64,000 bases of DNA. Origin: Anaeramoeba flamelloides. Its lineage: Eukaryota; Metamonada; Anaeramoebidae. Numbering within the stretch: position 1 is the stretch's first letter; every line of letters starts with the position of its first letter. The stretch spans positions 1,612,001-1,676,000 of the forward strand of contig JANTQA010000033.1 of NCBI GenBank assembly GCA_027625915.1, given 5' to 3'. Positions 1 to 64,000 of this stretch are shown here, in pieces. Below the pieces are notes generated by a model. It ran no database searches. It was not told where the DNA came from and saw only the letters and a program-made list of their open reading frames with translations. A program made the position numbers and the translations under genes.

Positions 1-1184
1 GTGGCACATAAAAATCTTAAAAAGTAAATCTCATGAATGAAAATGAGTACCAAATCACCGATGTCTATTATGGATTTGGTATTTTTTTAATAAAAAATTT
101 CACTTCAAAAAGAGCAATTAAAAATTGATTTTCCAGTCTTAATCTTCCTGAATAACGTTTTATCCTTTTATAATATGAAAATTTAAAAGTTGTTTTCCAA
201 AAAAATTATTCCAAAAAAATAAATTACCACCTTATTTATCAAAAAAATGTACTATTTCAAGATATTGAGTTTTTTATTACAAATCTATTTTGTATAAATA
301 TCATATGCTCAAAAAAATCGATTCTCTAAACTTTTTTAACGATGTTAAATTCCAATTTAAACAAGTAACTCTTCATTCAATTCCAAATTAATAGATTTTT
401 TATTCTGTTTTTTCCAAAATAAGCAAAATTTTTTTCTGTTTTTTCTCTTTGAATTTTTTTCTTTATTATTTTATTGATCAACAATTTCCATTCAATTTTT
501 AATAATAAAATAAGACTCAATATTATATTTGGTGTCCATTACCGTGAATTTGAAAAATAAAAAATACCCAAATTGTTGTAAAAGACATATATTTTACACA
601 TAAAACAGAAAACCCCAAGAAAACCACTTTTAGGTTTTCCATAATTTAAAAAAATTGAGTTAAATCTGTGATTTTGAGCTATTTTTTTTGAATTCTGGAA
701 AAGCAGAAACTCTATGGCACTTTTGTTAAGCTTTCCACAATTCGGAATATGAGAGTCTAACGATAGAGATTTTACCCAATTCTTTTGAATCCTGGAAAAC
801 CTATCACTTAACGTACCCTTAGTATTTATCATCAGTTATTGTTTTTTTTTCTTATTTGATTTTTTTAGATCAATATAATATTTTCAAAAACATTAGTTAT
901 TCTCTATTCAACTTAATATTTCAAAACAAAATTTAAATCATTTTCATTTTCACATCAATTTAAACATTTTTACTACAAAATAAACCATTTTTTTCTAGAA
1001 TAGAGATTTTTAAAAAAGTCCAGTACACTTAAAAACTAAGAAATATAATAGCCTAAAGATATATTAAATTCTGGAAAGTTGATTTTTCTTGTAAATAAAC
1101 TTTAATAAAGAATGATTATAAGTTGATTATTGAAAGCATTATGTTTTGTCTCTGAATTATATCTTTCAATTTTCTTTTTTCATA
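1..1184. other. Gene-free AT-rich stretch with a hairpin relic
   Basis: No convincing coding exon is visible on either strand. Near 48-91 a short inverted repeat (TACCAAATC ... GATTTGGTA) could fold. About 635-703 holds a hairpin of the dispersed type described at 28157-28224, followed by a second related piece near 760-800. Confidence 0.5.
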
Positions 1185-1791
1185 ACTAACTATTTTTCAA
1201 AAATTTTGATACACTTTATAATGCAGATGGATGTTTTTTTTGAGGGTTTATCCTATATTTTTTCCAAAAAATAATTTCAAAATTTTTAGATCAAAATTAT
1301 TTTTTCTAATTTTGTCAAATTTTGGTTTCCTTTTATTTTTTTGTTTTTCTTTCTTTTTTCTTTATTTGTACTATTTTTTTTTTTTTGAAACTTTTTTTTT
1401 GATTTTTTTGCAAAAGATCATGTGGAAAAAAAAAAATTTCTCAAAGAACAATATTCACTAACAAAATTGAGATAATTAAAAGTCTATTAAAATGAATTAA
1501 ATTATAAGTAAAAAAACCATCTTATTGAAAGCTTTTTTATCAGTGAAAGTTCAATAATAAAAAATCTGTAATGCTGAATTTAAAAATTATGTTTAATTTT
1601 TTTTTGAGTTTTTGGGATTTTTTTTTTTAATAATTTTTAAAATCTAAGTTTTTTATTTATTTTAAACGATTTAAAAATGAATAACAAATCAGATTTAATT
1701 ATTATTTTTTCTTGAATACGAAAGGATATATATATATATATTCAATTTATTATTTCAGGCGAGCCACAATATTTGAAATGGTGTTTAGTTA
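1185..1791 (+). repeat. Dispersed ~600-bp MITE with internal poly-T, copy 1
   Basis: One of three copies (also 6629-7220 and, reversed, 47484-48182). Shared landmarks in order are an end reading CTATTTTTCAAAAA, then CTTTATAATG, a long poly-T stretch, GCAAAAGAT.ATGTGGAAAAAA, AAAGGATATAT, TTATTATTTCAG and an end reading GAAATGGTGTTTAGTT. The two ends are weakly inverted to one another. There is no coding capacity beyond poly-F frames. A non-autonomous DNA transposon is the likely nature; the superfamily is not determined. Confidence 0.6.
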
Positions 1792-1795
1792 CAGC

Positions 1796-1843
1796 TAAAC
1801 ACGAGATAATCTTTTTTCAAATTTTAGGGATTGAAACCCTTAA
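1796..1843 (-). repeat. Solo end of the GGTTTACAATCCC / TTAA element
   Basis: The last ~45 bp before a TTAA at 1840-1843 match the terminal part of the 17021-17572 element in reverse (GATAATCTTTTTTC, then AGGGATTG.AACCC). The rest of the element is absent. The same TTAA also bounds the next element to the right, so two TTAA-type elements abut here. Confidence 0.45.
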
Positions 1844-3104
1844 GTGACTAGTAAACTAAATAAAAACTTTCTCTTAAATTTAATCGCAAATTCAAAAAAA
1901 AAAGTTACCACATCTTGAAATATAAAAAAGGAATGAACAATATGATTACTACAAAAGCAAACTCATTGTTAAAGTAATTTACAGAAATGAATTCTTATTT
2001 TAAAAAGTTTGATCCATTTTTAATATTTTTACAAAAGTTCAAAATTCGAGATATTTCTGAATTATTACAAAAAAAATTATTCCTTTGAAAGAAGACAGAA
2101 ATCTTATTTTTTATGAAGGAAGTGGACAAAAATACAGTTTAAAAATAAAAACAGCTAAGTTCGGAAATAGTAAAGTAGAAAAAATCATATTAATTTCAAA
2201 AATATTACAACAATTATTCTAACTTAAAAAAAATATATAATTATTTGATTTAAAGAAGAGTTCAAATCATTTTTTTCATTTTATTGGATAAAAAATATGA
2301 GAAAAAAAGCAAAAAATCCAATTAAAAATTCTCCTAAATTACTTTTTTAAAACCTATAAAATTTAACTATTAATCTAAAGATATACTTTTTGATTTGATT
2401 ATTATAAATCATTAATTAATAATTCAATCTTAATTGTTTACAGTAGGTTATTAACAACCAAAAATTTAAATTTATCAATAGACTTAATTATTATTTCTCA
2501 ATTGATTAAATTTTTTCAAACAAATAAAACTAATTCCAATAAATAATTTGAATAAAAAAAAAATTAATGGATTTTATCAAATAACTGATTTTAATACCAA
2601 TAAAATTTATTTCCTTGTTTATATACTCTTAGTATTTCGAAAAGAATATTGCCTAATTTTTCAATTTCAAGAAATTGAATAAATAATTTTGAAAATCAAC
2701 GAAATGAAGAATTTTTTTTTTATCTTCGAGGATTCGAGCATTTGATTTATTTGACTTGTATTTTTAAAAAAAGATTAAAAAGTTTCAATGTTGTTTGTTC
2801 ATACAGAAAAACTCTCCAGAAATTACTCAAAGTGAGTTTTTTTCAAAAGAAAAATTTTTGCACAAATTTTTTTCTCTAATTTTATCCCAAAAATCTAAAC
2901 AAAAAGGATGAGGCTCTTTTGATTGAAAATTTCTTTGAATAAATGAACTCTTTTATAAATGATAACTCATCTCTCTTAAGTTGATAAATGAAGTTGTATA
3001 TTGGGTTTGATCCTTATCCATACGAAAAGAATTACTCTGAACCTTTGTGAAAATAATTACTCTAATACCTTTTGGGAAAAAAAATAAAGAAGGTTAATAG
3101 TCCC
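1844..3104 (+). mobile_element. 1.26-kb TTAA-flanked non-autonomous element, copy 1
   Basis: The element is flanked by TTAA at 1840-1843 and 3105-3108. The ends are short inverted repeats (left GTGACTAGTAA; right, reversed, GGACTATTAA). A second copy lies at 35371-36649 with the same internal order: ACATCTTGAAAT, GATTACTACAA, TTTGTTCATACAGAAAAACT, GATAACTC.TCTCT. No transposase frame is visible, so it is probably mobilised in trans. A TTAA target is typical of piggyBac-type elements; assignment to that group is an inference from the target site alone. Confidence 0.6.
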
Positions 3105-3108
3105 TTAA

Positions 3109-3638
3109 TTGGAATATAAATATATTAAACAGAACACATTCCCCTTATTAATTTAAAAATACGTTTTTTCGTAAAGAAAGGATTTTAGTGTTTGTGTTTG
3201 AAGTTTGAAGAGGAAATCATTTGACTTTTTTTTTTTTCATTTTTTTTTTCTTATTTTTCTGTTCCAAATAGAGTTTCTCAAGAAATTGATTAAAATTTGT
3301 GAATTTTTTGTTTGAATTGAACTTTTTTATTCTATAGTTTGAACAGATGTTGGGTATACTCAGAATCTGAATGAAATTTAAAAGTTTTTAGAATTGAAAA
3401 AAGTACAATCAGCTAAATTTTGAACCCAGTCAAATTTCAAAAGCCAGTAATTTTATTTCAAATAAACTGAGGAACTTAAAAGTTGTAAAATGTACCTGCC
3501 CTGATAAAAAAGATAATTAACCCAGTGTTCAAGCAATAATTTCAATCCTATCAGAAACAAAAAATCTGAATGTTGATTCATTTTTTCTCACAATCTACAT
3601 TAATTCCTCTTTAGATCTTTTTAAAAGCAAGGAGTAAT
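3109..3638. other. Upstream region of the 3639 gene
   Basis: This is AT-rich sequence between the TTAA element and the start codon at 3639. I see no exon and no recognisable regulatory motif. Confidence 0.4.
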
Positions 3639-5567
3639 ATGGAAGAAAAACAATTTAGAAAATTTGTTACTTTAATGAACAGCACCAATTCTGTTGTTCT
3701 TAGTATTTCTATTGATCAGTTAACCGAGCACGTCATGAAAAATACGCTCGGACTTGTACAGAAAATGGAATTGCTTCATCACACACTGCCTCTAATAATG
3801 AACGTACCTCTTGGCCTTCAAGCAACCATTTTAAGCAATCAGTTACTTGGCCTGAACGAAAAGCAATTGCCTTACTACCACCGCTCCTTTTCAGAAGTTA
3901 TACCATATCTACTTATGCAGCTGGAAGCAAAAAAAACAACAAGCGACTGCGCACCTATGATCGATCAACGATCAAGATTCTATCGAACACTCTTTTTAGC
4001 CAACTGGCTATACAGGACAAGAAATACAAGAAAAAAATATTCAGAATGGAGACAGGTCTATAATTATTTTCTTTGTGTCTCAAAAAATGGAGAGCCAACA
4101 TGCTTTCAGGAAATGAGAACAAAGGAGAAATTAGAACGAGATCGCGAAGCAATTTTAAGTCAAATATTATTTCCTTTTGCAAAAGCAAAAGAACTTTCAA
4201 CGAAAGAATTAGCAAGCTCTGTATTAGAAGACATTAATAAGTCTGGAAAAAGAAAAGTACAACCCTTTGATTTGATTGCGTTTCCTTTATCCCTTCCAAA
4301 ATTAATTTATTTTGCATTTCTGTCACTCCTGTCCATTTTAGGAGTATCAGTCTTTTTTGTTCGTCACTTTTTACCGACAATTCAATTATCGATCCCATTC
4401 AGAATACTCATTTCCTTTTTAGTATTCTTGGGTTGTATAATTCTCGAAATCATTAGATACAAGAAAAGGGTTGCCAGGTCTAGTATTGTTGCTAATAATT
4501 ATTTGCCAAATCATTGGTTAGATCTCAAAAAAGATTACGATGCCAATTTGCGTATTAAGGGAATAGAATTTAATTTATTAAAATTTGAAGAAGATTCCAT
4601 TCAAAATATATTGGCATCCGAAAAAAAGAACAATAAGAAGAAAAAGGACGAAGAAAAGGAAGAAGAAATTGAGGTAGATAAGAAAAACACAAAACTCAAA
4701 ACAAAGAAATCGAAATTACAAAAAGAAATTGAGATTGAGATTGAAATCGAAAAGGAAGAAGAAGAAGAAAAAGAAAATGAAAAGGAAAATAAAAAAGAAA
4801 AGGAAAATAAAAAAGAAAATGAAAAGGAAAATGAAAAGGAAAAAGAAAATGAAAAGGAAAAAGATAATGAAAAAGAAATTGAAATTGAGATTGAAAAGGA
4901 AAAGGAAGAAGAAAACGAAAAAGAAATTGAAATTGAGATTGAAAATGAGAAGGAAGAAGAAAACGAAAACGAAAAAGAAAAAGGAAAGAAAAAAAAAGGT
5001 GAAAGTGAGAAGAATGGTATTAAAGTTAGTGATTTACTAGATCCCAAAAAAGTTAAAAAAAAATTCCATTCACGTGCGCCAGAAATTGATTTAAAAAACC
5101 TTCCTCTTGATGTTCAATCATTTGTAAAAAAAATTAGAAAAGGCGATCAATCTTTAAATCCAAATAATAAAGTTTCTCCATTTGAAATCAGTGGTAAATC
5201 GATCAAAGACACTCTTGAATATTTAGAATCTTTTAAACATATTATTGATTATAAGAAATATATTGATGTCTCGTGGGTTTATAAATTACAAAACCAAATA
5301 AATAAAGAAAATAAAATTATTTTAGAAAAAATGGAATTAAATGAAAAGAAAAAAGGCAATGAAAAAGAAAAGAAAAATACAAAGGAAAAAGAAACGAAAA
5401 AAGAAGAAGACAAACAAACTCAAAATGAAAACGAAAAAAAAATTGAAATTGAAAAGGAAGAAGAAGAAGAAAAAGAAAAAGAACAAGAAAATGAAAAGAA
5501 ACAAGAAAACGAAAAGGAACAAGAAAAGAACAAAGAAAATAAAAATGAAAAGAATGAAAAAAAATAA
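3639..5567 (+). CDS. Hypothetical two-TM protein with KEKE tail
   Basis: Single-exon gene of 642 residues, starting at the first ATG and ending in TAA. Residues 1-210 are ordinary mixed sequence encoded by noticeably less AT-rich DNA. Two hydrophobic segments, about 221-242 and 253-273, with a short connector form a probable transmembrane hairpin, followed by a basic stretch (YKKR). Residues ~328-455 and ~545-642 are Lys/Glu low-complexity tracts built from GAAAAA/GAAAAG hexamers. Between them, 456-545 is again ordinary sequence (SDLLDPKKV ... WVYKLQNQI). I do not recognise a family. An integral membrane protein with cytosolic charged arms is an inference from the hydrophobicity pattern. There is no close neighbour; the next gene is 6.5 kb away. 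Confidence 0.8.
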   Translation: MEEKQFRKFVTLMNSTNSVVLSISIDQLTEHVMKNTLGLVQKMELLHHTLPLIMNVPLGLQATILSNQLLGLNEKQLPYYHRSFSEVIPYLLMQLEAKKTTSDCAPMIDQRSRFYRTLFLANWLYRTRNTRKKYSEWRQVYNYFLCVSKNGEPTCFQEMRTKEKLERDREAILSQILFPFAKAKELSTKELASSVLEDINKSGKRKVQPFDLIAFPLSLPKLIYFAFLSLLSILGVSVFFVRHFLPTIQLSIPFRILISFLVFLGCIILEIIRYKKRVARSSIVANNYLPNHWLDLKKDYDANLRIKGIEFNLLKFEEDSIQNILASEKKNNKKKKDEEKEEEIEVDKKNTKLKTKKSKLQKEIEIEIEIEKEEEEEKENEKENKKEKENKKENEKENEKEKENEKEKDNEKEIEIEIEKEKEEENEKEIEIEIENEKEEENENEKEKGKKKKGESEKNGIKVSDLLDPKKVKKKFHSRAPEIDLKNLPLDVQSFVKKIRKGDQSLNPNNKVSPFEISGKSIKDTLEYLESFKHIIDYKKYIDVSWVYKLQNQINKENKIILEKMELNEKKKGNEKEKKNTKEKETKKEEDKQTQNENEKKIEIEKEEEEEKEKEQENEKKQENEKEQEKNKENKNEKNEKK

Positions 5568-5970
5568 TTTCAAGAACAAATATGATGGATTTGTTTGGGA
5601 ATAATTCATTTTTTTTGACAAAATAGTTATTCTTAATGAAATGGTTAAAAATGACAATTAAATTAATTATGACTTTTGTTTTGATGAAAAATAAAGTAGA
5701 TCATTTTTTATTATATTTTTCTTGTTTTATTTTTTCTTGTTTAACATGTATCTTTAACGTTTTTTGATTTTTTTCATACATAAGGTTTTAATGGAGTAGC
5801 AAACATAGAGTCAATATTATCACTTTTTTACCAATTTCAAAGATGAGGATCAAAAAACTATTATTTTTAAGTTTGGTGGTGTCTCTTTGATTTTTACAAT
5901 TCATAAATAAAACTTTTTCTTGAAAGTACTCAATTTTTTTTTGTAGAATTATTCGTTGATAAAACCAAAG

Positions 5971-6502
5971 TAAACCCCAATTCAAAATTTTTTAACACAC
6001 CAAAATTCGATTTGTAAAAAAAAAAACTTATTTAATCAATTCAAGAAGATTTACCAAATTAGAACCATTCTCAAATTGAAATGTTAACACTTGTTTATAA
6101 ATTACAATACTCACAAAACAATAAATAAATAATTATCAATACAAATAAATCATGGGTGTGTTAAAAATTTTGGAGAGAGCAAAACAAAAAAATACATTAG
6201 TAAATTTGTTGAAATTCTATTAGGAATATTGATCGATCAAATGGTTAGATACTACCAACTAATTTTATTTGAGTTCCATTACGTACAACTCAACTTTAAC
6301 CTAATATCAATGGTTGAAAAAATTTTGATCCATCGAAACAAATTACTTAATTCAAACAAAGAAATGAAAAGAAAAACTAAAAGATGAAAAAATGATTTTC
6401 ATATTTTTACAAAAATCAAAATTATCTCCAATTTTAATAAAATTGTATTATTGTGATTGTTTGGAACATTTTAGCTGTGTGGAAAATTTTGAATTTTAGT
6501 TT
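5971..6502 (-). mobile_element. 534-bp TA-type MITE, diverged copy
   Basis: This is a 532-bp copy, in reverse, of the family seen intact at 36727-37260. It begins TAAACCCCAATTC.AAA and ends GGAAAATTTTGAATTTTAGT, matching both terminal repeats with substitutions. Internal landmarks GATCGATCAA, TTGTTGAAATT and AAATTACTTAA are also present. The near-identical length argues for a simple old insertion without large indels. Confidence 0.6.
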
Positions 6503-6628
6503 ATTTACAAAATTAATGAGGAATGCTTTTTTTTGATATTTTTAATAGCTTACATATTGGAGATTTTTCATAAATTTTTAATTCTTGAAATTTGATTTTA
6601 ACAGTTTTTTTTTGTGCTTGTTGAAAAA

Positions 6629-6772
6629 TAAACTATTATTCAAAAAAATTGACTTACGTTATAATGTTAATAGAAGTTTTTTTATGTGTTTTCATCACAT
6701 TTTCTTATCAAAAAATTTTTTTTAATTGTTGGATCAAAATTATTTTTCCTTATTTTGCAAATTTTTGTTTTG

Positions 6773-6831
<59 letters not shown>

Positions 6832-7220
6832 CCTTTTTTTTTTGCAAAAGATAATGTGGAAAAAAAAATGATCTACAAAAAGATAACTAATCACAAGCAA
6901 AATTGAGACTATGTAATCTCCTTTACTATGAATTTAAGTATCAGTCAAAAAGCTTCTTGTTCAATTTTTTTCTTTGAAAGTTCAGTAATAAAAAATTCGT
7001 AATGCTCATTTCAAAAATTGTGGTAAAATTTTTTTTAGTTGTTGTGTTTATTTTTTGTTTATTTTTTAAAATCTAAGGTTTTTATATATTCAGAAAGATT
7101 TAAAAGTAATTTATTAATTTGATTTAATTATTATTATCCTCGAATAATAAAAGGATATATATTTATTTGATAATTTATTATTTCAGATGAGTAATAAGTG
7201 TTGAAATGGAGTTTAGTTTA
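6629..7220 (+). repeat. Dispersed ~600-bp MITE with internal poly-T, copy 2
   Basis: Same landmarks and orientation as 1185-1791: CTATTATTCAAAAA, TTATAATG, a long T tract (6780-6828), GCAAAAGATAATGTGGAAAA, AAAGGATATAT, TTATTATTTCAG and GAAATGGAGTTTAGTT. The poly-F and poly-K frames through the tract are not genes. Confidence 0.6.
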
Positions 7221-7590
7221 TTATAATTTTTTTCTGCACAATCTCATTAAAAAATTTTTTCAAAAAAAAATTAAATAAATACGATTTTCACTTTTTAATA
7301 ACTTCATTTATAATAAACACCATTAGTTCCTAAAAGATCTTGTATTAATAAAGTTTTTTAAAGATGTTATTAACTCTTTAAGTTAGAAAATCTAATTTTA
7401 GAGGTTCTATTTATATATTTTTTTCAATTTAATAGTAAAATATTCTAAGCGTTCTTTTTAGACAATTAAGAGGCTGTTTTAGAAAATTTAAGAGCATTTT
7501 AAATATGATGAATACCCTTCAAATAGGCAATCAATTATTTTGTAATAATGTTAAAAATATTATTATTTCTTTAATTCATTAGATATATTA
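7221..7590. other. Gene-free AT-rich spacer
   Basis: No exon, repeat end or RNA signal is recognised between the two mobile elements. Confidence 0.4.
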
Positions 7591-8843
7591 GAGGTTTTGA
7601 TGATAACATATATTATCCTGATATTAACAATAAAATCACAATAGTATTAAAAAAATCGCGATTAGTCCAACTTACAGATATTATTAAAAATCGCAATTAG
7701 TCCAACTTTATCGTGATATTCACATTATCGCGAAAAAATGAAAAATTATTTTTTTTAATTACCTTAAAAAAATCTCTTGACTTTTACAAAGCCTTGATGC
7801 TTTTACAACACTTTTCCCCTTTAATAAATGTTTGAAAGTGTTTGTAAGAGTTGTGAAATGTCTTCAAGTGTTTGAAAGTTTTGAAAGACCGAAAACTTTT
7901 TTGAAGGGAATGAGTTTGGTTTGTAGAGGAAACAGAAAATTTTATTCTTTTCATTTTTTTTTTAACAAAATATAAAATCTCAAACAAATTTTATGATCAA
8001 ACTAATAATTACCCATCTCAACAACACACTTGAATATAAGGTAGATATGTTTTCTTGCAATGGGGTTGTTGCCTTCAGAATTTTAAATAGCCAAAAAAGA
8101 ATAAAGAATAATTTTCCTTCTTATTGGTGATCGATCAAAAAAAAACCTCTAAGCTCTAATTATGTTTTCTGTCCAATACCGAGATGCTCAAAGAAGAAAA
8201 AGAAACGAGAAGACAAATCTAAAAAAAAATCTTAATAATTGGTGATCATCTGGCAAGGATGTAGTGAAAGCTTTTGAAAAGTTTATCAGCCCCTTTTAGC
8301 TTTCTGAGAATATTGAAAATGATTCAACCCAAGAACACATTCTTTAAAGAAAAGATAAAGGGTTGGTTGATTTATTGGCGAATTATTCAAGGCAATTTCC
8401 AACACCATGATTAACCGAAAAAATATTTATTTTTCTGTAGTTCTTATTGTTTTTGATCTTAAAGGATCGATAGGTTTGTCAGCCAAATTAAACGAAAGCA
8501 CAATAAAACTCTTTGATCTGATCCTTGATTCAATCAAGTATCTTTTTTGTTGTTTTTTTTTTTCAAAGAATGACTTTTTTTTACATAATCTATTTTTTGA
8601 TCAAAAAAATTTTTTGTTTAAATATTTCTCAATTGGCCCAAAAACCCATCAACTATTTTATCGCGATTACCTTTTAATCGCGATATTTCGACATTTATCG
8701 CAATTTTATAAAATTATCGTGATTTGTTATATTTTAGCCATAATATTGAATATCGCGATTTTCTGATATTATGGCGATTTGATGGAAATTATCGCGATTT
8801 TTGTAACTTTATCGTGAATTAAGTAGGTTATCATCAAAACCTC
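7591..8843. mobile_element. 1.25-kb element with TATCGCGATT subterminal repeats
   Basis: The terminal inverted repeat GAGGTTTTGATGATAAC opens at 7591 and its reverse complement closes at 8843, flanked by TA on both sides. Inside each end sits a cluster of TATCGCGATT and close variants (7650-7735 and 8655-8815), in opposite overall orientation. This is an arrangement of subterminal binding-site-like iterons. The GC-rich palindrome TCGCGA stands out sharply in DNA this AT-rich. The interior (7780-8560) holds no recognisable transposase; short frames there do not resemble known proteins. A right-end fragment of the same family lies at 9839-9942. Confidence 0.6.
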
Positions 8844-9838
8844 TAATAATTATAGAATATTAAAATCAAATTTAATATCTCAGAAAGGATAAAATTGTTA
8901 AATTTTAGTGAAAATGTCGAATTTTTTCAAATAGAAATACTTGGTGGGTAAATTAAACTGTGATTATGAAACCCTTCCAAGAGAGTTTTTTTATCATAAT
9001 TTTGCCACAAAGCCTAGCCAGTAACATATGACTTAGAATCCGGGGATAATGTACTCTTTGCCCAAATCTTAAAATTGATTCATAATCAAAAAATAGCAAT
9101 ATTTAGTAGAGCTAAGTTGTTTGTTTAAATGATTGGGAAGATCAAGTTAATAGAACCAGAAAGAAGGTAAAGATAAAAAATGTTTTCATTGATCAAGTTT
9201 ACCACCCACTACAAAAATAAATTTTATTCACCATTTCTCATTTTATTTTTTTTTAGACTCTTATTTCGCTTTAGTACAGAGAGGGTTGCACACACCCAAT
9301 GATAAACAAAAACGTTAGTACTCTCATCTTTCAAGAACTGTAAATGTAACCTAAAATTTTAATAATCCATTTTTAGAAAAAGAAAAGTCCTCTAATCAAC
9401 CCGAAATACCTAAAGTATTACAACTTCAAGACTCATTATTTCTTCATTGTCATTTAAAAAGAACCAATAGATACCTTTTACTTTTTGAATTGTTTTATTT
9501 ATTGCTAAAACAATAGCTAAATTTAGTACATTATCACCCGACTCAAATCACATTTTAAAAATTTTTTTGAAATTTATTTCTTTAATTTTCAAAAATAAGT
9601 CCAATTCTATTCATTCCTCATCAAATTATAAAACTTTTGTTTTAAAACTGATCAGCTTAAAATTTTTTTTACGAGAAAAAAAAATTACATACCGTAAAGT
9701 TGGTATTTTTGAAAAAAATATGTTTGAAAAACGTAAAGCACTTGATTTAAAAATTGAAGGAATGCTTTATTGAACAAAATACCCAAAAGTAAAAAAAAAT
9801 AAAATAGTACTGATATTGTAACGTAAGACATATTGACT

Positions 9839-9942
9839 CGATAATATTGAATATCGCGATTTTCTGATATATCGCGATTTGATTGAAATTATCGCGATTT
9901 TTGTAACTTTGTGGGGAATTATAGCATGTTATCATCAAAACC
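9839..9942 (+). repeat. Right-end fragment of the TATCGCGATT element
   Basis: About 104 bp nearly identical to 8740-8843. It contains three TATCGCGATT-type motifs and ends in GTTATCATCAAAACCTC followed by TA. No matching left end is nearby, so it is a truncated copy. Confidence 0.6.
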
Positions 9943-11213
9943 TCTATTAATTTTTTTTAATTGAGATATCCAGATTTTTTGATTATTTTTGTAGGCTGGG
10001 CAATTTCATAGAAAATGGTCTCAATATTCAATCATATCTATTTTTTTTTGACTTTTTTTATAATTTTTAATATTTTGATTTGTCTTTTTTCATAACAGAA
10101 CAGTATCTATTTAAATTATGTGTAAAATTTCCGAGTTTTAAAATTGAAGCAAAAGCCCACAATTTTAAATATCTTTTGTTGTTATATTTTACAGAATTTA
10201 AAGGTATAGCGTAAAATCCCAATTTTACTTATATTTTACTTAAAATTTATAAAAAACCAAAAAAAAAAAAAAAAAAAAATAAAAAAAAATAATAATTTAT
10301 AATAATTGATTTTTTAGACGAGTAGAGTTTTTTTTAGAACTAATAGATATTATCCCTTCAAAAAAATATTCGAAAGTTTACTTTAAACTGAAATTCATTG
10401 CAACATCCATTTAAAAATTTTTCGAGCAAAATAACCTTTTTTTCTCTACTAGAGTCTTTTAAAAATTATATTATTATTAAAAAAATAAATACAACATCCA
10501 AAAGATTGATAAAAATTGAATGTTGGTTATTTTGTGATTAAACTCGATTAACACAGATGAAATGATAATTGTAGTAATTTTTTTATCTAACTTGGAATTT
10601 TCAATTATAATTTTTCATACTAGTGAGGTGTAAAATAAAGAAGCCCAAAATAGACTTTTAAGTTTATTTGTGTTATCTATTATAGATAATGTTAAATTAT
10701 TTCTCTTACCTTCATATTTTTCAGTATTCTCTGAGTTATTTTACATTACTTTTGAAAAAATCAAAAAAAAATATTTTTCATAAGTAACTTTTAATAACTC
10801 AAAATAAACCTTGAAAATTTAAAAAAAGATTTTTCTGATCCTATTTAAAATTAAGACCAAATGAAATTGTTAACTTTTGGGATTACGTTCTTACAATTAT
10901 TCAGCTTACTTTAAAATATAAAATGAACAATCCAGGTCTGATGAATAATAAAAAAAGAAATAGATGAAGAGAAAAACATTAAATATCTATTGTTTTTTTT
11001 TAATAAATATTAGATTCTTTCTAACAATTTTTCAAAATCTTTTGGTTAATAATTAAATTTTGAGAATTGTTTGATTCTATTCATAACCCTAATTACACAG
11101 GAAATAAGTAGAGATTAAATAATCATTAGGATATAATTAGAATTATTTGATTCTGAGGAATCAAATAAAGAATTAAATTTGTTGTTTTTTTTTTTATTTT
11201 TTTTTCAAAATAG
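9943..11213. other. Gene-free AT-rich spacer
   Basis: Contains a poly-A run (10256-10290) and no coding exon that I can support. Confidence 0.4.
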
Positions 11214-11291
11214 AATCAAAATGCAGACTCTGGCAATAAAACGTACTCTGGCAAGAAAACAACCTTTGAAGGGGAAACAGAGTTTTATGTT
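11214..11291 (+). other. Orphan exon-like segment
   Basis: A 78-bp, clearly less AT-rich segment is bounded on the left by a T-rich tract ending in TAG and on the right by GTAAGA. One frame reads 26 codons in phase 0 (NQNADSGNKTYSGKK..., ending EFYV). A second frame from the ATG at 11221 is also open to 11293. No partner exon is visible within several kb. It could be a relic of a lost gene or a small internal exon. Confidence 0.22.
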
Positions 11292-11294
11292 GTA

Positions 11295-12024
11295 AGAAAA
11301 GATATTTTAAAAATTTTCGATCCTCACTTTTTAAAACTTTATTTTTTTACATATTTTATTCAAATCAATTCCTCATCTATTTAAAACAAAAAAACCCAAA
11401 AAAGTTATCATTTTTCTAAATAAAGCTATACCACATTTTTTTTTTTTTTTTTCGAGATAGTTTTATTGAGTTGATTGGGTCATTTTTTTCCAAAAATAAA
11501 TTTACAATAAATTTCATATGAATTTGATTCAATTTTTTTTTTTGAATATCTTCAGAAATATTTCAAAAATTCGGTCAAAATGAAACAAAGAATTTGTGAT
11601 AAACTGCATAGTTTCAAAAAGATAATTTCTGAATTAACTTCTAGAATTGTTATTCAAATTCTCATATTTACGGTAATACTATGAGTTTTTTTTGTGATTC
11701 AAAGTCAATTTATAAATCTATAATTATCTCATTTTTCTGCTTTATTGATTTGAAATTATTATCTTTTCTCTTTACGAAATAAGCTTATGTGATGTTTTTA
11801 TTATATTTGGGTTTTTTTTTTTCGATTTCTCAGATTGTTCGAAATTGTATTAAAAATTAGTTTAAAAATAAATTACAAATTAATTATTTATAAAAAGGTA
11901 AAATTAAATTGAGAGTGTATAATAAAATTTAATACTTGCACATTTGTTTAGACGATTAAAGTATTAAATTTAATATTCTCTTGGTATTAAATGAATTAAA
12001 TTCTTTTTTGTTTTTTTTTTATTA
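11295..12024. other. Gene-free AT-rich spacer
   Basis: Nothing recognisable lies between the orphan segment and the 3' end of the next gene. Confidence 0.4.
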
Positions 12025-13044
12025 TCAATTCTGATAATTTTTGTTCTTGTTAACACATGTAAGATCTACTTTAACCGTGTGGCTTAATGACCCACCCACA
12101 TCCAGAACATGGAAAATTAAATTTGATCCCGAGATGTATTTCTTTTCCATTGGCAAAGTTTGGATTTTGTTTGGATCGTCTGGCAATAATTTTTTTTTTG
12201 CTGTGTTTGTTGTTTTTTGTTGTTTGTTCTTCAATGTGTTTCTTTTGCGCAGATCTTTCTCAAATAAATGTCTTACTGGTTGTACTGTTTTGAATAGTTC
12301 CTTCCCTTCAGCACCAAGCACATGAAATACTAATTTTGTGTTTTTATTAACTTTAACTGATGTATATTTCCTCCTCAGTCGATGTTTTAAAGCTACCTTT
12401 TGTTTTACCACAAGAATTTTTGATAATATTTTTTTCTTTTTCGCGAAGAACCGAAGGACCACATTTTGATTATTAATTTCGCTCTTGTTAAATTCTTCTG
12501 GATTTTCCCAGACCATCCCAATCAAGTGGATTTTTTTTCGGTTTGTAGGAGTTGTGTTACGATGTTTATTTTTATTCTTTCTCTTCTTCTTTTGGAGGAT
12601 CACTTGAAATAATATTTGTGATTCTTTATTCATGATCGTTAAATGTGTGAAATAATTTGTACTTTCTACAGAAAGTAATTCTGTGGTTTTTGGTTTCCAA
12701 ACGTAATTTATTTTGTTTTCATTTTCATTTTCTTTTTCTTTTTCTTTTTCATTTTCATCTTTTTCTTTTTCATTTTCATTTTCATCTTTTTCTTTTCCTT
12801 TTTCTTTTCCTTTTTCTTTTCCTTTTTCTTTTTCTTTTTCTTTTTCTTTTTCTTTTTCTTTTTCTTTTTCTTTTCCTTTTATTTGTTTTTGTTTTTCATT
12901 TTCATCTTTTTCTTTTTCATTTTCTTTTATTTGTTTTTGTTCTTCACAAATGTACAAACAGTTTTGAACACGAACGTTTTTATGAAGTTTTTTACCCTCT
13001 TTTGAAAATACAGAGTATCGGAGGGAACGAATTTTTGAATTCAT
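12025..13044 (-). CDS. Hypothetical KEKE protein with short internal repeats
   Basis: Single exon. The first in-frame ATG is at 13044, giving 339 residues; the stop is TGA at 12027-12025. A Lys/Glu-rich tract (about residues 38-108, hexamer-based) separates an N-terminal piece from the body. A repeat of about 20 residues with the pattern hxFxVhxxxGxxhxxxVxV occurs several times: SLRYSVFSKEGKKLHKNVRV near the N-terminus, a weaker THLTIMNKESQILFQVILQ after the tract, TKLVFHVLGAEGKELFKTV, and SNLIFHVLDVGGSLSHTVKV at the C-terminus. The alternating hydrophobic pattern suggests paired beta strands (inference). The family is not recognised. No signal peptide or membrane segment is seen. Confidence 0.75.
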   Translation of the reverse strand: MNSKIRSLRYSVFSKEGKKLHKNVRVQNCLYICEEQKQIKENEKEKDENEKQKQIKGKEKEKEKEKEKEKEKEKGKEKGKEKGKEKDENENEKEKDENEKEKEKENENENKINYVWKPKTTELLSVESTNYFTHLTIMNKESQILFQVILQKKKRKNKNKHRNTTPTNRKKIHLIGMVWENPEEFNKSEINNQNVVLRFFAKKKKILSKILVVKQKVALKHRLRRKYTSVKVNKNTKLVFHVLGAEGKELFKTVQPVRHLFEKDLRKRNTLKNKQQKTTNTAKKKLLPDDPNKIQTLPMEKKYISGSNLIFHVLDVGGSLSHTVKVDLTCVNKNKNYQN

Positions 13045-14087
13045 TTCTGACAAAAAGTAGAAAAAATGAAATCAATTACCAAAAATGCTCCTTCCAAAAA
13101 GAAATTTGAATTTACTTAAAACAGTTTTAACTTTTAGGATTAGCATCTACTAAGGATAGGTCTCAGATTAAATAATGTTGTTGTTCGTAGTGAATAAGAT
13201 TACGTCTTGGATTGTTCAAATCTATCTAAAAAATCGATTAATTACAATGGTACAAAGACTTTATTAATTAATAACGATATTTCTATATGAGGGAAAGTCC
13301 CAAACAAAATTTGATAAAAATCTAAATTTTGAGACTGTTTTAAAGTTGAATTATCTTATTTCAAATTTGAAAGTTAAAAAATTGAAAGTTATTTTAAGGA
13401 ATTTGAGAAAATAAGTAATATATTTTTCTTGATACGGCGATATTTATAACAACCAGAAAGAAAAATATATTTCATATTTTTGAAACAATAAGTCAAATTA
13501 TGTGAGTTTTTTTTTGTTGAAGTTCTGAGGATCTACAAAGAAAAATAAATTAATTAAAAAAAACTAATATAACAAAAAATTTGAAAAATTCAAAAATAAA
13601 TTATATCAGTAGAGTATAATTGCAAAAAATATTTTTACAAAAAATATCAATTTATATATCCCTCGAAAATTGAGATTTTTATGTTATTTTTTTTTAGTTT
13701 TACATTGAAAAAAAAAAATAATTTTCTTAAATGTCCTGCCTAAAATTTGGGTAGTTGCAAAAAAAATAAATAATTTTCGTGAAAACAAATAATTAACTCT
13801 GAAATTATTTTTACAAATTATTTTTTAAATTATATTCTTTATTTTCATATAATCGAAGTATATTAAAAATATAAATAAATTGAGAAGAAAAAATAACAAT
13901 AAACATTCTTTTACTTTTGATATTGATAATAATCAAGTAAGTCTTGAAATAAAAAAATCGAAAATTTAGTTTATTGATTTATTTATTGGAACAAATGAGT
14001 AATCCAAGAATATTTATCTGTGTTTATTGTTTTGATTTGGAAATAATCTTCTTGTTATAATCTGAGTTTGGCCTGGAAGAACAAAAA
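13045..14087. other. Intergenic, with a dispersed repeat at 13397-13560
   Basis: The only recognised content is a ~165-bp segment (from TTTGAGAAAATAAGTAATAT to AATTAATTAA) that recurs at 54793-54951 in the same orientation, and a TTAGCATCTACTAAGGA motif near 13140 that resembles an end of the TTAGC family described at 41340-43360. Confidence 0.4.
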
Positions 14088-14175
14088 AATGAGATTGTTC
14101 AAAGTGACATAAGATGATATTGAGGAGTTCGAAGAAGGACGATTAATATCATCTTAGCACTAGAACAATCTCATT
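14088..14175. repeat. 88-nt imperfect hairpin
   Basis: The left arm has AATGAGATTGTTC (14088-14100) and AAGATGATATT (14111-14121). The right arm has AATATCATCTT (14145-14155) and GAACAATCTCATT (14163-14175). An asymmetric internal bulge separates the two helices, and the loop is 23 nt. It is flanked by a direct repeat (TGAGT..CTGGAAG.AACAAAA). The shape would fit a small-RNA precursor or a tiny fold-back element; the sequence alone cannot decide. Confidence 0.45.
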
Positions 14176-15368
14176 ATTTTGAGTCTGGAAGGAGAACAAA
14201 AACGAAGAATTATAAAAGGTGATTGTTGAACAAATGAAACAATATGAGATGCTATTTATTTTTTAACTCGGGATCTAACTCGTCAAAACAACAAACAAAC
14301 AAATAAATTTAACAGAAAAAAGTAATTTGTTATTTTTGATGGTACTTTGAAGAACCTACTCTTCAAAGAATCTTATTCTCTCAATGTATTTAGTGAAAAG
14401 ATTGAAGTTAAATTTTGAATTTTCATTCATTGTCAGTGAACAAAACTTGGTTTAAATTTTCTAGAGATAAACTAGATCGTTCATCCATTCAAGAGATCTA
14501 TCTCGGCCTATATTTTCCGTTTGTCAGCCAATTCTCGAAAACGATCAAACTTAAAAATATGCATGCATCTCTTGGTGTTCTTGACTATGAAGTATTTTGA
14601 ACAGTACTTTAAAAATTCTTAACTTGATAGAGTAAAAAAAAATGTTTTTTTCTTTTTTTTTCAATAAATTATCATTTATTTTTTTCCCCTTTCCAAAAAA
14701 CCTCTTATAAATGGTTTCTTCTCTCCTTTTTTTTAAAAAAAAAGAGAACAAACAAAACTTTTTTTTTTAAAAATGACATTGTTTTTTTGGTAAACAAAAT
14801 AAAAAACAATGATGTTTGTATATGGACATTGTTTTTAATAACGAAATGGAATTTATTCTTTTTCCAAACTTTCCCCAAATGATCAAGCACTTTTTTTTTA
14901 GTTTTTATTGAACAAGTATTTTGGTTCCTTGGACCAAAATATGTGTTCAACTGGTTTTAAATTGAGACATTGGCAAATCTCAGTGTTATCGATTAAACAA
15001 TGTAATAAATAAAAAATTCAAAGTACTGGTAAATAACTTTAAATATCAGATTTAAAGACAAAATTATTGGTAAAATACATCTTATTTCACTTTGTTAGAA
15101 TTGGAAATAAGAAGATCAGAAAATTCTCAAACTTTGCCTAATAAGACAAAGAATTCTCAAAATCTTTCCACAGCAACTACAATACTATCCTAAACTTTTA
15201 AGAGTTCTAATCTCTTTCTTATCTGTAGTTATCTAAAATTATTTACTTAAATTTTCTCAAAGAAAAATTTTATGTTTAAAAAAAAATAAATAACATAATA
15301 ATAAAACTAAAACAAGAAGAAAAATAATTAAATTATTAATAAAAAAATACTATTATCAATTTCCTTAC
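14176..15368. other. Intergenic, no supported gene
   Basis: The stretch 14350-14600 is somewhat less AT-rich and has an open frame of about 60 codons from 14415, but it shows no family resemblance, so I do not call a gene. Confidence 0.35.
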
Positions 15369-15572
15369 AAAATTAAAAATAAACTCTTTTTTAGAAAAAG
15401 AATACAATAATAAATGAAAATTCAACAATATTGATTAATAATTGCTATTCCGCAGCTCTATGAGTGGGGAACGAGATGTCCAAATTTATAATTTGATTTT
15501 TAATATTTTTAATATTTTTGATTTTCAATTTTATTGTATTCTTTTTCTAAAAAAGAGTTTATTTTTAATTTT
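15369..15572. repeat. 42-bp perfect inverted repeat with 120-bp spacer
   Basis: Arms 15369-15410 and 15531-15572 are exact reverse complements (core CTCTTTTTTAGAAAAAGAAT). The spacer carries an unusually GC-rich island, about 15449-15480. It lies just past the 3' side of the LINE relic on the minus strand. It may be a young fold-back insertion or the 3' part of the retroelement. Confidence 0.55.
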
Positions 15573-15599
15573 AATTATTAGTCTGAGAATACCATTAAT

Positions 15600-16060
15600 T
15601 TATGGTTTAATCTAATTATTTAGAACAATTATTTTATTATTCAGAAAAATATAATTTGTTTTTATTTTGATTATATAGTTTTATCTATATTGGGATTTAT
15701 TCCAAATTCTTGAATAATTTTATAAATTAAGATTAATTTTTTGTCAATTTCTGGGATAGGGCCCTCCATAATTAAAATTGAGCCATCTACAAACATTTTA
15801 ACATGATGAACCAAATATTTTATTTTTTCAATTTAAAAGTGGTTGATAAATCAAAACATTAAAGAGGAATGAGGGTCCTCTTGATAAACTCCGGTTTCTT
15901 CTTTTTTTTATAAAATTTATTAAGAAAATATTTATTTTATTTTTAATATGTCCCTATTACCCAAAAAAACACCAAAAATGGAAAATTGATCAAATATCTT
16001 CTATTAAAAATATTAAAAAAGCTAAATGAAATAATAATAATAAATAAAATTTCCATTTAA
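15600..16060 (-). mobile_element. Non-LTR retrotransposon (LINE) reverse-transcriptase relic
   Basis: On the minus strand one frame keeps the order of LINE reverse-transcriptase motifs. TGVYQEDPHSSLMF (complement of about 15857-15897) corresponds to the conserved GVRQGDPxSPxLFN. It is followed by FINHF, then KMFVDGSILIMEGPIPEIDK (about 15745-15800), which corresponds to the FADD catalytic box with the second aspartate lost, then a helix-like YKIIQEFGINPN. Several in-frame stops interrupt it and the catalytic aspartates are degraded, so it is a dead fragment. Upstream, NRDILKIK and an open stretch extend the match to about 16020. A possible further piece at 16721-16915 (VIVILDF) may be the older motif A region, displaced. 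No endonuclease domain is seen. Confidence 0.7.
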
Positions 16061-17016
16061 TTTTTTCTCTAAAACATTTTTTGCCAAAATAATTGAATTC
16101 AAAGTTGAAATTATGTATATTTTTAGATACAATATCTTGTTTTCGCTCATTTATTATAACAAATTCTAAATTATGGGATTTTTATTTTCACAAAAGGGAC
16201 AATTTGGTCTTCAAATTTTTTATTTTATTTTTAAATAGTAAAATTAAAAAAAAAGTTAAACTAAAAAGATAAACTCTCTGGAAAATTATTCTAATTTAAT
16301 ATATGAACTTATTCTTTGATTTCAAAATTTTCTATACCACAATTTTTCAAAATAAAAATAAAAAAAGTGTACAGTAATTTCAAAAAAACATTTTCTATAT
16401 TCAAAAGTTGAGAGTGTTTTTATTCTAAAAAAAATTATCCCAGTTGTTAATTGAATTAAGTTATACGGATAGATTACGAAAATTATTAATTTAAAAAAAA
16501 TAGGGCTTAATTTCATTAAATACATATATTAATAGAGAACAAAAAATTTGAGTTTTGTGATTGAGAATTCTTTTAAACTTTTTATTGCCAATAAAATTGT
16601 TTGTCAAGTATATCTCAAATATTTTTTTTACTTCTTTTGTTTTTTTATAATAGAGAATTCTTAGAATCTTTTTTTATTGGATTTTTGTGCTAAATGTAAT
16701 CCTTTGAAGTTTTTTTTTTGTTATTTAAATTGTGTTAATATAAAGAAGTCCAAAATCACAATAACCCTTTTGGTTTTAAATTCACTTCTTGAGTATGGAG
16801 AAAATTCACAGTAAATGGCAAGAAATTTAGCAACATTCATCACCAGAGATAGAGTTCTGTGAAATAAAAACTCATAAATAATTTTTTTAATATATAAAAG
16901 TTGAGTTTCCACCAAACTAAATCAAATATCAACCAATCCAAAGAATCTCATTTTTATTTGTTCTTGTCTGTTTAACTTTTTACAATAATATTAAATCCAA
17001 AGAATGAAATATCCCC
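16061..17016. other. Intergenic, possible further LINE debris
   Basis: Apart from the weak minus-strand VIVILDF segment near 16740-16780, nothing is recognised. Confidence 0.3.
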
Positions 17017-17020
17017 TTAA

Positions 17021-17572
17021 GGTTTACAATCCCTGAAACTGGAAAAAAGATTATCTTGTATTGGGTGTGTCTACTGGTTATTTTGGTTCTTAGCTGATCG
17101 ATCCACAACTAAGTTTGGATCGTATAGGTGGTTGAAAAAGGCTATTTTTGTGATTTTATTTTTTTTTTTTCCGAAATCCGAATTGACGAGTCTAAGATTA
17201 ATTAATTGGAAGATATTTAATTAGTGATTGAGTTTTTTGTTTTCTATGTTGAAATTTTTATTTACGCTTTGTATTATTTGATGCTTGTAAAAAAAATTTT
17301 TTTTATTTACTCCTAACTCTGTAAAAGGAAAATGATAATTTCAATTGACAACCCAACAATTAACACTTTCAATTCAATACCTTCCAATCAATTAATCTTA
17401 GACTCGTCAATTCGGATTTCGGAAAAAAAAAAAATAAAATCACAAAAATAGCCTTTTTCAACCACCTATACGATCCAAACTGAGTCGTGGATCGATCAGC
17501 TAAGAACCAAAATAACAAGTTGACACGCCCAATACAAGATAATCTTTTTTCCGGTTTCAGGGATTGTAAACC
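17021..17572. mobile_element. 552-bp palindromic MITE with TTAA target sites
   Basis: Flanked by TTAA at 17017-17020 and 17573-17576. The arms, each about 200 bp, are near-perfect inverted repeats starting GGTTTACAATCCCTGAAAC and running through GATCGTATAGGTGGTTG to TCTAAGATTAATTAATTGG; only ~150 bp in the middle are unpaired. No coding capacity. A fresh left end of the same family enters at 63917, and a fragment lies at 1796-1843. Its high arm identity suggests a recent insertion. It sits 210 bp upstream of the 17783 gene. Confidence 0.75.
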
Positions 17573-17782
17573 TTAAATCTACACAAAAATTATAATAAAA
17601 AATAAAAATTATCAAATTTTAGTAGGACAAACAATTTTCAAACAGAAAAAGACACTCAAGTGTGTGTACAATTTCTGTGAGGAAAACACTGCAATAAATC
17701 ATTTTTTTAAATCCACAATTATTGAATAATTTTTATGTTTAGATCTTTTTTAAATTAAAAGAATAAAGCAAGAATTGTAATT

Positions 17783-20700
17783 ATGGACGGAACATCAATT
17801 CAAACAATTTTAACAGTTTACCTTTATAGCAACAACACTGAGCAACTTGAAGAAATTATTGAACAACTTTTTTCTGATCCGAAATCTTCTATACTTGGTA
17901 AGTTTTTAGAATTTGCTTTTGATCTTTTTTTTTTTTTTTTTTTTTCCTTTCCTTTCTTTCAAAACTAAAAAAAAATAAAAAATAAATAAAAAAAAAACAT
18001 TAATAAATCAAACGCTTAGCTTATAAAAAAACAATGATGGTGATACTTTCTGATCCCAATTTATCTAATAATATCATTTTACGATCGATCAGATTGCTTC
18101 AAAAACAAGTGAAACAAAACCACCCATCATTTATTCTTTATCAAAAATTGATAAATTTTTGTCAAGTCTTTGAAGACACAACCAATGAAGTCTTAAAAAA
18201 AGAAATTCAAAATTTGTTAATGTTGTTAAAGGAAACAAAGAAAACCCGATATGATTTAGAATTAGAAGGAATTGAAGGATTTTTACCAGAGAAATTGACA
18301 CAAAAAAAAGTAAATTATTCATCTCGTGATCAAAAAGAACAAAAAAAACAAAAATCCAAAAAAACAAAACACCCAAACTTAAAATTTATTTCTCCGCTCA
18401 AGCTAAATGAAAATAATAAGGATCTCAACACTGATCAAAACTTTCAAAATTTAATGCACTCTTCTTTGAAAAATGATAAGAATCAAGGCAAGTATCCAAA
18501 AAAAACACAGAATAAAACGAAAAACATTCTTCCGTCTCGCAATGAAAACAAGAAAAGAAGAACAAAAACAAAAACAAAAAAGAGTACAAGTACAAGTACA
18601 AGTTCAACAACAAAAACAAGTACAAGAACAAGTACAAGTACAAGAACAAGAACAAGAACAAGAACAAGAAAAAAAAGTTGGCTTATTCGTAATATGATGA
18701 GGAATTGTAAATACTCCAAATTGGCTCAAAAAAATAATTTTCAAAGTTCATTTTTGTTTCATCCATTTTTTGGCGGGCAATTCCAAATAATTGAACGGTA
18801 TGAAGGAAAGAAAAGAAAAAACGATTTTTCGTCAATTAAAAAAAGCAGAACTAACGAAATAATTGTCGAGATCTCAAATATTAAAAATAATAAAACCTTT
18901 TTAAAACAAGTCACTAATTCCAAAAAAATTGAATCAATTTCTTTACGTAAACAAATCAAAAAAAAATTTAACAAGACCAATTTTATTACTAATTATAAAT
19001 ATTATTGTGAGCAAAGCCCTTTCAATTTTTCTGAGGTGGAGCAAAATTTAATTCCGTTGTCTGTCTTAAATTCACCACGTAATAAAGAGATGGCAAGAAA
19101 ATCGATGTCTGGCTTTTGGATCAAATTGTCAATTGATCTTTTTCTACATAAAGGAGAAAAAGAATTTGCCAACAATTTAAAAACATTTGTTACATTGTTA
19201 AATACAAGAAAATCCCATTACAAAATAATTGTTTTTGATTTGCTTTTTAATTTATTGATTCATTCCAATTTAATTTTTGATATACAAGAAATATATTATA
19301 ACAAAAATAATAACGATGTAAAACTAAAAGGTAGAAATAATGATGAAGACGATAATGACAAACATCAATTAATTAATGAAAAAAAAATCAACTTTACGAA
19401 AACTATACGCTTTCAACAAATCTTATTTAACACTTTAATCGACATGATCGATACATTATCAAAAAATAAAATTGAAAAGGCTGAAGAAAATGTCTGGAAA
19501 GTTGCTTTAAAATGCTGGTTCTTATTTGTAACTGAAAATGGACATATAATAACTGTACGTGCACTTTCTACACCCCTGAGGATTATAATATATTTTCTTG
19601 AATATTTTGATTCGTTTCCAACAAATATACAAATTAAATTAATTAGAATATTAATGAATAAAATATATAATAATAATTATAATAATAATAATAAAAATAA
19701 TTTCGAAAAAGAAGAAAAAAAAAAAGAAAAAGAAAAAGAAAAAGAAATAGAAAAAGAAAAAGAAAAAGAAAAAGAAAAAGAAAAGGAAAAGGAAGAGGAA
19801 GAGGAAGAGGAAAAAGAAAAAGAAAAAGAAAAAGAAAAGGAAAAGGAAAAAGAAAAAGAAAAGGAAAAAAATATAAATAAAACTTTTTTAGATTTTAAAA
19901 AATTCCCACAAATTATTATTGACAATATTCATTTAATTTTAAATATTTATTCAAATAACAATTCAATAGAAATTAAAGAAAATTTATTTTTTTTAATATA
20001 TGATTACATAATATCAGATAATCATCTGAAAAATGAATTTAATTCAAAAAAATTTAAATCTTGGTATAAGATTATAAAATTAATTTCGAATGATATTAAT
20101 ATAATTAAATCAAAAACCTTTCAGAATGAATTATTAATTATATTTGATATTTTAAGAAATTTTAATGCACCTAAATATTTTTCATTGTTGTTTCATTATT
20201 ATCCAAAAAATATTTTTAATGAATTAATAAATTTTGTTTTTTTTGATCAAATAGCAAAATTTAAAATAAGAAAAATTTTTTTTAATAAATTTTATTTTAA
20301 ATTATTAACATTAATTTTTAAAGGTTTGGATAATTTGATTTTAAATTATAAAAAAATTGGAAACAGTATCAATAATATAAGTAATAATAATAATAATGAT
20401 ATAATTAATATTAACAACAATAATAATCGTAACAACAACAACAAAAAAAATAATGGTAATATTAAAATTAAAATTAAAATTAATAATAATAATAACCATG
20501 TAAACAACAATACTAACAACGACGATAATAATAATAATAATAATGGATCATTAGTAATAGAATTAAATAGATTAAAATTCGATTCAATAAAAAATTATAC
20601 ACTGAATTATAAGATAATGAAAAATATTCAAATTTTAATAAAATCAAAAGATTTGCAATTGAGAAATTATGGTGAAAATTGGTTATTGGATTTATTAAAA

Positions 20701-21684
20701 ATTTATTCAAAAAAAAATAAATTTTCCATGAATAATAATAAAACAGAAATTCTTAACAATCAACACAAAATAAAAAAATTTTTTAATTCTCTTTCAAATT
20801 CAAATAATTATTTTGAAAGAAAATGCTATTTAAAAAATATTGAATCCTTAATTTTATATTATAGATCAAAAATGGGTAATACAGATAATCAGTTAATGCA
20901 AAATAAAATAATTGTTTCCTTTTTTAATAAAAAAATTAAAAAATTATTAAAATTTGGTGAAAATGATTTTAGAAATATTCGATTGATTGTGCAAATGATT
21001 TTTAATTTAATTTCCTTTGACCTTAATTATCATAACGAATATAATAATAATGATGACAATCTTGATCATAATATTCAAAAAGAAAAGAATGAGAACAAGA
21101 ACAAGAAGAAGAACAAATTAATAAAATTTTCTTCAATTAAAATCAAGAAACATAGTTATAATAATAATTTAACAAAATTTTTGAATGGTGAAATTGTGAT
21201 TTCAAATAATTTATTTCAATATTTGTCAATTCATATTTTATATAATCTTTTCTTGGCAATACCAAAAAAATCAACTTATTCGAATCTAAGATCTGTTTGC
21301 TTTTTATTTTTTTTAAGTAAATGCCAATCAAATAATTTTGATCAAGTGAATAAAAATTTATCAAAAATTGGTGGAATTGAGAATATTAAAAAATTTATTC
21401 AAGATCGAAATGCTAATATAGCATTTTTTTCATCACTTTTTTTACAAAATTATTATACATCCCAAAAGCAACCCATCCTTAATAATTATTTCAAATTTGT
21501 GAAAAGAAAATATAAAAAAAATTGGAATTCTAATTTGTTATCGAATCCATATTTTTTAATCAAACAAATTTTTAATAAATTACCAAACGACATGTTAAAA
21601 AATAAAAGAAAAGACAAGGAGAATGAAAAGGAGAAGGAGAAGGAGAAGGAGAAGGAGAAGGAGAAGGAGAAGGAAAAAAAATAA
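17783..21684 (+). CDS. Large hypothetical helical-repeat-like protein, 2 exons
   Basis: Exon 1 is 17783-17897 and exon 2 is 18020-21684; the 122-bp intron has GTAAGT and TTAG borders and the junction is in phase 1, giving 1259 residues. The joined N-terminus (LEEIIEQLFSDPKSSILAYK) reads smoothly into predicted helices, supporting the splice. Ordered helical stretches recall ARM/HEAT-type solenoids (residues ~1-130, ~350-590, ~660-820 and ~920-1230), but no family is recognised. Low-complexity inserts occur in this order: Thr/Ser/Arg repeats (~220-258), a KEKE tract (~600-655), an Asn-rich run (~828-885) and a short KEKE tail at the extreme C-terminus. No membrane segment or catalytic motif is visible. 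It could be a scaffold protein; this is an inference only. Confidence 0.8.
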
Positions 21685-21711
21685 AATAAAAATTAATAAT
21701 TTATAAAAAAA

Positions 21712-22794
21712 CAAAACCCTATTGTTTAATAATTTTAACATATTATATTGAATTTAATGGTTTCAATAATAATTATCATTTTTTTTTAAAAATCAATAAA
21801 ATTATTATGTAAACAACATTTGTATTTTTTTTTATAGTTTTTTGACATTTATTGTATGAATTCATTTTTCAGTACGTAATCTTTTTCGTTAGATCTCGAA
21901 AATTTTTTTCGATGGTTGATAGAAGGTTAGTGTTGGGTTTGTTAAATTGAAAAATCACATACAATATGGTCGATGGTATCTTATCATTTGATCGATCAAC
22001 AATTGTTAGTGAAATTTCAACAAATGTACCAATTCAATTTTTTAGTTCAGCTCGTTTCATCATTTTGGACATAAAGATTTTTATTTTTTTTCTTTTTATA
22101 TTTTTTTCTTTTATTTGGATGAAAATGATTTCTTATAAAAACATTAATACTAAGATAACTTAAATGTGGTTTTATTTTAAGTTTGGAGAAATAAACCCCC
22201 TTCCAAAAATTTGGACACACCCAAAATCAAAAATAGGCAAAAAAAAAAACCCAATTTATTGCATTTTTCCAAACCAAATATAAAACAACATTTAAGTAAC
22301 CCAGTATTAATGTTTTAAGTAATCACTTTAATCCAAATAAAAGAAAAAAATATAAAACTCAAAAATAAAAATCTTTTACTCCAAAATAATGAAACAAGCT
22401 GAACTAAAAAATTGAATTGGTACATTTGTTGAAATTTCACTAACAATTGTTGATCGATCAAATGATAAGATACCATCGACCATATTGTATGTGATTTTTC
22501 AATTTAACAAACCCAACACTAACCTTCTATCAACCATCGAAAAAAATTTTCGAGATCTAACGAAACAGATTACTTAACCAAAAAAAAGGAAATGAAAACA
22601 AAACAAAAAAGATAAAAAATGAAATTGTTTGTAAAATCGAAATTATTTCCAAATTGAATTTAAAGTACAGTAAAGATGCTCTGTCCACTCTTTAAACTAT
22701 GTCCAAAATTTTGGAATCTAGTTTATAATGAATTGTGTATTATTTTGCCGATTTTTGATTTGTAGTGTATCCAAATTTTTGGAATAGGGTTTAG
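21712..22794. mobile_element. 534-bp TA-type MITE with a second copy inserted in it
   Basis: A forward copy (recognisable from about 21868 to 22191, resuming at about 22726-22794) is interrupted by a complete reversed copy of 534 bp at 22192-22725. The inserted copy opens with TAAACCCCCTTCCAAAAA and closes with GGAATCTAGTTTA, and a TA appears at both borders. The resumed right end of the host copy reads GTATCCAAATTTTTGGAA. Because the insert is head-to-head with its host, the whole region forms a large palindrome. The left limit of the host copy (about 21712) is uncertain. Confidence 0.7.
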
Positions 22795-24496
22795 TAAAAT
22801 AACTATTGAAATATCTTGACTGTGGATATTTAAAAACGATTTTTCAGTTAGGTTAATATATGTTATAATGGTTTGAATACCTTCGGATGGTTTTGATTGT
22901 ATTTTAGTGAATTTTAGTTTGGGTTTTGAAAAAAAAATAATTAAGAGATGAATTAAACTTTTGTAACTTGTTCTATATTATTAAAATTTTCCACTTAATT
23001 TTTGTGGTTAAAATCGGGTTTTGAACAAATTTTTTGAAAATATTTAGTTTTTAGGTTGTTAATTATTTTGGATTTTCTTACAATTTAGTTTTTAAAATAC
23101 TACTAATCAAAAAATAATCTTATTGATTCCCCCCCACAACTCGTTAAATCCCATTAAAAACTTCCATACCAATGAAAATAATCAAGATAAAATCTTCAAA
23201 AAAAACAAAAAAAATTCAATTTGCCGAATTTTGAAATTAGACCAATTTATTAATTAAGTTCAATGTGTTTTTTTAAAAATAAACCTCAAATCAAATTGGT
23301 AATAAGATTAGAGAATAATTTTTTTCAACAAATTTATAGTATTTTGTTCAATGTAAATAAAATTTTCCAAGATCGAAAAATAATAAAGAATTCCAAATTA
23401 GTACAACAGTTTTTTTGTTTGATCTCAAGTTATTTGAATAGATATTGAAATGTAAACTCCATTTCAGAATCATTGATCCATTAAAAATTAAATTTTGAAA
23501 ATTAATATTCCTATAAATTGAAGTTATCTATTATAATAAAAAAATTACTATTTTAGTATTTGGTTCTATAATCAATAAATAGATTTGTTTTTCGACTCAA
23601 AATACAATAAAAAAAATAAATAAAAATTGGGACATTTATTATGAAATTTAGTTTAAATAATCCTTGAATTGGAAATACCAAAAATAATTTTAATATTAGA
23701 ACGTAATCTGTAATTGAGTATTTTTCTTTATTGACTTGTAAACATTTTTTCTTTCAAAGTTCCTCAAAATAATTCCAAATATCAATTATTTTTTATAATT
23801 GACCATGAAAGAACAAATAAAAAAAAGTAGAATTATATATTTCATTAGAAAAGAATTGACATTGTATGGAGTAAATCTAATCAATATTTTTTCTAAAAAA
23901 TTGAAAAATTTAAAATCTTAAGAACCTATTTGAAAAAAAAATGCAATAATGTTCCTTTTGATCATCAATTGAAGATCAAAAAAAATTCTCATAGAAATCA
24001 AAATGATTTTTCTAAAATTCATTTTCACACTTTTAAATAAAATCACAATAGAATTACTCCTTTTTTCAAAGTGAATATCGATCTTGAAATAAAATAAAAA
24101 TCGAAAAACAATTAGGTTTCAAAAAAAATCGAAAAAAAAAAAAGCAATTAAAAAATGATTTCATTTTTGAAATTTCCAAAATAATTTTTTCTTCTTATAC
24201 CCATTCAACTCTTTTAAACACATAAATTTTTTTCATTTACTACACTTACTCCCCTTAGATTGGGAAATGGTTTATATTTTATGTTTTTAATTGAATTTTA
24301 ACTCAATAATAATTTTAACTTTGTAAAAATAAAATATTAAATGATTAATTTATTACTTTGATATTTTGAGTATTGAAAGTCTAAAAATGAAAAGTTAATA
24401 CTTTTCACAAAAAAAAAAAAAAAAAAAAAGAAATATTTTTAAAGATTTTTTTAAAAAATTATGTGATTTTATCATAAATAATAGTAAAATTTCTTC
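22795..24496. other. Gene-free AT-rich spacer
   Basis: I see no coding exon, repeat end or RNA signal here. A poly-A run lies at 24410-24429. Confidence 0.4.
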
Positions 24497-27400
24497 TTAA
24501 AAATTTTCGCCAATTGATTCTGAGTCATAATCTTTATTAATATCTGAACTATCGTTAGAATCTTCGACCTCTTCAACAATTTCAAAAAATCCTAATCTTT
24601 GAGCATCTATTTTAATTTATTTTTTTTTGTAATTGGTTAGGTTTTGTATTTATGATTAGATTAGAAAAAAAAAAAATTAAATAATTGAAAAAAAAAAAAG
24701 TAAAGTGGTAAAATTAAGAAACAACAATAAAATCTAATTTCATAAACTTGTTCTATTTTGGGATCTTTTCACTTAAAAATTATTTTGATCCAAATTAATA
24801 CAACAATTTTGAAGTAATAAAAAAATAACACCAAATGAAATGAAATAAAATAAAACCATATGAAATAAAACAAAACAAAACTAAATAAAACAAAACAAAG
24901 CAGAGAAAAATAAAATGAAATGAAAGAAATGTCTTACATCCAGAACCTAAATCATGACCTTGTATTGTATAATCAATTTCCAAATCGTAATTTTTAGAAC
25001 AATATTGAGGTTTTGAAAACCCATCATTATCTAAAAATTTTTCGGTTTCAGTTAATAGTTCTTCTTGGAAGTCATTCCATAATTTAATATTTTCAATATA
25101 TAAACGTAGAAAAACGTCAGGTTCTAATAAGGCTATTTGTAATCTTAACAAATTCGAAAACAAGATCAAATATGAAAAGTTTGGAGGGGTTGGTTCATTT
25201 CTTTTTTTGGATTTATAATATTCCTTTATTAAACGTTCTACAAATTGATTCTCTTGAATTATACATTTCAATGCTTCTTCATTTTGAATTTTTAGAACGC
25301 AGTCAAATATTTTATAAAACAATTCATGGAAAATATTATTTTCTCGAAATAAGAAAAACCAATTTACTAGGATTTTCCAAAATTCTTTGGATCCTTGTGA
25401 GAATATTAGCTGGATATCCTCTTGTTGTTTTTCTTCATCTAAAAATGCATTGTCATCTTCTGGCTCTGGTTGGCTCTGTTCTTCGGAATCTTCGTTGTTT
25501 TGTCTTTCTTCTTCTTCATATTTTTTATCTGTAATATATTCGTTTCTTTTAATAGTCCGATCAAAGAGAAATGATACAACTTGAATTAACATAATCCTAC
25601 GTGGTCCTAAAGATCTTGACGAAGTATGTGTTTGCCCTCCTTTTTGATTTGAATTATTATTATTTTCATTATTATTATTGTTGTTTTGATTAACATGGTT
25701 GTTATTTTGATTATCATTGTTGTTTTGATTATTATTGTTATTTTTTCTTTTTTTTTTATTTCTTTTTTTTTTGCTGCCCCTTTTTTTTCTTTTTGTTTTG
25801 TTGGTTTTTATATTTTTTTTTTTGTTATTTTGTAACTGTTTTCTTTTTTCTTTTTGCAATTTAAGATATTTCTTTTCATCATTTTCAATCGATTCAAATA
25901 TTTTTTTTAAATTTGGTAATACGTTGTCCAATATTTGATCAAAAATAAATGCTATTCTATTTTCTAATAATTGTGGTCCTAAAAAGATATTACTAAAATC
26001 ATATAAAATTTCTTGGCTTTTTTCTAAAATGTGAGTAAGTATCCTCAAATATTCTTTTTGTTGAGACTTGGTAATTTCATCAACAGCATCAGTGCTAGTT
26101 ATAAAGGTAAAAATATCTTTCATAAATTCCGGATCATCAAACGTGTTTTCAAGCAAATAATTCGTAAAATCAACAGTGCAAATCACATCAAATAAACAAA
26201 TAATAAAATCAGAGATATTCGTTATTACTATTTGATCTATTTATTTTTCATGAAAATTTAGAATTAGACAAAAATGTTTTTGTTTTGGAATTTAATATGT
26301 TTTTTTTTTTTTTTTTTTCAAGAATAAATAAATGGGGTTTATTATGTTTTTGTTTTTTAGAGAAAAGAAAAGAAATCAATTTAAGGAAAAAATTTTGTGG
26401 GGATTAATTTTTAATAATTTTCCAGTCAAGTATAAAAAAAAATAAAAATACACAAAAAGTAACAAAACTCTTTTTTTAAAGTGAAGAATTTTTTTTTTTA
26501 AAATAGAAACCTATTTATTGAAAAAAATTTGTGAAAAATTGAATTTTGGAAACAAAATTGTTTAACAAAACAACAATTATGAAATAAACAATTTGTTTTT
26601 TGAATGCACATTATTATTCTTTATTACAATATTAATCTAATAGTTTTTACCATTGATTCGTTTTCTTCTTTCTTTGATTTGTTAAAAATGTTTAATTTAA
26701 AAACGTTATAACACATGTTTTCCTGAATAAAAAAAAAAAGTAAAAAATAAGATAAAATGTGAAAAAAAAAAAAAAAAAAGTGAACTCTTTTTTGATAATA
26801 ACTTAATTTTTATTCTTTAGATTTAAATTTTAGTTTATATGCAGTATATCTTTTAATTTCATTTTATATTTGTTTAATTTTGATTAGAATTGGTTTTTGT
26901 AATTTTTTGTTTTTTTATCTTTTGGTCACTAATCATTCTTTTATTCTTCATTTAACTTGATTGTTCATAATATTAATAATTAATCAAGAAATATGAGGAA
27001 GAAAAAAAGTAACTTGTTTCCATGGATGTAATTATAAATATTTTAAAAGATGACAAATCAAGTTCTAATACAAATAACCAATGAAATAAGTTTTTATCAG
27101 ATATAATACATTATTATATTTTTTTTATCATATAAGAAAAAGATAAACAAATGAAAAAAATTTCTAAACTATTTTAAAAAAAGCAGATTCAAATTTATTT
27201 TTAAAATATCTTTTTTTTACTCAATTCTAATTTTACTGTTGAAATATTCAAAATTGTTATTCATCATATATTGATTCTTCTTAATAATAATCCATTTGTT
27301 TGTTAACACGGAATTACATAAATAAAAGAAATGAAAGTTTCTGATCTCTATTTAATATGATATAATTCAAGTGTGAAAATGGGTGGTTATTTTTTTCTTT

Positions 27401-30400
27401 TTTTTGATCATAAAAATTGTTTTCCCAAAGATGTTTATTCTCGACGAAATTTCCAATAGAATGAAAAACCAATAACTCTATTTTGTTATAAAAAATCGTT
27501 TTTGGATCATGTGCCATATTTCCAGTTTTTTATTGGAATTTGTCGTTTCTCGTTTTAAGTATTAAAGAAATGTGTTTTTTTTTTTTTCATTTTTTTGAAA
27601 ACATTTTAATAAACATATTTTGAAAAAAATACAACAGGTACTTATTTAATCAGTATTAATATTTCTCTTATTTTGATATTACCGATTAACGAATAGATCC
27701 ACCAATAAAGAGGTTTTTATATAAAAAGTAAAAAAAAAATGTCTCACTTTTTATGGAAATACCCTAGACGTATGCGTAAGATTTAGGACATAGGATAATT
27801 TGAATTTTTTTTTTTTAACACACTTTCCTCTAATCAGTTATTATATCTGTATAATTTTTAGTATAGAGAATAAATTTGATAATTTGCTTAAATTTATTTT
27901 GGCACAATGTTAAAAATTATAGAGATATTTTTCTGATGGATTTTGATTGTCTTATCATCTGAATTTCAGGTGATAAAGGTAAACCAGACGTTTATAACAG
28001 TTGTTTTTTTTTTATTTGGCACAATTTTCAAATTTATTGTATTAAAAATTAAAGTTTTTACTTTACCCATTTTTTTTTAAATTTAAAAAATTATTGAACA
28101 TTGATTTTTTTCCTTTAAAAAGTGAGTAACTAAAAGTTCAGGTGTTGGCCATTAGTTTTTCCAGAATTTAAAAGAATCGAGTAAAAGTGAAAGATTTTAC
28201 TCTATTCTTTTAAATTCTGGAAAAGCTAGGCACTCTATGGTACTATACGGTACTTCCCAAATCCTAGATTTTTATTTAGAGAGATGTTTTTGAACCAAGT
28301 GAGAGTGAAAGTTGATAAATTCTTCCAAGAATCAGATCTATTCGATAAATTGATAGAGAATTTTGTTTCAATTCTCATTCAGAATCGATTTTTATAATAG
28401 TCAAAAAAATAGTCTAATCGGTCAGGTGATTTCTTCAAAGAATTAGTGGTTCAATGAAGCATAATCAGGATTTTTAATTAAAATTCCGCACCATGGTGAT
28501 TTTTGTAACTTTTTGAGAATGTGATAAACAATCAGAAATAATGTGGTTAAGGGGAACCGAACCCACGTACATTCAGATTGTAACTCTAATAAAAAAAACT
28601 TTTTTTATAACATCTATAAAAAATTTTTTATAACGAAATTTCCTTTTATATGATGATTTTTTCTATATTTTTTGAAAATATATTCTTATAACGGGCTTAA
28701 AACATGTTAGTAATTTTATAACACATTTTATAACAAATATTTATGTTATAAAAGTTGTTATGATAAAATTTTATAACATTTAAAAAGTTTATAACAGCTT
28801 TACAACACGTTTATAACATGTTATAAAAATCTTTTTTTTATTAGGGAAACAGGACCTATTACAACTGGTCCATTATTGGTTATATAAAAATTATTATAAT
28901 AAAGTGATTTTAAAGTTTAGGCAAAATAAATATAAAAGAAAAAAAAATTAAAAATAAAAAATAAAAAAAAAATAAATAAAAAATATTTACCTTTAGAGCC
29001 TTTAATTTGGTGGAATAATCCTTTAATAAAATGGAATTCATTGCATCCTAAAGATTTAAACAACTCAACTTTTAATTTATAAAAATTTGATTCTAATTGT
29101 TTTTGTGGCATAGTATAAGAAAAAAATTTGATTAGGCAATTGGAGATACTTTGATTATATGTGTAATGTGTGAAATTATGAAATAATTCCAATGAATTTT
29201 CAGACATCATTTCATACATTCTCAATGGATTAAAAGCTAATAAAATGTCAAATAGACTTTCAAAATGAAACAAACTTCCTTTTGAATATGGTTTTAATGT
29301 TTCGAATAATTGTTTACCTATTATTAAGAAAAATAAATATTTAAATAAAAAAAATAAATAAATGATTTTAATAGATACTGTAATGGGTAAAAAACACCCT
29401 TTTTAATTTATTTATAGAGAACCATTCTTAATGAATCGTTCAATTCAATATTTGTTATAAAAAAAAAAAAAAACTAAAGAAAATAAAATGCAGAAATTTC
29501 CCAAAATCATACTATTGAAGGTCTTTTTATTGTTGGAATAAAAAACAACAACTGGGAATTTTCATTGAAGATTTGAAGATAAACAATTTTAAAAATTCTG
29601 AATCAATCTAAAAAGTAAAAAAAGAAAACGAAAAAATTTCATACTTTATCAAAATCAAATAAAACATCTAGACTACTTTTATAAATTGAATTTATTGATT
29701 AGTTTTAATTTTTAATTGTATCTTGTTTTACATCTACTAACAACATACTAAATTAATAAATACTGTTGTCATAAAGTAGAGATCCATTAAAACAATTTTA
29801 TAAATGAAAATTCTCTGTGAAAGCATTTATAGTGGATTTTTCTGATTATTTGGAGGTGTTAAATATATGTTTAAATTTAATTTGCTATATTTTTCGGTGA
29901 AGTAAAATTCTTCATTTTTCCCAAATTTTTCTTTTTATTTTTTTGTTTTCTTTTAAAATAGAAAAATATTTTCCTTTTCATACTTTCTATTCATTTAAAA
30001 ACCAACTAAAATTCTCAAAGTTAATTCAAAAAACATAAATTTTGAGAAAAAATGAAAAAAATATTCAATGAAAAAGAAAAAGTTAAATGAAAATGTGTAA
30101 ATTTGGAGGAAAAAAAATGGATAAAAAAAGTTCAAAATTCAAAAAAATGTCTAGAATGTTGGTTTTTTGTTAATTTTTTGAAGAGTTTTTCTCTCCTTGA
30201 TCGATCTATTCTCAAACGAAAATGAAAAGTAAAAATTATGTATCAAAACTCTTAATTGAAATGTGTTCCTTAGGAAACTTATTTTTATCATTTTTCCAAC
30301 CTTAAAAAAAATTATAAATTTTTGAAATTTTTTTTTTTGAAATAGTTAGGTTAATTAAAAAAAAATATTTTGTGATCTTTTTAATAAAAAAACAATCGTC

Positions 30401-32379
30401 TATTTTTGGAATTTTTGTTAGGTAATTAATTTCTTGGAATTTCTGTTCCGTAATTCATATTCTGTAAAAAGGTTATCTAAAAATACTTGTCTGATCTTGA
30501 AAATTTAAACAAAAAGATCATATTTTGATATTTATGTTCTTTAATTCATTTAGCAAAAAGATTTTGTAAAAAGACTACTGATCTTTAAAATTTAAACAAA
30601 AAAATCTATTCTGAAATTTATTTTAATTCATTTTATGTAAACACATAAACACAAAAACCCTATTATTTGGAGATGGTTTTCTGGTTAGGTTTGTCATTTT
30701 GGTGAATAAATTCCAAATATTTTGAGAACATTTTTACACTTACTGTTATTTGAGGAATAATTGGGAAAAATTTTCTCTACTTATTTCCTATTTTTCTTTT
30801 CCATATAGAGAATTTCAAAGAAATAGATTGTAATTGGGAGATTTATTTATTTATCTGGAAACTTTTTTGTTGCCATGCATTGGTATGTTTTGGAATCCTT
30901 TGGGGGGGGCTAAGAATCCGAAATGAATTACAGATTTAATGATAATTGAAAAAAGGAAAATCAGTTGAAATTTTATCTCATTTAAATTTCAAATACCCGC
31001 AATTTATGAAACATTATTTAATAATTTTGGTGAGTAATTTAAAGTGAAAAATGTGGAGATTTCGAGACTAAGAATTTCGGATAATTAATGAGTCAAGTAA
31101 AAAAAGTGTAAATTTTCATAAACAAGTAAAAGAATTTTTGTTGTTTGAAAAAAAAAAAAAGAAAATAAGAAAAAATAGAATATGTGAACTTACAAATTGT
31201 ATCAAAATGAGTCTCTATCAATCTTGTTGTAGACGAAGTGTTTTTTGATAATAAAATGGTAACTTTATAAGATCTTCTAATTGCTAAGGTTTCTTTTTCT
31301 TTCTCCATTTTGGTTTGTTCTTCTTTGTTTTGTTCTTTTTCTTTTTCTTTTTCTTTTTCTTTTTCATTCTCTTTTTCCTTTTCTTTTTCTTTTTCTTTTT
31401 CTTTTTCTTTTTCGTTTTCATTCTCTTTTTCTTTTTCATTTTCATTCTCTTTTTTTGTTCCATCTAATTTCGATGCATAATCCGCCAATTCAAGATCTAA
31501 TTCACGAGGTGTATAAAGTCCAAAGGGTTTGTTTTTATCATTTTTTTCTGTTTTTTCTTCTTTTGTAATTTTTTCCAGTTTTTCAAGTGGAACCCTTGAA
31601 ATAAAATTGAGAAACACTTGAAATGGGACTAATATATTTGACAAATAAGAGAAATTTTAAAACAAATACAAAGGTTTTTGATTCAAAAATTAAAATCATA
31701 AAAAAATTAAAAAAAAATTGCTTTGTTTAAAATCCTGTAGAGATTCGAAAAACAATAAAAAAAAAAAATAAAAAAAAAAACTTGTCAAACCTTTGTGCGA
31801 CAAAAAGGAAGAAACAGACTGGGCAAGGTAAGTGTTTTTCATATCTAAAAATTCTGCAAGCACATCAGCAGTTGAGTTTAGTTTTTCTTGGTTTGTTTTG
31901 TTTATTGTTTCACCTGTCTCCCAAGCTGGGAAATCAAGTTTAAGTTGGTTTGAAGTAAAATTGTCTTCTTGGTTTAAATTTGTTGAGCTAATGACATTAT
32001 TATTGTCATTTGAGAAATTGCTTAAAAAAGGAAGGTTGTCATCAACATCATCATCGTCTTCGTCGTATTCATCGAACATCCCGAAATCGTCGTCACTTGA
32101 TGTTTCGGATGAAGTATCATCAAAATAATCATGATCTTCTTGGGTTCCTTCTTCAATTGAAAACTGTTGTTTTTTTTTTTTTTTTTTTTTTGTGTGGTTT
32201 GAAATTAACAATAGGAAGAGGTTAGGGTGGGTTTTTATTAAAGCCACAACAATGTGTGTAAATTGGAATTTTGAATTATTAAGGTTTTTTTTTTGTTAAA
32301 AATATAAAAAACAAAGCTAAATGATAAAAAGAATTGGAAAAAAAAATTGAAAACAAACTCCAAAATTAGTACCACTCAT
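24497..32379 (-). CDS. SAPS-family PP6/SIT4-associated phosphatase subunit, 6 exons
   Basis: SAPS proteins are regulatory subunits of PP6/Sit4-type phosphatases. Exons in transcription order: 32379-32359 (tentative, MSGTNFG), 32163-31791, 31628-31194, 29317-28991, 26227-24938 and 24606-24497. All borders are GT-AG, phases agree and the total is 851 residues. SAPS-like blocks: LAEFLDMKNTYLAQSVSSFL then FISRVP (cf. QNxKLIxFLxxPxVLxxLVxY), RRSYKVTILLS (cf. RYPYVAxEIL), ITNISDFIICLFDVI, LGPRRIMLIQVVSFLF (cf. LGNTRLxVIKLIAxLL), then FWKILVNWFFLFRENNIFHELF and LWNDFQEELLTETE. Inserts are an acidic N-terminal stretch, a KEKE tract in exon 3 and a Lys/Asn-rich linker in exon 5; the tail is acidic. 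Introns of 1876 and 2763 bp hold repeats. Family assignment rests on my memory of the motif order. The first exon is the weakest part. Confidence 0.75.
28157..28224. repeat. Dispersed hairpin TTTTCCAGAATTTAAAAGAATNGAG
   Basis: Two 30-nt arms (28157-28186 and 28195-28224) pair with about one mismatch around an 8-nt loop. Related hairpins lie near 635-703, 40250-40345 and 50275-50340, often beside a CCATAGAGT motif. This copy lies inside intron 4 of the SAPS gene. Its nature is unknown; a short fold-back element is the simplest reading. Confidence 0.5.
28543..28589 (-). pseudogene. tRNA-like 3' half (Val-type anticodon loop), truncated
   Basis: Read on the minus strand, 28589 to 28543 gives a 5-bp anticodon stem with loop GTTACAA (anticodon TAC), a 6-nt variable region, a T-arm with a near-consensus B box (GGTTCGGTTCC), and a 7-nt 3' acceptor strand TAACCAC followed by A. 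One T-stem pair is mismatched. The D-arm and 5' acceptor strand are missing; instead, the TTATAAC element begins right at the anticodon stem. It may be a broken tRNA or a tRNA-derived SINE piece, or chance. Confidence 0.28.
28588..28843. mobile_element. ~256-bp MITE with TTATAAC iterons
   Basis: The ends are inverted (CTAATAAAAAAAACTTTTTTT on the left, its near complement on the right). Inside are about ten copies of TTATAAC or its reverse GTTATAA, in both orientations. It lies in intron 4 of the SAPS gene and abuts the tRNA-like half. No coding capacity. Confidence 0.55.
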
Positions 32380-32904
32380 TATAAAATATAAAACTCAACC
32401 TACGATGTCGCAACAAAAAATAAAAAACAATTTATTTTTGGATAAAAAGTAGAAAGAAAAAAAAATGATAATCATTTTATGATACTTTTCTATTGAATTA
32501 AATAATACCAAAGTTTCTGTTGATAACAATTGTTGTTCTTATTTTTTGTTTTTAAAGGTTGCGTACTGGTATAGATATGTACCTCAAATTTAAAGTCTCT
32601 CATACTTTAGAGTAAATCATCTTTGGTGTTATATGGTCCAAATGACTCTAACAATCCTATCGGCCATTTTCACAAGAAGATGGTGGCTTTAAAATATTCC
32701 CTGTAATAATAAAAGTATAAATTTGAGTGTTTTTGATAAATCTTGGTATGATTGGGGAAAAAAACTAAAACTAAAATTGGATAATGAATTTGCTGTCGTA
32801 AGAAAAATTCAAATCTTTAATCCCATTTAGTTCATTTTGGTTTCTTATTCTTTTAGAAATATCTGAAATACCAACTTTTTAAGTTTTGTCAAATATGTGT
32901 TTCT
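32380..32904. other. Upstream of the SAPS gene
   Basis: No exon can be supported. The segment 32550-32700 is less AT-rich than its surroundings and could hold a regulatory region or an unrecognised exon. Confidence 0.3.
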
Positions 32905-34612
32905 CTAAAAGGATTAGTATGTAAAAAGTAGAAGTCTAAGATCAAAATATGTTGCTATTGGGTTGAAATCACAATAGTGAACCATTGTTCAAATGCCTCT
33001 AAAAAATCAAGTAGTAAAATAGACTAATTATTAATCTCCTCAATTAAAAATGATACTTTATATCAGTTAAAAACCCCATATTTTTCGAAAAAATTCTGCA
33101 TTTCTTCTCACATTTAAAGCACGAATTATTAATACCAAGAATCCAAAGTTACAAAATATCTTTCTTAAATTTGTCTCGAAATGTAGATTAGTTGTTAAAA
33201 AATTCAATTTTTTAACAAAAATTAAATTATTAACGAATAGATTACTTTGATGAAAATATTAAAAATATGTTGATGTTACAATTAGTTTTATAAAAAGGAA
33301 ACAAAATTAATCAGTATTTGGGTTTTTATGTTGATGATTATTATTGAGTTTTCTTTGAAATTAAAAAAGTGTAAAAATAATACTACAATTATTTTCCAAT
33401 TAAAAAAATAAAATATTTATAGTTCAGATCCTAATATATTTTTCTAATAGATATAAGTTGAAGTAAAGCCAAAGATCTTTACAACAATCTTTTAGAAATG
33501 GTATTTTTAGACAATAAATTAAACTTGCTTAGATAATTCCAAGACAAAATTTTTACTCTGCTAATTTGATTGTAACAGTTAAAATTAATATTAATTCAGG
33601 AAATTGAAATAAAAAGTTTCGTCTATTAATTGGAAAATAAGAGTAATGTCAAAATAAAGCTAGAAGAAAAATTTAATATACGTTTCAAAATAAAAAGCGT
33701 GTTTTTTTGTGAGAGAAGACCTATACATCAACCGGTCAAAGAAACCGACAATAAACTCTAATTAAATATGTGTTGATTTCTTTAAGTTCTATTATTTAAA
33801 AAGAAATTCTAAAAATGAAGGATCTAATTGAAAAATATATATTAAAAAATAGAGTAAAATTTTCTAAAGTTTTTAATTATGAAAGAAACCATAAATTTTA
33901 AAAAAATTGAGAATATAATGAAAATATTTTCAACAATTTTCACAAAATACTTAATTTAAATTTTTATGAAAATATCAAGATGTTTACAGTCAGTTCCACT
34001 TTTAAGGCACAAACTTTATGGGAAATTTAGGACACAAAAAAAATCTCAAATTTAGTTACAAAATTCAAATTCTAGTAAAATAAATTGTAAAAAAAAAAAT
34101 TACAAATTTTGTTCCTTATTTGAGATTTTTATTGTGCCTTAAATTTCGTTGAAAGTTTGTGCCATAAAAGTGGAACTGACTGTACTTTCAAAATTGATTT
34201 GAACTTTGGTATACTATTTGGTTAGTAAAATTAGATGTTACCTTGTAACCAGAAGAAAAAAACGCACAGATAATATTTTGAAAGCACCGATTATAGTCTT
34301 GTGCACGCAGTTATTTTGATTACCGTAGTTACTTATTGTAAGTTCTTAATAGGAATTATTAAATATTGGAATATTATTATTTTTATTTTCTATTTTAGTA
34401 AAGGAATTAAAAAAAAAAATTACAAATGAAACTTTTTAATTGTGATCATTAGTAAAAAATGTAATAATTTATTTTGAAATAATATTTATAATAGATTTTT
34501 TAGAGTTACAGAAACGATGTGAACGATGGAATACTAAAATCATTTGCACCCATTTACAACATACTTTGATTATAGAAAAATCTAAGATGAACAAATCCTT
34601 AAATACTAATAA
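32905..34612. repeat. TTAGC-family palindromic element, diverged
   Basis: The left part carries GGATTAGTATG, ATCAAAATATGTTG, CTCTAAAAAATC and AATTAAAAATGAT. The right part ends ACAACATACTTTGATTATAG, AAATCTAAGATG, ATCCTTAA. The same blocks occur at 36650-37665 and at 41840-43360. The 198-bp element at 33987-34182 is inserted in it. The boundaries are approximate. Confidence 0.45.
33987..34182. mobile_element. 198-bp palindromic MITE with GGCACAAA iterons, copy 1
   Basis: Flanked by TA at 33985-33986 and 34183-34184. The ends are CAGTCAGTTCCACTTTTAAG and its complement. Each ~85-bp arm has repeated AAGGCACAAA-like units. CAGT ends with a TA target are typical of Tc1/mariner-type MITEs; that class assignment is inferred. 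Confidence 0.75.
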
Positions 34613-35366
34613 TCATCCAAGCAGATAAGATTCATTCACAAAAGTAATTGAAGAGATGTATAATTATTGTTTTTTTTTCTTTTTGCCTAGAATAAAACCC
34701 AAATCTTTTTATCCAAAAGTAAAGTAAACTAAACAAGAAGACGATTTTCAATACAAAGCCAATTATTATATTATTTTATTTTGTTTATGGATGATTATTG
34801 AAAGGATCCTTTCTGAAAAAAGAACCTTCTTGGTTATTTAAAGTTGAATGTCAGATTTAAACTTGTTGAAAAATAAAGTCAATAAAATGATCCTTTAATG
34901 TTCCAAAATTGTTAAAGAAAAACAAATTTAAAGTTAAATTGTTTAATTGTTTAAATCAGTTATAAAAAGGTACCTATTCAAGAATTTAAAGTTATTGGTT
35001 ATTTAGAAAATTCTTTAATTCTTATGTGATTTTATAAAAGTTGAACAAAATATTTTTTTTCTTTTTCAAATAAGGGATTCATGTAACACAAGAGATTAAT
35101 TTAGAATAAAAATATGCTCTAATTCGATTTAACGGATATATTTAACATCGCTCATATGACTTTAGTAAAACAACTAAAAATTCATTGTGCACTAATATTG
35201 ATAATAGATTTTTTATAGATCACAATAAAAAATTTTCATTTTTGAATTTTTTTTTTTAATTCCTTTTCCAAATTTTAAAAAAAAAAAAAAAAATAAAATA
35301 AAAGTGTTCCATTATTTAATAATTCATTTGAAAGAACTTCCAAAAAGTAACTATATATTCAATTGT
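34613..35366. other. Gene-free AT-rich spacer
   Basis: No exon is seen. Some sequence near 35195-35320 resembles the inner parts of the TTAGC family. Confidence 0.3.
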
Positions 35367-35370
35367 TTAA

Positions 35371-36649
35371 GGGACTAATGAAATAAAAAAATCCTCTTCA
35401 AAAATTAATATCAAAAAAAATATATATATATATATATCACATCTTGAAATTGAAAAATGAGGTTAAAAAATCTGGATTACTACAATACCAAACTTACTAT
35501 TTAAGCTATTTTAAGAAATAATATTTTTTTAAAAAAATTATATACTTTTCAAAGTTTGATAAATATTTGTCTAATTTAGGAAAAGTTCAAAATTTAACAT
35601 TATTCTACATTTCTAAATTACAAAATACAACATATTTCTGAATTATTTCAAAAAACAATTATTTTCGTTGAAGATAGAAGAAAGAAATCTTATGGTCTGT
35701 GAAAGAAAGTTTTTAAAAAATACACTTTAAAATAAAACCTCAAAGTTTTAAAATAAAAATCTATAAAAAATCTACTTAATATAAAAAAAAATACAATAAT
35801 TCTTTTAAACTTTGAAAAAAAATAATTTATTTATTCAAAGAACAGTCACAATCAATTTTCTCTACTTATCAAGAAAAATATTTTTGAAAAATAATCAAAC
35901 CAAATAATTAAAGATTCTCCCAAAATACTTTTTTTAAAAATCTGGAAAAATCAACTTTTAAACCAAAATAAAAACTATTTAATTGGATTTTTTTTTTAAA
36001 CAATAATTAAAAAGATTATTTTAATCACTTAAATATGTTAGTAATAATCCAAAGATTAAAATTATCAATAGGTTTTATTATAATTTCTCAAATTTTCAAA
36101 TATTTTCAAACAAATAAAATTAATTCATATTAATATTAATAATATTAATAAAATAGATATTATCAAATAACCCATTAAAATAATCATATTTCCTTCTTTC
36201 CACTCATAATAATTGAAAAAAAGATTAGCTAATCTTTTAAATTTCAAGAAATTATTGAAATTTTTGTTTATAAAATAAATGTTCAATTTTTTTAGATCTA
36301 AAAGGATTTAATATTTGATTTATTTTTATTATATTTTTAAAATAAGTTTAAAATATCAAGGTTATTTGTTCATACAGAAAAACTCTCAAAAAATACTAAA
36401 ATTGATATTTCTTTAAAATAAAACTATTTTTCAAATTTTTCTTTTTTTCTAATTTGATCCAAAAACCCAACAAAAAAGGATTTTTTTAAAACAAAAATTA
36501 ATTGAAAAAAAAATAAACTCTTTTAAAAATGATAACTCTTCTCTCTAAAGTTGACAAATGGGTTTTCTTATCGGGTTTAATTGCATCCTTGTAAAAATAA
36601 TTAAACTATTACCTTTGGGATTAAAAAATAAATAAGAGTTACTATCCAC
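35371..36649 (+). mobile_element. 1.28-kb TTAA-flanked element, copy 2
   Basis: TTAA flanks lie at 35367-35370 and 36650-36653. The left end GGGACTAATGAAAT and the reversed right end GTGGATAGTAAC form a short inverted repeat. Internal blocks match 1844-3104 in order and orientation (ACATCTTGAAAT, GATTACTACAA, TTTGTTCATACAGAAAAACT, GATAACTCTTCTCTC). No coding frame. Confidence 0.6.
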
Positions 36650-36653
36650 TTAA

Positions 36654-37665
36654 TTTCAGGGTTAACTCAATAACCATCAACATAAAAAACCAAAAACTGA
36701 TTATTTTTGTTTCCTTTTTATATATCTAAACTAGATTCCAAAAATTTGGACACAGTTTAAACAGTTGAAAGAACATAATTACTGTACTTTAAATTCAAAT
36801 TTGAAAGAATTTTGATTTTACAAACAATTTCATTTTTTGTCTTTTTTGTTTTGTTTTCATTTCCTTTTTTGCAGTTACGTAATCTGTTTCGTTAGATCTC
36901 GAATTTTTTTTTCAATGATTGTTAGAAGGTTAGTGTTGAGTTTGTTAAATTGGAAAATCAAATACAATTGGTAGATGGTATCTTAACAGTTGATCGATCA
37001 ACAATTGTTGGTGAAATTTCAACAAATTTACCAATACATTTTTTGTTCCGCTCGTTTCATTATTTTGGAAACACCTGTTTTTATTTTTGAGTTTTATATT
37101 TTTTTTCTTTTATTGGGATTAAAAATGATTACTTATAAAAACATTAATACCTTATAACTTAAATGTGGTTTTATATTTGGTTTGGAAAAATACAATAAAT
37201 TGGGTTTTTTTTTGCCTATTTTTGATTTTGGGTGTGTCCAAATTTTTGGAACGGGGTTTAGTTGTAAAATCTATATATTTCCAAATATATGCAAATAATT
37301 ATTCCAAAGAATCTATTCGTTAATTATTTAATTTCTTTTAAAAAATTAATCTACATTTTTTTGCAATTAATCTATATTTTGCCACAAATTTAAGAAAGAT
37401 ATTTTGTAACTCTGAATTCCTGGTATTGATGATTCAACCTTTATGTTTGTCTCGAAATGCAGATTTTTTTTCCTAAAATTCTCGGAGTTTTTTATGAATA
37501 CCAGAATGATCATTTTTAATTGATATGACAAACAATTAGTACTACTTGGCCCATTGATTTTTTAGAGTCTTTTGATCCATGATGCACTAATGTGATTTAC
37601 ACCCAATGACAACATACTTTGATTATAGACAAATCTATGGTGATGCTAATTCCTCAAAGATAATC
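36654..37665. repeat. TTAGC-family repeat interrupted by a MITE
   Basis: The blocks GGTTAACTCAATAACCATCA (36656-36675) and, after the inserted MITE, GAATCTATTCGTTAATTATT through ACAACATACTTTGATTATAG and GGTGATGCTAATTCCTC match 42705-43155. The 36727-37260 MITE splits this copy. Confidence 0.5.
36727..37260 (+). mobile_element. 534-bp TA-type MITE, complete copy
   Basis: Left end TAAACTAGATTCCAAAAA followed by TTTGGACACA; right end TGTGTCCAAATTTTTGGAA followed by CGGGGTTTA. The length equals that of the 22192-22725 copy exactly. No transposase frame. It is inserted in a TTAGC-family repeat. A Tc1/mariner-like origin is inferred from the TA target and termini. Confidence 0.7.
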
Positions 37666-38037
37666 ATTTTTTTTTTTGAAAAAGTCGAAATAAAATTGAT
37701 TGTTATTTATAATTTATTTTTGTACTGTTTCCTTTTCTTCAAAGAGTAAGTAACTCTTAACAATCTATGGATTTTCAAAATAAAAAAAATAGATTTCATT
37801 TTGACTTTTTAATTTTTTTTTTTTTTTCAAAATACAAAAATGACAATTAGAGAGATTTTTATTTGTATTATTTTTGAAATTAATTTGTCATAATTTATGA
37901 ATCCAAAACTTATCTCAATAATTCGTAAATAAACAATTGAAAGACAATCAGTTTGAAATTAAACAGATTAATATCAAGTAAATTTTAGCATATTATATCA
38001 TTTCTTTGATTTTTCTTAGTAATTAACATTACAGTGA
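37666..38037. other. Downstream of the actin-like gene
   Basis: AT-rich, no recognised feature. Confidence 0.4.
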
Positions 38038-39174
38038 CTAATACAAACATTTACGGTTCACAATTGAAGATCCCGTTTCGTTATATTCAGCTTTTGTATA
38101 ACAAATATTTGGAAATTTACTCAATGAGGACAGAATTGAGCCGCCAACCCATACATTTGTATATTGTTGATTCGAAAACTGTATTTGAACATTCATTGTT
38201 TTTGGAATTAACTTTTCGAGCTCAACTTTTAATCGATCTTGCAGCCCAGGAAATTGGAATGTTCTACCAGAACAAATTATATTCGCAAACAGATACTTTC
38301 TGAGATCAATTTGCGAATTCATTATCGAATTATACAGGATTTCATGTATTCCGGGTGCCTTCAAGCCAAATAAAGAGGGCCGAAATAAAACTTCTGTACA
38401 CATGAATAATTCGTTCTCAAAGGAAAGAACTTGCCCATTGGGCAGTTTGTAACTTTTTGTCTGTGGCAACGACTTGTTTGTTGACTTTTCCGTTTCTTCA
38501 TCAAAACACGTCGGGCAAACATAACAGAATTTTTCTTTAATCTCACGTGCAATCTCTTTCTTGTATGAGAGCACCGATAGGCCAGACGCCTCTTTCTTTT
38601 TCTCTAGCATACTCATCAGATAGCCTGTGACATCGCAACCTGCAAGATCATATTTACCTCTCGACCTGGCAATTTGGTATCCTTCGAAAAATGATTGAAC
38701 AATCGTGCACCCTTCACCAATGTTCAGAGAAACACCCATGGTTATTCCCGAGGAGTAAAGTGCCAGCACGCACTGATTTTCAATGTACATGGAAGGAACA
38801 TTATATTTTTCAAACATGATTTCGGCCATTTTTTCTCTGTTCTTTGGTGGGTTCAGTTTTTTGTCGGTCAAAAGAATCGGGTACTGATCGGGATCCACTT
38901 TTAATGCATCAGAAAAAGTGTAGTTCCAGATCTTTTCCATGTCACCCCAATTCGTAACAACACCCCGTTCAATGGGGTAACTCAAGTTTAAAATTTCTCT
39001 TTTCGATTGCGCTTCTTCTCCAACAAAATATTTTCCCTCTTCGTTTTGAATCACAAATTGCTCTTTTGTTCTTCCAACAACTGTAGAAAATTCTGCTTGT
39101 GGCGTTTCTTCACCAGAAATGCCTACTTTTGTAATACCAGATCCGTTGTCAATTACAATTGAAACAGATTCCAT
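38038..39174 (-). CDS. Divergent actin / actin-like protein
   Basis: Single exon of 378 residues, collinear with actin over its whole length: IDNGSGITKVGISG (phosphate loop 1), EEAQSKREILNLSYPIERG, TNWGDMEKIWNYTF, PILLTDKKLNPPKNREKM, DLAGCDVTGYLM, REIKEKFCYVC, GIHEILYNSIMN, VWVGGSILSSLSKF and a C-terminus IVNRKCLY (actin usually ends IVHRKCF). Nucleotide-handling positions differ: phosphate loop 2, DSGDGVTH in actin, is NIGEGCTI here (Asp154 to Asn, Asp157 to Glu, His161 to Ile), and GGTTMYPG is GRTFQFPG. The loop-1 lysine and the Gln137 equivalent are kept. It may therefore bind ATP but hydrolyse it poorly (inference). The codon use is normal and no intron is needed. It is not a clear member of a named Arp family. 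Confidence 0.92.
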   Translation of the reverse strand: MESVSIVIDNGSGITKVGISGEETPQAEFSTVVGRTKEQFVIQNEEGKYFVGEEAQSKREILNLSYPIERGVVTNWGDMEKIWNYTFSDALKVDPDQYPILLTDKKLNPPKNREKMAEIMFEKYNVPSMYIENQCVLALYSSGITMGVSLNIGEGCTIVQSFFEGYQIARSRGKYDLAGCDVTGYLMSMLEKKKEASGLSVLSYKKEIAREIKEKFCYVCPTCFDEETEKSTNKSLPQTKSYKLPNGQVLSFENELFMCTEVLFRPSLFGLKAPGIHEILYNSIMNSQIDLRKYLFANIICSGRTFQFPGLQDRLKVELEKLIPKTMNVQIQFSNQQYTNVWVGGSILSSLSKFPNICYTKAEYNETGSSIVNRKCLY

Positions 39175-40849
39175 ATTGAAATTTTGGATTTAAGAAAAAA
39201 TGAAATTTAATTCCTGTTCTTGGAATAATTAATGGGAAAAAATTTTCAAATTATATTCCTGATTTTTCAATAAGAGACTTTCAATTATACTATTTCTTTA
39301 AAAACTCTATACTGTCTCAAAGTAAAAAAGAAAAATAAGATGAAGATTTTTTTCCTATTTAGAACTCAAACACTACAGTCAGTTTCACTTTTAAGGTACA
39401 AACTTTCAACGAAATTTAAGGCACAAAAAAAATCTCAAATTAAGGCACAAAATTCAAATTCTCGTAAAAACAAATTGTCAAAAAATAAAAATTCCAAATT
39501 TTGTGCCTTAATTTGAGATCTTTTTATGTCTCAAATTCCGTTGACAGTTTGTGCCTTAAAAGTGAAACTAACTGTAGTATCGTTAAAAAATCAAATTGAA
39601 ACCAAGAATTAAAATTTACAAGGAATTGAAACTATTCAACTGTAAATCGAAAATTACCCTTCGATAAATGATCCTAATTTCTATTAAAAGAAAGTTTTTT
39701 ACGTTCGTTTTCCAAAACAATGATTATTTTGAAATTGTTGGAAAATATGTACTTTTTTTTCATTATTGAATTTGTGGTGTTAATATATAAAGGCTTTTTT
39801 TTATCTGAAATAAAGAAGTTTGTAAAAAAGATGAAGAAAAAATTTCCACTTTGAGAAATAATATTGTCATTCTCTTGACTGAAAACTAAAGAGATTGAAA
39901 AATTTTGATCTTGAGAAAATCAATTGGTATATTAGTAACCCCTTGTATCTCATCAAAAGGTATCTTAGTGTTTCTGAATGCTTAGATATAGTAATTAAAA
40001 ATATTTTGATATAAAAATTTTAGTTATAAAAGTCCTTTTGTTTTTTTAAACTTACTCTTACCTTTTTTTTCTTCAAAGTCTGTTTAATTTTTTTTACTTC
40101 TTATTTTACAAATATTTAATTTCTGTTTGTTTTATTTATTTTGGTATATTTCAATAAAATACTTTTTTGTTTTGGAAGGAATGGTCAAGAATATTTGGAA
40201 ATTAATATACACAACAAGAAGATAAATAAACTGTTGCCAAGCGCCATAGAGTTCCATCGAATCCTAGGTTCATATAAATTGAATAGGATAAAAAAAAATC
40301 AAAAATTTTACTCAATTCTTTTTTATTCTTTCAAATATAACTGTTTTTTTTTAATTTTAGATTTAAAAAGAAAATGTTAAAAATTTTCCTTTTATTTTGA
40401 GAAATATAAAAAAACCAGGACAAACAATATTTAAAATGTAAGGGGTCAACTTCTATACTAAAATTTAGAAAATTCACAAATTGGTTAAATAGATATTCTT
40501 ATGTTTATGATAAGAATAAAATAAAACGTAAAAATCTTGCGATCTAAGCAAAAAAACACATCATAACTATGAAATAGATATGGATGTCAATAATTTTTTA
40601 TGGAATTGTTTATTCTATGAAGAAAATCAAATACAAGAATTTAATATTTAATCTAAATTAACAAAAATAAGAAGTATACCCTCTTTTATATTATTCAAAA
40701 TAATGACTAATTATTTATCTATTTCTTTTGTTAGTGATAAACAAAATTATGATTTTTTATTGAAATTTCTAAACAAAAATTCAGAAATTCGCAAAGTAGA
40801 GTCAAGTGATATCAAGTATCTTCGATTTTCGTCAAGTTTCAGGTTTTCT
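39175..40849. other. Intergenic with one MITE and hairpin debris
   Basis: Apart from the element at 39376-39574 and a hairpin-family piece near 40231-40345, no gene or RNA signal is recognised. Confidence 0.35.
39376..39574. mobile_element. 198-bp palindromic MITE with GGCACAAA iterons, copy 2
   Basis: TA at 39374-39375 and 39575-39576. It starts CAGTCAGTTTCACTTTTAAG and ends with the complement (one mismatch). Each arm holds three AAGG(C/T)ACAAA-type iterons spaced about 20 bp apart. It lies about 200 bp upstream of the actin-like gene start. Confidence 0.75.
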
Positions 40850-41245
40850 TGAGTTTTTCTATTTTATTTGTTAAGTGTTATATGTTTTTTTGAGGTTTTC
40901 TATTTTATTTGTGAAATTGATTGATTTCCGTTACGTTTTTTTGGGTATACTATTTATTTAGAAAATGAATAGATTTTCGTTTGGTTTTTTTGAGTTTTCT
41001 ATTTATTTCGAAAAACAATAGATTTTCATTAGGTTTTTTTTTACTTTTCGAAATAAACCGAAAATTTATTAAAAAAAATTTTTTTTTATCAAAAAGTAAA
41101 AAAAAAACCTAGAACACTTCACAAATAAAATAAAAAACCTCAAAAAAACATCGAACACTTTACAAATAAATAGAAAACTCAAAAAAAGCTAATGAAAATC
41201 TGTCAATTTTCCAAATAAACAGAAAACTCAAGAAACCCTAAAGGC
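40850..41245. repeat. Palindromic repeat with GATTTTCGTTAGGTTTTTTTG units
   Basis: The left half has three or four imperfect direct units (GATTTTCRTTAGGTTTTTTT then GAGTTTTCTATTTATTT). The right half, after about 41055, has them reversed (AAACCT...AAATAAATAGAAAACTC). A shorter copy is at 50395-50605. Confidence 0.5.
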
Positions 41246-41298
41246 GGTTTTTTAGAATTTTGGAAATAATCAGAAGATTTTTGAAATTATTATTTATA

Positions 41299-41341
41299 GT
41301 AAGTTTCACTTTTAAGACACAAACTTTGAACAGAATTTAAG
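41299..41341 (+). repeat. Half of a 198-bp MITE (copy 3, truncated)
   Basis: AGTAAGTTTCACTTTTAAGA followed by CACAAACTTT matches one terminal arm. The rest is replaced by an end of the TTAGC family (TTAA then GTGGTTAGCATCTACC). Confidence 0.5.
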
Positions 41342-43360
41342 TGGTTAGCATCTACCTAGGAGAAGATTACGATCAAAGTAAACTAAATTTCATAATAAAT
41401 GGCCCATCTTACATTTGAATAATGAATTTTTTTTTTACCATTTTGAAGTTTTTCCTCTTACAATGAAAAGTTTGCAAATAAATCATTTTTTCTCTTTTTT
41501 ATTTTTTCAATAGTTTTTTGTTAAAATGGATAATGAAAATGAAAAATTGGAAAGAAGTAACCGATGAATTAAAGAAAAATTTGGTTTCAAATATGAAAAA
41601 GAGATTAGATTTAGTTATTCAAATCTTAGGAGAATCGATAAATTTGTTTTTTTACTTTTTTAACTTTTCTATTTTTTATGTAATGCTTCTTTCAAAATAA
41701 AATGGCCCAATTTTTTAACAGTTTTTTTTATTTTTTTTTCTATTATTTTTAGACAAAAAATAAATATCTCTTGAGTATAGTATTGAATATTAAAATTTAA
41801 AATTTTATATTATAATATATAACTTCTATTATTAAAAATATTTTGATTTAAAATTTGATTTTTAATCGGCCGTTTATTATGAAAGATTGTTTATGTTGTT
41901 ATTGGGCCTAACTAAATTAGTGCTACATGGTTTAAAGTCTCTAAAAAATCCATTAGTAAAGTATTAATATTTGTTGATCTCATCAATTAAAAATGATCTA
42001 AGTGTTTGGTAAAAAACCCCAACAATTTCAGAATAAAATCGACATTTCACCCTAAATTTAAAGGTAGAGTTATCAATATTCAGACTCCAAACTTGGAAAA
42101 TATTGTTCTTAAATATATTGGCATAATGTTGATTAGTTGTTAACCAATTTGTTTTTTTTGTAAAAATTAAATAATTAACTCAACAGATTTTTTTGGCAAA
42201 TTATTTCTGAAATCATTGAAATATATTGATGTTGCAATTATCTTTACCAAAAGCAAACAAAAATAATAAGACTTTGGGTTTTTATCGTGAGCATTCTTGA
42301 GTTAATCTTTGAAATTACAAAATTAAAAAATAGTTATTTTTGGAAGTTCTAAATAGTAATTGTTAAACACCTGGAATTCTATTATTTTGGTGGTTCTATT
42401 TTTTTGTTTATTAAGGGATTAGCCTCACCATAGATTTCTCTATAATCAAAGTATATTGTAATTGGGTGCAAATGGTTTTAGTGCACCATGGCTCAAATAG
42501 CTCTAAAAAATCTATTATAAATCTTATTGCACAATAAATTATTACATTTTTTACTAATGCTCTTTATTAAAAAAATTTCATTTTGAAAAATTTTTTTTTA
42601 ATTCCTTTATCAAATCTAAAAATAAAAACCCAAAATACAGTATTCCAGTATTTAATAAAATATATTTAGAACTTCCAAAAGTAATTATTTTTAGAATTTT
42701 TAAATTTCAAAGATTAACTCAATAATCATCAACATAAAAGCACAAAGACTGATTATTTTTGTTTTCTTTTGATAAAGATACTTATAGCATCAATATATTT
42801 CCTTGATTTGAGAAATAATTTGACAAAAAACTTTATTCGTTAATTATTTAATTTTTAAAAAAAAACAAATTTTTTAGTAACTAATCTACATTTCGCCATA
42901 AATTTAAGAGAGATATTTTATGATTTTGTAGTCTGAATATTGATAATTCAACCTTTAAATTTATGGCTAAATGCAGATTTTATTCTGAATTTGCTGGGTT
43001 TTTTACTAATACATAGATCATTTTTAATTGATAAGATCAACAAATATTACTACTTTGCAATCGATTTTTTAGAGACATTTAAATAATGTAACACAAATTT
43101 GGTTAAGGTCCAATAACAACATACTTTGATCCTAGGCTTCTCCTTGGTAGACGCTAATCCCTTAAAGGAATTAAAAAAGAATTTCCAAAATGAAAATTTT
43201 GAATTGAGATACTTCGTAAAAAATGTAATAATTTATTGTGAAATAAGATTTAAAATAGATTTTTTAGAGCTATTTGAGCAATGTCATACTAAAACCATTT
43301 GCACTGTATTTCAACATACTTTGATTATAGAAAAATCTATGGTGACACTAATCCCTTAAC
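41342..43360. repeat. Cluster of palindromic TTAGC-family TTAA-type elements
   Basis: At least three element ends occur: about 41342 (GGTTAGCATCTACC), about 42416 (TTAAGGGATTAGCCTCACC) and, reversed, about 43150 and 43355 (GGTAGACGCTAATCCCTTAA; GGTGACACTAATCCCTTAA). The stretches 41885-42415 and 42665-43080 are inverted copies of each other (for example, TTGATGTTGCAATTA near 42228 and its diverged complement near 42790). TTAA sits at each end. The cluster lies directly upstream of the exportin-7 gene and so occupies its 5' flank. Confidence 0.5.
41527..41645 (+). other. Exon-like segment upstream of the repeat cluster
   Basis: One frame starting at the ATG 41536 reads about 36 helix-forming codons (MKMKNWKEVTDELKKN...), with a coding-like composition unlike its T-rich flanks. 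No plausible partner exon is found, and the adjacent exportin gene appears complete without it. It could be a first exon or a gene remnant. Confidence 0.22.
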
Positions 43361-43450
43361 TCTTTATTTCTTCGATTCAAAATTATCATTTTTTCTTGTT
43401 TTTCACTTTTTTTTTTTTTTTTGTTTCTTATTGGTTTGCTCTCTTGGGGA

Positions 43451-46400
43451 ATGAATATCAAAGAATTTGAAGATCTTTCAAAAATCTTTTTTGAGAGTAC
43501 AGATCAAAAGGAAAGGCTCATGGTTGACAAGGAATTAAAGGCCATTTTAAAGGAACCAAACAGCCTGTTACAAATTTATCGTTTCTTGTTCGACAACAAA
43601 AAATACCGTGTCAAATACTTGTGCTTATTGTTATTACGAGACTTGGTTGCCAAGTTTTGGATGCAATTAGAAGAAGAAATTCAAAGTGAATTGTTAAACG
43701 GGCTGTTGAACAATATCAGTTTCATTGTTAATAGCAAGTATCGAGAATTATTTACACCAGCAAGTTTAGTCTTTTCGCGAATGTACAAGTTTGGGTTCTT
43801 AACAAATTCAAAGATAAGAAATTCAGAACTGCTGTTGATCATTAAAAATGAATTTTTCAAAAGCCAAAGCTCGTATGACAATCTGGTTGGTATCTACTTA
43901 TTTACAAACTTAGTGACGGAGTGCAATATGCAAATCAAGCCCTTTGAAAGTCTTACTCACCACCGATTATTTTTAACATGGTTCCGTGATAAGCAATTAT
44001 TTTCAATTTTCAGTTTGGCGGTCAAATATTTAAGGTTGTCTACAATGGGGCTAGGCTTAGTCAGCAGGAGCCAGACGGACTTAATAATTGAAATGAAGAA
44101 AAATGAAAAGCAATTTTACGAAAAGAATAAGGACTACTTTAAGAACAATAGTGATAATATTATTGATCAGAATTTGCCCTTAAAGGTCTTCGACTCATCG
44201 CTGGAATTAATTCTCTCCATTTTGAATTTTAATTTTTATTTTGCCACTGCCCCGCAAGATTTGGATTCTACAAATAATTACCGAATAAGGATCCCAATTA
44301 AATGGTGCAGAAAATTCAAATTTAAGGTGACGCAAATGCTACCGTCTTTAGTGAAGCAATTTTTGCAAATGAGCAAAAAATATCGGAATGTGAATCGTAC
44401 AAGGAATGGCAATGATGACTATTATGAGGATTTAAATTCAATGAGTTTTGAAACCACTCGGATATCAAAAATATTGAAATGTATAACCTTGCTGTGCACA
44501 ACACACTATTCTTTATTTATTGGCAATAACCAATTAATGAAGCAATTTCTGAGATACTTATTGGGCTCCATTTTATTAATCTCGTCTAATCACAAGCAAA
44601 TCTTCCATACTGGGAAAATGAAAATAGACTTTTCCCAATTGAATCAGAAATTAATCATCAATTGGAAGCTGTCACAATTAGAGTCGTGCGATTATTTTGA
44701 TAAATGGGCGACTTCCCTATTTGAATTTGCCATAGAAACTTTAGAAATCAATGATTTGAGTCAAATAAATTCAAATGTTATTTATTATTTAGCTTCCTTC
44801 TGGAGCACTTTAGCTTCCAAAATGAAAAGCAATAGCCAAGACAATAAGAAGTCGAGCAATATGGATAAAATAATAATACATGATAAAATAATCAAACTAT
44901 TATCAATCATTTCAAAAACATTAATCCAAATCAAAATTGAACAGTTTTCTAATCTAAACGGAATTGGCAATGGCAATTTTGAAGAATCAATTGAAGATCT
45001 GTTTTTACCAAAATCAAGTTTTTTATTGGAAATCAAAATTTTGCAAGATCTGGTCCGGTTTGAATATCTTGAAACTAAAAATTATATTGTGGAACAATTA
45101 CACAACTCCTCCAGAATTTTGGAAAACAATACTAATAATGAAGAGGCAATTAAAAAAATTTCTATTATTGTAATGATAATAGGCACTTTAATTTCACGTT
45201 TTCAAAAGGAAATTAATTTTATGAAAAAACAAGAAAATCAAAAAAATAAAAAAAAAATGATTTCTTTTCTCTTTGAAGAAAATAATTTTAAAATTAATAT
45301 TGATATAAATGATGATGTTAGTGATAATGATGGGGATGATTATCTAGTAAATATGGGGATGCTTGAGAAAAACAAGGTGGGAAATAGAAATGAAGGTGAA
45401 AATGTTGTTGGAAAAGAGGAATACTTTCTTTGTGGGAAATTAGATATTGAATTGATATGTAAAGTAATTGAATTGATTAAATGGAATGAAGATATATGGA
45501 TTCAAAATAATCAAAATGAACGATGTGTAATTTTGGAATTAAGTATTCTATATTTTTTACAGAATTTTTTAAAGGTTTATTATACATCATTTTTTAAAAA
45601 ACCAAATCTATTTTATAAATATTTAATTGAATTCGTTCCCGATTTTAAAAGTGAACAAGATATTTTTTTATTTATATTTATTAAAATTATTGAAAATTTA
45701 AAAAGTGCCTTGATTCAGAAAGAAGTCTTGTACCAAAATTTAAAAATTTTTAAAAAATTAATTAATTCAAATATTTGGCCTGATTCTTTTTTCAATTTAG
45801 ATCCTATATTAAAAATACTTTCCAATCATAACGAAAATGATTTCCCATTTTTAAAATCTTTATCTTTCGGTTCGTTAGATAAAAAAATTAGAATATTATT
45901 TTACCAATGCTTAACTAAATTATTAATAGCAGAAAAAATGGAATTAATTTTTTTAGAAAAATTTGAAGATTTCATAACTCCCTTTGATATAATATTTGTA
46001 GAAATTAAAAATATTTTAACCAATATAAATGATAAAAATAATAATCTTATAAAGAATAATAATAACTTTATAAAGAATAATAATAATATTCATATCAACA
46101 ATAATAATATTCATATTAAGACCCAAAATGATGATGACGATGACGAAACTATTGAACAAATTTTATCATTTCTTTTATTCTTTAAAGGCTTTTTCATTGA
46201 AATGTCAACTTCAAAATATTTGAATTATCTATATGATTGGTTATTTCCTGAAAAATTTGAAATTTTGAATTTAATTTTTTCAAGATATTGCCAAAATTCT
46301 ATAATTACAAATAACATTTTGCAATTATGGATGTGCTTTGTTAAAGATAACAATCAATTAAATTTATTAGATTCATTAAATAATGGATATGAAAATAGAT

Positions 46401-47266
46401 CAAACTTATTTATGCGCTGTAAATTTTGCTTACAAAATTTGAATACATTCCTGAATGATTATTTTTTGAAAATTGAATTTACTAAAAATAATGGTTTAGA
46501 GATTAATGATTATAACTACATAAAGACTATAAAATATTGCTATGTGTTACTCCGAAAAATAATTCTCTCCTTACGAAAAAATTTAGGAATATTTGAATAT
46601 TATCAAGACGAAACACTAAATCAGGCAATTAATAATATCCTATTGCTATCAGCAAAATATTCTCTCGAAAATTTATTAATTTTCCCCAAATTATCAAAAA
46701 AATATTATTTCTTATTGCTAACTTTAACAAAAGAAAAAATCTCTTTTATAATCAATTTAAATCCTGAAATGTTTGATCTCGTTTTTTCAACAATTAAAAT
46801 CGGTTTAAATTCAAAAATTAAATATAAATTTAAGAAAAATTGTCAAATACTAGAAATGATGTTAAAGTTTTATTCAAAAAATTATAATAATAAATTTCTT
46901 AAAGATGAGAAAAAAAAAGATCTTGCTATGAAATTTCATAACACATTAATCAAATATCAAGATGATCTAATTTCAATAATGTCAGACTTTTTCCAATTAA
47001 TAGTTTATGAAAACGAAGTGAATACCTATCTAATATCACAGCCTTTACTTATTTTGATCTTCTTATTCCAACATGAATATTTAGAAATACAAAAATCCTT
47101 TATTCGAGTAGTTAACAATAAAGAAAAGGGTATACAGATACAGAATCTTTTCGATCAATTAATGAAACCAATTGAAAATAACCTTAATTCAAAAAATAAA
47201 ATTTATTTTGCAAATAATTTAAATGTTTTTAGAAATAAAATTCGTGAAACTGGGTTTCTTTTTTAA
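43451..47266 (+). CDS. XPO7: Exportin-7 (RanBP16-type karyopherin)
   Basis: Nuclear export receptor of the importin-beta superfamily, which carries cargo out of the nucleus with Ran-GTP. Single exon. I chose the ATG at 43451 because the following LSKIFFESTDQKERLMVDKE aligns with the exportin-7 N-terminus ([20 protein letters not shown]). Other diagnostic blocks: SLTHHRLFLTWFRDKQLFSI (cf. [20 protein letters not shown]), NVIYYLASFWSTLASKM, the IPIKWC segment, YPKLSQ-like FPKLSKKYYFLLLTLTKEKI, and the C-terminal QPLLILIFLFQHEYLEIQKS then FDQLMKPIENNL. At 1271 residues it is longer than animal exportin-7 (about 1090) because of Asn- and Asp-rich inserts (e.g. residues ~870-900). HEAT repeats are predicted throughout. 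Confidence 0.88.
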   Translation: MNIKEFEDLSKIFFESTDQKERLMVDKELKAILKEPNSLLQIYRFLFDNKKYRVKYLCLLLLRDLVAKFWMQLEEEIQSELLNGLLNNISFIVNSKYRELFTPASLVFSRMYKFGFLTNSKIRNSELLLIIKNEFFKSQSSYDNLVGIYLFTNLVTECNMQIKPFESLTHHRLFLTWFRDKQLFSIFSLAVKYLRLSTMGLGLVSRSQTDLIIEMKKNEKQFYEKNKDYFKNNSDNIIDQNLPLKVFDSSLELILSILNFNFYFATAPQDLDSTNNYRIRIPIKWCRKFKFKVTQMLPSLVKQFLQMSKKYRNVNRTRNGNDDYYEDLNSMSFETTRISKILKCITLLCTTHYSLFIGNNQLMKQFLRYLLGSILLISSNHKQIFHTGKMKIDFSQLNQKLIINWKLSQLESCDYFDKWATSLFEFAIETLEINDLSQINSNVIYYLASFWSTLASKMKSNSQDNKKSSNMDKIIIHDKIIKLLSIISKTLIQIKIEQFSNLNGIGNGNFEESIEDLFLPKSSFLLEIKILQDLVRFEYLETKNYIVEQLHNSSRILENNTNNEEAIKKISIIVMIIGTLISRFQKEINFMKKQENQKNKKKMISFLFEENNFKINIDINDDVSDNDGDDYLVNMGMLEKNKVGNRNEGENVVGKEEYFLCGKLDIELICKVIELIKWNEDIWIQNNQNERCVILELSILYFLQNFLKVYYTSFFKKPNLFYKYLIEFVPDFKSEQDIFLFIFIKIIENLKSALIQKEVLYQNLKIFKKLINSNIWPDSFFNLDPILKILSNHNENDFPFLKSLSFGSLDKKIRILFYQCLTKLLIAEKMELIFLEKFEDFITPFDIIFVEIKNILTNINDKNNNLIKNNNNFIKNNNNIHINNNNIHIKTQNDDDDDETIEQILSFLLFFKGFFIEMSTSKYLNYLYDWLFPEKFEILNLIFSRYCQNSIITNNILQLWMCFVKDNNQLNLLDSLNNGYENRSNLFMRCKFCLQNLNTFLNDYFLKIEFTKNNGLEINDYNYIKTIKYCYVLLRKIILSLRKNLGIFEYYQDETLNQAINNILLLSAKYSLENLLIFPKLSKKYYFLLLTLTKEKISFIINLNPEMFDLVFSTIKIGLNSKIKYKFKKNCQILEMMLKFYSKNYNNKFLKDEKKKDLAMKFHNTLIKYQDDLISIMSDFFQLIVYENEVNTYLISQPLLILIFLFQHEYLEIQKSFIRVVNNKEKGIQIQNLFDQLMKPIENNLNSKNKIYFANNLNVFRNKIRETGFLF

Positions 47267-47483
47267 CACTTCTATTTTTATGTATATGCGTATGTGTATG
47301 TGTATGTGTATGTTTATTTTTTATACATTTATTCTTTTTTTTTTTTTTTTAATTTATTATGAAAATTTATTTTTTTTTTCTTTTATGTAGAATGAATTTA
47401 AATCTTTTTTTAGAATAAAATTATTATTATATATATATATATTTATATATTTTTTTATAATTTGGATTTTTATTTTTAAATGT
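47267..47483. repeat. Simple repeats downstream of exportin-7
   Basis: A (TGTA)n-like microsatellite (47281-47315), a T run and a short AT run. No gene. Confidence 0.6.
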
Positions 47484-48182
47484 ATCTAATACTCCATTTC
47501 AAAAATTGTGACTCGCCTGAAATAATAAATTGAAAAAAAAATATATATCCCTTCGTATTCATGAACAACTAACAATTAAATCATATTTGTAATTCACTTT
47601 TAAGTCATTCAAAAATATATAAAAGCCTGGTATTTTAAAAATTAAATAAAAAATATAATCAAAAACCAAAAAAATTTGAATCATAATTTTTGAAATGAGC
47701 ATTACAGATTAATTATTAGTGAACTTTTAATTGAAAAAAAGTTAACAAGAAGATTTTTTGCAAATAATTAAAGTAATTTTAAAAGACCTTACATAGTCGA
47801 AATTTTCATTGTGATTATTTGTCTTTTCAAAGATCTTTTTTTTTTCCACAAGATTCTTTCGCAAAAAAAAAAAATAAAAAAAAAAAAAAAAAAAGAAAAA
47901 GAAAAAGAAAAAGAAAAAGAAAAAGAAAATAAAAGAAAAATTTGCAACTTCAAAAAAAAAGAAAGAGAAAAATTTTTCAAAAAAAAAGAAAAAGAAAAAG
48001 AAAAAGAAAAACAAAAGAAAAACCAAAATTTGAAAAAGCAAAACAAAAAAATCCAAAATTAGAAAAAAATATTTGATCTAGTAAAATCAAAATATTTTTT
48101 AGTTAAGAATACTGAAAGAAAACCTCAAAACAATTTCCATTCACATTATAAAGTGGGTTAACTTTTTTGAAAAATAGTTTGG
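47484..48182 (-). repeat. Dispersed ~600-bp MITE, copy 3, with (GAAAAA)n tract
   Basis: Reverse copy of the 1185-1791 family: TACTCCATTTCAAAAATTGT, CTGAAATAATAAA, ATATATCCCTTCGTATTC, TTTGAAATGAGCATTACAG, TTCCACAAGAT, then CATTATAAAG and GAAAAATAGTTTGG. The poly-A core has changed into two (GAAAAA)n arrays (47890-47935 and 47985-48015), so the copy is about 100 bp longer. Confidence 0.6.
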
Positions 48183-51100
48183 TTTCAAAGAATAAAAATA
48201 AATCAACCAGTGAAAAGAATTAACAAATATTTATCAAGAATATAAACTATTTTTCATTCAAAGGGACCAAATTGTAATGATATAATACACGTGTTTAAAG
48301 GGTTTGCATAGATATTAGAAGAAAAATTTTATTTTGGAAATTTTCAAAATTGAAATCATTTTTTCACATTTCTACACATCATTGGCACATTTTTGTTTTT
48401 TTTTTTCGATTTTTTTTTTAAAACTTCATTCATTTGCAAAAAATTTTTTTATTGTAAGATCAATAGTCACTTGATAAAAACGTGTTATTCTAATGTTATT
48501 GAAACCATGTAAAGATTATTGAGAAATCTATTGATTTCTATTGCAATTCAATTCGATCTTTGATCTTGATATTTGTTAAATAAATGTGAAAAATTTTCAC
48601 TTCATTTTCATTTCCTTTTTCAAATAGAGACCACAAATACCAACAAACTTTGTTTGGGGGCTTAATTTCTAAAAGAAAAGTATGGAAAATGAAGTGAAAA
48701 ATGTTTCATATTTATTATTCAAATACCAGTAGAAGTTCAAAACGAACATCCTTGTTTTTCTCAATAGGGCCCGAAGAATTTGAGTTTTTGATTTTTAAGA
48801 AAATCTATTGATTAATTAGTTTTCTTTCAGACATCTATCAACATTTCTTTGAGGTGTATTATTCTGCTTATTTCTTATTTGTTCTTCAAAGGCCAATTAT
48901 ATAAAATAATTGATATTTGAAAAAATCGTTGGGCCTCTTTGACTGAAACAGAGTTTATTTTAATAATACTAATTCTGGTTATTTTTATTAGTGAATTTCT
49001 AAAAAAAAAATTGAAATAAACAATTAAAAATTATAATTGGTCAAAAAAAATTATAAAATTACAGAAAGTTATAGAATATTTTTTTTCAAAGGGAATTTTA
49101 TTTTAATTTTTAATTTTTTTTTTTTTTTTTGATGGAAAGAATAAATTTAAATATGATGGAGTCGTTTTAAAAAACATGTAGAGGTTGATAAAACATTTAG
49201 AAAGTTTTTTAATGTAAAATAGTAAAAAAATTTTCATAATAAATGATTTTTAAAAGTTTTATTTTTTAACAAAGTAAAGGTTCAGTATTTAAATTTAGTA
49301 TTGTAATTGGATTTTAAAGGAAATATTTTTTTGAAAAAAAAGTTTTCACTTTATTGAAACAGAGAGACTTTAAAACAGTTTTAATTCTGGCTATCTCATA
49401 CAAAAAAAAAATTCACTTTTTTTAAAATGGTTATACCCAATAAAATTCCTTTCACTTTAATTTCAGAACTTTATCATAATTGGGGATTTTTACTTCAAAA
49501 TGTTACTCATTTTGTGAATAATTTTTGAAGAAGAGATCTCAAAAGTAATAATTGTTTTGAATCAAACAAACATAAACAATGATTTTTCAATTTAAGGAAT
49601 TATTCACATTTTACATAATGAAAAAATATAATTCTGACAACTTGACCTTTCAAAAAAGATTTTTTGAGTTTTTATGAATATTGAAACATTAAAAATTAAA
49701 ATAAGGTTCATGACTCAGTTTATAGAAAGATTGAGAGTAAACTAGAGGTGAATCTTTATTTTTTCAATTTTTTGGACATTTTTTTGATGATATTTTTAGT
49801 GTTTATTAAATAAAGTATACTGAGATATATTCAACACTTTAATTTTTATCAAAACATTAACCTATTTGGTTAAAGATATAATTTGAACTATTTAGTTTCG
49901 CACAAACATTGACACTCAAAATTTGTAAAAGGTGCTTACCTCCTTAAACAACAAATACAAACAAGCTTGAAAAATATCTCTTATTATTTAATAATTGTTT
50001 ATCTTTTTCTGTTTTTTATAAAAATTTAGAAAAAAAAATAAATTATTTTTCATATTTTAAACTTTTAAATTATAGACGTAAAAGTCTTTATATTGTTCAA
50101 AAAGTTACATTTTGATTTTTAAGAGAATTGGTATCTTCTTTTCAGGTGTGCCTCCAAAAATGAAATTTATACACAAAATAAAAACATTTTTATTTTTTTT
50201 TTTTTTAATTATTATTATTATTATTATTGAAGAGGGGTGATTAAACCCTATTATACTCATTGTTTACTATTATATTTTCCAGAATAGAAAATAATAGAGT
50301 AAAATCCGTGATTTTACTCTATTCTTTTGAATTATGGAAATGGTAGTCACTCGACAGCACTCTTCAGCACTTCATATTTAGCTTTTCTTTTCTTTTTTTG
50401 TTTATTTCGAAAATCTATTGATTTTCGTTAGGTTTTTTTGAGTTTTCTATTTATTTGGAAATTCAATAGGTTTTCATAAGATTTTTTTACTTTTTGAAAT
50501 AAACCGAAAATTTATTAAAATTTTCTGTTTATTTCAAAAAGTAAAAAAAACAAGAACACTTCATTAATAAAACAAAAAAACCTAAAGAAAACCTGGGAAC
50601 TTGAAGGCACTAAGACACTCTACAACACTTGACAGAAACTAAAATTTTATTTAGAGTTTTTTATATTAGTTATAATGTATGCAATATTATCACCCATATG
50701 ATAGCTTTTCATTTAAAAAAAAAAATAAAATAAAAAGTATTTTTAAATAAAGAAAAACAAAAAGAGAAAGAAAGGCAAGAAATAAAAGAGATTCTTTTGC
50801 TTTATTTGTAAGGGTTAAGCACTCAAGAGCTCTTAATCTGTTAAAGAGGGAGTTTTGAAGTGACTAAATTTGTGACTCCTAATTTAAATAGTAGTCAAAA
50901 GAGCCTTTTAATTACAGTCATTAAAAGTATTTAAAACTCAATTTAGTTTTCTGAAAAAAAAAAAAAAAAAAAAAAGAATAAGTTGAAAAAAAACAAGATA
51001 TAAAAATAGTAGTAGTAATGAGTGGATATATGTTTCTGGTGAGTTGAATGGCTTGATGTTGAGACTTTGATTATAATTCAAAATAAAAGAGATTGAAAAA

Positions 51101-51411
51101 ATTATAAAAAATAATTAAAAACTTCATTAAACAGTTTATTTTTTAGCCTCTAAGTGTTCAATGGGTTGGGGGTTATTTCTTTTTCTATCAAAATTTTATA
51201 GGATCACTAGTATTATTTCTTTTATAAAAGAGATATAATTATTTTAACGGACTTTGGTCAAATGAAATCTATTAATTTATCAAGTTTTCATTGAGAATTT
51301 TATTGATCAAAGATACTTCCATAAAGTTCAAGGTTTTCCAGAATAGGAATTGGTTTTCCAAATTTTCTTTTTAGTTTCCTTACCTTTTTTTATTGTATTT
51401 TATTTTATTTA
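48183..51411. other. Intergenic, no supported gene
   Basis: Contains an ATT run (50205-50228), a dispersed hairpin (50275-50340), a copy of the 40850 palindromic repeat (50395-50605) and a poly-A run (50956-50975). No coding exon is recognised. Confidence 0.35.
50275..50340. repeat. Dispersed hairpin, second clear copy
   Basis: The arms TTTTCCAGAATAGAAAATAA and AATAGAGTAAAATC pair with GATTTTACTCTATTCTTTTG and AATTATGGAAA. Same family as 28157-28224. Confidence 0.5.
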
Positions 51412-51600
51412 ATCAATTTCACGAAATATATTTTTCACAAAATCCCAGTGCAAACTTTGTTTTCACAGTATTAACACAAACCAAGTACCAACTGGGCAGA
51501 TTGTGACAGAAAGTTCGGATTCGGTTCAATTTGGTTGGTTTCAAATCATATTCATTCTTGTTGCTTAAGTTCGTCTCGATTCACTTATGGCCTCATCAGG
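51412..51600. other. GC-richer island ending in a T run
   Basis: This island stands out from the AT-rich flanks and is open for about 50 codons both on the plus strand (KSQCKLCFHS..., ending at a TAA near 51569) and on the minus strand (about 51430-51590). It ends at a run of T (51606-51613) as some pol III transcripts do. I recognise neither a protein family nor a known structural RNA. Confidence 0.25.
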
Positions 51601-51625
51601 ATAAGTTTTTTTTGTTTGAGATCTA

Positions 51626-51763
51626 ATGATGAACAAGTTAATCAATTCTGATAATGATTTTTTATTTCTTTTATCTCCTCAAGACAATTTAAAAAAAAAC
51701 AAAACGAGAAGGAACGAAAGTAACTCAAACAACTTGGAAAAGGAATTTGGAAAAGGTAAATAA
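51626..51763 (+). CDS. Possible 45-residue ORF or exon
   Basis: ATG ATG start, coding-like composition (MMNKLINSDNDFLFLL then SPQDNLKKNK) and an in-frame GTAAAT near the end that could be a splice donor before the TAA. It faces the 3' end of the next gene. No family is recognised, and it may be chance. Confidence 0.22.
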   Translation: MMNKLINSDNDFLFLLSPQDNLKKNKTRRNESNSNNLEKEFGKGK

Positions 51764-52121
51764 TCTAAAAACGAAAAAAACAATGATTATCAAAAATTAA
51801 AGAATCATTGAATTTTTCATGGTTATTTTTTTAATTATCTGCTTAATTTTCTTTCTTAATATTTAGTCTAAAAATCGAGGTCAAAAATAGATTAAATTTA
51901 TTTTTAAAAAAAAAGTATAAACGAAAATATTATTATTTATTAAATTATTTTTAAAAAAATGTGATTATCTTTATTACATTTCTAGTGCATTTAATAATGA
52001 AAAAATGTGAATAAAAATAAAAACCAAATAATTTTTCAAAAAACAAAAAAATGAAAAAATCAAAAAAAAAAAAAAAAAAATAGAAAAAAAAAAAAAACAC
52101 AAGCAAACGCAAATGATTTGA

Positions 52122-54061
52122 TTAATTATCGAATATATTTGATCGAAAAGCAGAAACAGAATTTGCGATTCTCCAAGTGGGCACTCTTTTCAAGGGTACA
52201 TTAAATGATTTTGATAAATCTAATTCTGTTTGGCTTTGCTGCGCTTGTATGTATTTGTGAGGTTCAATGAACCCATCATTTTTGTTATTGTTGTTTGAAG
52301 TTATCCCCCGTTCCATAACTTGATTTAAAAAAATGGGGATTGGCACACTTCGAGCAATGTTTCCCAGCTCATCCTTTTCGTTATTTTGCTGCTTATTATT
52401 TGTTGTTGTTGTTTTGATATTATCCAATTCTGCAAATATTTCGTTAAATCTTTTATTGTCCTCGTCCTCGTCATCATCATCAGTAGACTCACTTCCCGAG
52501 CCATTCTCTTCACCTTCTTTTTCTTCATCGGAATTAAATTTGTCAAATTTTTTATTAAAAAGTCCATTGTCTTCCATTGAGAAATTGAAATAGGGAATAT
52601 AATTTGATTCATATTTATCAAATTTCTTTTTAAATTTTTTTGTTCTTTGCTTTTTTTTTTTTTTTGTTTGGGTATTCTTGAGCCCTTTATAATTCTGTTT
52701 AAATATGATTTTTTCCCCTTTCATTTCAATAGTGTTTGGATTTGAAAGATATTTATTCATTTTTTTATTTTTTTGTGGCCGTTGCTTGATTGATTTTTTA
52801 ATTAAGGTTTGGGTTTTTTTTTTATTATTTTTAAGACTGGTTTTGGGTTTTTCGTTTTCTTTTTCTTTTTCTGTTTCTTTTTCTTTTTCTGTTTCTTTTT
52901 CTTCTTCTTCTTCTTTTTCTTTTACTTTATTTTGTTTTTCTTTTTCTAATTCTCTTTTCTCAACAGATTCTGGCTTGTCTGTTGTTATTCCTAATTCTTT
53001 ATTGTTATTTTGAATCTTTAAAATGCTGCTCCATAATGTTTGTTTTTCTTTTTCGAGATTAAATTTCAATTGTTCAAATTGATTTTCTTGTCTTTGTTTA
53101 AACTTTTCTAGTTCTTGACTCATTTTTTCTTTCTCATTATTTAGGATTTGCTTCATTTGTTGATTTAATTTCATTAATTCTTTTTCAAATTGCTCATTAT
53201 TTGTCTTTTCTTCCACCATGATCGTACCAATTTCAGTTTTTGTTGTTTCTTCCGGAAGAATTATTTTAAATGTTTTGGAATAGTTTTTGTTTGTTAAGAT
53301 CAACTCTTGCTCAGTTTTGTTTTTCTTATGGTTTTTTTTTGAAACAAACAATGGTTGGTTAGATAAAAAAATGCAAATTCGGAATATTTGTTATTATTTG
53401 GTTTGTTTTTTGTTTTTTGTTTTTTGTTTTTTGTTGTTTTGTTTTATTGTTTAAAAGTTTTTTGTTAGTGTTGTTAATTGTTATTTTTAAATCAAAGAAT
53501 AAAAAGGGTTTGTTTACAATTAAAAGTTCGTTGTGTAAATTTAAAAAGGACTTACTATAAATTTTTTATTAACCAAATAATTTGTTGGGGTTTTTTGATC
53601 AACAGCAAAAACAGAAGAATCACAATTCAGACATTTAAACAAGATCCAGTCTCCAATTTTAGTTTGAGAAGATAACAGATCGTAATTCTTTTTTTTTTTT
53701 TTTTTTTTTTTTGTATAAAGGTTTATAGGTTTTGGTAAATGGGATTTGAGAAAGAATAAAATTAAAAAAAAAAATTAAAAAAAAAATTTTTTTAGTTTAT
53801 TAATTCTTTTTGTTATTTATTTATTTTCCGAGGGATCGAAGGAGACAGAAAAGAAAAAGAATTGTAATTTCTTTTCCTCAGACTTTCAATTTGAAAACTT
53901 ACTATTTTATGGCCATTTATTGTTGTTGTTGAAAAAATTGGATCTTCAAGAATTTCAATGATTTCTTGATTTATTGTTTTTTTAGAATCAAGAAGAGAAT
54001 TGGTTTCTTGGATTTCTAAGTGGAGATTCAAACATGAACAAAGAACATTTTGGTTATTCAT
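52122..54061 (-). CDS. Coiled-coil/KEKE protein with N-terminal Cys pairs, 3 exons
   Basis: Exons in transcription order: 54061-53903, 53687-53556 and 53324-52122, giving 497 residues. All junctions are phase 0 with GTAAGT donors. For intron 2, no AG occurs between the donor and the chosen CATAAG acceptor. The N-terminus has LCSCLNLHLEIQE, and exon 2 supplies WILFKCLNCDSSVFAVD, so CxC plus CxxC could bind zinc (inference). Exon 3 encodes a heptad-rich coiled coil (residues ~125-215), a short KEKE segment (~240-265), a basic region, an acidic DDDDEDED run (~390-400) and an ordinary C-terminus ending FNVPLKRVPTWRIANSVSAF. I do not recognise a family. The (GTTTTTT)n repeat at 53400-53440 lies in intron 2. 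Confidence 0.7.
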
Positions 54062-56499
54062 TCGAATTGTTTTCTTTTTTTTTTATTTTGGTTTAGAGAT
54101 CAGTTTAAAGGTGTAAGAGTTTTTTTTATTTGAAAAAAGTTTTTTCACAGACAAAAGGATCAAAAAAATGAAATTCCAAATTGATGTGAATTTGAACCAG
54201 TCATTTTGTTTTGAGTTTTGTATTTGGTTATCCAATTGTATAGAAAGTTTATTATAAATTGGCTACATAATATTTTGAAGAAATTAATGTTGTACACAGA
54301 GAAGTTGAAGATTAAAGTATGTATATATTAGGTGACAAAAAAAATTCAAAATTTAATGTTTGACAAAACAACTACTTGAATAACCTTTCATCAGAAGAAA
54401 TAAAGGTAATTCACAATATAATCTCATTGATATTCTGGAACTTTAAATTATTGAGGGTATTGAAATTTTGTTTTTTAGTTGTATAACCACCTTTTTTAAA
54501 CATTCTTTTGTTTCACAAAAAAGGGTATATCTTGGGGTAAATACTTTAAAATCATGGAGTAAATACATTTTTGTTTTATTTAACTTTGGGGTTAAAGATT
54601 TTTTTGTGAAATAGATTGGAATTTTTTACGCTATTTATTTTTTTGATCCTTTTTTCTTGTGTTAATATTTGTGATATCTATATTGGGTGATCAAAGAATA
54701 TTACACGAAACTCATTATTTAGAATTAAAAAAAATCACACACAACTGATATTTTGTCCCCTTTAAATTTCAAATACATATCGTTATAAGAATGACTTTGA
54801 GAAAATAAGTAATATATTTTTCTTGATGGGCTGATATTTATTTCAACCATAAAGAAAGATATATTTCATCATTTTTTCAACAATGAGTAAAGTTGTGTGA
54901 GTTTTTTTTTGTTAAAGTTGTGAGGATGTTGAGGGAAAAAAAATTAATTAAGGGGGATAAGTCCATTTTTCATTTTTTGAGTACCACCATTTATCTGAAA
55001 CTGAATTATTCAAATCATTTCTTTAGCCAAATACATTGATATTTTCATAAATACTAGAGTGGAATATATTCTAGTAATAGATATTTTCATATCAACAAAA
55101 AAACGCAAATCAAAATAATGAAAAAATTGATCAAAAAAAAATAAATAAAAATCATTTATTACTTGATCTTATCTATAACATTTAATACAATTACTTATTC
55201 TTTATTTGGTTTTATTTTTAATTCATTATGAAAAAAAATTTGTTTGGAAAATTTTTTAAACACAAATTACTGTTTATTTCGAAAGAATTTCCAAAAACAA
55301 TTTAAAAATCCTATTTTCATTTATGTCATCTAATTCTCGTTTTGGTTCAGGAAATCAGATATTTTTTTAATTCTTCTTGAGAATGAGGGTTTATTGTGTT
55401 ACATCCGTTTGTTTGATTTTATAATCATTTATTTTCCATTAAAATAAGAAATCAAAAAAATTCTGAATCTGATTGAAATTTGTTATTGAATTTTTCAATT
55501 ATTTTGATTTGACTCTTTTGTAACTGTTTTTTGATTCCCAGAATTCAACACCTTTATTTTAATTTTTGAAATAGTATTCTTTTTTTTGGCTTTTAGTTTG
55601 ATAAAAAAATTTTAAAAAAGAATTTTGAAAGCAAATTTGTCACAAAAGGTTTTATAAAATTATAAATAAATAGTAATGGGGCACGAAATTCAAGGAAAAA
55701 AATAGTTTGTATGAATACAAACTAAGAAGATAAAGATAACGAATCTTCGAAAATAGACTTTTATCGATTTTTTTTTTTTTCTTTCTTGATTTCAAAAAAT
55801 TTATTTGGTATGGTGATCTTTCGTGTTTGGTCTTCTAAAAAATAATATTTGTTTCAAAAGCACATTTTTTTGGGTGTATTTTTTTTTGGTTTACTGCTGT
55901 ATTAATTTCGCTCGTTCGTATAAACACATCTCTAGATCCAAAACCGAATTTAATAAAACCAAAAATTGAATCAAAAAAAAAATGTTCAAAAAATTGAAAA
56001 ATGAAAGATTCAACTCTGAATTACTTTGATTCTTTTCACAAATAAACTAGTGGGTGGTGTTTTGGTTCCAAAGTTTCAATATCTGGTGGCACTCAAAAAA
56101 TATTTTACAGTAATGTTAACACAATTAAAATTTTTATAAATAGTAAAATTTACTTACTTCCTTAAAAAAAAAATAAAAAAAATTCAAAAAAATTTTTATA
56201 TTCCTTTTGGATCATTAAAGCGAATCAAAAGTTCCAATCCTTAATAAAAGTTTAAAAAGAAATTAAATCTCAACTTAACAAAATTCTTGTTTCGATAATA
56301 CCTCAAATTTTTTGAAAAAATATTTCCTCTTCTCTTTTAAACTCTCAAAATAAATAACACTAGCCAATAATTATAATTGATTAAAAATTCGAATTTTTTT
56401 GAAAAAAATTAAAAACAGATAAATTTGATCAATGAAAATTCAAATTTCTTCTATTCTTCTGTCTCTTCCTTTTTTAATATTTAGAAACTTTTTCAAACA
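54062..56499. other. Intergenic, with a dispersed repeat at 54793-54951
   Basis: The repeat is the second copy of 13397-13560. Nothing else is recognised. Confidence 0.4.
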
Positions 56500-57680
56500 A
56501 TTCAACAACTAATTTATAAATGAAAAAAAAAAAAATTCAAATTAGTAGTATGATGAATTATTTACAAAAGGTTGGCTTAAATACTATAATAAATTATTTA
56601 GGTTTGAAACAAAAAAGGTGTTATTTTGTATCTGTAATAGGGAAAAAAATACCGTACATGAAAATAATCCAGTCAAGATTTTTAATTACGAATATTAGAA
56701 AATTATTGTGTAATTTCTTTTATTTAAGAATCAAATCCTTTTTATAAAGAATCAAATTTTTTATGAGCCTGGTAATAAACCCACCTCAAGTTTATTAAAA
56801 GAAGGTAGTCTCTAAATACTAAGGTAATAGTCTGATACCATATGTAGATCAAGTATTTTTGAAACCCCAATAGATTTTTATAGAAATTTACTAGAAGTTT
56901 GGAAAATGATAATTTTTATTCTTGTTTTTTGATTGGTTGAATGCTGTTTTAAACAAGTATGATTTCATTAATCATCATTCGAATAAGTGAGCGTGGGTTA
57001 TAATTTTAAAAATTTTGGATTCTTAAAAAACAGGATTTGATTCTTAAATAAAAGAAATTACACATCAATTTCCCTATTATTCACAATTAAAAATCTTGTC
57101 TGGATCATTTTCATGTATTGTATTTTTTTCACTGCTTAAGGACTACGTTCCCACCCATGAGGGGGGCTGAGTTATTATGTTATTTCACTTTACCTTCTCG
57201 CAAAAAATTTTCACACTGAATAAATTGGACAAAAAAAAATAAAAAAAAACAATTTTTGTCTTCTTTACCTTTTCAAGAAGACTGTTTTTCTTTATTTTTC
57301 AGCGAAGAGGAAAATTGAAAATAACAAAAAAAAATCATTGCAAAAAATGGCTTTTTGTGATTTTCAAGTGCATTTCAAATTTGAGAACATTTCAGACTTG
57401 TATAAGCAAATGTAAAAAATATGTAGAATAGTCCAAGAAAATAGTTTGAGTTCCGAAAGTTGAAATGGAAATTCTAAAATATTAAAATCAAAATTTTGTG
57501 TGTTCTAACAAGGTAAAAAATGGTGAAAATCGTTGAAATTTTTTCTAAGATAAATTCTCCTGGGACAAATATTATTTGGATTGCATGACTCTTTTAAGGG
57601 TGATTTGAATAAGTTATTTCACCGTTTTCACCTAAAATGTAACCCTGAAATGATATTTTCTAATTAAAAAAAAATCATTT
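56500..57680. repeat. Long dispersed repeat with an internal inverted repeat
   Basis: The stretch 56640-56770 and the reversed 57005-57130 are complementary (ATTTCTTTTATTTAAGAATC and its diverged complement). The flank 57140-57680 recurs at 60265-60760, and the palindromic part recurs at 60990-61470, inside intron 4 of the phosphatase gene. Frames across the palindrome are not genes. Confidence 0.45.
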
Positions 57681-59152
57681 TTTATCTCAAAGGTTCAAAA
57701 ATAAATAGATCCAAATTAATAAAACTCAAGATTATCATGATCAAATGATTTTAGAAGACCTTTGTTTTTTTCTATGATTAAGACAATCGATGGATAAATA
57801 TCTGATAATCTGAAATAACTATTTTTCTATTTTAATTGGAAAATGACAATATAATTTGATGATTGGAGTCAATTGTTTTTGAACAATACTTTTTTGAATT
57901 TACCAAACCTTCATGAAGTTCAAGGTATCTCTTGAGTTTGACTTCTTAAACTCTTTGGTTAAAATTTCCAATACCAATATAAATTAAGAACTTTTTTTTT
58001 CTCAAAATCTTGATTTTTTAAATACAAAAAACATTGATCTTTAAAAAAGCTTTTATACAGAGAAAATTTTTTTATTATGAGACACAACGCTATTAGTCCA
58101 TGATGAGTGTTATAGTTAAACATTTTTTTGGGGTGTTTATGACCAATTTACAATCGGATATCCTTTGATGAATATGACCATTCGATAACTTTTGTTGATT
58201 TGTAATAAATTTATAAAAATTACTATTGTTGGATTTTCTATTCTGAATTCGAATTATGTAATTTGTATTTCCCAATTCTTAGTATGTAAAAACAAGATGT
58301 ACAAATATTCTTCTCAAAATTTAAAGGATCAAAAAATACACTTGGTTTCAAGGATCTGAATTCTGTTTAAACAATAATGAGTAGTGTAAATTAATGGTGT
58401 ATTTTGTGTTATCAATTCATCATTAAAATTTTCTTAAAAATCATAATATTGACTCAATGAATAGAGAACAAAAGCCCACCAATAAGTTGAAAAAAAGCCT
58501 TAAACAAAAAATATGGATTTTTTTAAAAATGTAGGTAAAGAATTATGAAGCTATCAAAACACGAAAATTTTAATTTCTTGAAAAAAAAAAATAAAAAAAG
58601 ATCAATTGTCGTTCAATCTAAAAATTAACAAAAACATCATTTAATCTTGTAACCTTCCGAAATTAATTTAAAAATTTTTGAAATAAAAACCAATTCATAT
58701 TTTTTAATCCCTTAAACATTAATTCAAGATCTAAACTCAACTCCCAATTTAAATGTGAAACAAAGTATGCTCACATTGGAATTCCTAACTCCAAATACCT
58801 AGGTTGGAAAAATATACACTTATAAATATTAAATATCGCTTTCGAGGAAATCAACAGTGCTTTTTTTCTACTTTTGTTGTCCAACTTATGATTATTTGTG
58901 AATGGTTCATGATCAAGTCAAAAGTCAAGGAAAAAAAAAGTAATTAATAAAGCTTTTCAAATTGAAAAGTACGAAACACTTTTATTAATAATTGAAATTT
59001 CCTCCCATTTGTTCAGAAATACTCTGAAAAGTATCCCTTGATAATACCAAAGGACTTGGGGTGAATAAGTTAAGATGATTATAAGATCAAAATTTATCCT
59101 TTTATAATCATTTTTTTTCTTTTCAAACTTCAATATATTTATTATAAAACAG
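57681..59152. other. Intergenic, no supported gene
   Basis: No exon or repeat end is recognised upstream of the phosphatase start. Confidence 0.4.
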
Positions 59153-62100
59153 ATGAAGACATTTGAATATAACCCTTACTTTAAAAAGTTCCTTAGGTTT
59201 CTAATAGACGAAGAATACACAATTCCAAAAAAAACTCTTTTTCAAGTGAATAAGCAAATTAAAAAAGAATTTATAACAGACGGTAATGTGATTGATATTA
59301 ATTCGCCTGTTTGTGTTATCGGAGATGTTCATGGGTATTTTTTTTTTTCATCACTTTCGTTTTTTTTTTTTTGTAATCATTCGTCTCTGGTTTTTTTAAC
59401 AAAACTCTTATTTCTTATTCTTTTTTGCTTTTATCCTTACCAAAGTCAATTTTATGACTTTCTATCAGTGTTCAAAATTCAAAGTATCTCTGGTTTGGCA
59501 GAATTGAAACTGAAAAAAAAATATTTATTTCTCGGAGATTATATTGATCGTGGGAAATTTTCATTGGAAACAATATTTTTCCTTTATATATTAAAACTCC
59601 AGTAACTTATACATTTTATACGAATAACTATTTGAAGGAAAAAGAATCAATACAGATTTATTAATTGTTTTTTTCTAATTATTTTAATTTATGAAATTTC
59701 ACAATAGGTATCCAAAAAATATTTTTTTGCTAAGGGGGTAATTCAATTTAATTAAACAAAGCTTCTGGGTTCATTCACTCATTGTTATTGTCTTTTTATT
59801 ATTCTTATTTCCAAATAGCAACCATGAAACTGAAGACGTTGGTAAAAGAGTAAATCTTTAATTTTTTTTTTATGTCTTTTGTTTTTTATGATCTTGAAAT
59901 TATCACAATCCAATTATCAGGTTGTGAACAAACAAACAAACAAATGTAAAAAATATTAATGTCTATATTTCCAATAAACATTTTATTTTAATATTTTAAA
60001 TTGACTTTATTCTCAAACCTGATCATCAATACATTTTATGAAATGGTTAATTAAAGAAAAAATAAAAAGAGGCATGTTTATTGGTAATAATTCAATTAAC
60101 CAAGTTATTAAGGTTTCTTCATATTTTCTGCTCTATAAATCTTGAAATATAGTGTATGAACCACTCAAAAAAAATTATTAAAAAAAAAGTTAAGAAAAGA
60201 AAAGTCAAATAATAGCAACTCTTAAAGGATTATATGAAAAAATATTTTACAAGTATATGTTTCTACCCTTAAGGGTGATTAGTTATTGATTTATTTTTCA
60301 TTCATTTCCCTAAAAAGAATTTTCATTCTGTAGAAATTTGACAAAAAAATTACAAGTTTCAAAGTTAAAAAAAACACCCACAAAAAAAGTTGACAAATTG
60401 TTTTATATAAGAAAATTTTAAAAATAAAAAACTGTAAGGGATTTTCAAGAACAAATTTAAATTTGAAAACATTTTAAACTGATAAAAGAAATTATAAAAA
60501 AATATTTAGAACAGTTTGTGGAATTATTTTGTGTTTATAGATTTGAAATGGGCATTCTGGAATGATAAAATCAAATTTTGGTATGATCAGAAGAATAGGG
60601 TAAAAGTGTTTAAATTCTGAAATTGTGGAAATTTCCCATTTTTTGTAAAAGAAACTCCGAATTTGTAAATTTATCTGGGATTATGGAACTCTTTTAAGAG
60701 TATTTTTATCCATAATTTAACTATTTTTACCTGAAAATCTAGTACTTGTACAAAAAACTTTTTAAATTTTGAAAAAAAAATAAATCAAATCAAAAAATAC
60801 TTTTTTGATAGCATTCCTGTTTTTATCCAAATTATTTTCCCAATAGATTGTTCATCCAAAGTAAAATATATCGTTATTGGAAATAATTTCGATAGGACCC
60901 GAAGCAATATGTATATTTTTGTTTTTAAATTTTTTCTGAATAAATTTCAAATTTTTTTCATAACCAAAGTTTTGAATTGAAAAAAATACCTAAATACGAA
61001 AATAAGTCAAAAAATCATTTTTAATTGTTAATATTAGGAAAATTGTTGTATAATAAGAAAAATTTAAAATCAGATAGTTTTTATAACAAACAAAATTTTT
61101 TATGAACTAAGTTATAAACCGACCTAAAGTTTATTTAAGTGGGATATTTATAGAATGCTCATTGAATTTAATCATAATCTAATTATTTCTACTTTTTTTG
61201 AAAAAAAAAAAAAAAGTTTTTAATAAATGTTTTAATGAATTTGGAAAATCTTTTTTTTTTATTTTTGTTTTTTGATTGATTAAATATTGTTTTGAAAAGG
61301 TGTAATTTAATTAGTCAACATTCCAATAAATAAATACTCGAAATTTTGAGAGTTTTATTCTTAAATAAAACAAAATTATTCACTAATTACAAAAACAATT
61401 TCATTACTGTTGACAATTTAAAATCATGTAAAGGATTATTTTCAGGTAACATATTTTTTTCAATTCGAAAAGTAAAAATCTTTTTTGTTAAATTTTCAAA
61501 CTTTTAAAAATAAAATCTAAATTTTAACTCTGGACAGCATACCTTTACTCAACAATCCTTGAATTTTAATAAATAGCATTTCTTCTAACTCTAATTCGTT
61601 AAAAAACTCGTTCTGGGGAGTATATTTAAATTAATCAGCTTAATAAGGTGCTACATTAATTCTGTTGACTTTTTTTTTTTTTTGGCAATAATAAAGAAAT
61701 AAATAAAGAGTATAGATCCTGATCATGAAATTATCCTGAATAAATAAAAATAAAACTCTTGTTATCAACTTTAATCTATATATTTTTATACCATATATAT
61801 ATATATAAAAATATAGATATATATATATTTAAAAATAGATATATATATATATATATATTAATAATTCTGAGAAAACAATAATTATTTTAAACTGTTATTT
61901 TTAATGGAAAATTGACATTTCATTTTAAATTATCTCTTATTTCTTATTATTTTTTTAATTTTATTATTTATTTTAATTTTTTTGTATTTGGTTTATTTTT
62001 TGTTGTTCGAATTATTATTTAGGAGCATGGGACAAAAAGTTTTTGGTATAAATTGAAAGTTTTATATGGTAGTGAATCTGTTTGGGAGAATTATATGCAA

Positions 62101-62534
62101 ACTTTTCATTATTTGCCAATATGTGCTGTAAGTTGTAGTTGTATATTCCTACAAATTCTTTCTTGTTGTTTTTCTCATCACTTTCATTGTTAATTTTTTT
62201 TACAAATAAAATTCTAATAATTTCTTTATTGTTTAAAAGATTGTTGATAAAAAATATCTTTGTGTCCATGGCGGAATATCACCACGTATAATCTGATTTG
62301 TTTTTTAATTATTATTTTGTAGTTATTATTTTTATTCATTTTTCGGATTTTTATTAAATGTTGAAATTTATCAATAAAAACTTTTCTATTTCCAATTAGA
62401 TTTGGAAAAAATAGATACTCTCAGAAATAGGCCAAAGATAAAAAATGAGCCATTGGTACGTGGTGATTATCTCATGGATTTATTGTGGGCAGATCCAGGT
62501 AATCACAAATATTGGAAATTAGATATGGAACGAC
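59153..62534 (+). CDS. PPP-family Ser/Thr phosphatase, exons 1-7 (C-terminus not found)
   Basis: Metal-dependent protein phosphatase. Exons: 59153-59334, 59446-59601, 59708-59737, 59819-59849, 62023-62127, 62240-62285 and 62400-62534; every junction is in phase. The joined protein reads GDVHGQFYDFLSVF, then YLFLGDYIDRGKFSLETIFF, YPKNIFLLRGNHE, VWENYMQTFHYLPICA, KKYLCVHGGISPHLEKIDTL and GDYLMDLLWADP, giving the metal ligands Asp, His, Asp, Asn and His plus the catalytic Asp/His pair of GDYIDRG and GNHE. It resembles calcineurin-type catalytic subunits more than PP1, but is divergent. The last third (RAHQ-type His and Tyr region) is not seen up to 64000: either another long intron follows or the gene is truncated. 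The end of exon 7 (donor GTAAAA at 62535) is uncertain. Introns are 81-114 bp except intron 4 (2173 bp, repeat-filled). Confidence 0.85.
60265..61470. repeat. Long dispersed repeat inside the phosphatase intron
   Basis: The stretch 60265-60760 matches 57140-57680 and 60990-61470 matches 56500-57130, both with many differences, so the two parts appear in swapped order. The inverted repeat (near 60995-61110 and 61330-61450) is kept. Confidence 0.4.
61790..61858. repeat. AT microsatellite
   Basis: Three (AT)n runs separated by short spacers, in intron 4 of the phosphatase gene. A further (AT)n run lies at 62706-62729. Confidence 0.8.
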
Positions 62535-63189
62535 GTAAAATATTATTTTTTTCATTTTATTTTTATGATTTATTTATATATTCGGTTATTATTATCACAA
62601 ATATTCGTATCAGTTTTGTGGTGTTGTATTTTTTTTTATTTCTTTACCTTTGGTTAATATTGTATAAATTATTTTTAGAAAATATCTGTATTAAGAAGTA
62701 ACCCCCATATATATATATATATATATATCTTGAACATTGTTTAAAGTATTTATCAAAACAAAAAAAATATTCTTACAAAAGAAATAAATGAAAAAAAAAA
62801 ATGAATAAATTAAGGGTTTTTGAAATATTCCCAAAAATAATCGAAAATACCCAAAAAAATTTTAACCATTTAAATTAATCTTTTGAAGAACTTTTAAGAG
62901 ACATTAGTGTTCAGGTATAAATAGTTATAGTAAAATAACATTTTTACTAAAGACTAATTTTTTTTTTTTTTGAATTTTCTTCCTTAAACCCTCTGGAAGG
63001 TTTTTAGGTACTATTCGGGTATACTTGAGTCTGTTAGTTCTTGTTAAGGTATGTATATGTATTCCAGGGCATTTTTGGGTTTAATATGGGTTATTTTGGT
63101 TATGTTGGGCTAGGTAAAACCAATTTCTCTTCTGGGCTTGGGAATTTTAATCAGGTTTAGCTTGGGTAACATTGGGTAGTGTAAATGTA
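62535..63189. other. Putative intron or 3' flank of the phosphatase
   Basis: No exon encoding the missing phosphatase C-terminus is recognised. The part 62980-63180 is less AT-rich, with many GGGT/TTGGG motifs, but has no phosphatase-like frame. Confidence 0.35.
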
Positions 63190-63387
63190 CAGTCAGTTTC
63201 ACTTTTAAGGCACAAACTTTCAACGAAATTTAAGGCACAAAAAAATCTCAAATTAAAGCACATAATTTGGAATTTATTTTTTTACAATTTATTTTTACTA
63301 GAATTTGAATTTTGTGCCTTAATTTGAGATTTTTTTTGTGTCCTTAAATTTCGTTGAAAGTTTGTGCCTTAAAAGTGAAACTGACTG
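63190..63387. mobile_element. 198-bp palindromic MITE with GGCACAAA iterons, copy 4
   Basis: TA flanks at 63188-63189 and 63388-63389. The ends CAGTCAGTTTCACTTTTAAG and the exact complement close it, and three AAGGCACAAA-type units lie in each arm. The arms are almost perfectly complementary, suggesting a young copy. Confidence 0.8.
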
Positions 63388-63912
63388 TATGTACAATTAG
63401 AGATTACTCAGTTACTTTTGGATTGCCTTCAAGATAGCAATTAAAATAATCAGTAATAATACCAAATTAGAATTTTTCATTACAAAGCCATTTTATCTTT
63501 GTAGTATATACATTCATAAATGATCACACTTATTACAGTCATCTACAGTATCAATTCCTTTCCAAACAAAATCGTTAGAATATGATTCCCTCAAATTTAA
63601 TTTTCTTAATGTTGTATTTTGCCAAAATTAATTGTTCAACAATAAAATTCCAATTATATCATAAAACGGAATATATTGAAACTAGATTTTTTACATGTAT
63701 TTCTAAAAGTTTTTTTTTAATTGTGAAAAAATTTTGGAGAATTTTACAGAATATTTAATAGATCCATACTTTAATAATATTTAATAAATCGAAATATTTT
63801 AATTAAAATTTGGAAAATGAGGGAATTTTACAAGTCTGAAAATTTACATTTTTTTCAAGATCAAATTGGCCCCCTTAAAAAGTCTCCATGAAACTATACA
63901 GAAACAGTCCCT
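63388..63912. other. AT-rich spacer
   Basis: No feature recognised. Confidence 0.4.
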
Positions 63913-63916
63913 TTAA

Positions 63917-64000
63917 GGATTACAATCCCTGAAATTTGAAAAAAGATTATCTTGTGTAGGGTGCCTTGAGTTGTCGATTTGGTTCTTAGCTGATCGATCT
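63917..64000 (+). mobile_element. Left end of a TTAA-flanked palindromic MITE (runs off the window)
   Basis: After TTAA at 63913-63916 the sequence GGATTACAATCCCTGAAA, AAAAAGATTATCTTGT, TTGGTTCTTAGCTGATCGAT matches the left arm of 17021-17572. The remainder lies beyond the window. Confidence 0.65.

Follow-up and report, generated by a model that had tools for sequence, protein, structure and literature searches.

By its sequence, the minus-strand gene at positions 38038-39174 of the window, i.e. of the whole 64-kb stretch analysed (C34:1612001-1676000), is a divergent eukaryotic actin; it is not a conventional actin and not firmly any Arp. To judge from the residues it has lost, it belongs to the many actins of this genome in which the ATPase site is eroded, at least some of them under constraint. 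We consider it, with a probability of roughly 0.6, to be a lineage-specific paralogue that was selected for a role requiring the actin fold and not the normal ATPase cycle.

An intact actin frame with altered nucleotide-binding residues

The initial annotation had described a full-length actin relative. This was borne out by a 378 aa frame running from ATG to TAG without internal stops, by the Pfam Actin profile (PF00022), which placed the protein in the family with 343 bits (cut-off 27) and was covered from position 5 to 409 of 410, and by comparison with PDB chains, of which the best 60 of 165 were all named actin (top score 381.5 bits). Identity over the alignment was 49% to rabbit alpha-actin (1lcu, muscle) and 48% (177/368 identical) to the conventional actin of the same genome, which is below the high identity of a conventional actin, the genome's own copies being 88% identical to the rabbit protein. 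Since a tblastn search of the window with this protein returned only the gene itself and one match with an E value of 2.2, we conclude that the window holds no second actin. The features of the gene, all but the first located by alignment, are the following.

38038-39174, minus strand: divergent actin gene, one open frame of 378 aa with TAG stop, recognised by Pfam and PDB matches
39136-39150, minus strand: phosphate loop 1, DNGSG, residues 9-13, kept
39025-39069, minus strand: DNase-I loop (D-loop) region, residues 36-50, mostly rewritten
38857-38862, minus strand: Pro-rich loop, Lys105-Lys106, corresponding to actin A108/P109
38773-38775, minus strand: Gln134, the equivalent of Gln137, kept
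38710-38724, minus strand: phosphate loop 2, NIGEG, residues 151-155 (D154N, S155I, D157E)
38701-38703, minus strand: Ile158, at the position of His161
38245-38268, minus strand: adenine-side loop GRTFQFPG, residues 303-310, with G302R
38161-38163, minus strand: Tyr338, at the position of Lys336

Numbering all changes as in rabbit actin, alignment with the rabbit protein and the genome's own actins revealed that D11, S14, G15, K18 and Q137 are kept, and that the replacements comprise D154N, S155I, D157E, H161I, G302R, T304F, M305Q, Y306F and K336Y. Phosphate loop 2 had been read in the initial annotation as NIGEG, the His161 equivalent as Ile and the GGTTMYPG loop as GRTFQFPG (G302R, T304F, M305Q, Y306F), all of them correctly. 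Its statement that conventional actins hardly vary at these positions needs qualifying at S155 and Y306, since the conventional actins of the same genome read DTGDG and GGTSMFPG; Phe306 is thus not a change here, and S155 was already variable. The combination of D-S/T-G-D-G and His161 that marks conventional actins is absent from the window gene (NIGEG, Ile158). Further changes had gone unmentioned: K336Y, two lysines in the Pro-rich loop (A108K/P109K), a D-loop that is rewritten and shorter by one residue, and inserts of 3 residues near 199-203 and of single residues near 222 and 235. Altogether the protein retained 59 of 82 ultra-conserved sites, defined as those identical in rabbit actin, the own conventional actin, Arp1, Arp2 and Arp3.

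Predicted consequences for ATP hydrolysis

The catalytic roles of several of these residues are described in two papers. In actin, the attacking water is held by Gln137 and is activated by a second, bridging water, which D154 and H161 hold in place; Q137A slows hydrolysis, and ATPase activity of a Q137A/D154A/H161A actin was not measurable (PMC9646518). Hydrolysis is triggered by a flip of His161 that the A108 methyl group drives, A108G impairs hydrolysis, and P109A has only a minor influence (PMC10062479).

In the window gene both holders of the activating water, D154 and H161, are replaced, and Q137 is retained. Strongly slowed ATP hydrolysis is the expected outcome: hydrolysis would be slow or nil because the D154/H161 water is no longer held, or may be merely reduced because Q137 is kept and D157E is conservative. 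With its catalytic-water residues replaced and the whole actin sequence kept, the protein would fall among the pseudo-ATPase actins, a functional and not a phylogenetic class. We infer that nucleotide is still bound. G302R and K336Y may have altered the affinity, or could mean that the protein binds no ATP. Under the preferred reading, a protein that retained the actin fold, phosphate loop 1, Lys18 and Gln137, and in which D154, D157, H161 and the Pro-rich loop were replaced, would bind nucleotide and turn it over slowly or not at all. Slow hydrolysis had already been proposed in the initial annotation, and the loss of both D154 and H161 predicts it; the accompanying picture of one odd gene did not stand up to the genome search.

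Loss of catalytic residues across the actin family

Searching the genome (254,072,379 bases, 76 contigs) with the window protein gave at least 126 matches, exon pieces included (best 109 of 254 candidates scored), and the Pfam Actin profile gave at least 110. Among the matches listed, 16 at 376.7-376.8 bits were conventional actins scattered over many contigs; seven of these were read (L012-L018) and the other nine assigned by equal score. The one conventional pair compared, L012 and L013, showed a dS of 0.35 at 99% protein identity. Besides the window gene itself, no full-length match among those listed exceeded 48% identity. To look for a recent duplicate, the genome was searched at the DNA level with the gene plus flanking sequence; apart from the gene, the best 40 of 4710 candidates contained nothing but the upstream repeat.

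The best actin frame was extracted from 68 loci, 13 of which were dropped (seven short pieces, six duplicate conventional copies). The resulting alignment held, besides references, 55 genome rows: six conventional-like (L012 and L019-L023, the latter 81-99% identical to L012) and 49 divergent, including the window gene. At least one of Q137, D154, D157 and H161 was missing in 48 of the 49 divergent rows, among which there may be nuclear Arps; only L028 kept all four. At least two were missing in 46/49 and three or four in 41/49. When the count was restricted by hand to the 21 rows with roughly 47% or more identity to rabbit actin (window gene 49%), 20 still lacked one or more catalytic residues and 18 had lost H161. 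The site changes are therefore the rule among the divergent paralogues and not the mark of a lone gene, as had been implied.

Across the 82 ultra-conserved sites, D157 (3/49) and H161 (4/49) were the least kept in the divergent rows; Q137 was kept in 11/49, seventh from the bottom, and D154 in 24/49. Among the best kept sites were G301 (48/48), G13 (46/48), K213 and G156 (45/49 each), G302 (44/48), D11 (43/48) and G182 (43/49); two permuted rows, L036 and L045, are misaligned at residues 11-18 in this table. Phosphate binding is not simply preserved family-wide, since G15 (7/48) and G158 (9/49) were also widely lost.

Lateral transfer was considered for the window gene, which first looked foreign, with a GC3 of 0.361 vs 0.275 in the neighbouring exportin-like ORF and a GC content of 0.379. 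It was rejected because this GC content is typical of the actin family here, conventional L012-L018 ranging from 0.42 to 0.44 and the 49 divergent rows from 0.28 to 0.42. Two scans of viral contigs found no viral actin relative. Ten bacterial-labelled contigs (L001-L010) carried actins 34-46% identical to the window gene, possibly through metagenome-bin contamination; that of L007 (Ca. Finniella inopinata) starts with a leader resembling a signal peptide and carries the loop ESGYNS, that of L009 combines a leader with a broken loop 2, and that of L005 reads DIGDS.

Constraint and decay

As estimated by a Nei-Gojobori script, six recent pairs of altered-site paralogues are under constraint, with dN/dS between 0.108 and 0.390 (L043/L044 0.188, L053/L054 0.126, L055/L056 0.390, L068/L070 0.279, L063/L064 0.108, L031/L034 0.225). 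Only L031/L034 is more than 50% identical to muscle actin of rabbit; the other five pairs, at 28-39%, may include nuclear Arps. When L012 was set against conventional or conventional-like copies, six comparisons gave 0.012-0.192. For the window gene itself dS was saturated in every comparison tried (pS 0.707 and pN 0.321 against L012) and the best full-length paralogues are 48% identical, so that no sound dN/dS can be given.

A silenced copy or early pseudogene whose frame is open by chance is very improbable. Its long branch and poorly resolved place would suit such a copy, and some other actin matches of the genome do carry internal stops, but the 378-codon frame is intact, without stop or frameshift, at 52% protein divergence, whereas neutral decay of L012 simulated to 48% identity yielded 13.65 stops on average, at least 5 in each run, and no open frame in 300 runs. 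Constraint on the recent paralogue pairs of the family likewise argues against it. The decaying, isolated copy envisaged in the initial annotation as the alternative thus agrees with the branch and disagrees with the frame.

Phylogenetic placement

In a tree of 59 rows the window gene joined L024 and L033 weakly (85/83), its end branch measuring 0.84; Arp1/2/3 nested among the paralogues beside L028. In a tree of 25 rows it stood on a branch of 0.88 without the L024/L033 grouping, and Arp1/2/3 fell outside all paralogues (92/81). Of the Arps, both trees covered Arp1, Arp2 and Arp3. AU tests on the 25-row tree gave p values of 0.30 with the window gene held together with L024 and L033, 0.0504 with Arp1, 0.001 with Arp2 and 0.46 with Arp3. 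Tyr178 occurs in only 3 of the 49 divergent rows, namely the window gene, L024 and L033; Gly302 has been lost from the same rows and from L066 (gap in L049), and Cys159 is found in six rows, these three among them. The data favour a small sub-group of the window gene, L024 and L033, and stop short of proving it. Placement with actins and Arps, which the initial annotation had called for, returned a long, poorly resolved branch for a gene that is one of at least 49 divergent paralogues.

These results also bear on whether the gene is a diverged orthologue of Arp1, Arp2, Arp3 or a nuclear Arp, which we regard as improbable. Nuclear Arps (Arp4-Arp8) often lack the ATPase residues, the AU test is compatible with Arp3 and borderline for Arp1, and the nesting beside L028 in the larger tree points in the same direction. 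Against this, a clade with Arp2 was rejected, Arp1/2/3 lay outside all paralogues in the smaller tree, every one of the best 60 of 165 PDB chains was an actin by name, and the genome has other pieces resembling Arp1 (L071-L073, 63-66%) and Arp2 (L082, 71%).

Assembly surfaces

Using provisional interface site lists, we compared the window gene with the own conventional actin and found identity at 12/34 sites of the pointed face, 23/45 of the barbed face, 12/26 lateral sites and 10/15 sites of the groove; filament-forming Arp1 scored 17/34 at the pointed face and 14/15 in the groove. The contrast between surfaces is small and Arp1 shows the same trend, so it is at most suggestive of weak homopolymer formation. 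An AlphaFold2 model built from a 9-row alignment reached a mean pLDDT of 70.4 and a pTM of 0.66, and its best 50 Foldseek rows were actins or actin-containing entries, a few of them complexes; as the rmsd was about 7 A, the active site was not read from the model.

The protein could instead be a polymerising isoform with slow turnover, which makes or joins filaments that are long-lived because hydrolysis is slow. Slow hydrolysis would follow from D154N/H161I, and Q137, phosphate loop 1, the overall sequence and 10/15 groove sites are kept; however, the pointed face including the D-loop is the least conserved surface set tested, 3 residues are inserted near 199-203, and 48% identity to the own actin is far below the 81-99% of L019-L023 to L012. 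We therefore hold this explanation to be rather unlikely. Within the reading of a paralogue selected for its fold, a regulatory or scaffold actin (an end-binder, a copolymer poison or part of a complex) seems somewhat likelier than a bulk homopolymer because the barbed-end groove is better kept than the pointed-end face, and we infer a cellular role as a non-turnover or regulatory actin.

Permuted and tandem actins

Two of the 68 loci encode circularly permuted actins, and six without a detectable N-terminal part were not judgeable. The first, L083:100-5709, is the same gene as L036:3100-7899+ (G000:C48:20565699 on). Its 1869-aa ORF carries an actin that is cut in the D-loop and inserted in an alpha-2-macroglobulin-like protein, in the order MG2, bait region, actin about 51-373, KE-rich linker, actin 8-48, A2M, TED and receptor domain. 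The ORFs of six host-part relatives, 48-59% identical, are shorter (1454-1509 aa); those of more distant ones span 1729-2132. The second (L045:1794-5066, G000:C48:8630793 on) has the same kind of D-loop cut after a VWA domain, in the order actin 41-371, KE linker, 7-48, with the D-loop partly duplicated. Two further ORFs of 992 and 1035 aa (L046:831-3809 and L052:2930-6037, minus strand) contain two tandem actin domains each, the first degenerate (some 20-25% identical to actin and Arps) and the second better kept.

Few eukaryotic sites are as well conserved as the ATPase site of actin, and in this amoeboid protist it is eroded in dozens of actin copies, at least some of them constrained. Such actins are natural experiments that separate functions needing hydrolysis from those needing the fold alone, and the circularly permuted and tandem forms are natural tests of cutting and linking the fold. 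A tentative extension, which we think may well be wrong, is that the genome maintains a second large repertoire of catalytically dead actins, including the sub-group of the window gene, L024 and L033, which would be nucleotide-locked components with a structural or regulatory function, conceivably in the elaborate membrane and symbiont system of the cell, actin being used as a domain toolkit (permuted and tandem forms) and not only as a dynamic polymer.

Upstream sequences and neighbouring genes

Immediately upstream of the gene lies one further feature.

39181-39191, minus strand: AAATCCAAAAT just 5' of the ATG, resembling the leader of some conventional copies; weak and post hoc

The motif AAATCCRAAAT stops 6 bases short of the ATG. 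We regard it as weak, since the window contains 3 matches vs 1.53 expected and the motif was chosen after being seen. About 200 bases upstream of the ATG, a fold-back element of 207 bases (39372-39578) has 58-nt arms that are 88% complementary, and at least 40 dispersed genome copies of it show 85-94% identity. Elsewhere on the plus strand of the window, the long ORF at 43352-47266 has an exportin-7-like TPR match of 71.6 bits and no other Pfam match, and 59108-59605 covers the beginning of a gene for a calcineurin-like phosphoesterase, which seems to contain a short in-frame intron. The window also encodes KE-rich proteins, which are typical of Anaeramoeba.

Comparison with known systems

Anaeramoeba genomes are A+T-rich, and that of A. 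flamelloides has more than 1100 ribosomal protein genes according to the main text of the Anaeramoeba symbiosome paper (PMC11550330), which contains one word starting with 'actin' and does not describe the actin family in the parts examined. The ribosomal protein eL19 had 13 matches in the genome. Together with the low GC of the window (0.20-0.27 per 4 kb) and its KE-rich proteins, this points to A. flamelloides as the probable source of the DNA. The term 'permuted actin' had no mention in the open-access literature searched.

With conventional actin (L012-L018, 1lcu) the window gene shares length, phosphate loop 1, Gln137, Lys18 and the C-terminal SIVxRKC, but it is 48-49% identical and has D154, D157, H161, A108/P109, G302, K336 and the D-loop changed. 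Arp1, Arp2 and Arp3 belong to the same family, at 53%, 46% and 38% identity to this genome's conventional actin; unlike the window gene, which lacks the first two, their reference rows keep DSGDG, H161 and Q137.

Among protists, Paramecium tetraurelia likewise has a large actin family. It comprises at least 30 genes, and some of its divergent members are poor in nucleotide-binding residues; most subfamilies, however, are reported to keep these residues well (PMC1852557), whereas in the present genome catalytic residues are missing from 48 of the 49 divergent rows. The Dictyostelium actinome (PMC2441452) similarly has a block of identical conventional actins, accompanied by divergent isoforms, by Arps and by filactin, a long actin protein, but its 16 other isoforms are reported to keep the conventional motif profile and the actin domain of filactin to be highly conventional-like. 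Chlamydomonas NAP1 is also a divergent second actin alongside a conventional one; it differs in being a single gene and in that, by the title of the cited paper, it can provide F-actin function.
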